A stretch of 64,000 nucleotides of DNA from Bryoerythrophyllum caledonicum (Eukaryota; Streptophyta; Bryopsida; Pottiales; Pottiaceae): assembly GCA_963971425.1 (NCBI GenBank), contig OZ020516.1, forward strand, positions 15,240,593 through 15,304,592, in the 5' to 3' direction. Position 1 is the stretch's first letter; each line of letters begins with the position of its first letter. Shown here one piece after another: positions 1 to 64,000 of the stretch. The notes under the pieces were generated by a model, which saw only the letters and a program-made list of their open reading frames with translations, did no database searches and had not been told where the DNA came from. Position numbers and translations under genes: made by a program.

Positions 1-1560
1 AAAATCATAAATAAATAAATAAAAAATTAAAATTAAAATTAAATAAATTGGCTACTACCCACGTACCGGATATCAACCGGGTACCAGCACTGCCCAGGTA
101 CTGAGATTGCCGACATCCAACAAGAAGACGAGACAGAGAAGAAAAGAAGAGGAGAAGGAGAAGGAGAGGAGAGGAGAAGAAGAGGAGATGAGAGGAAGAG
201 GAAGAGGAGGCTGCGAACAAGAGGAAGAGAAGGGTTTTGAAGGAGAGTTGCAGCCACCTAGGGTTTGAAGTTGCAAACTAGAGTTTGTCGAAGATTGTAG
301 CGGAGGAGGTTTTAGACATAACAAGGTGGCGATTTCTAGGCGTCGAGGCGGTGCAAGGAGGTTTACAACTGTGGCAAGAAGATTCAGAGACGAAACCACG
401 ATTGCAAGGAAGTTGTCGGTGCAACAAGGAGACTATGGTGGCAAGAATTGTGAACAAGGTGATTCTTGTCAATTGATGGATTTTTCTTGTTTGTAAAACT
501 TCCTCGTTTATAAGTTCTCTTCTTTCACTTGTTTTCTCATTTTCCTTTCTCCGGGGTGAATTTCGGTTGCCTTCTTTCGAGTCTAGAGAAAGTCTCCTGG
601 TAGACTCTACTTAGACCTTGTGCGTCCTAGAATCTTGAATCCTTGTTACTCGTGCGTCTATCCTCTGTCCCATTATTTATTTTCCATTGTCCCAGCCTTG
701 TGGCAAGTCTTCTTTTGTATTCCCCCTATTCTTCTCCTTTTCCTCGTCTTGCCAAAAATTTCTACCATCTTCCCGGTCTCTCCGGTCTCCTAGAAAACCA
801 TCTTTAAAAACCCTTGTTCCCCTAGCATAAGAGTCATCTCTTTTGCTTGAGTGGTCAATTGTTATTGTGTTTTGTCTAGTTGTGTTTCTAGATATGTGAG
901 ATGCCTACATCCACATTAATCTAGAAAATTGTTCCGGAGAAAAGTATATCGGATGCCCAGTACACTTGTGTTTTTCGGGCCGGACCGGAAATTGCGATAA
1001 GTTGGTAGGGCAATTGCTGGAAGTACACGCACATCCCGGAGTTCGTCCATCCCGGACAACATGATTCCACCGGTGACACTGAAGCTTTCCAAGATTGATT
1101 CTAGCAAGTGGAAGGGGACTGAAAAAGGAGAATAGTTGGAGGAAGACCTCACCCGGATGGGTTACATGGGATTATACGAGATACCTTGGATCTTCTAGAA
1201 GGGAAAAGCTAGCTTCCATGCCCTTCCTTCACGCTTCCTCCAACACCTCCTCCAACATCCTTCTTCTTCCTCTTCTTCACCTCTTCCTTGAAACCCAATT
1301 CCTTCAAAGAGACCCAACTATGAGAGAAAAATCGTATTGTTTGAAAGAGAGAGAGAGAGGAGCCGGCTGTGAGAAAACGTTGGCTGTGATAAAAATGTCG
1401 ACTGTGAGAAAACGCCGGCTGTGGGAGGATCCTGACCGTGGAAGGACGCTAGCCTGGAAAGGCGTCGGTACCCGGGCCTGCCGGTACTCGACCCGGTACC
1501 CGGTTTGGTAACTGAGTTGGTACCCGGCTTGGGGTACCTTCTTTTTTAACTTTTGATTTT
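1..1560 (+). repeat. Dispersed repeat family W, copy 1 (possible LTR-element fragment)
   Basis: Positions ~50-1100 resemble the reverse complement of ~23300-24500 in this window. Shared blocks include a ...TATCAACC...GGTACCAGCA... start, an 'agccttgtggcaagtc' block near 700, a 'cttcccggtc' block near 770, and a 'cttgtgttt...ccggaccgga' block near 965 just upstream of a short ATG frame. The last ~110 bases (1450-1560) resemble an inverted copy of the first ~110, both bordered by A/T-rich DNA. CCGGT/ACCGG and GGTACC motifs are very dense. The copy reaches the window edge, so its left end is unknown. An LTR-retrotransposon leader with the beginning of gag is possible but unproven, because no pol gene or second LTR is visible. 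Confidence 0.5.
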
Positions 1561-2328
1561 TTAATTTTTAATTTTTAAATATTTTTTAATATTCTTTTTC
1601 TTTTATTCCTTTATATTTTTTTTTCCTCATATAAAATAAAATTCCTATTTTCTCAAGTAGGAACTTAAGTTTTCTACAACAATAAAGTAAAAAGAAAAAC
1701 CTAAACAACTAATACTAAAAAGAACACTACTAACACGCAGTTAAGCAATTATGCACTTAGCCAAGTGCACTGGTTGCTAGTAGAAAGCCGCAAGTTATTT
1801 CCTCATAACTTTAAAAAAATCAAAACTTGGCAAGAGTTGAGTATATTTTTTGTCACAAAATTTTGGTGTTTGTCGTATCAAACATTGACATCTTCATATT
1901 GATATAAGTAATGTATTTTTTACATTCGCTACCTTTTTATAGAAGATATATGATTTCTAATCTAGTTTGCAAATCCTGCTACAAAATTATAATCATGTGC
2001 CCAAAGAGATTATAAATGTCTTTTGGGTTATTATAGGATTTTAGAGTACTACACTACAAATACAATGTGTAAGAGATACCAAAATATATATGCAATTTTC
2101 TAAGACAGTGTAAAGTATCTCACTGTATTTTATAATGCAAAAACATACATAATCAAGCAATTCCACACTATTTTTGAGAGATTCTAAAATCAAACATATC
2201 ATATGGACCATCCAATATATAAATATATACCACTTACCAAACGATAGACACATTTTAAACTGCATTATACTAACGAATTTGCCACCTAAACTGCGTACAT
2301 GTTCTACTACAGTATATAGCTCCAGGTC
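1561..2328. other. A+T-rich intergenic stretch
   Basis: Homopolymer-rich A/T sequence with only short shadow frames. I see no gene, RNA or clear repeat here. It abuts the 3' side of locus A. Confidence 0.5.
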
Positions 2329-3159
2329 TCAGAGCTCATCTTCTCGTGCAACGACTCCCTCCACGTATCCAATGGCGCTACCTACCATAGCAGACAGTTC
2401 ATGATCCTGCACTAGACGATCTTCCACATCTACGGTGCTAATAAACGCACATTGAACATATTGGTAATTGCCAGGAACACCCTCCCGCGTATGCCTTACG
2501 CTATCATCATTGTAGAAAAAACCATCCTCTAGATTGAAGGACATCTCTCGCTCTAACGAGAAGGCCCCTTGAAATGCAATGATGTCCTCGAATACGCTAG
2601 ATCTTGGAACGGAAGGCAAACTTGGTCCAGTATCACTCTGAGTACCTCCAAACGTCTCATGTGTCTCCGATACCGGCTCTGATTGAGAAGGCATCGAAGG
2701 CTGTGTAATCCTCCTCTGCACCAAAAAAAATTCTAATGAGTCCAATTCTTCTTCCCCCACCTCCAACCTGGGACCATCAAATGTACGCCACCCTCCTGCC
2801 ACTGCCGCCAAACTAACATCCACTACACCGGTATCTTGCATCCTCTTTATAGGTGTTGTAAACGTCTCCCTTGCAATATCTCCCACCGCCCGCTACATTG
2901 ATGGAATTCTCTCTCTTGGAGGAGACTGGTTCACTTCATCTTCATCGTTGTCTGAAATCTTGTAGCTCGGACTACTACAAGATGAGGAATCTTCAGTGGT
3001 ACCTGAACGTGGCAATCTCTCATGAAAACCACCTCCATCCTCATTGTCGTCTTCAATCCTCACTCCACCAACCACCTCTTCGGTCTCATGTACGATTTTG
3101 CAACCGGTACTCGTTCCACCAGTCCTAACCAACACTTGTTTTTGGAACTTGTCGGACAA
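2329..3159 (-). pseudogene. Locus A segments 6-7 (acidic, serine-rich C-terminus)
   Basis: Two adjacent minus-strand frames (3159-2893 and 2886-2329). The first is acidic and serine-rich with SGTTEDSSSCSSPSYKISDN. The second contains LEVGEEELDSLEFFLVQRR and VQDHELSAMVGSAIGYVEGV. This composition matches the acidic serine-rich tail of locus B at 57182-57643. It is likely the disordered C-terminal region of the same protein. Function unknown. Confidence 0.4.
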
Positions 3160-4031
3160 CTCATTGTACAGGAATGAAACTCTGTCAGTACAATCGTCAA
3201 TGATAAAAATCTCAGATCTCTAGAAATCTCCTTCAAGGATCGTGGGAAGGCCGTAGATATGTTACAGGCTACTAAACCCCAACCACGGGGCAAGTATGAG
3301 CCCATTAGTCTTGCCAGCTCTGATGGAGATCTCTCAAGTGAATCAACTTTAGAGGGTTGGCGTGCCTCACTCCAGTGATCCAAGAATACAAGTGGAAGTG
3401 GAAGGTCTCCAGAAACATAGTTTGGACCAGGAGATGTACCCACAGGGTGCAGCATATAGATCACAACATTGCCAATTGGTTGTAATACTTGCTCCAGACG
3501 TCCATTCTCTGTAAAATCGAGAGCATAGAGATTAAACAAGTTGGGATCAAATGCGCAACATCCACGTCGCATGGTACATTCCTCTAGAAGCTTCACCTTT
3601 GTGAAAAACTCTTCATTCGCATACACGGCCGTTGGTAACACGAAGATGACGTTCCATCGTTCAATATTTGCCATCCATAATGTCAGCTGTGCAAAAGCTG
3701 CGGATAACTGGAGGTCTCCCCAATGACCATCTCCATGCCTCCCACCGCTACGCCAACAATCAATCACCCACAAACATGGTTTTCCCAACTCTATGTACTC
3801 GATGCGGAATAACTCTCTTCTACATCGAATCGGAAGAAGATTCTCTGTGTCGTTTTGGCCTGGCCTCAAAACTTCCATCTGCCATTCCCAATTAGCAGTA
3901 GCCAATCCTCCCACATCCACGGACAATCCAATCTTTCCACACCCCCTTGCTGCAATGTTATCATCATGAAACGTGATAGAAGGAGGGATGAGGTAGGCTA
4001 TGTCTTCTAGTTTAGACACCTTCCCCCACAC
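3060..4031 (-). pseudogene. Locus A segment 5 (323 codons, largest open frame)
   Basis: The longest intact frame of locus A. Visible features are GKVSKLEDIAYLIPPSITFHDDN near the start, CGKIGLSVDVGG, a hydrophobic run in WNVIFVLPTAVYANEEFF, and PRGWGLVACNISTAFP near the end. The frame upstream of the ATG is closed by a stop, but similar residues continue before it (KEQLDTFGKLLNATTKK), so the ATG is probably not the true start. The pattern of alternating hydrophobic strands and small-residue loops suggests a globular alpha/beta domain. I cannot assign a family. Confidence 0.45.
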
Positions 4032-4394
4032 AAGAGCACATCAAGTTTTTTTCGTGGTAGCATTCAAAAGCTTTCCAAAGGTATCGAGTTGTTCCTTACT
4101 CCTTGGAAAATACTCCCCTACAGGGATACGAAAGAACTCCTCCATGGTATTAAGTGTATTTTCCTTGTTCTCCACCATCAAGCAACGGATGGAATTCATT
4201 AGAGCTTCTCGTCTCTAATATTGGTCAACGACACCGGAAATCGTATGAGGATGTGGATTCGGGTATTTTACACCGTTGAAGTAATATGCTTGACGAGGTC
4301 TTGCTCCATCCACCTTCACCGGCTTCGCTGCAGCAGACTTTGCCAACCGAAGATAATATGGATTCGGAACCCTACCTGACGGCCTCAACCAATT

Positions 4395-4961
4395 CTAGGT
4401 CATCTCCTTTCTTGTTGGTCGTACGTCCACATTTAGATCCAGTTGTTTCTTCTTCGCCATGTCCTTCCACTTGTCCTCTTCTTCCTTGCTGTAGAGAAGA
4501 ATGTTGTCTTTGTAGTTCTTGCATACTTGAATGATAGCTTCAAAGCAATCATTGCTCGGATTCCATGCATGATTGGTCAAATCCTCCATGTTTTTGGCCA
4601 ACCTCTTCACCGTGACAACTCCATCCCCCTTGGGCAATTTATGCACTCCACTTGCCGCACTCACCAAAGCAACAGCCCAGCGTGCATCGTCCGCACATAC
4701 TGTGCTATTAGGCCTCCCGTATAAATCCCAAATCTGATGGAGCTTTGTCAAATCCTCCTCCATAGTAGAATATGATTGTCTCTGGAACTCCCCCACGTTG
4801 ATCCGCGCAGACTTCTCAATATAAAAGCGGCGATCATTATACACCACAAAAGAGGCGTCCTGCCGCTCAAACGTGTGTAGGTACTCATTTAAAGGCATAA
4901 TGCCATCTCTCCACTGCTGCTGTGCAAATTTACAAGCTGCTACTATGTGTTGCCCATCCAC
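4395..4961 (-). pseudogene. Locus A segment 4 (188 codons)
   Basis: A 188-codon frame, mostly helical, with conserved-looking motifs FVVYNDRRFYIEKSARINVG, LTKLHQIWDLYGRPN and a lysine-rich end (CKNYKDNILLYSKEEEDKWK). A similar ...DYKNAVVAITESRKAHLKME... stretch occurs in locus B near 58720-58780. No named domain. It lies directly downstream of the MITE-split segment on the same strand. Confidence 0.45.
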
Positions 4962-4982
4962 CGGTTCCTAAATGATATGATC

Positions 4983-5793
4983 TTAAAGCAAAGAATATTG
5001 GGATTCCATGGCACCTTGTTCAAAAGCACTCCCCTGTGTAATAAATATGCGTTCAAACTCTTGTGTTGTTCCTACCGACGAAAATGGCAACTCCTCCCTC
5101 TTAACGACACCATCATCCGTGGTAGTATACACGATGTATCCGATCGGTCGAAGTACCAATCTACTCACCCGAGTCGCGGATTCTGGGTCTCTTAAGCGGT
5201 TCAATACTTCTCTAACCCTCTTTTGTGATAAAACCCGGTGATTCGTTTAACTGATATTTAACAAAATATGGACAAATGAAAGTCCAGAAATAGTGGTCGG
5301 CTCTCAGCCGAGAGCTGCCAAAGCGTCTTATCAATAATCTTTGAAAGTGCCTAACTCACTCATTTTCTATCCGAATGGAGCATATGAGATGTTTTTTGGC
5401 ATCTACGAAAAATGTAGATGTTAAAAAACACCTCATAAGCTTGATTTGGACAAAGTTTGAGTAAGTTATGACCGTTTGAAAATTTCAAACGAAGAGAAGC
5501 ATCGGCTGGCAGCCGATAAGAATTCAAAGTCTAATCGGTCCACAAATGGTGATTTTGTCCAGATTTTGTTAAATATCCGTTGTTTCTAGATTCTCCACAG
5601 AGACAATACGGTCTATGTGTGCCTTAAACACAAAATTCCCCCACACTGATCCTTTTGCAATCTCCTTCATTGTAGGCACTAGTGCTTTTAAATACATTGA
5701 AGTTGGAACATCATGCGGTATCTCCACATTGTCTTCAAAATCCTCTAGTATATTATCTAATAGGTTGTGAAATGTTTCTTCTTTCGGCGCCAT
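4983..5793 (-). pseudogene. Locus A segment 3, split by a MITE
   Basis: The frame 5793-5569 runs into the MITE at 5581 and stops inside it. On the other side the same frame resumes at 5248 and continues to 4983. Removing the MITE with one 4-bp GTTT duplication restores an uninterrupted reading frame across the junction (codons for ...VENLE, then T, then NHRVLSQKRV...). The conceptual product before insertion is about 160 aa. It has an acidic helical start (LLDNILEDFEDNVEIP) and a beta-rich end (IGYIVYTTTDDGVV, then ERIFITQGSAFEQG). Function unknown. The frame preservation is good evidence that this was coding DNA, not intron, when the MITE landed. Confidence 0.6.
5249..5581. mobile_element. 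333-bp MITE inserted in locus A
   Basis: The terminal inverted repeats are about 26 bp with few mismatches; AACTGATATTTAACAAAA on the left matches AACGGATATTTAACAAAA read inward from the right end. A 4-bp GTTT flanks both ends (5245-5248 and 5582-5585) as a target-site duplication. The interior holds no ORF. It has inverted motifs around an ATCGGCT/AGCCGAT core. The superfamily is not obvious from a 4-bp duplication. Confidence 0.75.
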
Positions 5794-6454
5794 GGATGAT
5801 GGCTGACAAATCAGCTAAATCTCTCGGTGTAGATGTAGGGGCCCTACGATGACCATCAGACGTCTTGAGCCCGGACCTAGGAACCAAGCCACCCGATCTG
5901 ATACTTCTTTCAATCAACCTCTTCTCGCTTGGATCCAAACTTGATGGGCTTTCTCTTGAAGCAGAAGCTACATCACTCTCAACACGCCCTGGCCTCTTCG
6001 TAGGACATCTACTCGTTAATGGAAGATAAGGTTTTATTTGTACCTCAGAAGTTGTAGTGGGATGTTGGCCTCCACTTTCCCTTCCCCCCTCCAGTGGTTG
6101 CCAATCCAATTGCAACGGCTCAGCAAAAATTCTATAAACTTTTGTTTCTTCTAGGTCCGCTGGTTGGGCTTGACTTGTCGCACGTGATGGGTCCTTCGCC
6201 CGAAATGCTTCATATCTGATATGTTCCTCCATAATTTTCTTAGCCTTCAGCACCATCTTCGGTGATAACGCTAAACAGGCTAAGACGTTATTGTGTCTAG
6301 TTGTACGTACCGCAAGAGAGATGTTTAACCAAAACGTCTCCAATGATTTGAGGAATTTCACTTGACCTGGATTTTGAAGAAGATTCAAAGGGACAGGTGT
6401 AAGAAGAAACATCTTCGAAAGAGAAGTCTTCAACTCCAATTGACCTGGACCCAC
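5753..6454 (-). pseudogene. Locus A segment 2 (233 codons, basic/serine-rich C-terminus)
   Basis: Open for 233 codons. The first ~90 residues look helical (FWLNISLAVRTTRHNN, then KMVLKAKKIMEEHIRYEAF). The rest is a disordered, charged, proline/serine/arginine-rich linker. Its end overlaps the next segment (frame beginning at 5793) by about 40 bases in a different frame, which implies a one-base frameshift or a splice junction there. No known domain is recognised. Confidence 0.4.
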
Positions 6455-6484
6455 TACGCAAGTTACGTATACTATATCATCACG

Positions 6485-6667
6485 TCAAAGAGTATTTGCC
6501 TGGATTTTGCCAAAATTCTTCCCCAACGCCGATGTACACTTCCCTAGCTCAAAGCGATAATCCGTCACCCACAAGAAGGCGCTCGACTCATCCACTTCCC
6601 CAATCCACCAGCCGTGGTTCCTTCCAGATTCTCTCAGTTTTTGTTGGTGCCATAACGCAACACTCAA
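6485..6667 (-). pseudogene. Locus A segment 1 (N-terminal, aromatic-rich)
   Basis: A 60-codon minus-strand frame with the motifs HGWWIGEVDE and FLWVTDYRFELGKC. A comparable but broken stretch lies in locus B at about 60160-60350 (EYGWLLMDV followed by VLFFCLYYNVDFHDKAELGF). The repeated spacing of W/Y/F residues suggests a small beta-rich domain, but I cannot name it. Whether its ATG is a real start is uncertain. Confidence 0.35.
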
Positions 6668-6714
6668 AAAACTTGTATATCATTACGAAACGACAGTAAC
6701 TATTAGTATGGAAT

Positions 6715-7199
6715 AAGAATTTTTGAACCACCACTCATTGCACAATTTTTTTGAACATGCTACACCCCTTGTCTACCTCTAAAAAAATTTACACTACACA
6801 AGATCTAAATCCAATACCATCGTATTAAGCATGTTGTTAGTTCTTTGGTGAAATAGCATATTAATCCAAGTCAATTATTTTCACACATTTTCACACATTT
6901 TTGGTGAGAGTACCCAAAAACTTCTACCTTTCTACATAAAACTTTGAGAACTTCGTATGATTCACTTTTGATTTTTTCTACGACATTATGTGATGTAAAA
7001 CTTCTAATTGACCATTTCAATTCTCATTTCAAACGATATCAAGTTCACAAAAATACATAACGTGAATTGAGAATTTTTGAACCTCCACTCATTGCACATT
7101 TTTTTTGAATATGCTACACCCCTTGTCTACCTCAAAAAACTTTTGCACTACACAAGATCTAAAGCCAATACAATCGTGTTAAGTCTATTGTTAGTTCTT
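6715..7199 (+). repeat. Family X repeat, left part, with ~354-bp tandem duplication
   Basis: The block beginning 'ttttgaacc(a/t)ccactcattgcac' at 6721 recurs at 7075 (period 354) and, once the LINE is removed, again at 20432 (period 355). The tandem units share 'ttagttctttggtgaaatagca', 'tattaatccaagtcaattattttc' and 'gatgtaaaacttct'. Other copies of X elsewhere in the window are not tandem. This copy therefore acquired an internal duplication, satellite-fashion, before the LINE inserted into it. Confidence 0.8.
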
Positions 7200-7212
7200 T
7201 GGTGAAATAGCA
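7200..7212. repeat. LINE target-site duplication, 3' side
   Basis: TGGTGAAATAGCA. It is identical to 20202-20214. The flanking repeat reads through correctly (…ttctttggtgaaatagca | tattaatccaag…) when the sequence between the two copies is removed, and the uninterrupted version is present at 6851-6890. Confidence 0.9.
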
Positions 7213-7224
7213 GAAGAAGAAGAA
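7213..7224 (-). repeat. (TTC)4 3' tail of the LINE
   Basis: Plus strand (GAA)4, i.e. TTCTTCTTCTTC at the 3' terminus on the sense strand, abutting the target-site duplication. Microsatellite tails of this kind are known for several LINE clades that do not use poly(A). Confidence 0.8.
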
Positions 7225-7460
7225 CGCCGGTCTCCGAAGGAGCCGGCGTGAATAAAGTGTCTGTTCGTTCCATTACTAAGACCATGCCCACCGGACAAGA
7301 AATTAGTAAACTGGAACTACTTCCCCCTCTCAAGGGTAGACACTATGTAACCGGTGACCAGATACCAACCAAAAAACAAACAACCAATGTAACAACTAAC
7401 TAAGCAAGTCGCCAAAACCACAAAACCAACAAGTCAGGATAAGTCTGGGCGGAGAAGCAT
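7225..7460 (-). other. LINE 3' UTR
   Basis: About 236 bases between the last stop and the (TTC)4 tail. It contains a GC-rich inverted motif, 'cgccggtctccgaaggagccggcg' on the plus strand, immediately next to the tail. That could form a stem-loop for recognition by the reverse transcriptase, but this is inferred from position only. Confidence 0.5.
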
Positions 7461-8552
7461 TTAAGGGGGGTCTTGTATATCGGGGAGGGCTTGGTTGTTT
7501 TTGATTTTACGTTTATGTAGCAAAATGGACATGGCATATTGAATAGCGATGGTGTTAATGTTTTTAAAGGTGGTTTTGATTGTTTCAATGAGTATTTTGA
7601 AGGTATCTTCAAGAGTTTTCATAGATGGGATGAAGGTGGTGGCACGAGCGCCAGATGTGATAACAATAATGGGGTCCTCATTCCATCCAAGGGCAATGAT
7701 GTCGTCAATGAGGGGTTGGTATTTGTCTATTTTGTTTTGGATTGTTTCCGGAGAAAATCTATCGTTGCAATATGTGAATTCAATGAATTGGATGGTGTAG
7801 TCTTGGTTAATGTGGTCGGGTGGCGGATCATTGTATGGTAAACCTCTAACACAGAGGATGTCCGGTTTGAGCCTAGCATTGCAATGGCATCTTTGGGTCA
7901 CAAATGAGCATGGGAGTAGCCAAGGGGAGACTGTATTTTCTTGTGGATTGTTATTAAAAGTGCCGGCGTTCATTAGTATAAAACATCTTGATTTATTGTA
8001 GGAGGTGATTAGTTTTCGGACTTCCCATACCGCTTTATTATGCCTTTTAACAATTAGAGAATGTATGTGGTGGTTTTGGCATTTGAGTAGAACATGAAGC
8101 CATGTGTCGGGGTCCGTTGAGGGGCATATGGGGCATGTTATGGATGGGAATCTTTCTATTCCAAAGAAGAGTTGTTTGCGAGCGTTTCCCATATACTGAC
8201 CGGTACGGAATTTGATGAGGCATGTTATTTGTGAGTCTGAGATGATGGGGTTTTTCCAAAAGTTTGTAGAGAGTTCATTGTCTATGTCGTTATTGTTAGT
8301 CCATTTTTCTATGTTAGGAATATTTTCTGAGATTGTGTCAAGGTTGTTGTCGAGGTCTTGTTTTTTGAGATATTTGCCCAAAAATCTAATTGGGCCTTTG
8401 TCGGGGGTATTTTCTTTGGAAGGCCAATCTTCTTTTTGAAAGTAGTATGGGGTGGCATGGGCATGTTCATGTGAGTCTGGCATTTTTGTGTGTTTTTTCT
8501 CGGCCTTCTTTTGCAAGTTTGTCTGCTTGTTCGTTGCCATCAATGTTGGCAT
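7461..8552 (-). CDS. LINE polyprotein C-terminus: CCHC zinc knuckle + PD-(D/E)xK-like nuclease
   Basis: 363 codons are open, though the natural start is upstream in another frame (the RNase H frame). Residues 140-158 form C-x2-C-x9-H-x4-C. An R-H-N triplet follows at 170-172, then P-D at 230-231, I-E-F-T at 257-260, K274 and D-K-Y at 276-278, and a hydrophobic strand ending in VITSGARATTF. In restriction-like endonuclease (RLE) LINEs a CCHC motif, an R-H pair, a PD...(D/E) and a downstream K..KY occur in this order. I therefore read this as an RLE-type domain. It could be a degenerate, non-catalytic version, since the spacing from D231 to E258 is longer than in R2-type enzymes. It lies downstream of RNase H, as expected for a C-terminal RLE. 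Confidence 0.65.
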   Translation of the reverse strand: MPTLMATNKQTNLQKKAEKKHTKMPDSHEHAHATPYYFQKEDWPSKENTPDKGPIRFLGKYLKKQDLDNNLDTISENIPNIEKWTNNNDIDNELSTNFWKNPIISDSQITCLIKFRTGQYMGNARKQLFFGIERFPSITCPICPSTDPDTWLHVLLKCQNHHIHSLIVKRHNKAVWEVRKLITSYNKSRCFILMNAGTFNNNPQENTVSPWLLPCSFVTQRCHCNARLKPDILCVRGLPYNDPPPDHINQDYTIQFIEFTYCNDRFSPETIQNKIDKYQPLIDDIIALGWNEDPIIVITSGARATTFIPSMKTLEDTFKILIETIKTTFKNINTIAIQYAMSILLHKRKIKNNQALPDIQDPP

Positions 8553-8935
8553 GGGCTCACTTTATGAAGGGTTGTGATTTGTGTACGGTTTTGTAACATT
8601 TGGACCATTGATGTTAATATGATTTGGTCGGGGTGGCTATTGTGGAGGGTAGGGTGTGTTATTTGAGTGTTTAGTAGGTAGAGTGCATTTATACAATCGG
8701 TGAATATATGTGCAGGTTCATTTTTGTATTTTGTTGTGATGATTTATAGTGTGTTGTGAATGGCCATGAGTTCTGCTCTGAGGATATTTTGTAGTCCGTG
8801 GAGTCTTTTGGCTAATTTAATTTCTTTGGTAGAATTATATATGCCATAGCCAGCTTTTTCTCTGTGCCAAGAGCCTAGGCTAATTTGTTCTGGTGGTTTA
8901 AAGGAGCCGTCGGTGTAGTAGCTGTGTGCGGGGTT
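8505..8935 (-). pseudogene. LINE RNase H domain (interrupted)
   Basis: Minus-strand translation shows YYTDGSFKPP near 8920, RAELMAIHNTL near 8770, IFTDCINALYLLN near 8710 and HANIDGNEQADKLAK near 8545. These contain the D, E, D and D residues and surrounding motifs expected of RNase H1-type domains in LINEs. Stops interrupt it: one follows NTL, and a TGA stands where a tryptophan codon is expected before AHANIDGNE. A frame change near 8510 separates it from the C-terminal nuclease frame. Confidence 0.8.
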
Positions 8936-9219
8936 AAATTTTGGTGTAGTATGAATTGGGTAGTCAGGGAGAGGGGGAGGTGTGACGGAGTAGTTTAGTG
9001 TGTTGTTGATATAGTTTAGTTTGGACCAGTTTTTACTTTTGTTTACGGGGGTTTGTATGGGTGTTGGTGGGGCTGATTTTGTGTATATTCAGTGTATATT
9101 TAAATTGTTTGTTATGTTGGTAAGTTCGGCAAGTTGTTCTAGGGAATTTAGGGTTTGATTTTGATGATGGACGCATAGTATTTGTAAGGTTGATGGCTCG
9201 ATTCGGGGTTTTTTTAGTT

Positions 9220-9985
9220 CGAGTGGGATAGTAGGTTCTTCGTATGGTATTGTGTCTGCCTCAAATACTGCAATGATATGGGAATCTGAAAATGGGTTTA
9301 AATGTTGGTTGTTGTTTTGGTACCAATTGTTGTTCGGTGTGATGATGATTGTATTTGTGTTATTTGGATCGTGTTTGGCGGCAAGTCAAGCCGAATGTAT
9401 TGCTTGTTCCATATCTTTCTCGTTGTGGGGGTGAGCTATACCATTACCGATCCATTTATAGTCAAAGGCCTTGCCTAGGGATCCGAATATTTTGTCTCTT
9501 TCATAGGGTGAGTAGAATTTTTTTAGTTTAGTAAAACATGTGACCGGGGAAGAAAAGTATGATTGTTCAATGTTAAAGGACGAGATTAGTGAGTCTAAGA
9601 TGGGTGTGGGTATTGTGTACTGCATATTTTTGAGGGAATCTTTTTTTGGTATTTGGTATTTGTACCTTTGGTATAGCCAAATTAATTCGGTTTCAAAGGG
9701 TTGGGTTGTTGGTTCGATATTCGTAGGAGTTTGTAGTTTTGTATTGTATTGATTCCATAGCCATTGGAGTCGAGTAACGGGGATAGTGTGTAAGTGTCGG
9801 CCATTTTCTTCATGTAAGTGTGCTTGATTGTTATCTATTTTGATTGTGTTCGAGTGTGTGAGGATATCATTTTCGGGGTTGCATTCTGTTGTATAAATGT
9901 TTAAGAGTGGGATAATTATGGGTGGTGTAACGGACCTTGAATCTGAGACTTGTTCTTGGGGGTGGTGGGCTAGGATGATATCCAA
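9220..9985 (-). pseudogene. LINE unassigned domain between RT and RNase H
   Basis: The open frame 9985-9386 ends at a TGA within ...QAIHSA*LAAKHDPN..., where arginine (CGA) is expected. The reading continues in frame to about 9220. The core motifs are SSPVTCFTKLKKFYSP, ERDKIFGSLGKAFDYKW, GNGIAHPHNEKDMEQA, TIIITPNNNWYQN and ADTIPYEEP. The FGSLG-x-F ... (N/A)-x-P-x pattern is reminiscent of the PCIF1-type adenine methyltransferase fold, with AHPH in place of the catalytic NPPF. This is an inference from motif order only. The N-terminal half of the frame is low-complexity linker. Confidence 0.45.
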
Positions 9986-10243
9986 GTAACTTTTGTTTTG
10001 AGTTTTTTGGTAGTATTGTTTTAATTTGACGGTATTATGTGTGGAGGTATTGGTATCGTATCGTGGGAAGAGATCTCTTTGGGGGAGCCATTTATTGTAT
10101 GTATTATCATTGTATTGCCATTGGCATAGATATTTTGTGTAGGTATTTTCTATGTTGTTTTTGTCTTTGTGTTGGATATGTTTATGGTGTATGATGTTAT
10201 CAATGGGATATGCAGTAGGGTTTTTGAAGATGTATGTTGGAAG

Positions 10244-10786
10244 TCAGGGATGGTATGGGTGTAGAAGGTTAGTGGGGTTGGTTGGTGGGGGGGTATTTCT
10301 TGGGATGATGCTATTATTGAGGGTGGTGAATGAATCTTTAAGTATATAGGAGTATGAGTGTATATTACAAGGGGTGTGACATGTATTGGGGCATGTTGGG
10401 GTGCAGAATAGTTGTTTAGCAACATTTAAAGCACTTTTTATTAGTTTGGATGGGGTGAAGTGGTAGTTTTTGAAGTCTTCATTTTTCATGATGTGTGTGC
10501 CGTTAGGTAAGGTAATTTGGCTTAGTTCAAAAATATTTTTTGAGAGGAGTTTTTGTAGAAGTTTTTGGGAGAGTTGGGCATTGAGTGTATTGTGGTTTGT
10601 TGTTTCTTGGCGCCATATTGATTCTAGTGGTGTGGGATTAATGAGGAAGTTTGAAAGCGTACTTTTAAGGTGGGCTTTAGCTATGTGCTTTAATAAGAAG
10701 AGAGTTCGTATTATTGGTGATCTTGTACAGTCGCTTTTTTTAAATTCCGGGTATGTTTTCGGCACCACCGTATTGGGCAAGGACAT
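10244..10786 (-). CDS. LINE polyprotein fragment downstream of RT (thumb/linker)
   Basis: 180 codons continuing the polyprotein after the reverse transcriptase core, overlapping the RT frame's end in another frame. It is helical, with RTLFLLKHIAKAHLKSTLSN and a cysteine-rich patch (CTPTCPNTCHTPCN). The region fits the thumb/connection between RT and the RNase H side. No independent domain is recognised. A frameshift at about 10750 separates it from the RT frame. Confidence 0.5.
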   Translation of the reverse strand: MSLPNTVVPKTYPEFKKSDCTRSPIIRTLFLLKHIAKAHLKSTLSNFLINPTPLESIWRQETTNHNTLNAQLSQKLLQKLLSKNIFELSQITLPNGTHIMKNEDFKNYHFTPSKLIKSALNVAKQLFCTPTCPNTCHTPCNIHSYSYILKDSFTTLNNSIIPRNTPPPTNPTNLLHPYHP

Positions 10787-12423
10787 AATGAGTTAGTCCA
10801 TTGTATATTTTTCCAAGTCTCCCTGTGTCGTTTAAAGCATTTTGTAGTTGTTCACCTATACACCTGAGATATGCGTTTTTGAAGGAAAAAGCTTCAAGCC
10901 CGAATAGGTTATGTGGGAGTTGGGTTATTGCATTTGACATACATTTTGGTAATCTACATATTGTTTTTTGTATGGCTATTATTTTTTGATCAAGTTTTTT
11001 GATAGCTGGCATAGAGTAAGGTACACTATAGAAACTATATGCCACCCCAGGGCGTAGTACAGTATCAACCATTTTTATTTTTTGTTTTATGGTGGCCGGA
11101 GAGGTTGTTAGGTCTTTGCATTGTTTGATGAGTTTTGTGGTTGTAGTGTGTATTTGGATTTTCCATTTTAGTGAGGGAACAAGGTTTGTTCCTAGATATA
11201 TGTATGGTTCATTTTGGTGTAATATAAGAATCGGTTGATTATGGTAATTGATATTAGAAGTTTGCATTAGAGCTTTGAAAGTGGTGGGATTCAATTTGGA
11301 TTTGTTTGGGCATCCAGTAGCAGCGCATTTTGGGACACCTACGTCCATACCGGTCCATTTGCAATATCTATCAATTTTATTTAGTTGTATTTGGATAGAT
11401 TTAATTTTGTTAGTTATTACGGCGAGGTCATCCGCGTATGCGGCAGAGTTTATTGTGACTTGTGATGTTCCAAACGTGTATCCATTTTTACCTCGTTCTA
11501 GCCATTTGAGTAGTGGTTCTAAGAAGATGATGAATAGGTATGGGCTAAGGGTGTCCCCTTGTATAGTTCTTCTTTGGATCGGTATAGGCTTTGTTCTTCC
11601 AAAGTATTCACCAATATAACAAGTGGTTGATTGGGAGTATATGTTTCCAACAAGTATAGTTGCATCTTTTGGATAATCAAGATCCATCATGATTGCTAGT
11701 AGTCGAGCATGGTCTATTGAGCCAAAGGCATTTTTAAAGTCAACGTATTATATATATATATATATATATATCTTGGTTAGTGAATGTTGCATCTTCTAGT
11801 GCGGCTATTATAGTTTGTATTTGTCTAGTGGTACTTCTTTCTGCTCTGAATCCTTCTTGACTATCATGTAGGATTTTGAATTTTTCACCGTATGAGGATA
11901 GTATAGAGGTGAGTGTACTAGTGTATAGTTTATATATTGTGTTAGCAAGTGCAATTGGCCTATGGTTGGGTAGTATAGATGGGTTACCTTTTTTGTATAG
12001 TAAAATTGTTGCACTTGTTTTCCATGAGGTCGGTATTTATTTTTGTTTATAGCAGTGATAGAAGAATAGGAATAGTAACTTATGAAATTTCGGGGGCATG
12101 TTTTTGAATATTGAGTTTGGTATGCGATCTGGTCCTGGGGCTTTGTTGTTACCAAGATTTCGAAGGCATGTGTCGTATGTGGCTCTGTTGAAGTATGTTT
12201 GTAGTGGGATTTCTGGTTCGCCTCGTTTGTCAAGGGTAAATCCATCAAGGTCATGCCATGGATATTGGCGTACTCCACATGTACATTTAGGTGGATGTTG
12301 TGGTTGGTAATCACATGTTGGTAATATTGGTCTGTTGAATTTTGTTTGTTGGTTGAATATTTCATTCGCAATGTCTTCGGGGCTAGTTAGAATATTATTA
12401 TGTTGATCTGTGATACAATCCAT
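10740..12423 (-). pseudogene. LINE reverse transcriptase
   Basis: The N-terminal RT motif NNKAPGPDRIPNSIFK is at ~12140-12095 (frame 12423-12037). VDFKNAFGSIDHARLL is at ~11745-11690. The frame 11690-10740 then carries RRTIQGDTLSPYLFIIFLEP and the catalytic YADDLAVI box at ~11446-11413, followed by GMDVGVPKC and YLGTNL. These are the standard non-LTR RT blocks in order. A (TA)n tract at ~11746-11771 breaks the frame just before the VDFKNAF block, and stops occur between 12037 and 11770. The family is secure; the copy is not functional. Confidence 0.9.
11746..11771. repeat. (TA)n microsatellite inside the RT domain
   Basis: An uninterrupted TA dinucleotide run sits in the codons just upstream of the RT motif VDFKNAFGSIDH. 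The run is probably a replication-slippage expansion of a short original TATA-rich codon stretch and is one cause of the frame break. Confidence 0.85.
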
Positions 12424-13039
12424 CCGCGGAGATTCTAGGTTTTTAAAGACTTTTCTATTAAAAAAATTTGGGCTAATTTTGTATAGATGTCTGTATTTTG
12501 AGATGGCTTTCTTAATATTGTTTTTGGCATATTTTAAGGTTACTTTCCGAGCTTGTATATTGGCGTTTTTTGCAATTAGTGCGATATCTTTTATCCGTGT
12601 GTCGTGGGATAGATCTGGGGGCGGTGGGGTAGGGATTTGGGTGTGTTGTAGAGTTAGGAGTTTGTTGTATATGGGGTGGTTACGCCATTGCTGGTTGTTT
12701 TTTATTATTCTAATGGCTTTCCGTATAACATGGTATGTAGTTAGGTGTTGTTTCCAAGTTTTAGAGAGTTTGCGGGGTAGATATCCGCCTTGTTGAGACG
12801 TTCTGTTTGTCAGTTGAGGTATTGGGTGGGCTCTACAAGTCTGTTCTAGTGTGTTAGTGATTTCATTGATGATTTTGTCTAGGGTATGGCATGCTTCTTG
12901 CCATTGTATTTGTGATAGTTGATTATTATTTTTAAGAGTGTTTATAAGGGAGTCTATTTGTGTGGAGTTTTTTTCAAAGAATTTTGTGTTGAATTTTTCT
13001 ATATTATCTTTGGAATGGGGCTGAGTATGCGTATAATGT

Positions 13040-13850
13040 TGTTGCTTTGGGTTGTAGGGGTTCTATTTATTAATATGTTGTTTGGGATGTGTAGTTGTAT
13101 TGGCAAGTGGTCCGAGTTGAGAGTACTATTCTTGTTTGTTGTAGAGGTGTATTGTGTATTGTTGTTTGTATTTATATAGAATCCATCTATTAGACTCCAA
13201 TCACTATAATTATAGCCATCTTGTCTAGAGAATTGTGTATCGTTATTGATGTAGGTAAAGTTTAAGTTTTCTGTGAAGCGGCGCCAGTGGTAATCAATGG
13301 CTTGAGGGGGGTGGTGTGATTTCCATTTTGGCGGCCAATTAGTGCTATGTCTTTGTTAAAGTCTCCACATAATAAGTATGTGTGGTTGGGGTTGTTATTA
13401 ATTTGAGATGTAATAACGTTTTGTATGTCTGTGATAAATCTAGTATCTTCTGGGTGAGATGGCATATACATGTGAAAGATTAACCATGGTTGTAGGGGAT
13501 GATTCGTAATTTTGATTATTTGAATGTAAGGTGATATGTGCATTCGGGTAGGGATTTTGTTGATGTTACCTGGAAAGGCATATTTTTTGTGTATTAGTGT
13601 AAGGAGGCCACCACGGCCCGGTGTGTATGGTCTCCGTTGTTGAATGCATCTTGTAAGTGCATGTGTATTGTTAAAGATGAGTTTATAGTCTTGGAATATA
13701 TTTTGTATATATTTTGTAGATTTTGTGGCGGTTAGTTTTGTTTCTTCTATAACTATGAAGGCTGGTGGTATGTCTGTGTTCGTGGCCAGAGTATATAAAC
13801 TCAGAAGGGCAGTGTTTAAGGAGGAGGCATTCCATGTGATTATGTATGTG
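13040..13850 (-). pseudogene. LINE APE/EEP-type endonuclease
   Basis: The minus strand reads YIITWNASSLNTALLS (~13845), FIVIEETKL with the catalytic glutamate (~13755), GRGGLLTLIHKKYAF (~13610), YLLCGDFNKDI (~13375) and NSDHLPIQLHI (~13110). These are the characteristic blocks of the exonuclease-endonuclease-phosphatase fold found at the N-terminus of LINE ORF2 proteins. The frame 13543-13262 is open and the rest is interrupted. Between this domain and the RT (13040-12430) several stops mark decay. Confidence 0.85.
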
Positions 13851-13859
13851 TTTTCTTGA

Positions 13860-14488
13860 TTTGATCTAATGTTTTGATTATGTGGGGGGATGTGGTGCAG
13901 TAGTGGGGGTGGGTGGATGTATTATGGTATGGGATCTAAACATTTTAGTGATTCGTTTATGAGATTGTTAGGGAGGTAGGGGAATTTTTGTTTTATTATT
14001 TCGTTTGAGGGGAGTGTGGTTTGATTATGTAAAAAGTTATATAGTTCTACATGTATTGAATTGTTATGGTTTATAATACTTTGGTTGTCTTCGAGGAACT
14101 TTGTATATGGGTGTGGAGTATGAATGTGTCGTTCTGGTGGGTTTCGTAAGTTTAGTAGAGTTTGTAGGAGTGTATTGGTCCATGTGATTATGTTCGGATT
14201 TTGTGGGTTTAGGAGATGGTTACATTTATCTATTTGTGGGTGAGTAGTGACTACTAGGGCATATAGCATGTGAGGTGGCGGATGCGTATTTTTTTGTTGT
14301 ATGTATAGGGCAATGTTTGGGTGTGTAGTGTTATATGTGTGGTGTAATGTGTGCGTGTTTTTTAAGAAGGGTGCAAAGGATTTTGCAATGTGTCCATATT
14401 CTGGTTGTAGATTTATGGTGTTAGGTATGAAGTATATTTTGGCATTTTTCTTATGTAATGTAGGGTGTCTTTTTAGTATATTAGGCAT
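13860..14488 (-). CDS. LINE 2A unit 2: domain downstream of the second 2A motif
   Basis: The frame begins at the ATG (14488) that immediately follows, one base out of phase, the NPGP codons of the second 2A motif. It runs 188 codons to 13922. It contains HTLHHTYNTTHPNIALYIQQ, THPPPHMLYALVVTTHPQID and NLRNPPERHIHTPHPYTKFL. Unit 1 upstream has matching segments in the same order (HTQHHIQKIMYPHIARPIHQ, PPPHTPYTIQPNTKDCNRL, NLPKRQINTPSNTSI). The domain has no recognised family. Its position just before the endonuclease means that, in an intact element, ribosome skipping would release it from whatever precedes it. Confidence 0.6.
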
Positions 14489-15399
14489 GGGCCCGGGTTG
14501 GTTTCTATGTCTCCTCCTAAGAGTAGTAGGAGTTTGTGGCGTATATGTTTAGTGGTATGTTTAAAAGTTTTTGTTTGTTGTATATTTATTTGAGGCTTTG
14601 TTATGGTTTTAAAGTCTTTTTTGTTTGGGGGGTGGGTGTTTGTTTTTTGTATGTGGATATTGATTTTTTTGTTGTTCATTTTCAAGGTAGGTGTATTTGT
14701 TTTTATCATTAACTTTTTTTGTGTCCATGTGTTTATTTGTGTAGTTATTTTTGTTGTGCTAGAGGTGTTTAGGAATGTGTATGATTTTTTGTATATTTTT
14801 TTGTTTGTCTTTGGCCTCGTGTGATTATTACGTATGAGGATGTTTGTATGTGGATTTATGCTAGTATTTGAGGGGGTATTGATTTGTCTTTTAGGGAGAT
14901 TCCGTAATTTGGTTTTGGTTTTTAGCATTGTGTTGGTCGGTTGAGTGGTTTTTAGTTGCTGAGGGTCTGGGAGGCGGTTACAATCTTTTGTGTTAGGTTG
15001 TATGGTGTATGGGGTATGTGGTGGAGGTTTTGAGTTATGTTGGTGTATGGGTCGGGCAATGTGTGGATACATGATTTTTTGTATGTGGTGTTGAGTATGT
15101 GTATTATGAAGGGGGGGTGAGAGTTTTTGGGTAGTGTGTTTGTATTCTGGGCGTGTTCTAGTGGAGTTTGATATGAGGTGTATTTTGACATTTTTTGCTT
15201 CTTGTGGAGAGTTTTTTAGTGTTTTTGGCATGTGTCCGGGGTTGGTTTTTGTGTCTCTGATTTGTAGTAATAATGATAATAATAATAATAAATTTTTTTT
15301 ATAGTGTGTTAGTATTTTGGTATGTAGTATTTGGTTTGTCGGTCCATGTGGGCATTTTTGTTTGATTTTATTTTTGTTTTTTTGTTTTTTAATGTTCAT
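14473..15399 (-). CDS. LINE 2A unit 1: degenerate 2A, domain, then canonical 2A motif
   Basis: A 308-codon lysine/threonine/histidine-rich frame. Near residue 50 it has a leucine run followed by QIRDTKTNPGHM, a degraded 2A. It ends with KLLLLLGGDIETNPGP, which matches the 2A consensus D-x-E-x-N-P-G-P preceded by a leucine-rich stretch. 2A-like motifs at the N-terminus of LINE polyproteins are known in trypanosome and animal non-LTR elements, where they cause ribosome skipping between G and P. The segment between the two motifs is homologous to the segment after the second. The stop a few codons beyond NPGP results from a one-base frame change relative to unit 2. Confidence 0.7.
   Translation of the reverse strand: MNIKKQKNKNKIKQKCPHGPTNQILHTKILTHYKKNLLLLLSLLLQIRDTKTNPGHMPKTLKNSPQEAKNVKIHLISNSTRTRPEYKHTTQKLSPPLHNTHTQHHIQKIMYPHIARPIHQHNSKPPPHTPYTIQPNTKDCNRLPDPQQLKTTQPTNTMLKTKTKLRNLPKRQINTPSNTSINPHTNILIRNNHTRPKTNKKIYKKSYTFLNTSSTTKITTQINTWTQKKLMIKTNTPTLKMNNKKINIHIQKTNTHPPNKKDFKTITKPQINIQQTKTFKHTTKHIRHKLLLLLGGDIETNPGPCLIY
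14488..14535 (-). promoter_or_regulatory. 2A-like ribosome-skipping motif
   Basis: Codons read KLLLLLGGDIETNPGP, ending at 14488. The residues D, E, N, P, G, P stand at the consensus positions, and the leucine-rich run is typical of LINE 2A sequences. The second, degraded copy lies 744 bases upstream in the sense direction (15229-15300). Confidence 0.8.
15229..15300 (-). promoter_or_regulatory. Degenerate first 2A-like motif
   Basis: NLLLLLSLLLQIRDTKTNPGHM. It retains the leucine run and N-P-G. The E of D-x-E has become K and the final P has become H (CAC; CCC-type proline codons differ by one base). It probably no longer skips. Confidence 0.65.
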
Positions 15400-16040
15400 T
15401 TTTTTCCTTTTGTTTATGTGTTGGAAGGAGTTTTTATTTGTTTTGTTATGAATGTTTTTGTTTTTTTTTGTTTGTGTTTGTTTGTGTTGTTGTTGTTGTT
15501 TTTTTTTTTTATTTCTATTTATTTTGTGTGTATAGGTTTTAATTCTATTGTGTTTGTATGTCGTTTTGTGCTTGTGTTTCTGTACAGGTGTGTGTATGTT
15601 TGTGTTGTTTGTGTGTTTTGTGTATGTATTTGTATGTGTATGGGTGCTTGTGTGTGTGTTTTTGTAGGTGTATGTGTTTTTGAGGTACTTTTTTGTTTTA
15701 GAGTGTGTGGAGGGGTGTTTTTGGTGTATATATGTACGTGTATTTTGATATGTATGTAATTTCCTTGTTTTTATGGTTGTGTTTGTGTGTATGTGTGTTT
15801 TTTGTGATTGTGTGTATGTATTTTTGGGGGTGGTTTTTGTATTGAGTACAAAATGGGATTTTTTGGAATATTGTATGTATTCAGCATAGTATTTTATACA
15901 TTTTGTATTTTTGTATCTCTATACCGCTATGTGTATAAGTATTTGTATTCTAGGATATGTATTGTATCTTTTCCTATACCGAGTATTGTACTCTAGGGCT
16001 ATAGTATGGTAACTAATGATTACCGTGTAGTCTTGTTTCT
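15400..16040 (-). other. LINE A/C-rich spacer between coiled-coil ORF and 2A units
   Basis: Extreme strand bias: the plus strand is almost all T and G with very little C. The minus strand gives low-complexity Thr/Lys/His/Tyr-rich frames with stops. The long plus-strand frame (15331-15759) is a low-complexity shadow. No domain is seen. Confidence 0.6.
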
Positions 16041-16441
16041 TCACATGTTTGATGGATCCTTGTCTTTAAGTAATAAGTTCTTCTTTCCCGTTATGACGGA
16101 CATGCTTTTGAGTACTCCAAACAATGCATCTTGTAGGTTCTCCATCTCCCCCTTGAGTTCTTTGTGCATTTTGTCGGTGTATTCTCGGGTCTCCTTTCTA
16201 ATCTTTTTGTTGTTGTTCTCCAAGAGTTCCACCATATCTTCCTTGGTGATAGTCTCGTTCTTGTCTTGCAATGTGTAGGTGGAGAGGGTGTTGACAATTG
16301 CGGTGTTGAATCATCAAAGCCAAAGCTCTTCACTTCTTCCTCGGTGGGGCGGTTGATGCCTTCCAAACTCCTTCTATGTGGTGCAAAATCCACATAGTTG
16401 CCATTCATGACAAAGGTTTTGTGTACAAATGTCCTATACAC
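16041..16441 (-). pseudogene. LINE ORF1 C-terminus: coiled coil
   Basis: The frame 16271-16041 encodes TITKEDMVELLENNNKKIRK followed by ETREYTDKMHKELKGEMENL, a heptad-like amphipathic helix of about 45 residues, and then a basic end. An overlapping frame (16441-16091) carries the sequence just N-terminal to it. Coiled coils are common in LINE ORF1 proteins, where they drive trimerisation. Here the coiled coil is C-terminal, not N-terminal. The frame break near 16270 separates it from the rest. Confidence 0.5.
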
Positions 16442-16492
16442 AATAGGGTTAGCACAAAGAACATTGGCGTTACCATTATGACAATTTTCATC

Positions 16493-17462
16493 TTATTTGT
16501 GGAACCAAATGTTTCTTATGTTAGTTCCTCCCATGATTTTGTAGATTTCATGTGAAGTATTCATAACATCAAGGTGAATAGGGAGAGGGGAGAGAGTTAG
16601 GGTAAGGGCTTCTTTCCTTGCTTTGGTCTCTACCACGCCGTTGGTACCTTTGTTGTCATGTACTTGTTTTGTTTGCACCACTTCTCCTCTCAGGGCCAAG
16701 TGGTGTGCTAGCATTTTCTTGGTTTGGAGTGGTGTTGTGGCAATGATGAACGCATGGGCATCTCCATGTCCTTTTTTGCACCCCGGAGATTTCGAAATTG
16801 TGCCCACGGTGGAAGTTGCTCTCGAGGATTTCCTTAAAGAGGGCTTGAGCTGAAAAATCCATCAAGTTTTCACTTTTGATTTTCACAGAAAGGTTAGCAC
16901 CCTTTGCAATACTAAGATAGGCCTTGCATACCTTCCCAACGACAAACTCATCATCAATTTCAAGGATGAATGGCCTAATGCCCTTCAAGAGTAATAGACC
17001 ATTAAATTCGGGTTTGAGTAAGTGCATTTTAATACCCCCATTCCAAACTCCCTTCTTCCCCCCTTTTTTGATGCTAAAACATTGGATTACTAGTGGGTCT
17101 ACAATGTTCTTTCCAAGTGCTATGTCCATTTTATTGAGCCTCTCAAAAACCATCTTTTTAACCATATCGCGCATGAGAGGGGTTTTGGGGAGTTCAAAGT
17201 GAATAGCAACGTGATAATCAAGGGATAGGCCAGAATTTTCGTTAATCTTGATGTCATATGGTATTTGGGTTAGATTAAAATGTTGTCCCTCAATTCCTTT
17301 TATTGACATGGGATAGAGGGTTTGTGGAATCCTAGGAAATGCAATTCTTGCTTCACTTACCTCTTCCGCTTCTTCCTTGCGCATACCTCTTGTCATCATG
17401 TCCGCCACTTTTTCGCCGCTATAGAGTTCCTCCTCTCCTTCTTCCACCGCTAAAGCCTCCAT
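16493..17462 (-). pseudogene. LINE ORF1 main domain (single frameshift)
   Basis: The frame opens with an acidic start (MEALAVEEGEEELYSGEKV) at 17462 and remains open to 16656. True coding appears to switch near 16800 to the frame 16807-16493 (AHAFIIATTPLQTKKMLAHH). The middle part has alternating strands and helices: FNLTQIPYDIKINENSGLSL, VWNGGIKMHLLKPEFNGLLL, FVVGKVCKAYLSIAKGANLS. It could be an RRM-like nucleic-acid-binding fold, as in other ORF1 proteins, but I see no clear RNP motif. It lies 88 bases downstream of the 532-aa ORF. Confidence 0.5.
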
Positions 17463-17549
17463 GGCTTGGAAGCCTAACCAAAATTTAAACTTAGTTAGTT
17501 TGGGAGTTTGGGTGTACTTACCTTTCTCTGATAGAGAAGCTCTACTCTT

Positions 17550-19148
17550 CTAGTTGGTGCTTGTAGTTTCTTCCCCTTTCCTTGTTGTCTTTGGGTTCTG
17601 GGCCTTGGCTGGGCTCTCCTCCTGTGATACTACCTCCATTTCTGTGTCGAGGCTTCTCTTGGGAAATCCTGTCATATTGGGTTTGTGACTTACCTGGTTA
17701 CTGGGGTGGTATGACGTGAGACTTGGGTGAGCTGGAGTAGAGTTTGGAGTTGGCGCTCTTCCAATTCCAGTGGTTGTGGAGTTTGAGGGTCGGCGTGGAC
17801 TAAACTGGGGTTCTGTTACGTTGCCGTTGGAGGGAGGATTCCTTCTTCTGCCTTGGCGCTCCTTCTTGCCTGCAGGGATTCTGCTCCTTCCTCTTGCTTG
17901 GCGCTCCTCTAACCTCGCAGTATCGTTGGCTTGCGTGTGTATTCGGAGGGGGGAGACGTCGAGGTCTTCTTCGAGTGTTGTTCTTGTGTGCCGCTCGACC
18001 TCCTCAGGCTGTGTTCTTCGGGCGGTCTTCCTACCTTGTTTGGGTTCTGTTACTCCAGTTCGGGCTGTGTTCTCGTTGGGTACTCTTGATCCTGCTTCTA
18101 CTCCTGTTCGGGCCTTGTTCATGGCGGTCTTTACACGCAGTGGTTTCAGTGAGTTCAAGGTTAGCTTCGAGGTCTTCCTATCTTGAGGGCGTTCGTTGGC
18201 GCAGGATAACTTCCTCCAGGTGAATCTCGGTGCCGTGCACGGTGGATCTGCACGGCGGACAGCCGTGAGCGGTGGGCAACTTGTTTGTGACTTCTTCGCG
18301 TTGGTGCTGGGGTTTGCGTCTTCCTTTCGTTGTTGCTGGGGCTTCTGTTTGCTTTTCTTCGGTGTTGGGTTTTGTGAGCATCTTGCGTTAGTGTTAGGCG
18401 TTTGGGAGCCTCCACTCCACTGCCGTGGGCTTCTCTGTATCCACTGGGATCTTGGTACTTGAGCTATCTTGTGTTGCCTGTTGATGCTGAGTGTGTAGAA
18501 GATCCTTCTTTTCTTGTTCTGTAGCTCTTGGTGTAGTGTGTAGCCTCCCTTCTTGATCACGATCTTCTCCCTGGTGTTCCAGTCTTGACTTGTCGGTGTG
18601 TGTTGTTGTGTACAGGTCTCTCCTCTATGCGTTGCATCCGGGGGTGGGCGGTAGTTGTAGCAATGCTGCTCTTGGAGGTGCCACCAGTAGTGATTCTTTC
18701 GTAACTTGTTTGCTGCAGTAGGGTTAGGTTTAAATCTAGGGGGAGATATATACCTATGACTTACGTGGGTGCATTGTGATTTTAGTGCACTTTTTGTGGT
18801 CACTATGTATTGTGTGTGAACTACAGTGCTAACTAGAGTGTGATTTTTATACAAAAGGAGAGAGGAGGGAATTAGACTTATCTGATTTGCTGGTGTTGAC
18901 GTTTGGGCTCCCTGTTGCTGAATTATTTGATGCCGAGCTGCTTCCCTGCCGAGAAGACACTGTAGTTTGTGGAGATTCGAAGCTTGCTTTCTTGTTGTCT
19001 GCTGTTTAGTTGTTTGTTGTCGAGCTGCGAATGTTGGCTTGTCTACTCCGGGGGAATTTTGAGTGCGCGCGATCTCTTGTCTGGTGTTGCCTTGTTTCCT
19101 GCAAAAGTGGGGTACAGCAGTTCGTGGGGATTCGGCACTTGTGCACAA
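17550..19148 (-). CDS. LINE 5' ORF: 532-aa low-complexity basic protein
   Basis: The longest intact ORF in the window. It is rich in Gln, Pro, Ser, Thr and Arg, with no predicted globular domain. The first ~50 residues are encoded by the last of the 5' tandem monomers (ARQQTTKQQ, EAARHQIIQQQ). Basic stretches near the C-terminus (RQARGRSRIPAGKKERQGRR) suggest nucleic-acid binding. Its G/C content is higher than that of the downstream polyprotein. Whether it is translated is uncertain, since the low-complexity composition could keep the frame open by chance. A position upstream of the ORF1-like frame would fit an accessory ORF or an N-terminal extension of ORF1. Confidence 0.45.
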   Translation of the reverse strand: MCTSAESPRTAVPHFCRKQGNTRQEIARTQNSPGVDKPTFAARQQTTKQQTTRKQASNLHKLQCLLGREAARHQIIQQQGAQTSTPANQISLIPSSLLLYKNHTLVSTVVHTQYIVTTKSALKSQCTHVSHRYISPPRFKPNPTAANKLRKNHYWWHLQEQHCYNYRPPPDATHRGETCTQQHTPTSQDWNTREKIVIKKGGYTLHQELQNKKRRIFYTLSINRQHKIAQVPRSQWIQRSPRQWSGGSQTPNTNARCSQNPTPKKSKQKPQQQRKEDANPSTNAKKSQTSCPPLTAVRRADPPCTAPRFTWRKLSCANERPQDRKTSKLTLNSLKPLRVKTAMNKARTGVEAGSRVPNENTARTGVTEPKQGRKTARRTQPEEVERHTRTTLEEDLDVSPLRIHTQANDTARLEERQARGRSRIPAGKKERQGRRRNPPSNGNVTEPQFSPRRPSNSTTTGIGRAPTPNSTPAHPSLTSYHPSNQVSHKPNMTGFPKRSLDTEMEVVSQEESPAKAQNPKTTRKGEETTSTN

Positions 19149-19490
19149 GCTGCCTGTTGTTGGATTATCTGTTGCCGAGCTGCGTTCTGGTTGGATGTTG
19201 ACTCGTCTGCTTCTGGGGTGGCTTTATGCGTGAGCACTCTGCTGCCTAGTGTTGCCGAGCTGCGTTCCGGTTGGATGTTGACTCGTCTGCTTCTGGGGTG
19301 GCTTTATGCGTGAGCACTCTGCTGCCTAGTGTTGCCTTGTCCGATCCGAAGGTAGGATCCAGCAATTCGTGGAGATCCAGAGCTTGTGTACAAGCTACTT
19401 GTTGCCGGGACGTCTGTTGCCGAGCTTCGTTCCTGCCGAGTGCTGACTTGTCTGCTCCAAGGGTTGTCTTGGGTGTGAACGTTCTGTATT
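18930..19490 (-). repeat. LINE 5' tandem monomers
   Basis: Three or more diverged ~150-210-bp units share 'gttgccgagctgcgttc', 'gactcgtctgctcc', 'agcaattcgtggagatc' and 'tgtgcacaagct'. Within them is a near-perfect 80-bp tandem duplication (19171-19250 and 19251-19330), the two copies differing at one base (T/C). Tandem 5' monomers act as promoter units in some LINE families, such as mouse L1. That role is inferred here from position. Confidence 0.8.
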
Positions 19491-20201
19491 GTAGATCTTG
19501 GTTTTTGTCCCTGATTCTAGTTGTGATGCATTCTATAATTCTAGGTGTAAGATATGAGAAAGCAAGCAGTTTCGTCAATGAGTAATAGATAGTAAAGGAG
19601 AGAAAGGGTTGAGAGATAGCCTGAATGCTTGCTATGCGTGCTTGTAGGAGCGTGTCTTGTACTAGTGATTGTGGCTTGATGCATTCATACTGTGATTGAC
19701 CTTGGTGTCGCGGATCTGGCTGTCATATTGTTGTTGAGTGCTTGTGTTCTAGTGGCCATGTTGATTCGTAGCGTTGTTCAATCTCTTGCATGCTGAAATC
19801 GTGGAACAAGGAGGAACAAGGACTAGTTGGTGGGTATTCAGATCTCCATCTCCCTGCACTTGATCTGGACAAATCTAAGGTTGGGGAGAGTCAATGAGAT
19901 TAGATCTATGCACAACATATAGTTTCCCACGCTTCAGATAGAACTTACACGATCTCCCTCAAAGACTTGTCTATTAACTCTCAAATTTCCAGATCTAGTG
20001 CTCGAGCCCTTCCAACAAGTGTGATCTGACTCCCTAAGCTCACCAACGCCTAGATCTGAACAATGTGGGCTCTCAGTAAGGCCAACAACCTCTTACTGCA
20101 CATACGTTCAAATTTCTAGACTGAGTCCTTGTGCCTCCCCTCACCACGAAATGCAGAGCTCACTCTCTACTCATTCTCCTGTTCCTCTGAATCTTGAAAA
20201 A
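19491..20201 (-). other. LINE 5' terminal region
   Basis: About 700 bases between the monomers and the 5' junction. No long ORF is present. The element's 5' end is inferred from the target-site duplication that starts at 20202. Confidence 0.6.
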
Positions 20202-20214
20202 TGGTGAAATAGCA
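20202..20214. repeat. LINE target-site duplication, 5' side
   Basis: TGGTGAAATAGCA, identical to 7200-7212. The flanking bases differ (a before, t after, versus t before, g after on the other side), so the duplication is exactly 13 bp. Confidence 0.9.
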
Positions 20215-20815
20215 TATTAATCCAAGTCAATTATTTTCACACATTGTCCCACAATTTCGGCCAAGGTACCAGAAAAACTTCTACCTTTCCACATAAAACT
20301 TTGAGATCTTTGTATGATTCACTTTTGATTTCTCCTACAACATTATGTGATGTAAAACTTCTTATTGACCATTTGGATTCTCATTTAAAACAATATTGAA
20401 TTCACAAAAGAATATAACGTGAATTGAGAATTCTTGAACCTCCACTCATTGCACAATTTTTTTGAATATGCTACACTCCTTGCCTACCCCTAAAAATTGG
20501 TATACAGCAAACGAACATCATGCTTAACATTATGGTAATTAATTGAGACCCTTTAAAATGCAAAAATTGGACACCAATTGACGTCAAAGTCTGCTGATCC
20601 AGAAAACGCAGGGATGAAAATGAGCCTTTTCTCTACTTCAAACATTATAATCTTTCAATCCGTGCGGTAAAACTTTATGAAATTTTGTGAGTGTATTACT
20701 TAACAAGTCATTATTGAGATCCTACGGTTAATACTACCAAAAAAACTTCAATTTTTTTACCTTGCTAATTGCACTAAAATAAGCATTTCTAACAATTTTT
20801 GGTTGAGACATTCTC
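20215..20815 (+). repeat. Family X repeat, right part
   Basis: Continuation of the repeat interrupted by the LINE. It contains the X blocks 'acatcatgcttaac', 'gtcaaagtctgctgatcca', 'ataatctttcaatc(c)gtgcggt' and 'gagatcctacgg', in the same order as in the full-length copies at 35.1 and 46.0 kb. Confidence 0.8.
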
Positions 20816-20829
20816 TACATCATTTATGG

Positions 20830-21000
20830 ACCAAGGTACTAGAGGTATCAATATCGAGGGTATCACCACCAGGGTATGACTTACTGGGCACCATAACCGG
20901 TTATCAACCAAGGTATCAATTTTGAGTATCAATTTAGCGTTTTGAGTTAGGGTTTTGGAATTGAGGGTATCAATAAAGGATATCAATCATTTGCACCTTT
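20830..21000 (+). repeat. Cluster of GGTATCAA-like motifs
   Basis: About eight copies of (G/A)GGTATCA(A/C) or close variants occur in 170 bases (aggtatcaat, gggtatcacc, ggttatcaac, gagtatcaat, ggatatcaat). Similar GATATCAACC motifs mark the ends of the W repeats at ~70 and ~24485. This may be the subterminal repeat region of family W. Confidence 0.5.
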
Positions 21001-21018
21001 GGGTAGTCCTAGGAGGAA

Positions 21019-21032
21019 TGTGCGCGCGCACA
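21019..21032. repeat. Perfect 14-bp palindrome TGTGCGCGCGCACA
   Basis: It occurs twice in the window, here and at 25060-25073, in similar surroundings (agg..a/t before, cc(c/t)ct after). It is CpG-dense and self-complementary. Confidence 0.8.
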
Positions 21033-21047
21033 CCCCTGGCAATAGTT

Positions 21048-21175
21048 GTGAGGGAGGCTGTGAGTGTGAGAGAGGAGGATTTAAGGAAGGAGAGGCTTGT
21101 GAGGGAGGCTGTGAGTGTGAGAGAGAGGGATTTAAGGAGGGAGAGGCTTGTGAGAGGCTTGTGGGTTTGTGAGAG
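21048..21175 (+). repeat. 51-bp purine-rich tandem repeat
   Basis: The block starting 'gtgagggaggctgtgagtgtg' at 21048 repeats at 21099 (period 51), followed by a partial third unit. Nearly all purine plus T on this strand. Confidence 0.85.
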
Positions 21176-21361
21176 AAGGGCTTGTGAGGGCGGAGGGTGA
21201 GGAGAAAAGAATTCAGAGGGGGAGGAATGGCGGGGAGGTGTGAGGGAGAGAAGTTGTGGTCGGTTAGGGTTTGGGAGAGAGAAGGAGAATAGTTTGGATG
21301 TGAGAATAGGTGTGAGGGATGGTAAAAAAAAGAGTAGCCGCGAAGGAGAGAGTAGCCGCAA

Positions 21362-21556
21362 CCTTTTGCAGAGAGACACCGCAGGGAGAAGTCCGTGCCC
21401 GCCCTTGCGACGCGTCGCGCCTGCGATGCGTTTGGCGTCAAGGCTGCTACGCCGTGCGCTTAGGGCTTGCGTCTACGCTTCAGGGCTTGCGCGCTCTCGG
21501 CTAACGAGACGGCTGTTGCGCCTGCACCAGGTTGCAGCGAAGGCTGTGTCGTAGTC
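21362..21556. other. CpG-rich patch
   Basis: GC-rich and dense in undepleted CpG (…gcgacgcgtcgcgcctgcgatgcg…). It contains no convincing ORF. It could be the promoter end of a retroelement or a gene 5' end, but no coding sequence follows on either strand. Confidence 0.4.
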
Positions 21557-24540
21557 TAGTGGTTCGTTATTCTCAAAATTGACCGAAATTAACCTTAAGC
21601 AAGCTCACCTTACCAGATTATTTCCAGGGATTTTTATCGTACATCAACCTCTTTAAATCTTAACAACAATTCACACATAATACCTCGGCACATCTCGGAG
21701 GAGGGCTTCCCCGGTACCTTAATAACTGGTAACAAGTAACCACATGTAATTCAATTAAACTCTACTGAGCGTCAGAGTAGATTTCCGCTAAGTTTTTACA
21801 GTGCCCGGTAAGTCACTACCCTCCGTTCTCGCAGTCTAGAGGCCACAATATCCACAATCTAACCCTATACCTTGAAAGAGTTATAAAGGTCGTAGCTGGT
21901 CTACCGGTCTTCACAATCTACCAGGAACTTGTCCCGGTAAACCGGTCACGCAAGCCCGGGTTCCAACTACAACCACACTCAATGAATCAAACCAAGAAGA
22001 TACAAGACTCACAACAAGTTAGTACTAAGCAAATCATATGAGCAAAAACAACCTTCCACGGGGATCGTCAGAACTTATCTACTGCAAGGATAATAATCCC
22101 GGAATTCTCCGGACTCAGGTTTAATCGGGATGTCTCCTGGTGTACCGAGAGAAGGGGGATGTCACCCCCTACTCCCCACCAATCCGAACACTTCTCACTT
22201 AAAGGAGGCTATCATAAATAGCCGTGGGATTCTCAGATCCCATCTGGTAAAGCAACTCTTCGGGTCCCACCAATGAAAAGTCTAGAGCATAAGTCCCGGA
22301 CCTCACTCTACCTATCTAACCAGGATATCTCTACTTACACTCAGTCACATAACACACAACAAGTCACAACCTTGTAAACCTAGCAAAGACACACTAAGAG
22401 GACTCAATTTTCTCCCGGTCCACTCACACAAGCTCAACAAAGACTCTAGGACACAAACAATGAAGGCAAGACACGAGCACATCAACAAAGAGAAGAATAC
22501 TTAATACAAGAGCCCAAGGCTCTTAAGTACACAAAGGCTACTAGCTACCCTCTAAAACTAAATCCCCAAAAGGTGGAAATGGCATCTATTAAGTGCACTA
22601 AAGTCAATGGCTATCCTCCAAAACTAGACCCTAAAAAGACAAAACCGCATCTAGAGAGTGCACTAAAGTCAATAGCTACCCTATAAAAGTGGATCCACTA
22701 AAGGACGAAACGGCATCTAGATCCTAAAATCAAGGGTAGCCTAGTCACCGGCGGATTACCGATAGACCGGTAAACCGGAAGACTCCCGGTCCCGGGACCG
22801 GTGAACCTTTTCCTAACAAAAGTAAGTAGCTGGAGAAACCACTCAAGTGGTAGTGACCGGGTGCGCAATGGACCCCATCGACATCACTACTCTCACCCTA
22901 GTGTTTGAATCTAGCAACTTAAAACAACATCCCGCCAACCGGTGGGATAAATCAACAATAACACATAACATATAACAAAGATTCAACCGGAAGACTCTTC
23001 CGATTGATACATGTAGGGATTGTCACTACGGTTGGAAATACCCACCTAGTCAAGAGAATCCCCCAGGAGGTCGGAGGTCTCAACCGGGAGGTCTACCGAT
23101 GGAGTGGCGGTATCCGCCGGAAGGTTAGGAGTATCTATAGATACACGCGGAGTCTCTTTGAGCTCAATTAATATGGTCACAGAGGACTCCACTAAGAACT
23201 CCGGGGTTGAGGACGGGAGGTCTACCGGTTCGTTCCCGGTTGAAGTTACCTTGAGGTTTCTTTTTCTTTCGTAGACTTTCACGCCCCCCCCTTGGAGGAT
23301 GGAAAATCCACCTGACTCACCGGTAGAGCCATGTTATTTGGAGTAGACAAAATACTCAAAATGCTTGTACTTCCACCAATCTCCCTATCAACTTGTCACA
23401 AACTCCGGTCCGGTCCAGAAACACAAGTCTACCGGTCAACCGGTAGATAACTCCGGAACACTTTGCTAGAATATGTGGATATAGATGTCTCACACATCTA
23501 GCAACATACTAACAACACAAGGTCACATATAATCGTAACGGAGAGAGGACTTTGGAGATAAGGACTTAGAAAGAGGTTTTTCCCCGGTCGACCGGGAAGA
23601 CCGAGAAAAATATAGGAAATGTGGGCAAGACCTAAAAATGATAGGAAGATGGAGACAACTCAAAAGAATGACTTACCACAAGGCTAGGATAATTGACAAC
23701 AACTAATATAGACTATACATGTAAACAATACAATAAGGTCTAGATGGAGTCCCCGGGGGATTTTTTCTCTAGACCGGGGAGGATGTTACTCGGGAGTCAC
23801 CCCGGTAGAAAAGAGAGAAAAAGACACACAAACAAGAAATTTGCACAAACAAAAGAAACCCAAGATGGGCAAGAATCACCTATGTTGCTGTACCCGCAAC
23901 CTCCTTTCTTTGTCTCTTTTATCTTCTCACTTTGACCACTAATCTCCTCTTCTTCCACAGACCCTAAGATTCTCCACCACCTTCTTCAAATCCTAGCTTG
24001 CACTACCTCTTCCAATGAATCTAGAAAGTGTGCACCTCTTTCTCCAAACCCTAGCTTGCGCTACCTCCTCTTCAAACCTCCTCTTCTTTAAACCCTAGTT
24101 GTAACTCCTTGTCTTCTTCTTGAAATCCCAATTCCCAAAAGATATAGAACTAAACTTGTTGAGAAAGAGGAATTAGGAGGGAGAGGGAGAGAGAGAGAGA
24201 GAATTAAAAACTATGGGGGGAGTATTGGGGAGAGAGAGAGAGTTGTGGCGGTAGGGAGGAAGAGAGCTGAGAGAAAATAAAAAAAGTAGGGCGGTGGGGT
24301 TCGGGGTCGGGGAGGATGTATTGAGCTGGCGGGGTTGGCAGGGGCTAGCGAGGGGATCGCCTCCCTCCCGACCAGCTGGCCTCCTGGTCCCGCTGGTCGG
24401 GCCCAGGTGGGCAAGGCCCGGCCCGGCCCTGGTGGCCAGGACCCTGGCCATGCTGGTACCCGGGGTGATACCCGGTCCTGCCCGGATATCAACCCTATTT
24501 TTTTATTTTTTTTTATTTTTTTTAAAAAAAAATTCTTTCT
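21557..24540 (-). repeat. Dispersed repeat family W, copy 2 (possible LTR-retroelement fragment)
   Basis: Homologous to 1-1560 in reverse orientation over ~23300-24500. On the minus strand, a leader with ACCGGTTGACCGGTAGA and 'ggaccggaccggagtttgtgacaagttgatagg' precedes an ATG at ~23330 that opens MALPVSQVDFPSS. The following frame (23282-23046) encodes a short acidic/serine-rich segment. The remainder (23046-21557) contains no long ORF. CCGGT/ACCGG motifs are extremely frequent. The leader-plus-short-ORF layout suggests a non-autonomous retroelement, but no LTR pair is demonstrable. Confidence 0.45.
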
Positions 24541-24591
24541 ACCACTACTACTAACAACAATTAGCATCTCACTACTTTCTAACTACCTTCT

Positions 24592-24890
24592 AAGCTTAAC
24601 TAGTTAATCTAGATTTAAGTGGTGATTTTAGACTTACGTCCCGGGATCTCTCCCGGCACTCTTTTGAAATTGTTTCCCGGGACTTAAATTAGTGATTTTA
24701 AGACCCGGTTTTATCACCACTATAAACCTAATTAACTACTTAAGCATTTTCCTATTTTCTCTATCCGCTATCTAATCTAGTTCCACACAATACTAACTAC
24801 TTTTCTATTTAATTAACACTAAAAACCCTATTTTAACTTTTTTTTTGGTAGGGGCGACCAAGTCGGAGTTTTAGACTCCTACAGGCTGCG
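24592..24890 (+). repeat. Dispersed repeat family Z, copy 1
   Basis: Shares with 31230-31545 the ordered blocks 'taagtggtgattt', 'cccgg(g)atc(t)ctcccgg', 'aagrcccggttttatcaccact', 'taattaact', 'aatactaactacttt' and 'ttttttggtaggrgc(g/a)acca'. It contains internal inverted motifs around CCCGG. Element class unknown. Confidence 0.7.
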
Positions 24891-25059
24891 TAGGGCTTTG
24901 ATGCAATGGCGTTGTAACTTTAAAATGAGCTCCTGATTTTAATGGAAACCCTAAACTCACGAAGTTCTTCCTCACCGTCGTCAAGAGGTGGCACGCGATG
25001 GAAACTCACGAAGGTCATGACGTTTTCGAATGGATGGAGGAGCACCAACAATTGAGGTT

Positions 25060-25073
25060 GTGCGCGCGCACAC
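25060..25073. repeat. Second TGTGCGCGCGCACA palindrome
   Basis: Identical to 21019-21032. It sits 50 bases before the TAGGGTTT minisatellite. Confidence 0.8.
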
Positions 25074-25121
25074 CTCTAGTCTATGGTTACTCTATGAAGA
25101 GTCGTGCAAACTCCATGGGAA

Positions 25122-25262
25122 CGGCGGCTAGGGTATGGTTGCGGCGGCTAGGGTTTGATTGCGGCAAGTAGGGTTTGGGTGCGGCGGCTAGGTCTTAGGT
25201 GTGACGGCTAGGGTTTGGGTGGCGGCTAGGATTTGATTGCGGCCGCTAGAATTTGGATGTCT
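25122..25262 (+). repeat. 20-bp minisatellite containing telo-box TAGGGTTT
   Basis: About seven units of CGGCGGCTAGGGTTTGGTTG with drift, starting at 25122, 25142, 25162, 25182, 25202 and onward. The core TAGGGTTT equals the plant telomere repeat and the telo-box promoter motif. The units are too diverged and too long to be an interstitial telomere. Confidence 0.85.
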
Positions 25263-26590
25263 GGGTGTGTCGGCTAGAGTTTCAACTTTCAAGTAGTGCG
25301 TTGATGTGCCATATTGAGGATTTAGTGCCATACTACTAGCTACTCTCTTGACTTCAATTTCGTGTGGTTTTAGTGTAATTATTTCAGCTGAACGAAGGCT
25401 GAACCCACTAGTTGTTGACTCCTACATGTGTATTCATTCAGCTTTGTTGAATTTGCAATTTTGTACATACTCAAGTTGGTGTCCTCATTTGTTTATTCAG
25501 ATATTGGTACTCACCTAACACTATCGTAACTCTAACAAAATTTCAATCATCATGAACCTAACCCTAGAGTTCTTCATATTCAGAATTGAAACAAAGTCAA
25601 AAGCTTACTAGATTCGCAAAAATCTCCTCAATTTGCAAATTTCCTCCAATCTACACAGTACACAAAGTTGACAGAAATTAGTGAATGAAGTACAAATGCA
25701 CATGGCCTTGAGGTTTCGATTGCAAGAGAGCTCACCTTAGAAACAGGGAAGAGAAATGACCTCTAGATTTGCATAGAAACCTTATATCCATGTTGGAACC
25801 TTGTGCGTCAAGTTTACTAGTCAAAATTTGACTTTTGAACTTTGAACTTTCTGGTTTGTTTCTCCTTATGTTCCCACTTTTTACATATTATATTAAAATT
25901 TTGGGCTATATATAATACGAAGATACTTAGGAGTTTTTAACACATAGTTTACCATATAAATTTTATGCATGTGTTGCAGGTAAAGTGGGAAGGGTTGAAA
26001 TAAATGTTCAACAACAACGACGGAATGGTGATTTAATGTTGAACAAATCAAGCATCAGTAGGTGTACCGCTAACACCTGCAACGTATCTTGAGGTAAACA
26101 TTTATTTTTATACAAGTTTAAGATTGATTGTTGATTGATCTTCTATACTATGTTGTTTGTAGAATAACCTTTATGTGGATGTACAAACCCTTCTTTTTAT
26201 TAGCGATTGTAACAAGTTCCAATGGTGTCAGCAGTAGCAAGTAGACAACATGGTTCATTTTCTTCCCTAGGTTCACTAGATTATCTTTGTTTTAGTTCAC
26301 TTGGATTCAAAAAATTGCATCACACATGATCTGGATTCATTATCATCAAGTCTGAAATGATATAAGTTCCATTTTACACCAATTTTTAGGGATGCAGAAG
26401 AGGTGTAGCATATTTAACCCCTACAGGATCAAGTGTCAAAAATGGGCTTTTGGAAAGTTTAGTCAAGTTCCTATGGTGTCAATTTCCAACATTCCACTTT
26501 GAAAATTTTACTATAGAAAGGCATTACAAAGACTTTAGTGGAAAAACAATTTTTACCTAAATTGGACATTTGATCAAAAAGTTTTAGGGT
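25263..26590. other. Intergenic, no gene seen
   Basis: Mixed A/T-rich sequence without a convincing ORF. At ~26370-26410 there is a short reverse-oriented fragment of family X ('caccaatttttaggg...gtagcatattt'). Confidence 0.4.
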
Positions 26591-26599
26591 TTTCAATTT

Positions 26600-27260
26600 C
26601 AAATGGGGAGAGTAGGCAAGTCGGGCACGTCCAAAAACTTTCGCTAGGACACTCTTTTGAATGTGAGATTTTCAATACTTGCAAGTAATATTATTCTTCT
26701 TGATGTTGTCAAAATAAGTTCTTGTCTTTAGTGAAAAATAGCATACCAACCCATGTCAAAGATTTTCACACATTGTCAGCCAATGTTGGGTAAGGTACCC
26801 AAAAAACTTCTTGTTTTCCAAATAAAACCTGGATATCTTTTTATTTTTCACTTTTTACTTTTTCCACAACAATACGTGGTGTAAACCTTCTTATTGACCA
26901 TTTGGATTACCAATCTAAAACATATTAAGTTCACAAAAAATTACAATGTGAATTAATAAATTTCGAACTTCCATTCCTTGCACAGTTGTTTTGAATATGC
27001 TACACCTATTCTCTACCTCTAAAAATTGGTGTACAAGGAACTAACATCATGCTTAACAAGATGGTTATGTATTTAGACCTTGTGTAGTGCAAAAATTTGA
27101 AACCAAGTGAAGTCAAAGTCTGCTGATCCACTGCACGTAGGGAAGAAAATGAACCACATGCTTGACTTCAAACACTATAATCTTTCAATCCTTTTTTGTT
27201 CATTGCATTAGAATCCAACAATTTTGAAGTATTTTTGGTGTAAGATTGTCATTGTACCTT
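26600..27260 (+). repeat. Family X repeat, partial copy
   Basis: Ordered X blocks: 'gtccaaaaactttcgctagga', 'tgtcaaaataagttcttgtctttagtg', 'gtggtgtaaaccttcttattgacc', 'gaatatgctacac', 'aactaacatcatgcttaaca', 'gtcaaagtctgctgatccact'. It precedes the DUF7869-type locus. Confidence 0.8.
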
Positions 27261-27543
27261 CAGGGTTAAAGACTCTGTGCAAGGAGTTCATGCTCTACAA
27301 ATTCTTATTTTTTTCATTTCAAAGCTCTTGCATCAAAAGGTCCAATATCATCATTATATTTTGAACATTAAATATGTGTTTAGAAACATATCTTTTGTCA
27401 GATGCATGGTGCTTTGAAGGTTAACAATTAGTACATGTATTTTGACTAATGTGCAACCATATGTTCCTATGTTTTTAATAGTGATAATGGAGAGCCACAC
27501 AATTTAGACTCCTTCGATACGGCCACACATCCAAAGAGATAAT

Positions 27544-30500
27544 ATGCATTTTAATAGCTCTGTGGAGGCTCGATTAGTACGAGCAGCACGTGCAAGGAAA
27601 ATTCAACAGAGATCTGTTGGGATCATGACATTTGAATTAGAAAGGGCGATAGAATTGCTTTATGAGAGAGGAGATGTGGTGGGCCTAGCAACCAGGGAGC
27701 ATGCATTCAAAAGTGGCATAGAATTGAATGGGTCGAAGTTGTTCCCATTCGAGGTGGCGGTGCGTATGACTAGGGTAGATGATGCATTGCATTGGACCGG
27801 AGAGATTGTAGGAGAATGCCTTGGCATGTGTGTGGGCTTGATCATTCGTTGGCATCGATCTTTGCTACGTGTAGTGGCTGTTAAAACTTGATATTAGAAG
27901 TATCCATGGTGGCATTGGATCACATATAGCGCCTACACAAGTGATGGCTCCAGAATTTGATTTTCCTGAGTTCATCAATACACCAAGATCTATCGAGAGG
28001 TCTCAACGCAGTAGCCATGCTTCAAACGCCATAAATGAAAATTCGTCGTTTTTCCAACCTACTCCCTCAAACATCCAAGATTTGCCCCAAGTAGATGGAT
28101 TTGCTTATGTTAGTCCAGCATGTCGTCCATATTCTATGCAAAATAGGAGAAGGAGAGATTCAAGAGAGCCATCATAGACAGAAGCTACACCAGCTAAGGT
28201 ATCGCTTAGAAGCGTGCAAATTGCAATGGCACAAAGAGGATGCAAACGCAATTGTTTGAGGGACGTTCCAGCAAGATATCTATTGGACATGCGATATAAT
28301 GCATGGGCTAATGAGTTTTCAGTACGAAGTACGTGGATGAGACAGATGTTGGTTTCTTTTTACATTCGGACGGAAGAAAATCATCGAGACAAGTTTGGAA
28401 CAAAGTTTGATGGGAAACAAGTTTGCAATGCTTGCTACGCTCCTGGGGTTGGGTAGTCACAGAGGCGCTTTAAGCAATTGAAAAATGATTGTTTAATATA
28501 TGGAAGAGTGACATCGATTCACGGCAATATCCTTTCAGATCCGATAAGAGAGAGCACTAGAATGTCTACGGCAGAGGCTTGCTTTAAATCGATTGTCGAT
28601 GAAGCTAGTTGTCCTCAACCTCATGGTTGTATTCGTCGTAAGAGTGACAACAAAGTGGTACCTCTCATTCTCCTTCCTATGAACACAACCAAATTTGATG
28701 TATTCAATTATGTGAACAAGGAGGTCAAAAGAATTTGTAATGGGGAAACCATTTCTATGAGTTCGTTCCAGAGGATGTGGCGCATCAAATATCCCCACAT
28801 TCAAGTACCTCCATTCTCGAGATTCTCAAAGTGCTATCATTATTGGAAGTATAAATGTGCCATGGAAGGAACCACCAATGCAGATGTAAGAATAAAGATA
28901 AAAGAGTTGTTTATGTTGCATCTGCGCAACCAGATGGAAGAACGTAGGAATTATTGGATATTCAAGAGGTCGTGTTATATTAGCCCTGAGTTGTACATAT
29001 GCATCATAGTGGATGGCATGGACCAAAACACAACCATGGTACCAAGAATGCGTCAAACTGTGAAGAACATTGAACATCGGTTTGTGAAGACCCATCTATG
29101 TAGTGCTCTTGTACATGAGATTGGTTATACTACAACGTGTAGTTTGGGGGTCACCACAAATACGATAGCAATCAAGCCGTGAGTACATTGTTGTACGTGG
29201 TAGGGAATGTGCTGCGGAGGTAGGGCTTTTTGCCACCAACATTGCGAATCCAGGCGGACAACTGCACACGCGAGAAAAAAAATATTTATATCTCTGGTCT
29301 ATGTGCTACATTAGTGGGATTGGGGTTTTTTCAGGAGGTGGAACTATCGTTTCTTATAGTGGACCATACACACGAAGATATTGATCAACGCTTTAGTTGT
29401 ATATCAAATACGTTGAAGAGGTCGGACATGGACTCGTTGAAGGAAATGATTAGTCTTATAGAACAAGGAACATCTCCTACGGAGGCATTTGTTAGCGTCC
29501 AGCTGCTAGAGAATGTATGGGATTGGAAATTGTTCATAACTCCTCACTTATTAACAGGTCAAGATTCATTAGTGGGCATAACATTTCCGCACTACATGCG
29601 GTTCTATATGGACAATCGAGAAGAGACTCATGATGTTCAAGTACAACACAAGCATTATTGCAAGAATCCATGGGGACCGGAGGCACGGACGAAAACTTTG
29701 AGGTCGTTGCCAAGTACGGATGAGCGACCATCGTTTGCGCAAGTATTTGCAGCGGACGAACGGGAGTTGAAGGCGTGGGATGACTTCATTGTATATAAAC
29801 AAAGGTGCATTCAAAGGTTGCAGCATGAGGGCAAGAATCGTGAGGCAAAAGTAGAGGCTGAAAGATTGAAACTCTATTTAGGTGAATTTTCACACAAAGA
29901 CCGTAGCAATGAGCATTGTTCTTCACCGTTTTGGCCTTCAGAGTTCTTCAACACCGAACCTACAGAGACTGCATCTTTGGATATAATGGATGGTGCAAGT
30001 GTAAAAAATCACAAGATAGATGTCGTAGAGCAGGTAGTGGCCATGCTTCCAAATGCCAAGGCTCGAGGATACTTTGGTCCTTGTTGAGGAAGATCCTGTA
30101 ATCAAGCACTGCGTAGGGCACAACGAACAGAGTGCAACTATGTTGACGAACGAGCTGAAGAAAGAGCAATGTATGAAGGTAATCACGACCCATTTCCACC
30201 ATTTAATCCACAATCTGATATATGTTGTGGACAGTTTGTAGCCTTGACTGTTGATCGAGCAGAAATAGAAGGTAGTGTACCATTCTATGTAGGGAAAGTG
30301 ATTGAAGAAGGAAAAAATTGATGGAGACTTAAGATAAAGTTTTGTTGGTATTGGCCCATCATCCAAAGGGGGGTTGTTGATGGGCATGGGTCTTCTGCAC
30401 AACGGTATGCAAATTGCATGGATTCATTCTGGGAGCCATTTGGGGAAAGCCATAGTTGGGTAGAGAAAGATGCATGCATTTTTTCATGGGTAGACTCACC

Positions 30501-30678
30501 AGAAAGAACCATGTTCGGGGCCAGCGGGTGGAGAAAGCGCAATGTATGTGGAGTGCAGGTTGAAAGCAGGATTCGCATTCTTCAATCGGCAAAGGTTTAC
30601 ATACTACAATATATTGTAATGCAAACCGAAGCTATCGATGACGACCGTTTGCAAGCACCCCTAAATTATATGGAGTAG
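27544..30678 (+). pseudogene. Decayed transposase-like gene of the DUF7869 type
   Basis: Colinear segments are 27544-27891 (115 codons), 27941-29182 (one frame, TAG stops at 28178 and 28457), and 29149-30678 (next frame, stops at 29221, 30085 and 30319). The core motifs are IIVDGMDQNT (~29004), GGHHKYDSN after the frame change, IQADNCTREKKN (~29250) and VDHTHEDIDQRFS (~29362). This series matches the DUF7869-type proteins common in eukaryotic genomes, where D...DN.RE.KN...HTHEDIDQ resembles a DDE/RNase H-like active site. CNACYAPGVG upstream has a CxxC. The C-terminal part (FVALTVDRAEIEGSVPFYVG) looks like a small beta domain. The frameshift lies in a G5 run near 29150. TIRs were not found. 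Confidence 0.65.
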
Positions 30679-31229
30679 ATAGTGTGCCTTTATGAGAGTA
30701 TACTAGTTGTGTATGGTAATTGATATATAGTGTATGTGCAAGAGTAGTATATTCTAAGGGTGATGTAAGACGTTATGTCATTAATCCTATAGATTAAAGG
30801 TATTTTTACTATTGGTGCTAAGTCCATTCATAGAAGCATCTATATTTAGCCTCCACCATTGTATGCATTATGTACTACGTAGATTATCTTTTAATTAACT
30901 GCCAACCCTTGCATTAGGTATGTTTTTTTATGATTACGCTTGTTTGTATACTACAATCTTTCAAATCTATCTTTGAAATATTGTGAAACTATATTAAATA
31001 CACATTTATCTAGTATAAACGAGGGGCCACCCAAAAGTAGTTGAAAATGCCAAAAAATCGCTGCCAATATTAACAACCATGATTGTACATAATATTGTTG
31101 TAGAAGCTTAGTTTTTTTTTCTTTGAAAAACTTTTTTTTTTGCAATTTTGACACTTTTGTTTCCCATGGCCGTCGTTGTACCTAAGTGCATTTTTATTTG
31201 TTGAGGGAAAAATTGCTTAATTGCGTGTT
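30679..31229. other. Intergenic, no gene seen
   Basis: A/T-rich sequence downstream of the DUF7869-type gene. No clear terminal inverted repeat matching the upstream flank was found. Confidence 0.4.
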
Positions 31230-31545
31230 TTCTAAGTAGACTATCTAGTTGATAAAGACTTTGACTATCTAGCTTAGTTTTAAGTGGTGATTTGGACTTT
31301 TGTCCCGGAGATCCTTCCCGGGCATTCTTTCTAGGTTTTTCCGGATATAACCTTGGTAGTTTTAAGGCCCGATTTTATCACCACTCTAACGCTAATTAAC
31401 TGGTTAAGCATTCACCAACTTTGACTAATTATTATACAACCTACTTTCACGTAATACTAACTACTTTGCCGGTTATCTAAGACCAAAAATCACAATTTAA
31501 CTAATTTTTTTGGTAGGAGCAACCAAAAGGAAGTTTCAAACTTCC
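31230..31545 (+). repeat. Dispersed repeat family Z, copy 2
   Basis: Same ordered blocks as 24592-24890, diverged by small indels. It ends at the 'ggtaggagcaacca' block and is followed directly by a family X copy. Confidence 0.7.
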
Positions 31546-32110
31546 ACTGTAGACATGTTCCTAAAATTTGAGATTTTTTTTTCCTTTTGAGAATTTATAC
31601 TACATTATCCTTAAGAAGCGCTTTGTGGAAGTCTTTTTGATAGTTCCTCTGGATTCATGGTTTGATAGTTAGTACCTAAGAAATAGAAATGTGGGGACTT
31701 CGGGCATTCACATTAAATTCTATAAAAGTTCATGTTCACATTAAGAATTTTCATACATACACAAGGTATTATCTTTCTTCAATCTGTCAGAAGACAATTC
31801 TTTTGTGTCGAGAAAAATAGCACATCAATCAAAATCATACCTATTCAAGCATAGTAATTCAAGGAACCCAAAAAATACTTCTTCTTCTACACGTAAGACT
31901 TAGAGACATTCTTATTTTTTACATTTTCTATTTTCTACTACAACATATGGTGTGTCACTTCTTCTTGACCGTTTGAATTGTCATCCTAAAACATACTCAT
32001 ACAATTTGTGCGGTCAAACTTTGTGAAATTTTGTGACTATATTACTAAATAAGTCTTCATGAGGATCCTACGGCTAATATATAAAACAAAAGTTTATGTA
32101 TCCCTCTTAC
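31546..32110 (+). repeat. Family X repeat, rearranged copy
   Basis: Begins with 'gttcctaaaatttgag' and contains 'tggattcatggtttgatagttagtacc', 'cttcttgaccgtttgaattgtcatcctaaaacata' and 'gtgcggtcaaactttgtgaaattttgtg...gaggatcctacgg'. A block present in other copies (the 'gaatatgctacacc' part) is missing, so this copy has an internal deletion. Confidence 0.75.
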
Positions 32111-32598
32111 TCATGCCACTAGAACGGGCATTTATGTTGGTTACAAAATGTGCAAATTGAATGTTTTTCCTACCAAACTCTATAATATAAAGCTTGAAAG
32201 GAATCCCTCTTATGTCATTGATGGGTATAGTGAAATTGGAACTTGGGGAAGAGTGCAAGTCGTGGAGGCCAATTCCCCAAAAAATGGTGTTGAAAAAGTA
32301 TTACATGAGCAATTGTTTTGAGGACAACATGATGTACAATCCGTAAGAGCTTAAAGCTATTTCACACCAAACACACTTCGTGGACACTTCTTGCATCTCA
32401 TATAAAATCCACAATAAATCAAAACATTTAATTTCTAATAAGGTAACATACATTTCTCATATATATTGTCGTGGCCGCAATATTGGCATATATCCTTTTG
32501 GAATAAAACATTAAAATATTTCTATTGATGTCAAAAATTGTGACCAACTACTACAACATCACTTATCTAGATTATATCTAAAGTATGCTAATGCATAC

Positions 32599-34640
32599 TC
32601 AATCTTCACTAAAGTCGCTATCGTATCTACAACTTGGCCCTACACCACTCGAGTATGGCCCATCCAAATACATGTCACACATTGAGTAATATTGCATTTC
32701 CGTGAAGCGAGAATCGTCTTCAAGTTTACAGATGCATTCTTCTTGGCTTTGGATGGTGGCTTCACGCATTTGCCTCTCAAAATCATTATCTTCTTGGTCA
32801 TGAGAACTTTGAAAGGATGGTGGTGGGGTATGATAATTTCCATGCGTGCTTCTTCCATGTTCATGAAAGGTAGCAGGAACATTATTTGGTATGATTTGTG
32901 GTGGCTCCTCTCTCCAGGGATTCTGGTATGTCTCATACATATTCCTCGTATGTGCATCTGTAAAAGTAGGATGGATGTAGCTTTCCGTATTGACCGCTCT
33001 CGTAATAATGGCCTTCACTTGGATTACCAAATGTAAAGGGGGAGACATTTTGATTGTTGCCATAAGAATAGTCTCTATAGTTATGGGCGTGAAACTCTTT
33101 TGCATATGCTCACCATGGTTGTATTCCATCCAAGTTCCTATCAGAGTGTCGCTTTGATCAACGAGGCCAACAATCACTTGGTTGATTCCAAGTAGTGTAA
33201 ATTAAATGTTGGCTACAATCTAAGAGGTCAAAGTTACGACCAGCCACGGTGCGCCAATCCACATCTTTGTGCAATACAATTTTCAACCCAAACCATAGCC
33301 ATGTTTGAATATAACATTATCTATGACCTTGCATTGCGTACACCAACCGCAATTGTGTTAAGCTTCCACTGGTCCGATACGGTGAACTACTCAATTCCAC
33401 AAGATGGCACAAGGATGACCCGAGTGCGGATTGAAGAGGCTTTAAGTGGACAAGACTTCGGAGTCCGACACACAACTTCAGTGTTGGAATCCAAATGTGA
33501 TCCGTCGAAGTGGCATATTGCATGCCTCTTGAAGACCTCTCACCAGAAATGCTAGGCTCACACAGGTGAGAAGTATAAAGCTAAAATTGGTCGTGGGAGC
33601 CATGGTAGACTAGCCTCAACATATATTTGCACGAAGAACGATTTCAGATCTCTATGGAATAGTTCCGTTGAGTTTTGGTTTTGTGCTGATGATATTGGCT
33701 GTTGCGTGAAGGACTCAAAGAAACCATTTGTGGTAGATTGACCATCGGTTCCAATGACGATGCCAGTGAAGCTTGGCACTAATTTATAAATGCAAGAGGT
33801 TTTATCGTTGGAAGAAGCAGGTTTTCAGTTAGATCAACGTGGAGCTCTATCACCTCGAAGACAATTTTAGGTGTCTTTGAACATGCCTCTCCCATGGTCC
33901 CACTTCCTCATTCCAAAGAATCCGGATTCATACCATACCTTCCGCAACGGCTACCAAATGCGCAGAACTCTGGATTCGGCTTTGATTGAGCACCATAACA
34001 AGTAGTCAAGCGCCGCGCTTATGAATAATTGTTGTGTCTCCAATCTCTATGCCATATAGTATCGAGGATGAGAATGCGTTATCACTCTTAACACCAGGAA
34101 GGAGCAGCCCTATTGCATCATATTCACGGACCTCATGAGATGTTTATGCCCTGATTTTTTGAACATGCAATCGGAGGTGTTGGGAAAGAAGGGGCAATTG
34201 AAATATTATAAGCATATGTATTACATTTTACGTCACATATGTAAGATGGACCACAAGGAGGACTTATTCATGCATGCCCAAGCTATAGCTATAACAAAAT
34301 TATGCACATATTGGAGCTTGCTAATATTGCGAAGAAAGCATGACAATCGCAAAGAAGTCTCACTCTTTCTTACTATTTCTATTTCTAGACGGCTCGTATT
34401 GGAACATGTTGAATTGGCATTGCATCTTGTGGTGTGGCTAGTAGTCACTCTATCAGTGTTTTTCTCATTGCTATTTTTTCTATATTTTTTTCCTAATATT
34501 TTTTTTGTTCTGCCGTGCACGGGGTGCTTGTTGGCAATTAACTGCAGTTCCGTCAACTAAGACAACATATCATAGCCAAGATTTAAACCTGCAACCACTT
34601 CATTTGGAAAATTTGGGTATCTCCTACCATCACCCGATAG
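32599..34640 (-). pseudogene. Decayed minus-strand coding remnant, unassigned
   Basis: Minus-strand frames at 34556-34233, 33779-33558, 33523-33317 and 33177-32599 are separated by many stops. The last (192 codons) is Asn/His/Ser/acid-rich and looks like a disordered C-terminus (EDNDFERQMREATIQSQEE). Parts such as FTGIVIGTDGQSTTNGFFES and, in another frame, LLLPGVKSDNAFSSSILYGI have a coding look. A transposase origin (for example PIF/Harbinger) is possible, but I cannot identify the catalytic residues. Confidence 0.3.
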
Positions 34641-35081
34641 TTTAGGATCATCTCGGACTGTTGATATATTAGTAGAAACATCTTATCATATTGCTTTGAC
34701 ATATAAAATATCTTGCTCCACATCTGCCACTTCAGCACTTTGTTTGCATTTTAAGTTTTAATATTTTGATTTTGTGTATATAAGGCCCAATAAATGTTAT
34801 CTTTTGGAGGAAATCAATTTTAAAAATTCATGATTACAATTTGAGTCCAGGAGTAAAGAAAGGAAAAAAATTGTCAATGGCTAATGTATCCACGGCTACA
34901 AGATACTTTCTTAATTTTAAAAAATTCCAACTTTTTCTGCCAAAGTATAAAGTTACACCATTAATTTCCTTCAAAATCCTTTTTAATTTTAATCTACATT
35001 TTTTCCTTGTTCTCAGGCTTTTTTATGCTCACTGCTTGCAGCTCACCGCTCACTGCTCACAAGATAGCGTCGCTACCTTGA
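34641..35081. other. A+T-rich intergenic, no gene seen
   Basis: Homopolymer-rich. It includes small direct repeats of 'gctcac(c/t)gctcactgctcac' near 35030-35060. Confidence 0.4.
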
Positions 35082-36001
35082 CCCCTAAAGGCCCAAGTGT
35101 TCTTTGAGAGGACGATTTTGATTTTAGGGAGGTTCCTAAAATTTGAAAAAAAATAAATTTGGGAAACTCTTATACTTGATTGTCGCTTACAAGAGCTCCA
35201 TGGAGATATTTTTATTATTCATTTGGATGCATAATTTAAAAGTTAGTACCACTCAAAGTTAGAAATGGGGACTCCGGGCAGCTCCAAAATTTTGCTAGAA
35301 GTCTCTATGAACATTGAGATTTTCCACACACGTAGAAAATATTACCTTCTTTAAAAATGTCAAAAAAAATTCTTGTCTTTAGTGTAAAAAAACATTTTAA
35401 TCCAAGTCAACCTTTTTTACACATATCGGCCAAGCGCGGAATTGTTTTTTCATCTATTCTACATAAAACCTAGAGATCTTCATAATTTTCACTTTTTATT
35501 TTTTCAACAATGATATGTGGTGTGAACCTTCTTATTGACCGTTTAGATTATCATTCTAAAACATATTAAGTTCTCAAATAAATAAAACGTGAATTGACAA
35601 TTTTTGAACCTCCACTCCTTGCATACTTGTATTGAATATGCTACACCCCTTCTTTTTCTCTAAAAATTGGTGTATAGGAAACTAACATTATGCTTAACAC
35701 AATGGTAGAAGATTTAGACCTTGTGCAGTGCAAAACTTTAATACCAAGTGAAGTCAAAGTTTGTTGATCCACTCAAAGCAGGGAAGATCATGAACCATGT
35801 TCTTGACTTCAAACACAACAATCTTTCAATATGTGCGGTCAAAGTGTATTAAATTTTGTGAGTATGTTACTTAGTAAGTCTTTCTGGAGAGCCTACGGTC
35901 AAAAAGATAAGTATAAGGTTTTATTCCTTTCCTTACTCATTGCACTAGAATCAACAAATTTGAAGTGTTTTTGGTGTGAAAATGTCTTTGGTCTTTAGAG
36001 G
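35082..36001 (+). mobile_element. Family X, full-length 920-bp non-autonomous TIR element (piggyBac-like ends)
   Basis: The left end CCCCTAAAGGCCCAAG matches CCTCTAAAGACCAAAG read inward from the right end. The flanks are TTGA (35078-35081) and TTAA (36002-36005), consistent with a TTAA target site with one substitution. A second full-length copy at 46012-46924 has the same ends and interior. There is no ORF. TTAA target sites and ends starting CCC(T/C) are the signature of piggyBac elements. No piggyBac transposase is seen in this window. Confidence 0.7.
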
Positions 36002-36005
36002 TTAA

Positions 36006-37031
36006 TTGCTGGTTGTGAGCATTGCATTTTGTGTATTAGTTGAAATTGAGAGTTGCATGAGGCGGTTTTGATTGATGAGAGGTTTCTTTGACTTGCTTAA
36101 GTTCATAATACATGGTTCGAAACCATATCAAGAAATGATGACAACATTATGTGCATAATTTGTTTCAAAGGTTTATGTCCTAAATGCATACATGTCGCTT
36201 CTGCAATTCACAAGATGAGGAAGTGAAATGGTTGTCTCTGTCACCGAGAGGTTTTCTTAAATTCATGTTACATGATTAAAAATCGTAATAGGCAATGAAG
36301 TGCATAATTTGAGGTTTGCTTGGAAGGTAGTTATTGGGAGATATTATTCTACATGGTTGTCTTTGTCTCTTTAGACAATACTCATGACATGCTAAAGTTG
36401 ATATTACTTGAGTGAAAATTGTATCATTATGTGCATAACTTGGGTTTTTGGAAAGGTAGTAGTAGGGAGATGGTGATGCATGAAGAAAAATGATTGGTTT
36501 TTTTTAGACGGCGCTAACAAGCTCACGATGCCACAAAGCGATGTGTTTATCCAGCATACATGCCTAGAATGCACATAGTAAAATTTGATAATGCAAAATG
36601 ATGTTTGAAAAACTAAGTAAATAATGCCACAACATGCACATGCTCCACCACCATTGAGTTCCAAAATTTATAACACATGAGCCAATCAAGTATCAGAGCC
36701 TATAGTCAGATTTGAGGTAAAAAATATTTATTAAATTTATTTTTTTTAAAACATGGGCAACAATTGCCCTATGCACATGAGTGAGTATAGGGCTCCGTTG
36801 GGTCCCAACCCGCAATAGTTGGACCCATCTCCGCACCCACCATGCCCCAACGTGAACTACCCAAAAACTCATGGGGTTTGCAACCTCTTCTATTTGCAAG
36901 AGGTAAAGCAGGAAATATAATATACTTTTTGTAATTTTTACGTAACTTTTCGTAACTTTTCATGTACATTTTGTAACTATTCATGTAACTTTAAGTACCC
37001 CTAGATTGCAAGTCCGCACAACCCAGGGCGT
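36006..37031. other. Intergenic, no gene seen
   Basis: No convincing ORF. It includes a short run of 'cgtaactttt'-like repeats at 36938-36992. Confidence 0.4.
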
Positions 37032-37287
37032 ATTGATCCCCTCGTTGGGACTTACTCGAGGGAGCCACGAGGTGGTGGGGTCAAACCTGGCCCCTATTTT
37101 GTTTTTGGATGGGGACCTATTTATAGCAAGGGAAGGTCCTCTCAGGTAAAACAATTACCATAGGCCCCAAATTTGTTCAAAAATTTCCAAAAAAGCCTCT
37201 AGACCCCCAAAATAAGAGGGCCAGAAAAATGACCCAATGCAATGAAGACAGGGCCCACCTTGGATAAGTCCCAACGAGGGGGTCAAT
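37032..37287. mobile_element. 256-bp MITE, family U copy 1
   Basis: Inverted ends ATTGATCCCCTCGTTGGGAC / GTCCCAACGAGGGGGTCAAT (one mismatch in 20). Internal blocks such as 'cctggcccctattttgttttt', 'gacccccaaaat' and 'gagggccagaaaaatga' are shared, in opposite orientation, with 50530-50796. The target-site duplication is unclear. Confidence 0.75.
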
Positions 37288-37701
37288 TTGCCATGGACGT
37301 CTGCACAGGGAAGCCGCAAATGGGGCCTACCATTGGGCTGCGGATGGGGGCTCATGTGCTCAGGCCAAATTACATCCAAGACCTTTTGCTCATCTTTTGA
37401 CTTGGGACTTCTGTGATTGAGGCATCTGCAGAACTTTAGCAACCGTGGACTTTTACAAGTCCAACGTGCCAGTGCACGTGCAAGTGCATGTGCACAGGAT
37501 TTCCTCCTCAAGTTTTGTGTAGACAGATGCTAATGAAAATGCTTCACTTGACATGGAATTATTATCTTGAATCCCCACTTTGCCTCAAGGTTTGTTCACT
37601 AATGGAAACCGTACAATGTTCCAGGGATCAGGAAGAATTTGCAGATGCAGATGCTGTAGAGTACACTTATCCCTCCCATAAGTTATAGCCAAATTTAGTG
37701 C
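37288..37701. other. Intergenic, no gene seen
   Basis: Unremarkable sequence between the U MITE and the PIF-like element. It contains short GTGCA-type repeats (37470-37496). Confidence 0.4.
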
Positions 37702-37704
37702 TTA

Positions 37705-40147
37705 GGGGGGTTTTACACTATGGTGGAGAATTCCACCGGCCGGTCAAGAAGTCTCGGCCAAGACATGGTTATTTGAGGCGAGCGGTGGATGTTGGACAAG
37801 ACAAAAAAAGAATAAAGTAATGCATGAAGAAGTCTTGACCGGTTAGTAGTGGAAACACCCAACGGTGAAGTCCACCGGCCAACTTCACAAGGTGAAGACC
37901 ACCGGTGAACTTCACCACCAAGAAAGTTTATGCTAGCCAATGGAAACCACAATATCTAATGGTCCCCATGGACATGTTATGTAACAATATGGGCTCCGTT
38001 GAACTACAAAAATTTATATCTTTGCATCAAATGTCCAAATGTAGTACGGTAATAGTTGTTGGGAAAAAAGCCCCTACTTGTCTAATTTGTGTGGTAAAAA
38101 TTTCACATGAATACAATATACATGTTGTTAGCACACACAACCATGTTATAATTGATTTGTTTCAAACCTTTTAATTATTTGCTTGCCTTTTCTTCAATTA
38201 CCACATAGGGCTTGTTGATGCTGACATTAGACTAGGTAACAAGACATCTATGTGCTTCCTGCGGGTTCTACTTTATAATTTTTATACTACAAAAAAAATG
38301 GATTTGGTTGTTCAAAATTTATTTACCAAAAGTATAGTACATCAGGAAAATAGAAGGCAAATTTGTTCATATGTAGAATATATAAGAGATTTATGTTTCT
38401 TATGGGTCATAAATCGCATTCCATATCAATATTGACATAAAATCAATATTGTTTCAATCCTTCTTGAGATCATATTGTGAAAAGACATATGAAGTTGGTA
38501 TAAAATATTTTCAATACAATAATTTTAAAAATGAAATATGAAAAATAACACATAATTTGAAAAAAATATTAGTATGAAACTTTAGGACATTATTTTTTTG
38601 TCTGGACAATAATTGACCCAATTAATAGAAATGAAATGATTTTTGCATATTAGACGAGTGTGAAAAAGAAATCTCAAAAGATCTCAATATAAAAATAAAA
38701 ATAAGATATACCTTGACAACGATTGATGTTCAAAAATAAGGTCAAACTCAAAAGCAACTATTCTAGATAAAACATGTACCATCAATGTAAGTTGTTTTTT
38801 TAATTTCCTTCCCGCTTTTGCCAATGTCATCTTGTCTTTTCCTTTTAATTTCTTCGATGCGCCAACTCTTTGTAGATGAAAAATCATTTTCCAAATTAGC
38901 TTTTGATTTCTTTGAACAAAAGATGGATATCTCCCATCTACTTATTGTTAAAAGGTCCCCCATGCATTTTTGGCCATAATCACCTTTCAAAATCTATACA
39001 TTTTACATCAAGTGTAAAAATGTAGTTAAACCCGTTGGAAAAAATGGTCCTACTTGTCTAATTTGTGTAGTAAAAAGTTCACATGAACTCAACATACAAT
39101 GTAATTTTGATAGCCATTTATTACACCGGGTTAACTCTACTTATTGTTTAGAAAACATAATCTAGCATAGAGTTTTTGGATTACAGTCAACTTTGAAAAT
39201 CTAAGAAAAAGTAACAAGTACTAAACTCCTACTCGAAACACAAGCCCCATAATTATGTCATTTACAAGTAAAGAACAGTTGAAAATCAATAGCAATAAAA
39301 ATTTGCAAATATGCAGAACCCCCTTCCACTAAAATGCACGTAATACACTCAATACTAACCTAACGGACTTCAAATTTATACCACATAAACTAGACAAAAA
39401 TGCGCATCTATGTGTAAAACAAGTGTTGTAAAAGGATCTTCTACCAAGAAGTTACAGCACGCCGAAGTAGCAGTGTTAAAAACTGACCCTGAATTTTATT
39501 GCAGAACCCCCTTCCACTAAAATGCACGTCACTCACTAAATAATTATTGAATGGACTTGAAATTTGTACCACATAAACTAGACAAAAATTTGAATCTCTT
39601 AGAGAAGACAAGTATTGGATAATAATCTTCCACCAAGAAGTTACATCACGCCGAAGTTGCAGTGTTCAAAACTGACCCTGAATTTGTTTGCAGAACCACA
39701 TTCCACTAAAATGCACGTAACTCACTCAATACTTATTGAATGGACTTGAAATTTGTACCACATAAACGAGACAAAAATGCACATCTTACCCATTAATTTT
39801 TTTTTCATAATTGACACTCATAGAAGGAGAAATAAGAACTTGAACTACAGTAAAATTCAACGAATTTGGAGGGGGAAAGAATTTTTTTAGTAAGTTCTTC
39901 TTCTCCAGTGGTTTGGTTTCTTGTCCGGGGGGTTGAGGTCAAACAAGAAACTAATCCAGAGGAGAGGACCTCTTCAAAAAGGTGTTGCCACATAGGCATC
40001 CATGTCATTTTTTCATCCATGCTTAAAGTTCTTCACCGGTCAAGTCTTTGCCATAGTGTAAACCCAATCCGGTGAAGAACATATTGTTCTCCAATCATAT
40101 TGCTCCATTTCCCTTGAATTCTTCTCCACCATAGTGTAAAGCGGGCC
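37705..40147. mobile_element. 2.44-kb PIF/Harbinger-like TIR element
   Basis: The ends are GGGGGGTTTTACACTATGGT and, inward from the right, GGCCCGCTTTACACTATGGT followed by GGAGAA on both sides. The flanking 3-bp TTA duplications (37702-37704, 40148-40150) are typical of PIF/Harbinger. The interior has no intact transposase; minus-strand frames at 38684-38990 are short and lysine-rich. It contains a direct duplication (blocks near 37990-38130 and 39005-39120, sharing 'cctacttgtctaatttgtgt') and a ~188-bp tandem array. It is likely a non-autonomous derivative. Confidence 0.75.
39313..39790 (+). repeat. ~188-bp tandem repeat, 2.5 units
   Basis: Units starting 'gcagaacc' at 39313, 39501 and 39690 (periods 188 and 189). 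They share 'ttccactaaaatgcacgt', 'ggactt(c/g)aaattt(a/g)taccacataaac', 'accaagaagttaca(g/t)cacgccgaagt' and 'actgaccctgaatttt'. The array lies inside the 2.44-kb TIR element. Confidence 0.9.
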
Positions 40148-40150
40148 TTA

Positions 40151-40838
40151 GTAGAGTTCAAAAGTTAGTGGTGGCTTTAGTAGAGGACTTGGTAACTTCA
40201 GCACAATTTCATCTCCATCCACCTACTGTCATTTCCTAAAATTGGCCTAGCATCAAGCGCCACGTCATATGGCATGTGAAAATGTCATATTACTAGGCTG
40301 ACTGGAGTTGGCCCTCTCGTACCATGTTCATAGGCAAGTTGGATGGTTGAAAAGCTCAAAAAGTGTTTAAAAACCATTCAAAACAGTCTTGAAAGGAAGA
40401 TGGCAGCACATGTGAGGATTGTGGCAATATTGTAATTGAACAGTGATCTTGTTGTGATTGAATAGTGACATGTGAAAGAATAGTAGCAATGTTGAGTGAT
40501 ATAGTGATATAGTAATTGATTGGTCTCAAAAACATAAAACCATATCATCATCTATTGATTTTGTGCTTTAATTCTCAAACATGTCAACACTAGTCACATG
40601 GTAGCACTAGTTAGAACTTAGTTGAGGTTATAGTTAGCTAAGGTTATAACTTAGTGGCATTATAACTTAGGCAGAGGTATAACTTATGGAAGGAATGAGT
40701 GTATTTCAACAGAGTTGATGATCACATGAAGGTCAACTTCTACGTATTTACCAAGAATACATTCTTTAGCCACAACACTAATTATCCCTTAGAATTAGCG
40801 ATCTTAGAATCAATTTCCAAAAATGGGCAGAAACGCTA
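40151..40838. other. Intergenic, no gene seen
   Basis: Contains a short repeat of TTATAACTTA-type motifs (40610-40690). No ORF. Confidence 0.4.
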
Positions 40839-41612
40839 GGGAATTCTCACACATGGACCATGGTACCAGGGTACCAAGTGTTACTAGTATTTTGATTGGT
40901 GTAAAGCCTCATAATTGACCTTGGTGTTTCACACTTGGACAAAGGAACCAAGGTATCAAGGGCGTCTAAAATGTCTACATGGCAGCACTTTTTAGCGGTT
41001 TTGGCGCCAAGAGTTTGGTCCCTCGAGAGAAGTTTGGGTTTCTTTTCTGGTTTGTACCAAACTCTTGTCGAGGTGCCGAACAATTTTTTTCATTAAAATA
41101 CTAAGATTTGACAAGATGTCAACCATTAGATTGAGACGGTAACTTATTTTACCTTGAGTTTTTTACCCATATTCTTCACCCACATTTTTAATCCAACTCT
41201 TTTTATCTTGATTTTTTGTCTAAAAACTTTTATTCAAATTTTCACCTAAGTTTATTTACCTCGATTTTTTTGTGTTGTTGCTTGTGCTCAATTTTTTTGT
41301 GTAATGAGCATTTTGACCTCTTTCTTGATTTTTTAAACCAAAAATGTGTTCCCTTGTAGGCTCTATGGCTAGAGAATGTGAAAGGAAAATTTCATAAAAG
41401 CAAGACCCTTAAGAAGTAGAAATTGACTTAGGATTTGCCAAATGGTATGGGTCACCGCCTCTCAACTTGGTACCTTGGTCTTTCATTCATGGATGGTCCC
41501 AAACTCCACAAATTGCATAATTTAATATTTTTTTCCAACTAAAAAACTCGGCACTATGGCATAGTTTGGTCCTTTGATTCCTATGTACCATGGTCCATGT
41601 GTAAAACCCCCC
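40839..41612. mobile_element. 774-bp PIF/Harbinger-like MITE
   Basis: Both ends carry ACACATGGACCATGGTAC (40849-40866; inverted at 41585-41602), preceded by a G-rich terminus. The flanks are CTA and TTA, an imperfect 3-bp duplication. The G-run plus TTTTACACATGG end resembles the 2.44-kb element's GGGGGGTTTTACACTATGG end, so the two are probably related. No ORF. Confidence 0.7.
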
Positions 41613-41615
41613 TTA

Positions 41616-44600
41616 GGTAAACCTCCATATGTTAACCCCTTAAGGCCAAGCAACCTATTTTGGTTTTATTCGGCACAATAATCTCAATAGGAGCTGCTAC
41701 AAGTCACCTCCATGAAAGACTTAAACTATGAGAGAGAGGTGAAGGAAGATGCACATTTATTGAGACAACCGCCACAAAAATTGATGCAAGCATTGACAAG
41801 CGACAATGATTCCCGTGAATGGGGTTTGTGATGAAATGTACCTTTTGCGTAGATGTTGTTCTGCATGATCTAGGATGCTAGTAGATTTTTGTAGGCTGAA
41901 AAAGTTCATCAGCCTTAAATGGTTTAGTTTTAACCTCCAAAGGACCAAGGCAATTTAGAAGAGTCTCTACACTAATGATTACAAATTGTCAAGATTTACT
42001 TTGTAAGAGTGTATCGCAGGATCTTCTTCTAGACTCGTATGAGATGATGTGGCAAAAAAATTGTGTATTTTGATTGTGTGGAATGAAGGATAATTGCAAT
42101 CAAAGTAGAAAAACGTCTACCCTGCAAGTACATTTGGTCCTTTATGGGATTAAGTTAAAGAGTCCTGACTAATAGCAACGTGCATATATGAAGAGAAAAA
42201 TTAAATATACATTTACTTTTTTATGATAGCAAATAGAATTACAATTTTAATCCAAGTGATTTCATGATGAGATGTGAATTAGTATGAATTTAAAGTATGT
42301 TGTCATGGTTAGCCAATGGCCACCAATAGCTACGCCCATATTTGCCAACAAATAGAAAAGGATCTTGACCATAGCAAACCTTCATTTGGGATTAAATGGA
42401 TGGTAATAGGATGGAAGTGAGATGGATATATCCCAATTTAAAATGTGTCAGTTATGGATTTTGGTTGGTTGCTAGGAGGGTTACTTTACAACCTGCTAGA
42501 GCCTATACTCTAAAGGAGTTTGATAAGCTATTCAAGCATATAGTACATGGAGATACCTAGGTGATACCCTGCAATATCATTGATATACATTTGAGATACC
42601 CATGGATATTGTCTTAGGAGGCGGCTCAATATTTGTAAAATTGGTTAGTATTCTTGCTAAACTTCAATTTCTTCCAATTTTTCCAAATTTTCAAAAAAAA
42701 TCAATACTAGTGGCAACTAGGTTTATCATGTAGCTTATCAACATTTTCAACATTGCACAATTTCTTTGAAAATGTATTAGTTTGCTTTATCTTGAAAATT
42801 AAAAAATAGAAGCAACTAACATCATGTACATCATATTGATTTCAATTTTTATTTTTTTTTAATAGAAAAGTTTGAAACAAGTGAACTCGCATTCTATTGA
42901 TCCTCTTGATGCAAGAAAAAACCCTTCTTCTTTATGTCAAATACTTTAATCTTTTAATCTATGTAATCAATTACAATAAAAAGTTGTCAACATGTTGTTT
43001 TAGTAGCATAGAGAAAGATCTTAGAGTTAAAGATGAAAATAAGAATTAATAATAAAATTGTAAGTGATTTAATAAAAATTCTTTAGATTTGAAATTCTTA
43101 ATCAAACATATGTATAATTATATAAATATGTCTATTTCACTACTAAAAATTATAAATGTTCATTTATTAGATAGATAAAAAATTATATGAACAATTTAAA
43201 ATCAATTCAAGGTTCTTTTAAGTGAAAAAAATCTTTCATAAAAGTAGTAGTCCCTTGAGATTTAAATCAAACAACGTTTTCTTTGGATGTAAAATTCCAA
43301 GAACAAAATGTAAAATTCCAATTATATTCCATTGATTTAATTTTGATATTTATATTCCAATTATACTCCAATCATATTCCATTAAAAATAATCTTATATT
43401 CCAAATATTTCAATTATATTCTCATTAAAAAATAATCTAGTATTAAATTTAATTTTATATTGATTTTCTTAACTCCATAGTACTTTTTAATATAATATAT
43501 TAAAGAAAATAAATATAATATATTAAAGGAAAAGAAACTTTAGAATTGTAACCTTTTTTTTGTTGAAGATTCATTTAAATTATTTTTTGTATTTAAGTTA
43601 TTTAATATTTTTGGTTCATTAAATTATTTTTAATATAAAAGTCAAGGACTATTCACTAAACATCAAGGATTATTTGCTAAACGTCAAGAACTCGAATACT
43701 CCAATACTCATATTCACTAACAAGTACTAAGAGGTTCAAAGGCCATTGAGAACCTAATCTTCTACTTCTTTGATTTTTTAATATGCTTATGCTCATAAAT
43801 AACATGACAAGCAACATCAATATGCTTCAGTTGCTTGTGGTGCTTTTATTTGTCTTTTGATCTCCTTGACTCCTTGATACTATACTTTCTACGGACATTG
43901 ACTTTTTGTCATATATGTCATTGATATTCACTAAGAATTGGTAAAAATGTGCTTCAAAGTTGTTGAAAAGAAGATTGCATGTATAATTATCTTCAATTGG
44001 TACCTAGCCATATAAGGCCAAACAAATATATAAATTTTTTTTTACTAGATATATCTTCTCCAACTTCACCGTAGTAACAAAAATGGCAAATCAATCATGT
44101 GAAGAGAAAATGAACTTAGAATCATAGACAATGAATTCAAAATCATACCAAGATCACAACACAACCAAATCTCCAAATCAACACTAATTAGAGCACACAC
44201 CTTTGATTAAATATAAGCGCACTTATAGACATCAATCATATATTAAGTATTTTCAATGTAATATTTAATTTTTTTACCAAAATGTTCTTAAACAATGTAT
44301 ACAATATTGTAGGATGATGAATATTGCATTGAAATGGATACATAAAATTAAACTTTAATCATGCTTCAATTTAATCTTCACTCATTGAAAACAAATTATA
44401 ACTCATTTTTTTTGCCTTTAATTTTCTTATCAATGTAATACTTTCCATTTTATGGACATAGACAAAAATTAAAATAGCATGTTTTATATGTCTTTTGATT
44501 TCTTTAACTTCTTGATACTTTCTTTTTGAATGAATATTGACTTAAATTGAATTTGAATATTTGATAGTTTTGTTTTGCAATCACTTTGATTGATTTACAT

Positions 44601-45100
44601 TGATCAAGTTCAATTTTATGTAGGTACTAATTCTAATGTGCACCATCTCAATTATTTTTGTAGGTTATCCAAGTGCAAAACAATTTGCAACATCTCCTAA
44701 AGTGGATGTCTTTCATGAAGAAATGTAAAAAATTGTCAACTTTGTGAGTATCATCTACAACATGGATCCCCAATCAACTTTGTGTTTGTTTAGAAACTAT
44801 TCTAATAGAAGTCTCAATTAGTTTAATATTATTTTTTATCTAAAATTTGTAATTGTATCCTAAGATATAAATAGAAACCATCCCAAAATATTTTGTATAA
44901 TTTTAAATATAGGGAATTCTAACTTGGTTTCTAAATTCAAATAATAATAAGATATTTTTCATATTAATATTATTTAATCTTTAACAATTGAAACCTTTAA
45001 GAGATGGCGCTTTAGTCCACCAATGATAGCTTACTTCCATAGTAATGACACAAATTTATCAACTTCAAACTGTGGTTTGGAGTATGCCTAAGAAAATGCA
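41616..45100. other. Long A+T-rich stretch without genes
   Basis: No ORF above ~60 codons is believable. 43300-43520 has degenerate 'attccaattatattcc' repeats. At 41628-41650 there is an isolated TTAACCCCTTAAGGCC resembling a family X terminus. Confidence 0.45.
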
Positions 45101-45109
45101 TGTATGGTA

Positions 45110-45644
45110 GAGGCACCCAATTCCGATCGGCCACCCAATTCCGATCAATAGAGTATGCATGGCATGGTGCATAAAAATGGCAAATGCTTAAAATGGTACG
45201 TGAAGTGACCCGAAACCGATAACTCAAAATCTCAAAACACCAATCATTATTGGCATTGGGTCATGATGTGTGCAATTTTGGGTTGCTCCACCTCAATTGA
45301 GCTCTCATTGGTGGCATTGCCTCAAAAGTTGAACAAAGCTGATTGGTATTGGGTACCCTCCATGAGTTGGTTATCCATGGCATGTCTTCTCTCTTTTGCT
45401 CACTCTCACTTATTGGCATTGGGTGAAGGAGGGCACCAAATCTCACCTACACTAGAGTTTGATCATGGGCTCCGGTGGTTTTTGGGCTTTTAAATTCAAT
45501 ATCAATTCCAAATCTTTGTGATTAAATTTGAAAAAATACTTGTTGAGTTACATTCCTAATTCTGCATCTTTCTACATAAATGTTTTTGACATACAATGTC
45601 ATTTGAGTCCCGAACTGGCTAAAGTGATCGGAATTGGGTGCCTC
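45110..45644. mobile_element. 535-bp MITE, family Y copy 1
   Basis: Perfect inverted ends GAGGCACCCAATTCCGATC (45110-45128 and 45626-45644), flanked by TA on both sides. The left end carries an adjacent second copy of CACCCAATTCCGATC. No ORF. A diverged copy in opposite orientation lies at 51385-52268. A TA duplication would suit Tc1/mariner or a similar superfamily. Confidence 0.8.
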
Positions 45645-46011
45645 TACTTTAATTATCTTATCCATAGGTGACAATATTAGATGAAAAATACAATGATACA
45701 ATTTTTGGTTCTTAATAAGATTTAGTGTAGAACGGGAAATTATTGAAAAAATTAACATGTCAAATTATCAAAGTAGATACTATCATCTTTTCAATGCAAT
45801 CTATAACTTGTGACTTGATCAATTTTGAGCCTACAAGAGCTTCTCAAAGTTTGTAGTTTTCATTTTGATTAGATTTTAGGAAAAATTGAAATTTTAATGG
45901 ACCCTGCTATATAAGACAACTTGAACAATAGAACAAGACTAGGAAAAACTATGAGTTCAAATAGTCAGAGTTGCGTAGGAACGTTTTATTTTACATGCTG
46001 GATTACCTTAA

Positions 46012-46924
46012 CCCCTAAGAGCCCAATTGTACGTGTGGCGTACATTTCAGATTTTGGACAGGTTCCTAAAATTCGAAAAAAAATCTTTTTTTTTTTGAAA
46101 CTCTACTACTAGATTGTCTTTGATAAGAGGTCCATGGAGATATTTTTATTATTTGTTTGGATTCATGGTTTGAAAGTTAGTACCACTCAAAGTTAGTAAT
46201 AGGGACTCTGGGCAACTCCAAAATTTTGCTAAAAGTCTCTATTAACATTGAGATTTTTCATACATGTAGAGAATATTACGTTCTTTGAAGTTGTCAAATA
46301 AAATCCTGTCTCTAGTGTTAAAAAACATTCCAACACATTTTTACACATTTCGGGCTAGCGGGGATAAAATACTTCATCTTTTCTACATATAACCTAGAGA
46401 TCTATATATTTTTCACTTTTTGTTTTTCAAGAGCAATATGTGGTGTGAACCTTCTTATTGACCGTTTAGATTATCACTCTAAAACATATTAAATTCTCAA
46501 GTAAATGAAACGTGAATTGACAATTTTTGAACCTCTACTCATTGCACACTTGTTTTGAATATGCTACATCCCTTCTCTACCTCTTAAAATTAATGTATGG
46601 GGAACTAACATCATGCTTAACACAATGGTAAAAGCCTTAGACCTTGTGCTGTGCAAAAATTGAATACCAAGTGAAGTCAAAGTTTGCTAATCCACTCAAC
46701 ACAAGGAAGAATATGAACCATTTTCTTGACTTCAAACACTTTAATCTTTCAATATGTGCGGTCAAAGTGTATGAAATTTTGTGAGTATGTTACTTAGTAA
46801 GTCTTTATGGAGATCCTACGGTCAAAAGAATAAATATAAGGTGTTGTTTCCTTCCTTACTCATTGCACTAGAATCAACAAATTTGAAGTGTTTTTGGTGT
46901 GAAATCGTCACGGGCTTTTAGGGA
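46012..46924 (+). mobile_element. Family X, second full-length copy (913 bp)
   Basis: Ends CCCCTAAGAGCCC and, inward from the right, TCCCTAAAAGCCC; flanks TTAA (46008-46011) and TTGA (46925-46928). The interior is colinear with 35082-36001 throughout. No ORF. Confidence 0.75.
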
Positions 46925-47118
46925 TTGAACTTCAAACACTAGGATACAGTTGGTCCCTTTTGAAACTTCTCTTTGAATTTTAAATTATTTTAAATATAAT
47001 TTTAAATTATTTTTATATTATGTGTTGTCAATTGAAAACCTCAAAATCCAAATTTTCAATGAATTACCCCATCTCTCTTTTCTAGATTTAATATCCCTAA
47101 AAGTGCATGTGACATTAA

Positions 47119-47860
47119 TCCCTAAAATTCTTTGACATTTTCACACCAAGAACACTTCAAAACTATTGATTCTAGTGCAATGAATAAAGAAGGAGAAAGA
47201 TTATTTCCACGTTTTAACGGTATGAACTTAGTTAAGACTATCAAATTACATACTTTGAAAATTCCATAAATTTTGATTAGAAGAGTTGAAAGATTATTAT
47301 GTTTGAAGTAGCAAAAACAATTTGTTTTCTTCCCTACGTTGAGTAGATCAACAAACTTTGACATCACTTGGTGTCAAATTTTTGAACTACACAAGGTCAA
47401 AATTCATTACTCTCATGTTAAACATGATATTATTTCTTATCAACACCAAGTTTTGGAGGTAGAGAAAAAATGTAGCATATTCAAAACAATTGTGTGAGGG
47501 GTTGAGGTTTAAAAATTGTCAAATTACGTTTTATCCTTTTTGGTGACGTTAATATGTTTTAGAATGATAATCCAAATGGTCAATAAGAAGGTTTACACCA
47601 CATGTTGTTGTAGAAAGAATAAAAGGTAAAAATGAAGTTCTTTAAGTTTTATGTGGAGAAGAACAAGCTTTATTGGTACCTTGCTTGACGATGTATGAAA
47701 ATAAGTGAAATGTTTGATTTGGGTAAAAATACTATTTTTACCAAACACAATAATTTATGCTATTTTTTCACAATATGAATGGAAATAGTATTATTTGCTA
47801 CTATTGAAAATCTCACATTTAATACACAGTCCTAGCAATGATTTTTGGAGTTGCCACACG
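47119..47860 (-). mobile_element. Family X, truncated copy in inverse orientation
   Basis: Starts after TTAA at 47115-47118 with TCCCTAAAATTC and carries the X blocks in reverse complement ('tttcacaccaagaacacttc', 'gtagcatattcaaaac', 'ggtttacaccacatgttgttg'). The distal TIR is missing. With the copy at 46.0 kb it forms a large imperfect inverted repeat separated by ~190 bp. Confidence 0.75.
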
Positions 47861-48275
47861 TGCTCGCAATCAAGAATTTTTCTTTTTAGAGGGCATAACT
47901 TTTTTTCCATAGGTCCAATGAGAACCAAGATTATATTCCCATGTACGTCTTTTCTCCTTGCATCTCACCTTGAAGCCATAAGCCTCCAATTCCTATGTCT
48001 CACAAAACACTAGTATTCCATCACAAATATATTTAGCACCACTTCAACAAAATTCCCTCCCTTGCAACAAACCCTTTAGTCCAAAATCCAAGTATTTTGT
48101 TGGGGTGAGTTGTTGGTGGCCAATTCAAGCAGGCTTCCTCCACATCCATATTGTTTCTCAATAAACACAACCTTGCCTCGTATTTTATTTTCTCCGTAGT
48201 GGAGGTTTCCTTTATTTGTGTCAAAAAATAAAAAATAAATATAAACACTACCACACCCAGAAGAGAATAAAATAA

Positions 48276-49262
48276 GGGCCGGTTTACATTAGGCCTGGGG
48301 TCGGATGGAAGGCCGGCCGGATTTGCCTTCAATCTGGCCTTCAATCCGGCCCCAATTCTTCTATCCGGCCCCAAATAATGTAAAGCATTTGAGGCCGGAT
48401 TCTAGGGCCGGATTTCAAATTCATCATCTTGGCCCTAGTTAATGTAACGTGTTGGGGCCGGATTCTAGGGCTAAATTTCCAATTTTTAAGTGTCTTAGAT
48501 TTTCACAAGGCTCAACTAAAAATTACAGAAGCACATGGGTCAAGCTTTTGTCTTTGTTTCTTTCCTAGTCTAAAGAAAAATAGGTTTCATATATTTACTT
48601 TATATGCTTTCTTTCCTTACTACATTTAAAATTTTAAAAATAAGAGTATTCTTTCTATTTTGATAATTTTTTCCCCTTTCCTCTGATTTTTGATAGGTCT
48701 AAAATAAAAGAGAGTTTTTTTGCATATATATGCAACTTCTAATTCCTCTTCCTATTTTGACTATTGGAAAAAAGAGTTTTGTTTACTTAATTTGGCCAAA
48801 TCCCTTTTTTTTGGGTGCATATCCAAAAGGAAGGAGTATTTTAACTTTTTCAAAAAAAATAAAATAGTGATTTAAAAAAAATCGAAGTAAAAATTTATTT
48901 TTTCAAGATTTATTTTTTCAAAAACAATAATATTTTTTTAAAAATAAAAAATAAAAAATAAAAAATATTTAAAAAAAAAACTAATTGACGGTAGCGATTT
49001 GAAGGATCCAACGAAGGAACCAAATCCGGCCCTAGATGGCAGTTTAGGCCACCTCAAACCTCGTCCCAATTGCTCTCTTGGGGCCGAATGGTTTGGTGCC
49101 AAAACCATGCCATCTAAGGCGACACGTAGGATGAAATGTGGTTCCGGCCGGCCCCAAGTATAAAGCTCTTGGGTTGGATTTTGAGAGATTGAAAGATCCT
49201 ATTGGTTGAAACTTGGAGAGTTCCAGGCGGCCTTCAATCCGGCTCCAAGTATAAACCAGGCC
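48276..49262. mobile_element. 987-bp PIF/Harbinger-like MITE
   Basis: The ends are GGGCCGGTTTACATTAGGCC and, inward from the right, GGCCTGGTTTATACTTGGAG, followed on both sides by a GGAT(T/G)GAAGGCC block. Perfect TAA target duplications (48273-48275, 49263-49265). It contains repeated 'ggccggattctagggc(c/t)' motifs and an A/T-rich centre. No transposase. Confidence 0.8.
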
Positions 49263-49640
49263 TAAGAATGGTTGATTTTCAAGATTTGAACAAATTCACA
49301 AGCTACATTGGCTGCTAAGACCGACTACTATCAAGCACGGACAACTGACACAACCAAGATGTTTGCCCGTCTCTATAATCAATGATTGTAGCTGCCGCTC
49401 ATCCTCCTCTTGTCCGACTCTGCAGCCTTGCCCGACAACTACGCGCAACACCATATTCTATGCTAACAATAACACATACGTAGCCAATGTCCATTGCAAC
49501 GCACACTACGTCAACCCTTTGCATCATCCTCAAATTAGTTAGACCCATAAGATCCTTCTTGGTTGTCACGCCATAGTGCCACCGTAGAATTATCGATTTC
49601 ACCATGCTGGAGTGCATTTTTGTTGTGCCTAGCGACCTGA

Positions 49641-50083
49641 GAGCATCTCCACCCCTGGCGGAGAATTTCCCATGGCAGACCGGGAGATCTCCGTCAGGGG
49701 CGGAGACGGTTCGCAGGCCATGTAGAATATCTCCTACGGCTAGACAATTGACCATGGTAGACCGGGAAGCCTGGAATGGAAACACAACATGGCATCATTT
49801 CATTTACCTTCCCAAACGGGGAATTTTTCCCTGCGCATTGTACTTTTTGCAAATTCCCTGTTTGGATGGGCCGATGCCGCCAATCCGGTGGACCAGAATG
49901 CTGGCCCGAGCCAGTGTGTGATTTTCTCCAGTAAATACCACCACTACGGCATTTCTATTGGGGCCCCGTGCCCCGATGGAGATGCTTTCAGAGTGGTTCA
50001 GTGGGTGCTATTGTAGTAGGAAATCCACTTGAACCCTGCCTTCACCCGCCGTGCCAGTTGGCCAGGGAAGGGTGCGGATGCTC
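49641..50083. mobile_element. 443-bp PIF/Harbinger-like MITE with GAGCATC ends
   Basis: Left GAGCATCTCCACC, right GGTGCGGATGCTC (inverted GAGCATCCGCACC). Flanks TGA and TAA, an imperfect TAA duplication. GC-rich interior with an inverted 'catggcagaccgggagatctccgtcaggggcgga' region. The same end sequence recurs at 50990, 62177 and 63148. Confidence 0.75.
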
Positions 50084-50529
50084 TAAAATAGCAGAGCCAT
50101 TGATGCAACGGTAAACCTAAAGAACATACATATATATCATTTAAATTTTTTATTTTTTTTTGAAAACCTGAAGAACATCAAACATCGGGGGCCTCTCGGT
50201 TCAAAAATCTGAATTTAGGGGAAAAAACCAAAAAGATGAAAATAAAACTAAACGTGGAATTCTTCAGGTGGTAAACACCTATATTTATAAGGACAAATAA
50301 TGCCAGATCCAAGTCACGGTCAGATTGATATATTTATAAGGACAAATAATCCCAAATACAGTATGAGAATCAATAAACTTTCTTGACTTCGCTCTACCGA
50401 AAAGTAGTCCATTTCTGCTGATACTATAAAAAAACGCTAAGACTGAGTGACCAAGGTCATCACTGATCAGGTCAGCTGCGTTGACATTTGCCCAAGTATT
50501 TACGTATCTGGTGCCGGATTAACGGCGTG

Positions 50530-50796
50530 GACAGGAAACCCCCCAAGCCCGGACTTACCCGAGGTGGGGCCCCGTCTTAATTGCATGGGCTCATTTTTCT
50601 GGCCCTCCCATTTTGGGGGGGTCTGAGGCTTTTGGCTATTTTTGATACAAAGTTGGAGCCTACGGCCTCATATTTAGTCTTCTAGACCCCCTCTTTCTTA
50701 ATTTAGGGCCCCATCCGAAAACAAAATAGGGGCCAGGTTTTGGCCCCACCACCTCCTCCCCCACCTGATAAGTCCAAGTGTAGGGGGTGTCCTGTC
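50530..50796. mobile_element. 267-bp MITE, family U copy 2
   Basis: Inverted ends GACAGGAAACCCCCC / GGGGGTGTCCTGTC and inner CGGACTTACC / TAAGTCC. The interior matches 37032-37287 in reverse ('ggggccaggttttggcccca', 'tctggccctcccatttt'). Confidence 0.7.
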
Positions 50797-50989
50797 AAAT
50801 CGCGGATTAACCTCAGAATCATTGACTGTGGCAACAGATTAGCACTCATTCGTGTATTAAAATACTACAGTTGCTTCCCATGTGGCATTCAAGGCTGGCA
50901 CTGGTACCAACAATAACTTGAATTATGAAATGTTCTCTTTTGTTCTTTCGTTGAGGTCTTTGTAGCACCACGTTACTGCTTTTGACTAA

Positions 50990-51215
50990 GAGCATCTCCA
51001 CCCCGCACCGCAATCCGCCAAACTAGCGGTGCACGGTGGGTGGATCGCCCACACCGTATGCTCCAAAACGGGGCATCGGTACGGGACTTTTACTTTGTCC
51101 GGATCCCCGTACAGGGAATTGGGGTTTGGCACCCAGCTCTGTGGGGTTTGCGGCTCAGGCCCCCCCACTCCTCGCATGCCACGTGGCATGCCAGGAGTGA
51201 TGCGGTCGGAATTAG
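50990..51215. mobile_element. GAGCATC-type MITE, one recognisable end
   Basis: TAA at 50987-50989 is followed by GAGCATCTCCACCCCGCACC. The distal end is not clear, so it may be truncated near 51215 where A/T-rich DNA begins. Confidence 0.5.
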
Positions 51216-51384
51216 GGTTTGATTGTTTTTAAAGAAACTAATTAAAAATATTCCAATTTATTTTTAAAAAACAAAAGAAAACATTGGGATAAAATATTTA
51301 TAATTTTTAAAAAAATATCAAAATTAAAATTATTAAAATTAAAATTAAAATTATCTCTTAATGTTATTTTTAAAAAACAAAAGA

Positions 51385-52268
51385 AAACATTGTATGTCAA
51401 AAACATTTGTGTACAAATGTGTGGAATTAGGAATGAAACTCAACAAATATTTTTTCAAATTTAATCACAAAGATTTGGAATTGATATAGAATTTCAAAGC
51501 CCAAAAACTAGCGAAGCCCATAATCAAACTCTAGAGTAGGTGAGATTTGGTGCCCTCCTTCACCCAATGCCAATAAGTGAAAGTGAGTAAAAGAGAGAAG
51601 ACATGCCATGGATAACCAACTCATGGAGGGTACCCAATACCGATTGCCCTTGTTCGACTTTCGAGGCAATGCCACCAATAGGTGCACGCACATGGCTCCA
51701 TACAGCTTGCCGTTGCCTGCCGTGTGGGCGGTGGCGGGTCCCACCCATCGGGGCCCATATCAGGAAACACAACGCGCACATGGACGAGGTTGCGGCTACT
51801 TCATTTTATTTTCGGTTTAGGATTTTACCCAACTTTTTGTCGTTTACACCGCCCCCTCTTAATTGGAAAATGGGATAAAACTGAAAAATGGGATAAAACT
51901 GAAAAATGGGATAAAACAGGTTCAAACATTACCCAACCAGGCTGTGGAGCCTGCTCCAACTTCGAATTGAGCGATCCACCCGAATTGGGTGGAACCAGCC
52001 CAACCCGGGCGTGACGCTCTCGGATCTGGGAGCAACAGCTCCTAGACAGCACCCATGTGCATGCGCCTAATGAGAGCTCAATTGAGGTGGAGCAACCCAA
52101 AATTGCACATATCATGACCCAATGCCGATAATGACTGGTGTTCTCAAATTTTGAGTTATCAATTTTTGGTCACTTCATGCACCATTTCAAGCATTTGCCA
52201 TTTTGAAGCACCATGCCATGCATACTCTACTAATCGAAATTGGGTGGTCGATCGGAATTGGGTGCCTC
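51385..52268 (-). mobile_element. MITE family Y copy 2, with nested insertion
   Basis: Reverse-orientation homologue of 45110-45644. It has the right-hand end GATCGGAATTGGGTGCCTC (with TA following) but lacks the other terminus. About 370 bases (~51690-52060) with no counterpart in copy 1 are inserted where copy 1 reads straight through. Confidence 0.75.
51865..51918 (+). repeat. 18-bp tandem repeat, three units
   Basis: Three copies of AAAAATGGGATAAAACTG in the segment nested inside Y copy 2. In one frame they encode a repeated KWDKTE hexapeptide, but the surrounding frame is not convincingly coding. Confidence 0.85.
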
Positions 52269-52302
52269 TACCTAAATTGCATTCTGGCACCAAGTCATGA
52301 TA

Positions 52303-52540
52303 TTGCCCTATCAACCCTAGTCGAGCGTGGGTCGGGCTTGAGGTGTGGTGGAGTGGCTGCTTCGACCCCCGAGCCTAGCGTTACTGCCCGCAATCCGTGC
52401 CTGTCATGCCACGGTGGCACCCCGCTAGGCTGGCGCCGACCCGCCCGCCAGGTTCCCCCACCCGTTTGTCCAACCTCATCCACCCTCCATTCACATCCGC
52501 CATACTAACCGTCACTCTCATCAACCTCACTTCAATGTCC
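52303..52540 (+). repeat. Dispersed repeat family V, copy 1
   Basis: Matches 61725-62025 in opposite orientation, with 'tcgagcgt(g/a)ggtcgggc', 'gaggtg(t/c)ggtggagtggct', 'cccacccgtttg', 'cattcacatccgcca' and 'tcatcaacc(t/c)cacttcaat'. GC-rich. No ORF is preserved in both copies. Confidence 0.8.
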
Positions 52541-53700
52541 CTCACAAGGGATCGCTCAACTACCTCTTTCCTCCATAAACTAATTTGGATTCAAAATTGG
52601 GCGCCTCTAATTTGTGGACTAATGGCAAGGTTTGGGGTGATTAGGTTTACGATTTTTTCCATGTGTTCCTCCACATTCTTGGTATGTTTTGTAAGCGTGG
52701 CCGGACACATGTTGGCTTGCTTCATTTTCTTGGTATCTCACTTGTCCACTTTTTTTATATGGGCATGATGTTCTACGCATTTCTCGTTTGAATTGAATGT
52801 CTAAACGCGGATGGTTGATATTATCATGATTTTAGGTGTGCTAGGTGTTCAAGACTGTTTGTTTTCTCAGGCTTTCTGGACACAATTGAAGGGATGTGAA
52901 ATGGACAAGCTTATAAAATATTGCAAAGTGGACATGATTCAGGTTTTAATTTGTCATGTGGGAACTAGGTGTACAGGGTGTTGCATAGATTATTGCCAGG
53001 ATTTATGATCATTTTAGCTGTCACTTTCTAGGGTCCACCTAGTTTACGCCAAGATTCATGTATTTAGTGCACGGTGGATACTATGAATAATATAGATTGT
53101 ACCGTAGATCTTGGCAATGATGATGGCGTCCACCTTTGGACATCGATGAAGGCAGCTTGGGCGAAAGTGGCGAGATCCTGACGTGCGACTATGAAGTTGA
53201 TCTCATGTCATCTCTGCCAATGATGTCGTCGGGGTGCTTGGGGACGCTTGGTCGAGCACCTCCTCCAATGATATCGCCAGCTCTCCTGAAAAAATGGCCC
53301 TACTAGACCACTCTGGTAGTGCAACCCTTGCGGAGACATTGAAGAAGGAATCCTATTGGTAGGTAGCTAAAAGACTTTGTGAAGCTCTCCAACAGCCCCT
53401 ACCTAGACCATTTGACCGCACTAACCTCAAATGGAACAATAAGGTTAGATAGGGAGGAGGAAAAAGGAAAAACCGTGAAAAAGGCCACCATACTATGGTT
53501 AAGGCTCGACGACTTCCTAGACGGAGAGATGTCAACTCGGCAGTTTCCGTGCACATTTGTTGAGGAAAGTTGCCTTTGACTTTGAGGGAAGGAAGACCGC
53601 ACACAAGTTTGTGCGGAATCTGCAATCCAAGTGATCAAGTAAGTTCAACTGTCGCATGAAACTTCAATTTACATATGTTTGCAAGTTGAAGCACTCCAAT
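52541..53700. other. Intergenic, no gene identified
   Basis: An ATTGGGCGCCTCTAA at 52594-52608 resembles a family Y terminus. Short frames on both strands around 53350-53640 are not supported by any motif. This could include the 5' flank of the Mutator-like gene. Confidence 0.35.
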
Positions 53701-53717
53701 TAACTTTCAAAATCCTA

Positions 53718-56391
53718 TCGCGTTCAAGTATTCTTGCCAATATGGTCTAGAAGACTACATCAAACAGTACAAGACAAAGATTCGGAAGGTTTTTGCACAC
53801 ACGTTGACGGACCATAAAGGCTCTACAAACAACAAGAAGGCTCTTCAACGAGCCAAAAAGACCGTCGTCCAAGCTGAAAGAGTTTCTGCTGTCGCGACGA
53901 CTATGGCTTTTAAGAAGGCCCGGACTGAGCCTGCCGCAGCAATTGGGGTTGGCTGCAATCCAACTATAGAACCGTAGAGGAAGATCCTGAGGAGCAAGCC
54001 CTCATTCAAGAAGCGCTATAGAGGCTTCTGCAAGCCCAAAAGACCATTGATGCGCACAAGAGAACTATGTAGAAGACACAAGTGGAAAAAATAGTTTCTA
54101 GTATGTCTATCAAGCGTGGCTGCCAATGTTCTTTGGTTGCTAAGCAATTGTTGGTAGATCAAGAACTTTGCACCATACATTTCCATTGCATGGACCATGC
54201 TAACAAGGAGGGGACACTTTGCCACGACACACAATTTGCCAGACATCGGACTGGGCTCTCCGGTAGGCTCTCGCAAGCTAGGAAGAGTTGGATTCAATCG
54301 GCGCTCAGGAGTGGAAAGTCCTCCGTATAGGATCACGGCTCACTACAGGTCTGAGGTGATGAGATGTGCAAAGCTGAACCTGCCAGCCACCAGAGACACA
54401 TTCATACTCCCTCACAATGTTGAAAATATTGCGAAGTCTTTAGTAAAGGAGTTGTGGGAAAAATACCGCCGGGATTCCCTTAGGGTGAGAATGTGGACCC
54501 TGGAAAATTGAGAGTTCTGGTATCACTACAATGAGTACGGGAATATCCAACTTAAGGAGCCGCCTCCAGACGATGACTCGTTCAGATTGGCAATATAGAC
54601 AGATTGGCAGTTAGAGATGATGGTGCGACATGGGCATTAGCGCGCCCTCTCCATGGATGCCACGTTTGGCACAAACGAGCCAAAGGTAAAACTTTAATGT
54701 CGTTCCCTTGTTTTCTATTCACCGTTGATGGCAAGAGCTCATTTTCCTTCATATGTCTAACGTGAAGTACCGACTCTATATCGTGATGGTCTTCGATGAG
54801 TGGAAACAAGGAATATCCGTCGCATTCAGCATACAAAGGAAGTCATGGCAGAAAGACATTACGGCATTGTTGATTAAATTAAGAGACTGTTGCCACGCGG
54901 TGTGACCAGATTGGCTGCCTAATGCTGTTGTGATAGATATCAACAACGCCGAGCTTAATGCCATTAGGTTGATTCTTCACCCTGTTCATTGTCATCACCT
55001 CTAACTTGTCATGTCTTTTATACAATTCTAGATAGAATGCCTATAAGTAGGTGTAACTTCATTATAAAATATAGTTTTCTTCTCTGAAGGGAAGTTTGGC
55101 CTAACAAAGAGAATGTTATGATTTATCTTTGCCTTTGGCATGCCCGGAAAGCATGGTTAGAGAATGCAACGCAGTATATAAAGGCGAACTACCTCCGGAC
55201 GATGATTCTGCAAAAGTGTGCCGATCTTATGTATGGATGTAGGATTTTGGAAGGTGATGCAGCTGTCCGAGTGTCCCTTGACAGGTTCGAGCACATGCGA
55301 GCAAATTATCCTCAGGCGGATAGACATTTCTAAATTACTTTCAAAAGCAATGGATCTCCAACTTGAAGATGTAGGTTACGGGCTACCGCAACATACCACA
55401 CGCCAACCATGACACCAATGCTGCTGCCGAGAGCTACCACGACAACTTCAGGTCCATTCTTTCCACGTCGCGGCAACGATTAGACGGGCGTTGCGTTGAT
55501 TGGCTCATCTATCATCTCACAAAGGATGTACTTGCACACTACTCGTACGTCGTCCAATCAAGTTGTATAGCTTCATCAAGAATGGCAAGGTGGAAAGAAT
55601 GGCAGCAAGGGCTGTCATTCGAGCGTGCAACATTCTAGATAAGCACATCTATTACAACAGCTTAAAGAACGTAGTGTATGTTGCGAGCCAGACCAACTTT
55701 CCGGCTATCCGGGTTATCACCGCTACGGCCACCGACTGGGCACACTGTTCATGTCCCTTGGATATGCAAGGGAACATATGCAAGCATGGGGTCAAGGTGT
55801 TCAAGATGATTCGTGGTCATGTTGAAGACCAGTCCATCATTGGTATTGTTCCATCGCTTTGAGGCACGATTGCAATTGGGTGAGGGTCTGATATGGGTAC
55901 TAGTAAGACATGTCTCACTATGTGACTTATGTGGAATTGATTTTATTTGTGCTAATTTTTTTGATTTTAACACCATATATTTAGTTATACCTCTAGCATC
56001 TATAACTCCTTCTATTTTTTGTAATTTTCCAATGTTTTTTCTCACCAATAAAATATTTCTCAAAATTCACACTATTTCTTGAAGGGGTACCCATATCAGA
56101 CCCTCACCCAACTGGCGGGAGTCCAACTAGCTTGAATATTGTCCATGATATAGGAGACGGTGGCGTACATACCCCGCCGAAGAGACGTCCTAGAACCCCA
56201 ACCGTGGAGAACCGAGTAAAACAACTCGCAGATTTGGGCTCACTGTCGGCGGAGATGTAGGATTTGGCGTCAGCCAACTCATATTTGTTGAACCATGCAT
56301 TAACTAGCGCCCATGAGCTAAGGGGAAAAGCTCTCCAACATGAAGGCAAAAGCTGATGTTGGGGTCTTTCAGCCGGCGTTGCAACCCTCAT
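53718..56391 (+). pseudogene. Mutator-like (MULE) transposase with SWIM zinc finger, decayed
   Basis: The plus-strand reading switches frames several times. In order: a basic helical N-terminus (53718-53980); a zinc-binding-like region SIKRGCQCSLVAKQLLVD with CTIHFHCMDH (54106-54190); a helical segment NVENIAKSLVKELWEKYRR; then SMDATFGTNEPK (~54653, first catalytic D), VVIDINNAELNA (~54922, second D), LCLWHARKAWLEN (~55124) and NAAAESYHDNF (~55415, candidate E). The SWIM finger CSCPLDMQGNICKH (C-x-C-x8-C-x-H) is at ~55745-55790. This is the usual MULE order. Stops and frameshifts abound and a MITE cuts the 3' part. No TIRs found. Confidence 0.8.
55872..56114. mobile_element. 243-bp MITE inside the MULE 3' region
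   Basis: Inverted ends of ~28 bp with one or two mismatches: CAATTGGGTGAGGGTCTGAT on the left, CAGTTGGGTGAGGGTCTGAT inward from the right. Coding-like sequence (GGSPTSLNIVHDIGDGG) resumes immediately after the element. The target-site duplication is not clear. Confidence 0.8.
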
Positions 56392-56399
56392 TTGATATA

Positions 56400-57180
56400 A
56401 ATGAGGGGGTTCGGAACAAGCGATGTATCAAGGCATGTAGCGAGAAAGGGGTGCGTAAGAGTGGGTGTTCCAGCCGTAAACCTAAGTCTATGGGACAATA
56501 GTATTAAAAGATCCTCCTTGACAATTCAATATTCGCTAAATGCACACCAGCATGGTTTTCAACTGCATAGGTTCCAAGCTAATTTCATATTCCATACAAT
56601 GTTCTTCTAACTTTAACGCAATTAGGGTGTTACATGTCATGTACTACAGTGTGCAAATGAGTATATCTCTAACACCCACACATTAATCCAGAATTTGAAA
56701 GAAACATAATGGATGATATTAGGTGAATAGGAGGGGAAGAGATTCAAGACACATGAAGAATACAAAAAGGTTCAAGTACAATAAAAGAGAAGAACGGTGG
56801 AGGGTCTAACTTCACACAACCTTCGTTTGCAAATGAAAGTAACTTCCATTGAACTAGAACATTAAATGGAATTCACATTGACTTAGGATTTTTTTCAACT
56901 TTTATGTAACTTGTTTTCCACTAAAGAGTAAGACACAGTACACTTTCATATTCCAATTTTTTTTATTATTCTTTTTATTTTTAAAAATATTGTCATGAAT
57001 GAAACATAAGTAGAAACATGAAAGTAACCTACTGCGCAACACCATAGAAAATTGCGGCCTAAATGAAAACTCTCCTCCAAACCAGTATTTATCCATCTAT
57101 CTCTGGTGATACTTTAACTATACTACTTCATTCACTTCCACTAACTACCACCATGAAACTAATTTTTTTACAAAATTGCA
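56400..57180. other. Intergenic, no gene seen
   Basis: A/T-rich with no conserved frame. It separates the plus-strand MULE from the minus-strand locus B. Confidence 0.4.
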
Positions 57181-57181
57181 T

Positions 57182-57643
57182 TTAGTCATCCACAGTCGCC
57201 ACGCCACGCTCTACTACCTCCGCTGCATCATCAGATTGTAGGATGCCCTCACAAGCAACTACACCCGTGCCGTGGTCGCCATCTCCGCAATTCTCACCAT
57301 CCTTGCCGCTAGATCCGTCTCCATTGTTGTCGCTACTATAGTCGGAGCTGCAACTCTCAGAGCTAGTCTTAGATGTAGTTGTCTCTTCCATACCATCGCC
57401 ACAATCAACTCCACTAACAACGCCACGTACACCATCACACCCATCAACGCGGGCTGCTCCACCTGCAACACCAATATGACCTCCGTCGTGGCTACCATCA
57501 CCAACATCACCACTACAACACACCGCAACATGGACCAACGTGCCAGGAGAAGCCTCTTCCTCAATAGAAGCAGGAACAAACTCGTTCACTTGCAAAGTGA
57601 CTATCAATCCAACCTCCGCAACAACAAGCCTCTTCTCTGGCAC
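57182..57643 (-). pseudogene. Locus B C-terminal acidic/glycine/serine tail
   Basis: A 153-codon frame rich in Asp, Gly, Ser and Val (SESCSSDYSSDNNGDGSSGK). No domain. The composition parallels the acidic serine-rich end of locus A. The long opposite-strand frame here is a Thr/Asn-rich shadow. Confidence 0.35.
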
Positions 57644-58137
57644 CTTTATGACAACACCTTGGGGTACCTTCGTTTGATATGTAAGACCTCATTAGGTAGA
57701 TGTAATGTCGTGTTGTCCTCTCTCAAACGTGTGTTGGCCTTTTCCTCCAAACTTTGTAGCATCACCACCGTCAGCACCTCCAACCACGTGACGAGCACTG
57801 CTAGGCAGATTGGCACCGCCAGCCGGTAGAGCCATCATACCAACAATATATGGACAAGGTCGGGGTTCAAAGTCCATAGTGAGCTAAGAATACTCAAGGT
57901 AGTTGAACTCCGACGACAAACTATCTAAATCGATGATGTCCAGTTTGGCCTAGCAAGAGGCGTACCCTTCCAGCTGTCACATCCTCGCCGCGTCAAATAG
58001 TGCAGCACCATGCCTCGACCATTCTCCAGTGGCCTCCAAACGGGTGGGAGCATAGCCAAACAACATGTTTTTAAGATGAGGAGGACATACTGGAACTTGG
58101 TGGAATCTTGGTGTGAAACGTGGCTGTTGCATGTGCT

Positions 58138-58810
58138 CTACGGCCGCCTACTATCTTCCACCATCCACATGCGGCGCAGCTCTCTCACCAAGCCTTTATG
58201 AACCATGTCGCAACATGCATGGACATAAGCCACTCGCTGCCAAACCATGAACTGGTCCACTAAAACAAAAAGACACAAGTCAAAATTCAAACCAAAATGG
58301 AACTGGGAAAAATTAGTTGTGCTAATGTCCATGGTAGGAAAGAAGATATGCCCAAGGTAGACAAGCATCTGCATAGCAAAATTAATATGCGACCCAGGGT
58401 TTAATAATGTCTCATCGCTTAAACCCTTCAATGGACACACCATGGGAGGATCACATCCATACTCGAAAATAGTGAAGAGCTTGAGCGCCCGAGCAAAAGG
58501 CAGCGGCGTCCTCTCCAAGGCACCTTGGCACTGCTCATCCAACATCCAAGAGATCAAAGTGTTGAACTCCTTATAAGTATTTTGGAAAGGACGCTCCACA
58601 CACCCTGGCGTGGGAAATTGGCGCATAGACATGAACAACGAAGACCACGACCAGGCTTCTTCCTCGGCGGTAGTGTGTTGAATGACGTCGTACTTTTGCA
58701 TCTCCATCTTCAAATGTGCCTTACGAGACTCCGTGATAGCAACCACCGCGTTCTTATAGTCTTGGAGGCGCGATGGGTAAGTGAATACAAGGGCATAGTG
58801 GGCTGCAAAG
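58138..58810 (-). pseudogene. Locus B main domain
   Basis: Open from above the ATG at 58746 (SRLQDYKNAVVAITESRKAH upstream in frame from ~58780) to 58138. It contains SWSSLFMSMRQFPTPGCVER, LISWMLDEQCQGALERTPLP, FEYGCDPPMVCPLKGLSDET and INFAMQMLVYLGHIFFPTMD. Locus A has KYPNPHPHTISG, CALVWGKVSKLEDIAYLIPP and SITFHDDN at the corresponding positions. Mostly helical; no named domain. Confidence 0.45.
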
Positions 58811-59128
58811 TGCCAATCTCCTCTTGGATCCTAGCTTCATTCCTTGAGGTGAATATGTCCTTGGACTTTGTGTTGGCCTCAAGGTCTTGTGTTGTGAGGG
58901 TATCATGACGTGTTTGAAAAAACAATAAAAAACAAAGTATGTTCCATGGGCTAAACTTTGAAATGGAAAATGACAAATGTAAAGAATGCCACTGCAATCT
59001 GTCTCTTAAAGTAAGAGAATAGAAACTAAAAGTGCTAAGCAAAATGACATTAAGGGTCTGACTCCTACCTTTAGTTCCGGTGTGCACTGAACAACTTCCC
59101 AAGAGTAGAAGACCCGACCCTCAAGCTG

Positions 59129-59794
59129 TCAGTCCATCAGCAATGCTTGCAGCTCTTGAACTCCCTTGTTACGGTGTATAAGAGAGTTCTTTGTTACAAT
59201 TTTGTACAATGTTAGCAACAAGTAGAGCCTACGAGCAACGTGTAGAAGCGTTATTTGTAGCACCATATTGACGTCAAAAAACATCTGAGCAGCCTCCGCC
59301 ATGGCCCTCGCGCGCACCAGCTTCATTGGATTTAAGTCCTCCAAGGCCGCGGCTGCCACTAGAGTCACTTTGACCTTCTTGAATGTGGAGCTGGGACGTA
59401 CCAACACTCGGAGGGCAGACATATGGCGTGACTCCGATGCGGAAAGCTGAGGACTTTGTCGTGGCAACTTCCCACACACGCCTCTAGGTGCAGGAGGGGC
59501 CATGATTTGCTTCAGAGGAGGTGCTTCTTCACATCGGGAATGAGGCGCCAGGTGCGTCATAGGGAATGGAGAAGACTCAAGCCCAGTTTGGGAAGACTGT
59601 GGAAAATGTGAAGAGGTTGCACCAGCCATAGCAGTCGGACTTGAAGCCATCAACATCCTCGTGGAAATTTCCGGAGGGGCCGAAGCTTCCACAACAACAG
59701 ATTGTGGAAGTGCACACCAACTTGTTGTAAAAAAGGTGGTGGGAATGCATGTGTGCTTCCACGCAGACCCCAACTTGTTGCATGTCTCCGCCAC
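59129..59794 (-). pseudogene. Locus B middle segment (221 codons)
   Basis: A Ser/Pro/Ala-rich linker followed by a helical stretch (RARAMAEAAQMFFDVNMVLQ, then LLLTLYKIVTKNSLI). Locus A segment 2 has a comparable helix (ETFWLNISLAVRTTRHNN...KKIMEEHIRYEAF), though in a different position in the chain. Weak similarity only. Confidence 0.35.
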
Positions 59795-60780
59795 TGTAGT
59801 GGATCCTCAACGCTTGCCGCTTTCATTTCCGGCAAATGTGTCCCGCTCGTCCCCAAAGATTGCCAAACCTGGAACAATAGTCGGCGCAGTTGAGGCCGAC
59901 GCTACTGTCATGCCAAGAGTTGGAGGCTTTACAACCAACTTCTTGGGCCGAACAAGCTGAGGTCCGTCTTCCTCTTCAGGAGTGACCTGCATGATGGAAC
60001 TAGAAACACGGATGGATTCCTGCTTCAAGCTCTCAATTGTACCACCCTTCCGTCCAGGTGCCCCACGTAGTGCATCTGGGAGCTTCATGGAATACTTTGC
60101 AAACACAGCTCTCACCTCATTGTTTCCATCCGTTCCGCGCGACGGGAAAATTTCAAGTCCTTCATTGCCACATTATTGTATGCCGAACACTTCCACTATT
60201 GCCGATGAAAGCCAAGTTCCGCCTTGTCGTGGAAGTCCACGTTGTAGTACAAGCAAAAGAATAGGACCTTTGCTTGCTTGTCAATGGCCCATTCCTCTCC
60301 TCACGCCGCCAGAGGCAGTTCACGTCCATAAGCAGTCATCCATACTCGCTAATCATGTACCCGGCGCGTAGGTGCTGCCCGCGCTGCATGGAGCGGCTCT
60401 AGTACACAATGACATCTTCCAATCCAAATTTGCCTTGCAAACGCAGCTGCATGGCAAATGGAAGAACGAACATTAAAAATTTTGATATTGATTTGCAAAG
60501 GGAGGATATAGAAAGAACATGAACCCCATCGATAAACTCTACGACGCTTGTCTATATACGGAGTTGATCCTTGTTGGAGAGAGAGTTTACATCAAATATA
60601 GTGGCCATGTTGCGTAGCACGGATACTGCTTCCACATATGATAATTTTTCTAGGTCCGGTGGAACTTGGGACTCCACCAAAAAGATGAGGACAGACTTAA
60701 ATAATCAAACATCGGGTTTTTTTATAAAGGTGGAAGGAGAAACATAACTTTATTTTTTTATAAATTAAGAACTTGAAAAA

Positions 60781-61284
60781 CTAGAGGCCACAAAGTCTCT
60801 CACCAGATGCAATAGACTGCCGGCCATGCCTATTGTGAAAAATATTGAAGTACATGCAACGTCGATGCAGCAAAATTCCCCCCAGGTTGTGACAACCCTT
60901 GCCATTGTTGCCACAATCTCCACCTAGGTTTCGACAACCGCCGCCTACGTCCCGACATCTTCCGCTACAGTCCCTATCTACGTTGCAACAACAATCGCCT
61001 GGGTCTTGACAGCCCCCGCTCACATCGCAAATGTCGACACCCTGAAGAATTTTTTTTTGTGTTGCTCCGGCAAGGCCGCTTGTCATGTCAGGGTACTCCC
61101 TATGCCGCTTAAGGAGTGGCCCGCTCTTCTTCTCTTCTACAATGTGCGTTGGCGAGCTGGATGTCTCTCCAGTAGGATCTAAACACGGCCAAGAACCTCT
61201 AGTTCCCCTCGCAAATGGTGATGCTTGAAAATTTGTGGGTGGTCTCCTAAAATGCCACACTATTGCTCCCCAATCCGACGTCAC
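60781..61284 (-). pseudogene. Locus B 5'-most frame, cysteine/glycine-rich end
   Basis: 167 codons. The C-terminal half has a repeating (C/D)-x-(D/N)-x-GG-C-(R/Q/H) pattern (CQDPGDCCCNVD, CRDVGGGCRNLGGDCGNNGK). This is encoded by a decayed minisatellite of ~21-24 bp units (60890-61035, plus strand 'cgacaacc...cgcctac(g/t)...'), so the frame may be repeat-derived, not a gene exon. Confidence 0.3.
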
Positions 61285-61724
61285 AAAATCCTAAAATCGC
61301 CAACTCTACCCACCATTTTGACCCACCTCTCCCTCCTAGCCGGAGGACAATGTGCTCCGGACAAGATCCCACAGCACCCCCAACAGAAAAATTCAGCGCT
61401 CACTCCAACAATCACGCAATCTTCTCAACCACAATCCTACTCTCTACGCAATAGCAACAACAATAGTGAAGAACAATTCAAATCAACCACTCTCTTCTAT
61501 GCTTTCAAAGACCAATGAATCATCCTCCAAACCCCTGAAGCTCACAACATGATTGCTCCCAAAAACATGTTGAAAAAAAACATGGCGTGCAGCCGTCAAT
61601 GAGAGCAAACCCTCAAGCCGAAGGATTTGCCATCTTCGACGGCAGCATTGATAGCGCACTTGATGCACTATGAGAAGGGCGCATTCAAGTGACCCGGACA
61701 CCTAAGAACATAGGTAAAAGTGAT

Positions 61725-62025
61725 GTCCAAGAAGATTGAAGTGGGGTTGATGAGAGAGACGCTTAGTCTGGCGGATGTGAATGGGGGTTGGATGAGGTCG
61801 GGCAAACGGGTGGGAGAGCTTGGCGGGCGGGCGGGGCGACGACGTGGCAGGATCCGCTACTATGGTACGCAGAGACGTGGAGCGCGACAGTGTCGTGGGG
61901 CGCCACTGTAGCATGACGCATTGACGGGCACTGATAGCGGGCTACAATGCGAGGCTTGAGAGGCTTGGTAGCCACTCCACCGCACCTCACGCCCGACCTA
62001 CGCTCGACCGGGGTCGATAAGGAGA
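61725..62025 (-). repeat. Dispersed repeat family V, copy 2
   Basis: Reverse-orientation homologue of 52303-52540, slightly longer and CpG-rich. Two copies in opposite orientation ~9.4 kb apart indicate a mobile or captured sequence; no TIR is obvious. Confidence 0.8.
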
Positions 62026-62173
62026 TCCCAAATCATGATTCAATTTCTAGTTTTGTGGATAATCCATTGGGAATCCAAACTTGTTCTAAGTTTTGGTGCT
62101 TTAGACTGCACTAATTAGTTTTTTTCTTTGCTTCACATATTTTGGCAAAGGGAAAGTTGTATTTTTATCTAGA
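62026..62173. other. Intergenic, no gene seen
   Basis: Short A/T-rich spacer. Confidence 0.4.
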
Positions 62174-62176
62174 TAA

Positions 62177-62520
62177 GAGCATCTCCTACATCACCCTCGA
62201 AAGCTCCCTCAGCATGAGGTTTTCAACTCTCGTTCAGTTTGTGGCTCCCTACCAACACCCTCACATGCCAATGATTCCCACTGCTCCTTTCAAATTTGGC
62301 ATCCACACGCAAAAAAAAACCATATTTCCAGTGTGCTCCTTCTTGCCGTGAACTATTCATCATGTCACTGTTCACTCATCATGGTGTGCCAAGAATGGTC
62401 TACATCATCATGTCATGTACACATCGGGGGGTTTGGCCACAAATAAAGATGAAAAAGTCAAGTTGGATTTTGAGGGCAGAGCATGGTGGTGAGCTATTGG
62501 GGCATCCTCCCTCAACACAT
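62177..62520. mobile_element. GAGCATC-type MITE, one recognisable end
   Basis: TAA (62174-62176) followed by GAGCATCTCCTACATCACCC. The matching distal terminus is not recognisable; the right boundary is approximate. Confidence 0.4.
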
Positions 62521-62826
62521 TCCGATTTACTAATTTTATGCTCAGATTCAAGGGCGAGGGCTATCAAAGTGCTCGGGTTGCTCTTAGCACAAATGAAATT
62601 GTTTTTTATTGTCAAAATTCGACACCAAACTAGTGAAGTGTCAAAATCTTGTATGTAGAGTAAATTCTGGAAAGATGAAGGATGATATGAAATTATGACC
62701 ATTTATTATACCAAATAACAACAATTTTTACCAAAGTTGGACGTAGTTTGATGTACTCGTTGGTTATCTCATATCATCCTTCCAATAGTCATTTGAGTGT
62801 TGAAAACAACTACATTACCGTATTAA

Positions 62827-62937
62827 CCCTTTAGCTATGGCTCATGGTCGAATCTACTAACGTAGTAGATTTTGTAGAATATCATCTGATACACTTATAG
62901 ATTCTCCATCATCAATACCTAGCTTGGCGTTAAAGGA
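62827..62937. mobile_element. 111-bp mini-element with TTAA flanks
   Basis: Perfect TTAA on both sides (62823-62826 and 62938-62941). The ends CCCTTTAGC and, inward from the right, TCCTTTAACG are short and imperfect. It may be another piggyBac-like MITE or chance. Confidence 0.4.
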
Positions 62938-63147
62938 TTAAAGTACCAGTGTTGTCCTTGAATTTCATGTTTGTTTGAACAAATTATATGTTCCATATCT
63001 AATTATGTTGAAAGAGATAAGTCATGTAGTTGAATAGCAAAGATGTTATAATTCATTAAGAATCAAGAAGAAAGGGAATTTCAATACCAATCTTAGATTC
63101 AACCCAAAGCTCACAATCAAATTCACAAGCTCACAACCAATTCCTAA

Positions 63148-63737
63148 GAGCATCCGCACGGTTTGGCTCAACCTGACTCAAACGGCGTGGAGACATTCAT
63201 TGAGCTCTGCACAAGGAATACGGCCACCACAAAAACATTTCCACGCCCTATAGATGTTCCTACTAACACTGCCAAAAACAAAAATTCACCGTGCCCGCTC
63301 TAGCTCATACATCAAGAAAGATTTGCATTTTCTTGAGGTGGTAGGTGGAGAGGGCTCTAGATCTAACAATTTCTTTTTTAAACCTAAATAGTGAGTTGAG
63401 GTGGAAAAACATCGTGGGATGGCTGTAAGGTCATACACGGCCTGAGAATAATTTGTTTCAACCGCCTTAGTGAAACTACACTAAAGATCACATTTAGTGT
63501 AATGCTCAGTAAATGACTTGTAAATGCGATAAGTTTTTACTTTAAGTGAATATTTTTGCCAACTATGTTTATAATGATCCTCTTTTTTGAATACTATAGA
63601 GAGTTGTGCTCTTGGTAAAAAATGGCTTCAAGAGTAAAAACTTATCACATTTACAAGTCATTTACTGAGCATTACACTAAATGTGATCTTTAGTGTAGTT
63701 CACTAAGCCAGTTTCCCAAGGAATGCTGCGGATGCTC
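63148..63737. mobile_element. 590-bp PIF/Harbinger-like MITE with nested foldback element
   Basis: Ends GAGCATCCGCA / TGCGGATGCTC are perfect inverted repeats, with perfect TAA target duplications at 63145-63147 and 63738-63740. The interior includes the 242-bp foldback element below; subtracting it gives an original size of ~350 bp. Confidence 0.8.
63466..63707. mobile_element. Foldback MITE, copy 1 (242 bp)
   Basis: Arms of ~75 bp are near-perfect inverted repeats (ACTACACTAAAGATCACATT…AAGTTTTTACT against its complement), around a ~90-bp loop with 'ccaactatgtttataatgatcc' and 'gagttgtgctcttggtaaaa'. The transcript or single strand would form a long hairpin. Confidence 0.9.
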
Positions 63738-63748
63738 TAAATGTGCAC

Positions 63749-63969
63749 TACACTAAATATCACTTTTAGTGTAGTGCCCAGTAAATGACTTGTAAATGCA
63801 ATAAGTTTTTACTCTTGATGCCAATTTTTACCAAGAGCACAACTCTTTATAGTATTCAAATAAAAGGATCATTATAAACATAGTTGGTAAAAATATTCAC
63901 TTAAAGTAAAAACTTATAGCATTTACAAGTCATTTACTGGGCGCTACACTAAAAGTGATATTTAGTGTA
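63749..63969. mobile_element. Foldback MITE, copy 2 (221 bp, reverse loop orientation)
   Basis: Same family: arms TACACTAAATATCACTTTTA…AAGTTTTTACT with inverse copy ending at 63969. The loop is in the opposite orientation to copy 1 ('ggatcattataaacatagttgg'). It lies only ~40 bp from copy 1, just outside the PIF-type MITE. Confidence 0.9.
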
Positions 63970-64000
63970 CCGTATCGTGAAACTCAGTCTTCCCTAGAGC

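Follow-up and report, generated by a model that had tools for sequence, protein, structure and literature searches.

Element and domain layout

The window analysed in this study is the whole stretch of 64,000 nucleotides, and all positions given below refer to it. Its minus strand carries what appears to be a dead copy of a Dualen-like LINE, in which an APE-type endonuclease, a reverse transcriptase (RT) and a PCIF1_WW domain could be recognised. PCIF1 is a cap-adjacent m6Am methyltransferase. Table 1 lists the features of the element from its 5' end onwards.

Table 1. Features of the LINE copy in the window, with the basis of each assignment.
Feature	Position	Strand	Basis and remarks
Single open frame of 481 codons with 5' region, 2A no. 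1, unit 1 and 2A no. 2	14476..15918	-	stop-to-stop ORF
2A-like motif no. 1, LLLLLSLLLQIRDTKTNPGH, degenerate	15232..15291	-	core p13 T, p14 K, p19 H
Unit 1, eroded upstream domain copy, open	14536..15231	-	homology to unit 2
2A motif no. 2, KLLLLLGGDIETNPGP, full consensus	14488..14535	-	sequence
Unit 2, all-helical domain of 188 aa, one frame over from 2A no. 2	13925..14488	-	TAA at 13924-13922 follows
APE-type endonuclease, N-terminal part	13265..13860	-	Pfam Exo_endo_phos, E=4.5e-4, under curated cut-off
APE endonuclease, remainder	to about 13000	-	different frame
Reverse transcriptase, interrupted by a stop and a frame change	10743..12250	-	5' limit approximate, by eye
Weak chromodomain, just before PCIF1_WW	10070..10204	-	PF00385, E=0.0033, under cut-off
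PCIF1_WW (PF12237), between RT and RNase H	9446..9733	-	E=8.2e-12, over cut-off
RNase H-like stretch, broken	8502..8923	-	PF00075, E=0.076; limits partly by eye
C-terminal region with CPIC..H..C cluster and PD...E.T pattern	7464..8498	-	by eye, from the translation

The endonuclease lies upstream of the RT and shows continuous homology with P0035 and P0005, the latter of which is annotated with PF14529 and PF03372. For the RT the Pfam scan gave an RVT_1 match in the frame 11747-10743 (E=3.6e-17) and no RVT_1 match in the portion before 11747. The RT is of the LINE type, and its relatives reach identities of up to 76% (best 120 of 141 matches of the protein search). At 11749-11771, where the RT coding sequence changes frame, lies a TA microsatellite. 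Relatives such as P0011, P0014, P0018 and P0019 carry the PCIF1_WW annotation as well, and RNase H is clear in the relatives P0016 and P0018. In the C-terminal region the Pfam scans gave no match to a restriction-like endonuclease; the CPIC..H..C cluster and the PD...E.T pattern, seen by eye only, suggest a resemblance to one. The last long frame of the element ends near 7461.

The available text of PMC4640811 defines the Dualen/RandI group by an APE endonuclease, an RT, an RNase H and a C-terminal restriction-like endonuclease. An APE-type endonuclease upstream of a LINE-type RT is what we found in the window; these two domains are common to the window LINE and the Dualen/RandI elements of green algae, and the RNase H and the C-terminal restriction-like endonuclease perhaps are as well. 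The Dualen placement reflects the similarity to two named green-algal proteins, which were the nearest named RT relatives among the matches listed: P0021 of Haematococcus lacustris (39%) and P0033 of Pleodorina starrii (45% identity over 75% of the RT query). Judging from these two relatives the LINE in the window is probably green-algal. The RT relatives P0020 and P0033 are also annotated with PF02099, the cysteine protease domain Josephin.

A one-base shift between NPGP and the next ATG puts unit 2 out of frame with its own 2A, and a TAA parts it from the endonuclease. P0035 reads through both positions without interruption and we therefore regard the window copy as dead. The translation of the LINE body contains several further stops and frame changes. 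A BLASTN comparison of 7301-16000 with the window yielded nothing but the match of this stretch to itself, a TA repeat and one alignment of low complexity, so no second copy was found within the window. Around the whole element no more than three 13-nt matches, each with one mismatch, came up as candidates for a target-site duplication; they are unconvincing, and insertion of the element in one piece is thus only putative. Scans of viral contigs and genome contigs confirmed no locus of the relatives in DNA, nor did phage records yield a match in a distant search.

Across 8001-16000 of the window the sense strand of the LINE is rich in A and C, with a GC skew of up to 0.685 on the plus strand. 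Long open frames lie upstream of the LINE at 16041-19223 on the minus strand, among them one of 297 codons at 16656-17549 and one of 557 codons at 17550-19223. For the 297-codon frame no Pfam match exceeded the cut-off. These frames are possibly another mobile element.

Two 2A motifs in one open frame and their homologous units

The original prediction described a duplicated 2A-domain cassette at the start of the LINE polyprotein, with a full consensus motif at 14535-14488 and a degraded motif upstream of it. The coordinates of both motifs are correct: their ends are 744 nt apart and they share the minus-strand frame 15918-14476. The difference in their state was also confirmed. Motif no. 2 reads DIETNPGP, follows an L-rich stretch and agrees with the core (D/G/C/N)(V/I)ExNPGP, whereas motif no. 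1 reads DTKTNPGH (RDTKTNPGH with the preceding residue) and departs from this core at three positions.

The alignment of the two segments showed that they are homologous, and with it the tandem duplication itself was upheld. The local protein score of unit 1 against unit 2 was 275, compared to a mean of 60 (SD 10, maximum 106) for 2000 shuffles. BLASTN aligned the units at 69% over 248 nt (E=1e-16) and BLASTP without composition correction at 39% over 164 aa. A profile built from 52 relatives, which covers the domain and the endonuclease and was run without bias correction, scored 73.1 on the upstream region of the window, and the best of 1280 shuffled decoys reached 37.9. Chance is ruled out by these shuffles and decoys as the cause of the similarity. 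In the default HMMER listing for the domain profile, where bias correction is on, unit 2 was listed and unit 1 was absent. Unit 1 thus matches the family weakly and with a compositional bias, yet it matches unit 2 strongly. Unit 2 in turn is 53% identical to the domain of P0035, and the duplication would have taken place in the lineage leading to the window copy, after its split from the P0035 group.

The whole 481-codon frame contains no stop, compared to a mean of 24.6 and a minimum of 12 stops in 2000 dinucleotide shuffles. For unit 1 we counted 0 stops in 232 codons, with 14 and 13 in the other two frames; the shuffles of this unit had 11.1 stops on average and none of the 2000 was stop-free. 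Base composition does not by itself explain the open frame, since the shuffles contained that many stops although the sense strand is poor in T. We also simulated neutral drift from unit 2 with a simple model that allows substitutions only. The probability of observing no stop was 0.032, 0.0105 and 0.0035 at a divergence of 0.20, 0.32 and 0.40, respectively. The observed divergence between the two units is 0.40, mostly on the unit 1 branch of the tree. The open-frame data speak for an ORF that was kept open after the duplication. They do not show selection on the unit 1 peptide, because a stop there would silence everything downstream. The differences between the units by codon position were 55, 46 and 82 in 153 codons. 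We do not claim purifying selection on unit 1, as the third-position excess could have arisen wholly on the unit 2 branch.

Tandem 2A motifs in the relatives

The protein searches gave the best 120 of 141, 120 of 144 and 51 of 51 matches, and 270 different proteins were listed in total. The family set comprises 153 of them (P0121-P0270, P0004, P0005 and P0035). The other 117 came from the RT search alone and most of them are more distant; P0001-P0003 are close relatives outside the set of 153, which start inside or after the endonuclease. As a strict 2A pattern we used [DGCN][VIM][EHQ]xNPGP, i.e. M was allowed at p13 and H or Q at p14, with the position numbering of the available text of PMC12846837.

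At least one strict 2A was present in 76 of the 153 family proteins. At least two were present in 8/153, which is not a frequency, since the alignment behind the last search already held P0144, P0159, P0207 and P0236 and tandem cases are thus enriched. The eight proteins are P0144, P0159, P0207, P0253 (with three motifs), P0254, P0260, P0261 and P0267. Residue shuffles gave 0.005 strict motifs per set. In each of the eight, unlike in the window copy, a single ORF carries at least two intact 2A octapeptides ahead of the endonuclease, and in P0144 and P0159 the leader, both 2As, the domain and the endonuclease are found within one ORF. With a looser pattern the counts rose to 87 with at least one motif and 10 with at least two, adding P0236, in which the first motif, GDMEPNPSP, is broken, and P0243 (NLGP). 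P0270 shows GDIEKQPGP followed by GDIHPNPGP. Among the other 117 proteins we found a strict 2A only in P0052 and P0113, one in each. The deeper RT relatives P0006-P0034, many of which may lack the N-terminus, contain no NPGP.

The spacer between successive 2As measures 36-151 aa in P0144, P0159, P0207, P0243, P0253 (77 and 120), P0254, P0260, P0261 and P0267, and 13 aa in P0270.

Origin of the stacked modules

The domain tree was computed with IQ-TREE (LG+F+G4), rooted by hand, and comprised 59 sequences across 200 columns; besides both units of the window and five upstream remnants it included 52 members of the family set of 153. First and second LINE type as well as T clade are names coined in this analysis. 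Unit 1 of the window is sister to unit 2 (UFBoot 88) with branches of 1.71 and 0.32, a difference in length that could mislead the tree. In P0236 unit 1 likewise stands beside unit 2 (UFBoot 83). As the upstream unit groups with its own downstream unit in both cases, these are separate duplications. The identity of the upstream unit to its own downstream unit was 39% and 44% for the window and P0236, respectively, and 31% between the two upstream units.

The T clade (UFBoot 100) contains all 8 proteins with intact tandem motifs together with P0238, P0240, P0243, P0262, P0265 and P0270. Given these groupings, stacking occurred at least three times, i.e. in the window, in P0236 and in the T clade. 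A FastTree analysis of 78 domains, largely the same sequences as those given to IQ-TREE, repeated the T grouping for the 8 members then included. For the 13 T-clade proteins with upstream sequence the first 2A is intact in 8, degenerate in three (P0240, P0243 and P0270) and lacking in two (P0262 and P0265).

The upstream remnants differ in their placement. For P0144 the tree puts the remnant next to P0153 and P0268, which belong to the second LINE type (nodes 93 and 97), and its identity to P0153 is 59% over 56 aa. The remnants of P0159 and P0253 (55-70 aa) pair with each other (89) near the base of the first type, outside the second-type cluster, and the remnant of P0267 (40 aa) falls near them. 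For P0159 the best full match of the remnant outside its own clade is P0214, a protein of the second type, with 41% identity over 51 aa, and by eye the lead-in before the first 2A of P0159, P0253 and P0267 resembles the second type. In P0261 and P0267 a lead-in typical of the 2A of the second type is combined with a domain of the first type. By these comparisons the upstream module of P0144 would clearly come from the second LINE type, and the other upstream modules of the T clade probably do so as well.

A recurring motif was noticed 5' of the 2A in proteins that include P0124, P0133, P0151, P0248 and P0259, in the form of ASAYRPRHK, ARPTGLAH or PHGPTN (the last in P0234, and in the window near 15355). 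At the RNA level this motif may delimit the module on its 5' side. The ASAYRPRHK type is present two or three times in P0151, P0237, P0248, P0249 and P0259. Just before it an endonuclease-like fragment was seen by eye in nine relatives (P0125, P0133, P0151, P0160, P0171, P0184, P0235, P0245 and P0251). With the profile, only P0151 (38.7) beats the best decoy (37.9) and P0251 comes near it (35.8), so that the single cases are weak. The fragments and repeated motifs fit head-to-tail growth at the 5' end, or insertion into older copies.

For the window, a nested or adjacent insertion would mean that unit 1 is what remains of the 5' part of an older member of this family and that a newer full-length element inserted just downstream of it, the two never having formed one transcript. 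The available text of PMC8226300 describes Zepp LINEs of green algae that insert into their own copies. The upstream copy of P0236, with 5' motif, 2A, domain and the start of an endonuclease followed by a second 5' motif, is built like a truncated older element, and the apparent endonuclease fragments of the nine relatives point in the same direction. However, unit 1 is stop-free along its length despite its high divergence and continues in frame into 2A no. 2, no second PHGPTN is found between the units in the translated frame, and the T-clade arrangement recurs in several proteins of one clade. We consider an insertion of this kind unlikely.

Function of the 2A motifs and of the domain

The downstream domain is predicted to be all-helical (AlphaFold2, mean pLDDT 91.5), and its structure had no convincing match in PDB or BFVD. 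In the relatives inspected it is contiguous with the endonuclease and no 2A intervenes; the domain is therefore not released. A Met directly follows the last 2A in 56 of 81 proteins. According to the available text of PMC12846837, variants with H at p14, as in GDIHPNPGP, are >95% active in their native context, E14Q had 26-56% activity in earlier work, and more than half of the p19 substitutions retain >40% activity. Motif no. 1 of the window differs at p13, p14 and p19 jointly and is therefore predicted to be weak or inactive.

To evaluate the state of the two domain copies we counted how much of the hydrophobic core and of the conserved residues is kept. Unit 1 of the window retains 26/42 of the core and 23/51 of the conserved residues, compared to 43/46 and 47/56 for unit 2. 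The same was observed in P0236, with 22/45 and 28/56 upstream compared to 44/46 and 54/56 downstream. The upstream domain copy thus looks like a leftover that is wearing out.

The original prediction also expected the cassette to release two related small proteins, which would require each 2A to set free a working copy of the domain. Homology extends over most of both units, no stop interrupts the frame and related elements carry two intact 2As, all of which agrees with a pair of functional paralogues. Against this, the first 2A of the window is broken, much of the core is missing from both long upstream copies, the stretch between the 2As of the T clade is short and diverged, and the downstream domain stays fused to the endonuclease. 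A pair of functional paralogues is very improbable, and this part of the original prediction was not supported.

The tandem 2As could also serve a purpose in themselves: the one upstream would free a membrane-type leader, the spacer would tune how many ribosomes reach the RT, and both 2As would be under selection in the T clade. Across nine T-clade proteins the mean pairwise identity was highest in the downstream 2A region (0.74), followed by the upstream 2A region (0.57), the domain (0.44) and the spacer (0.19), but identity was taken over the longer sequence and the proteins were chosen by motif, which favours both 2A values over spacers of unequal length. A hydrophobic stretch is consistent with such a leader: in 10 of the 14 leader-pattern proteins the Kyte-Doolittle value exceeds 1.2 over one or more stretches of 19 residues, and the remaining four look like chance matches to the pattern. 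In the available text of PMC11512398 some picornavirus 2As halt translation without restart. Set against these points are the motif-based choice of proteins, the unequal spacer lengths that depress spacer identity, and an intact first 2A that is missing in 5 of the 13 T-clade proteins. A separate role of the tandem 2As is compatible with our preferred explanation, and we rate it as possible but somewhat unlikely.

Discussion

The explanation that we favour, and regard as probable, is that the LINE in the window is a dead, Dualen-like copy whose 5' coding module of 2A and helical domain underwent an in-frame tandem duplication, and that the family repeatedly stacks such modules at its 5' end. 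Homology, the open frame, the tandem 2As of the relatives, the placement in the tree and the loss of the core form the computed basis of this explanation. New 5' modules would have been added repeatedly, in frame, ahead of an existing polyprotein of 2A, domain, endonuclease and RT. The source of the module would be the own family in the case of the window and P0236, or the second LINE type in the case of P0144 and probably of other T-clade members, and template switching during reverse transcription may be how the stacking arises. Ribosomes would skip at every intact 2A, such that the leader and a short spacer peptide leave before the protein of domain, endonuclease and RT is made. The upstream domain would be dispensable and would therefore erode and shrink; its frame would stay open because a stop there would cut off everything downstream. 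The upstream 2A, which may be under selection, persists in most of the T-clade copies seen and has decayed in the window.

A more far-reaching proposal can only be put forward tentatively. A clade of algal LINEs may produce its replication protein by way of two or three successive StopGo sites after having captured a complete 5' coding end, with membrane leader and 2A, from a different LINE. Modules could be swapped precisely at the edge of the 2A, in line with the combination of lead-in and domain in P0261 and P0267. The stacked sites would set the ratio of leader to RT and the 2A would act as a recombination-tolerant joint. We lowered our confidence in this proposal slightly, because the tree placed only the remnant of P0144 in the second type.

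Both LINEs with a 2A and picornaviruses with multiple 2As are already known (available text of PMC4981915 and PMC11512398). LINE 2As lie in frame in the polyprotein and follow the consensus D(V/I)ExNPGP (PMC4981915, same scope). APE-type LINEs with an in-frame 2A, as in the window LINE, include L1Tc of Trypanosoma and elements of sea urchin and other animals. To our knowledge the 2As of these LINEs are single sites. In contrast, two or three sites stand in series here, with duplicated or borrowed 5' modules between them, and the LINE is Dualen-like. Head-to-tail growth at the 5' end is shared with mouse L1, which has tandem 5' promoter monomers; these are non-coding, whereas the module described here codes for a 2A and a domain. 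Among the literature matches listed we found no report of two 2As in one LINE, which does not establish their absence from print, and the available part of PMC4640811 makes no mention of the term 2A peptide. The picornaviruses of the Paavivirinae share serial 2A sites with variable short tracts between them, in numbers that vary among close relatives (PMC11512398, available text). They differ in that theirs are RNA virus polyproteins with the sites mostly between capsid and replication proteins (same source), whereas the sites described here stand ahead of a LINE endonuclease and RT.

If 2As can be stacked and 5' modules swapped, LINEs could gain new N-terminal proteins while the RT remains unbroken, as a module would need no more than a 2A at its end. 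If this is true, the family would be a natural non-viral counterpart to the multi-2A picornaviruses, and could be used for testing the effect of extra 2A sites.
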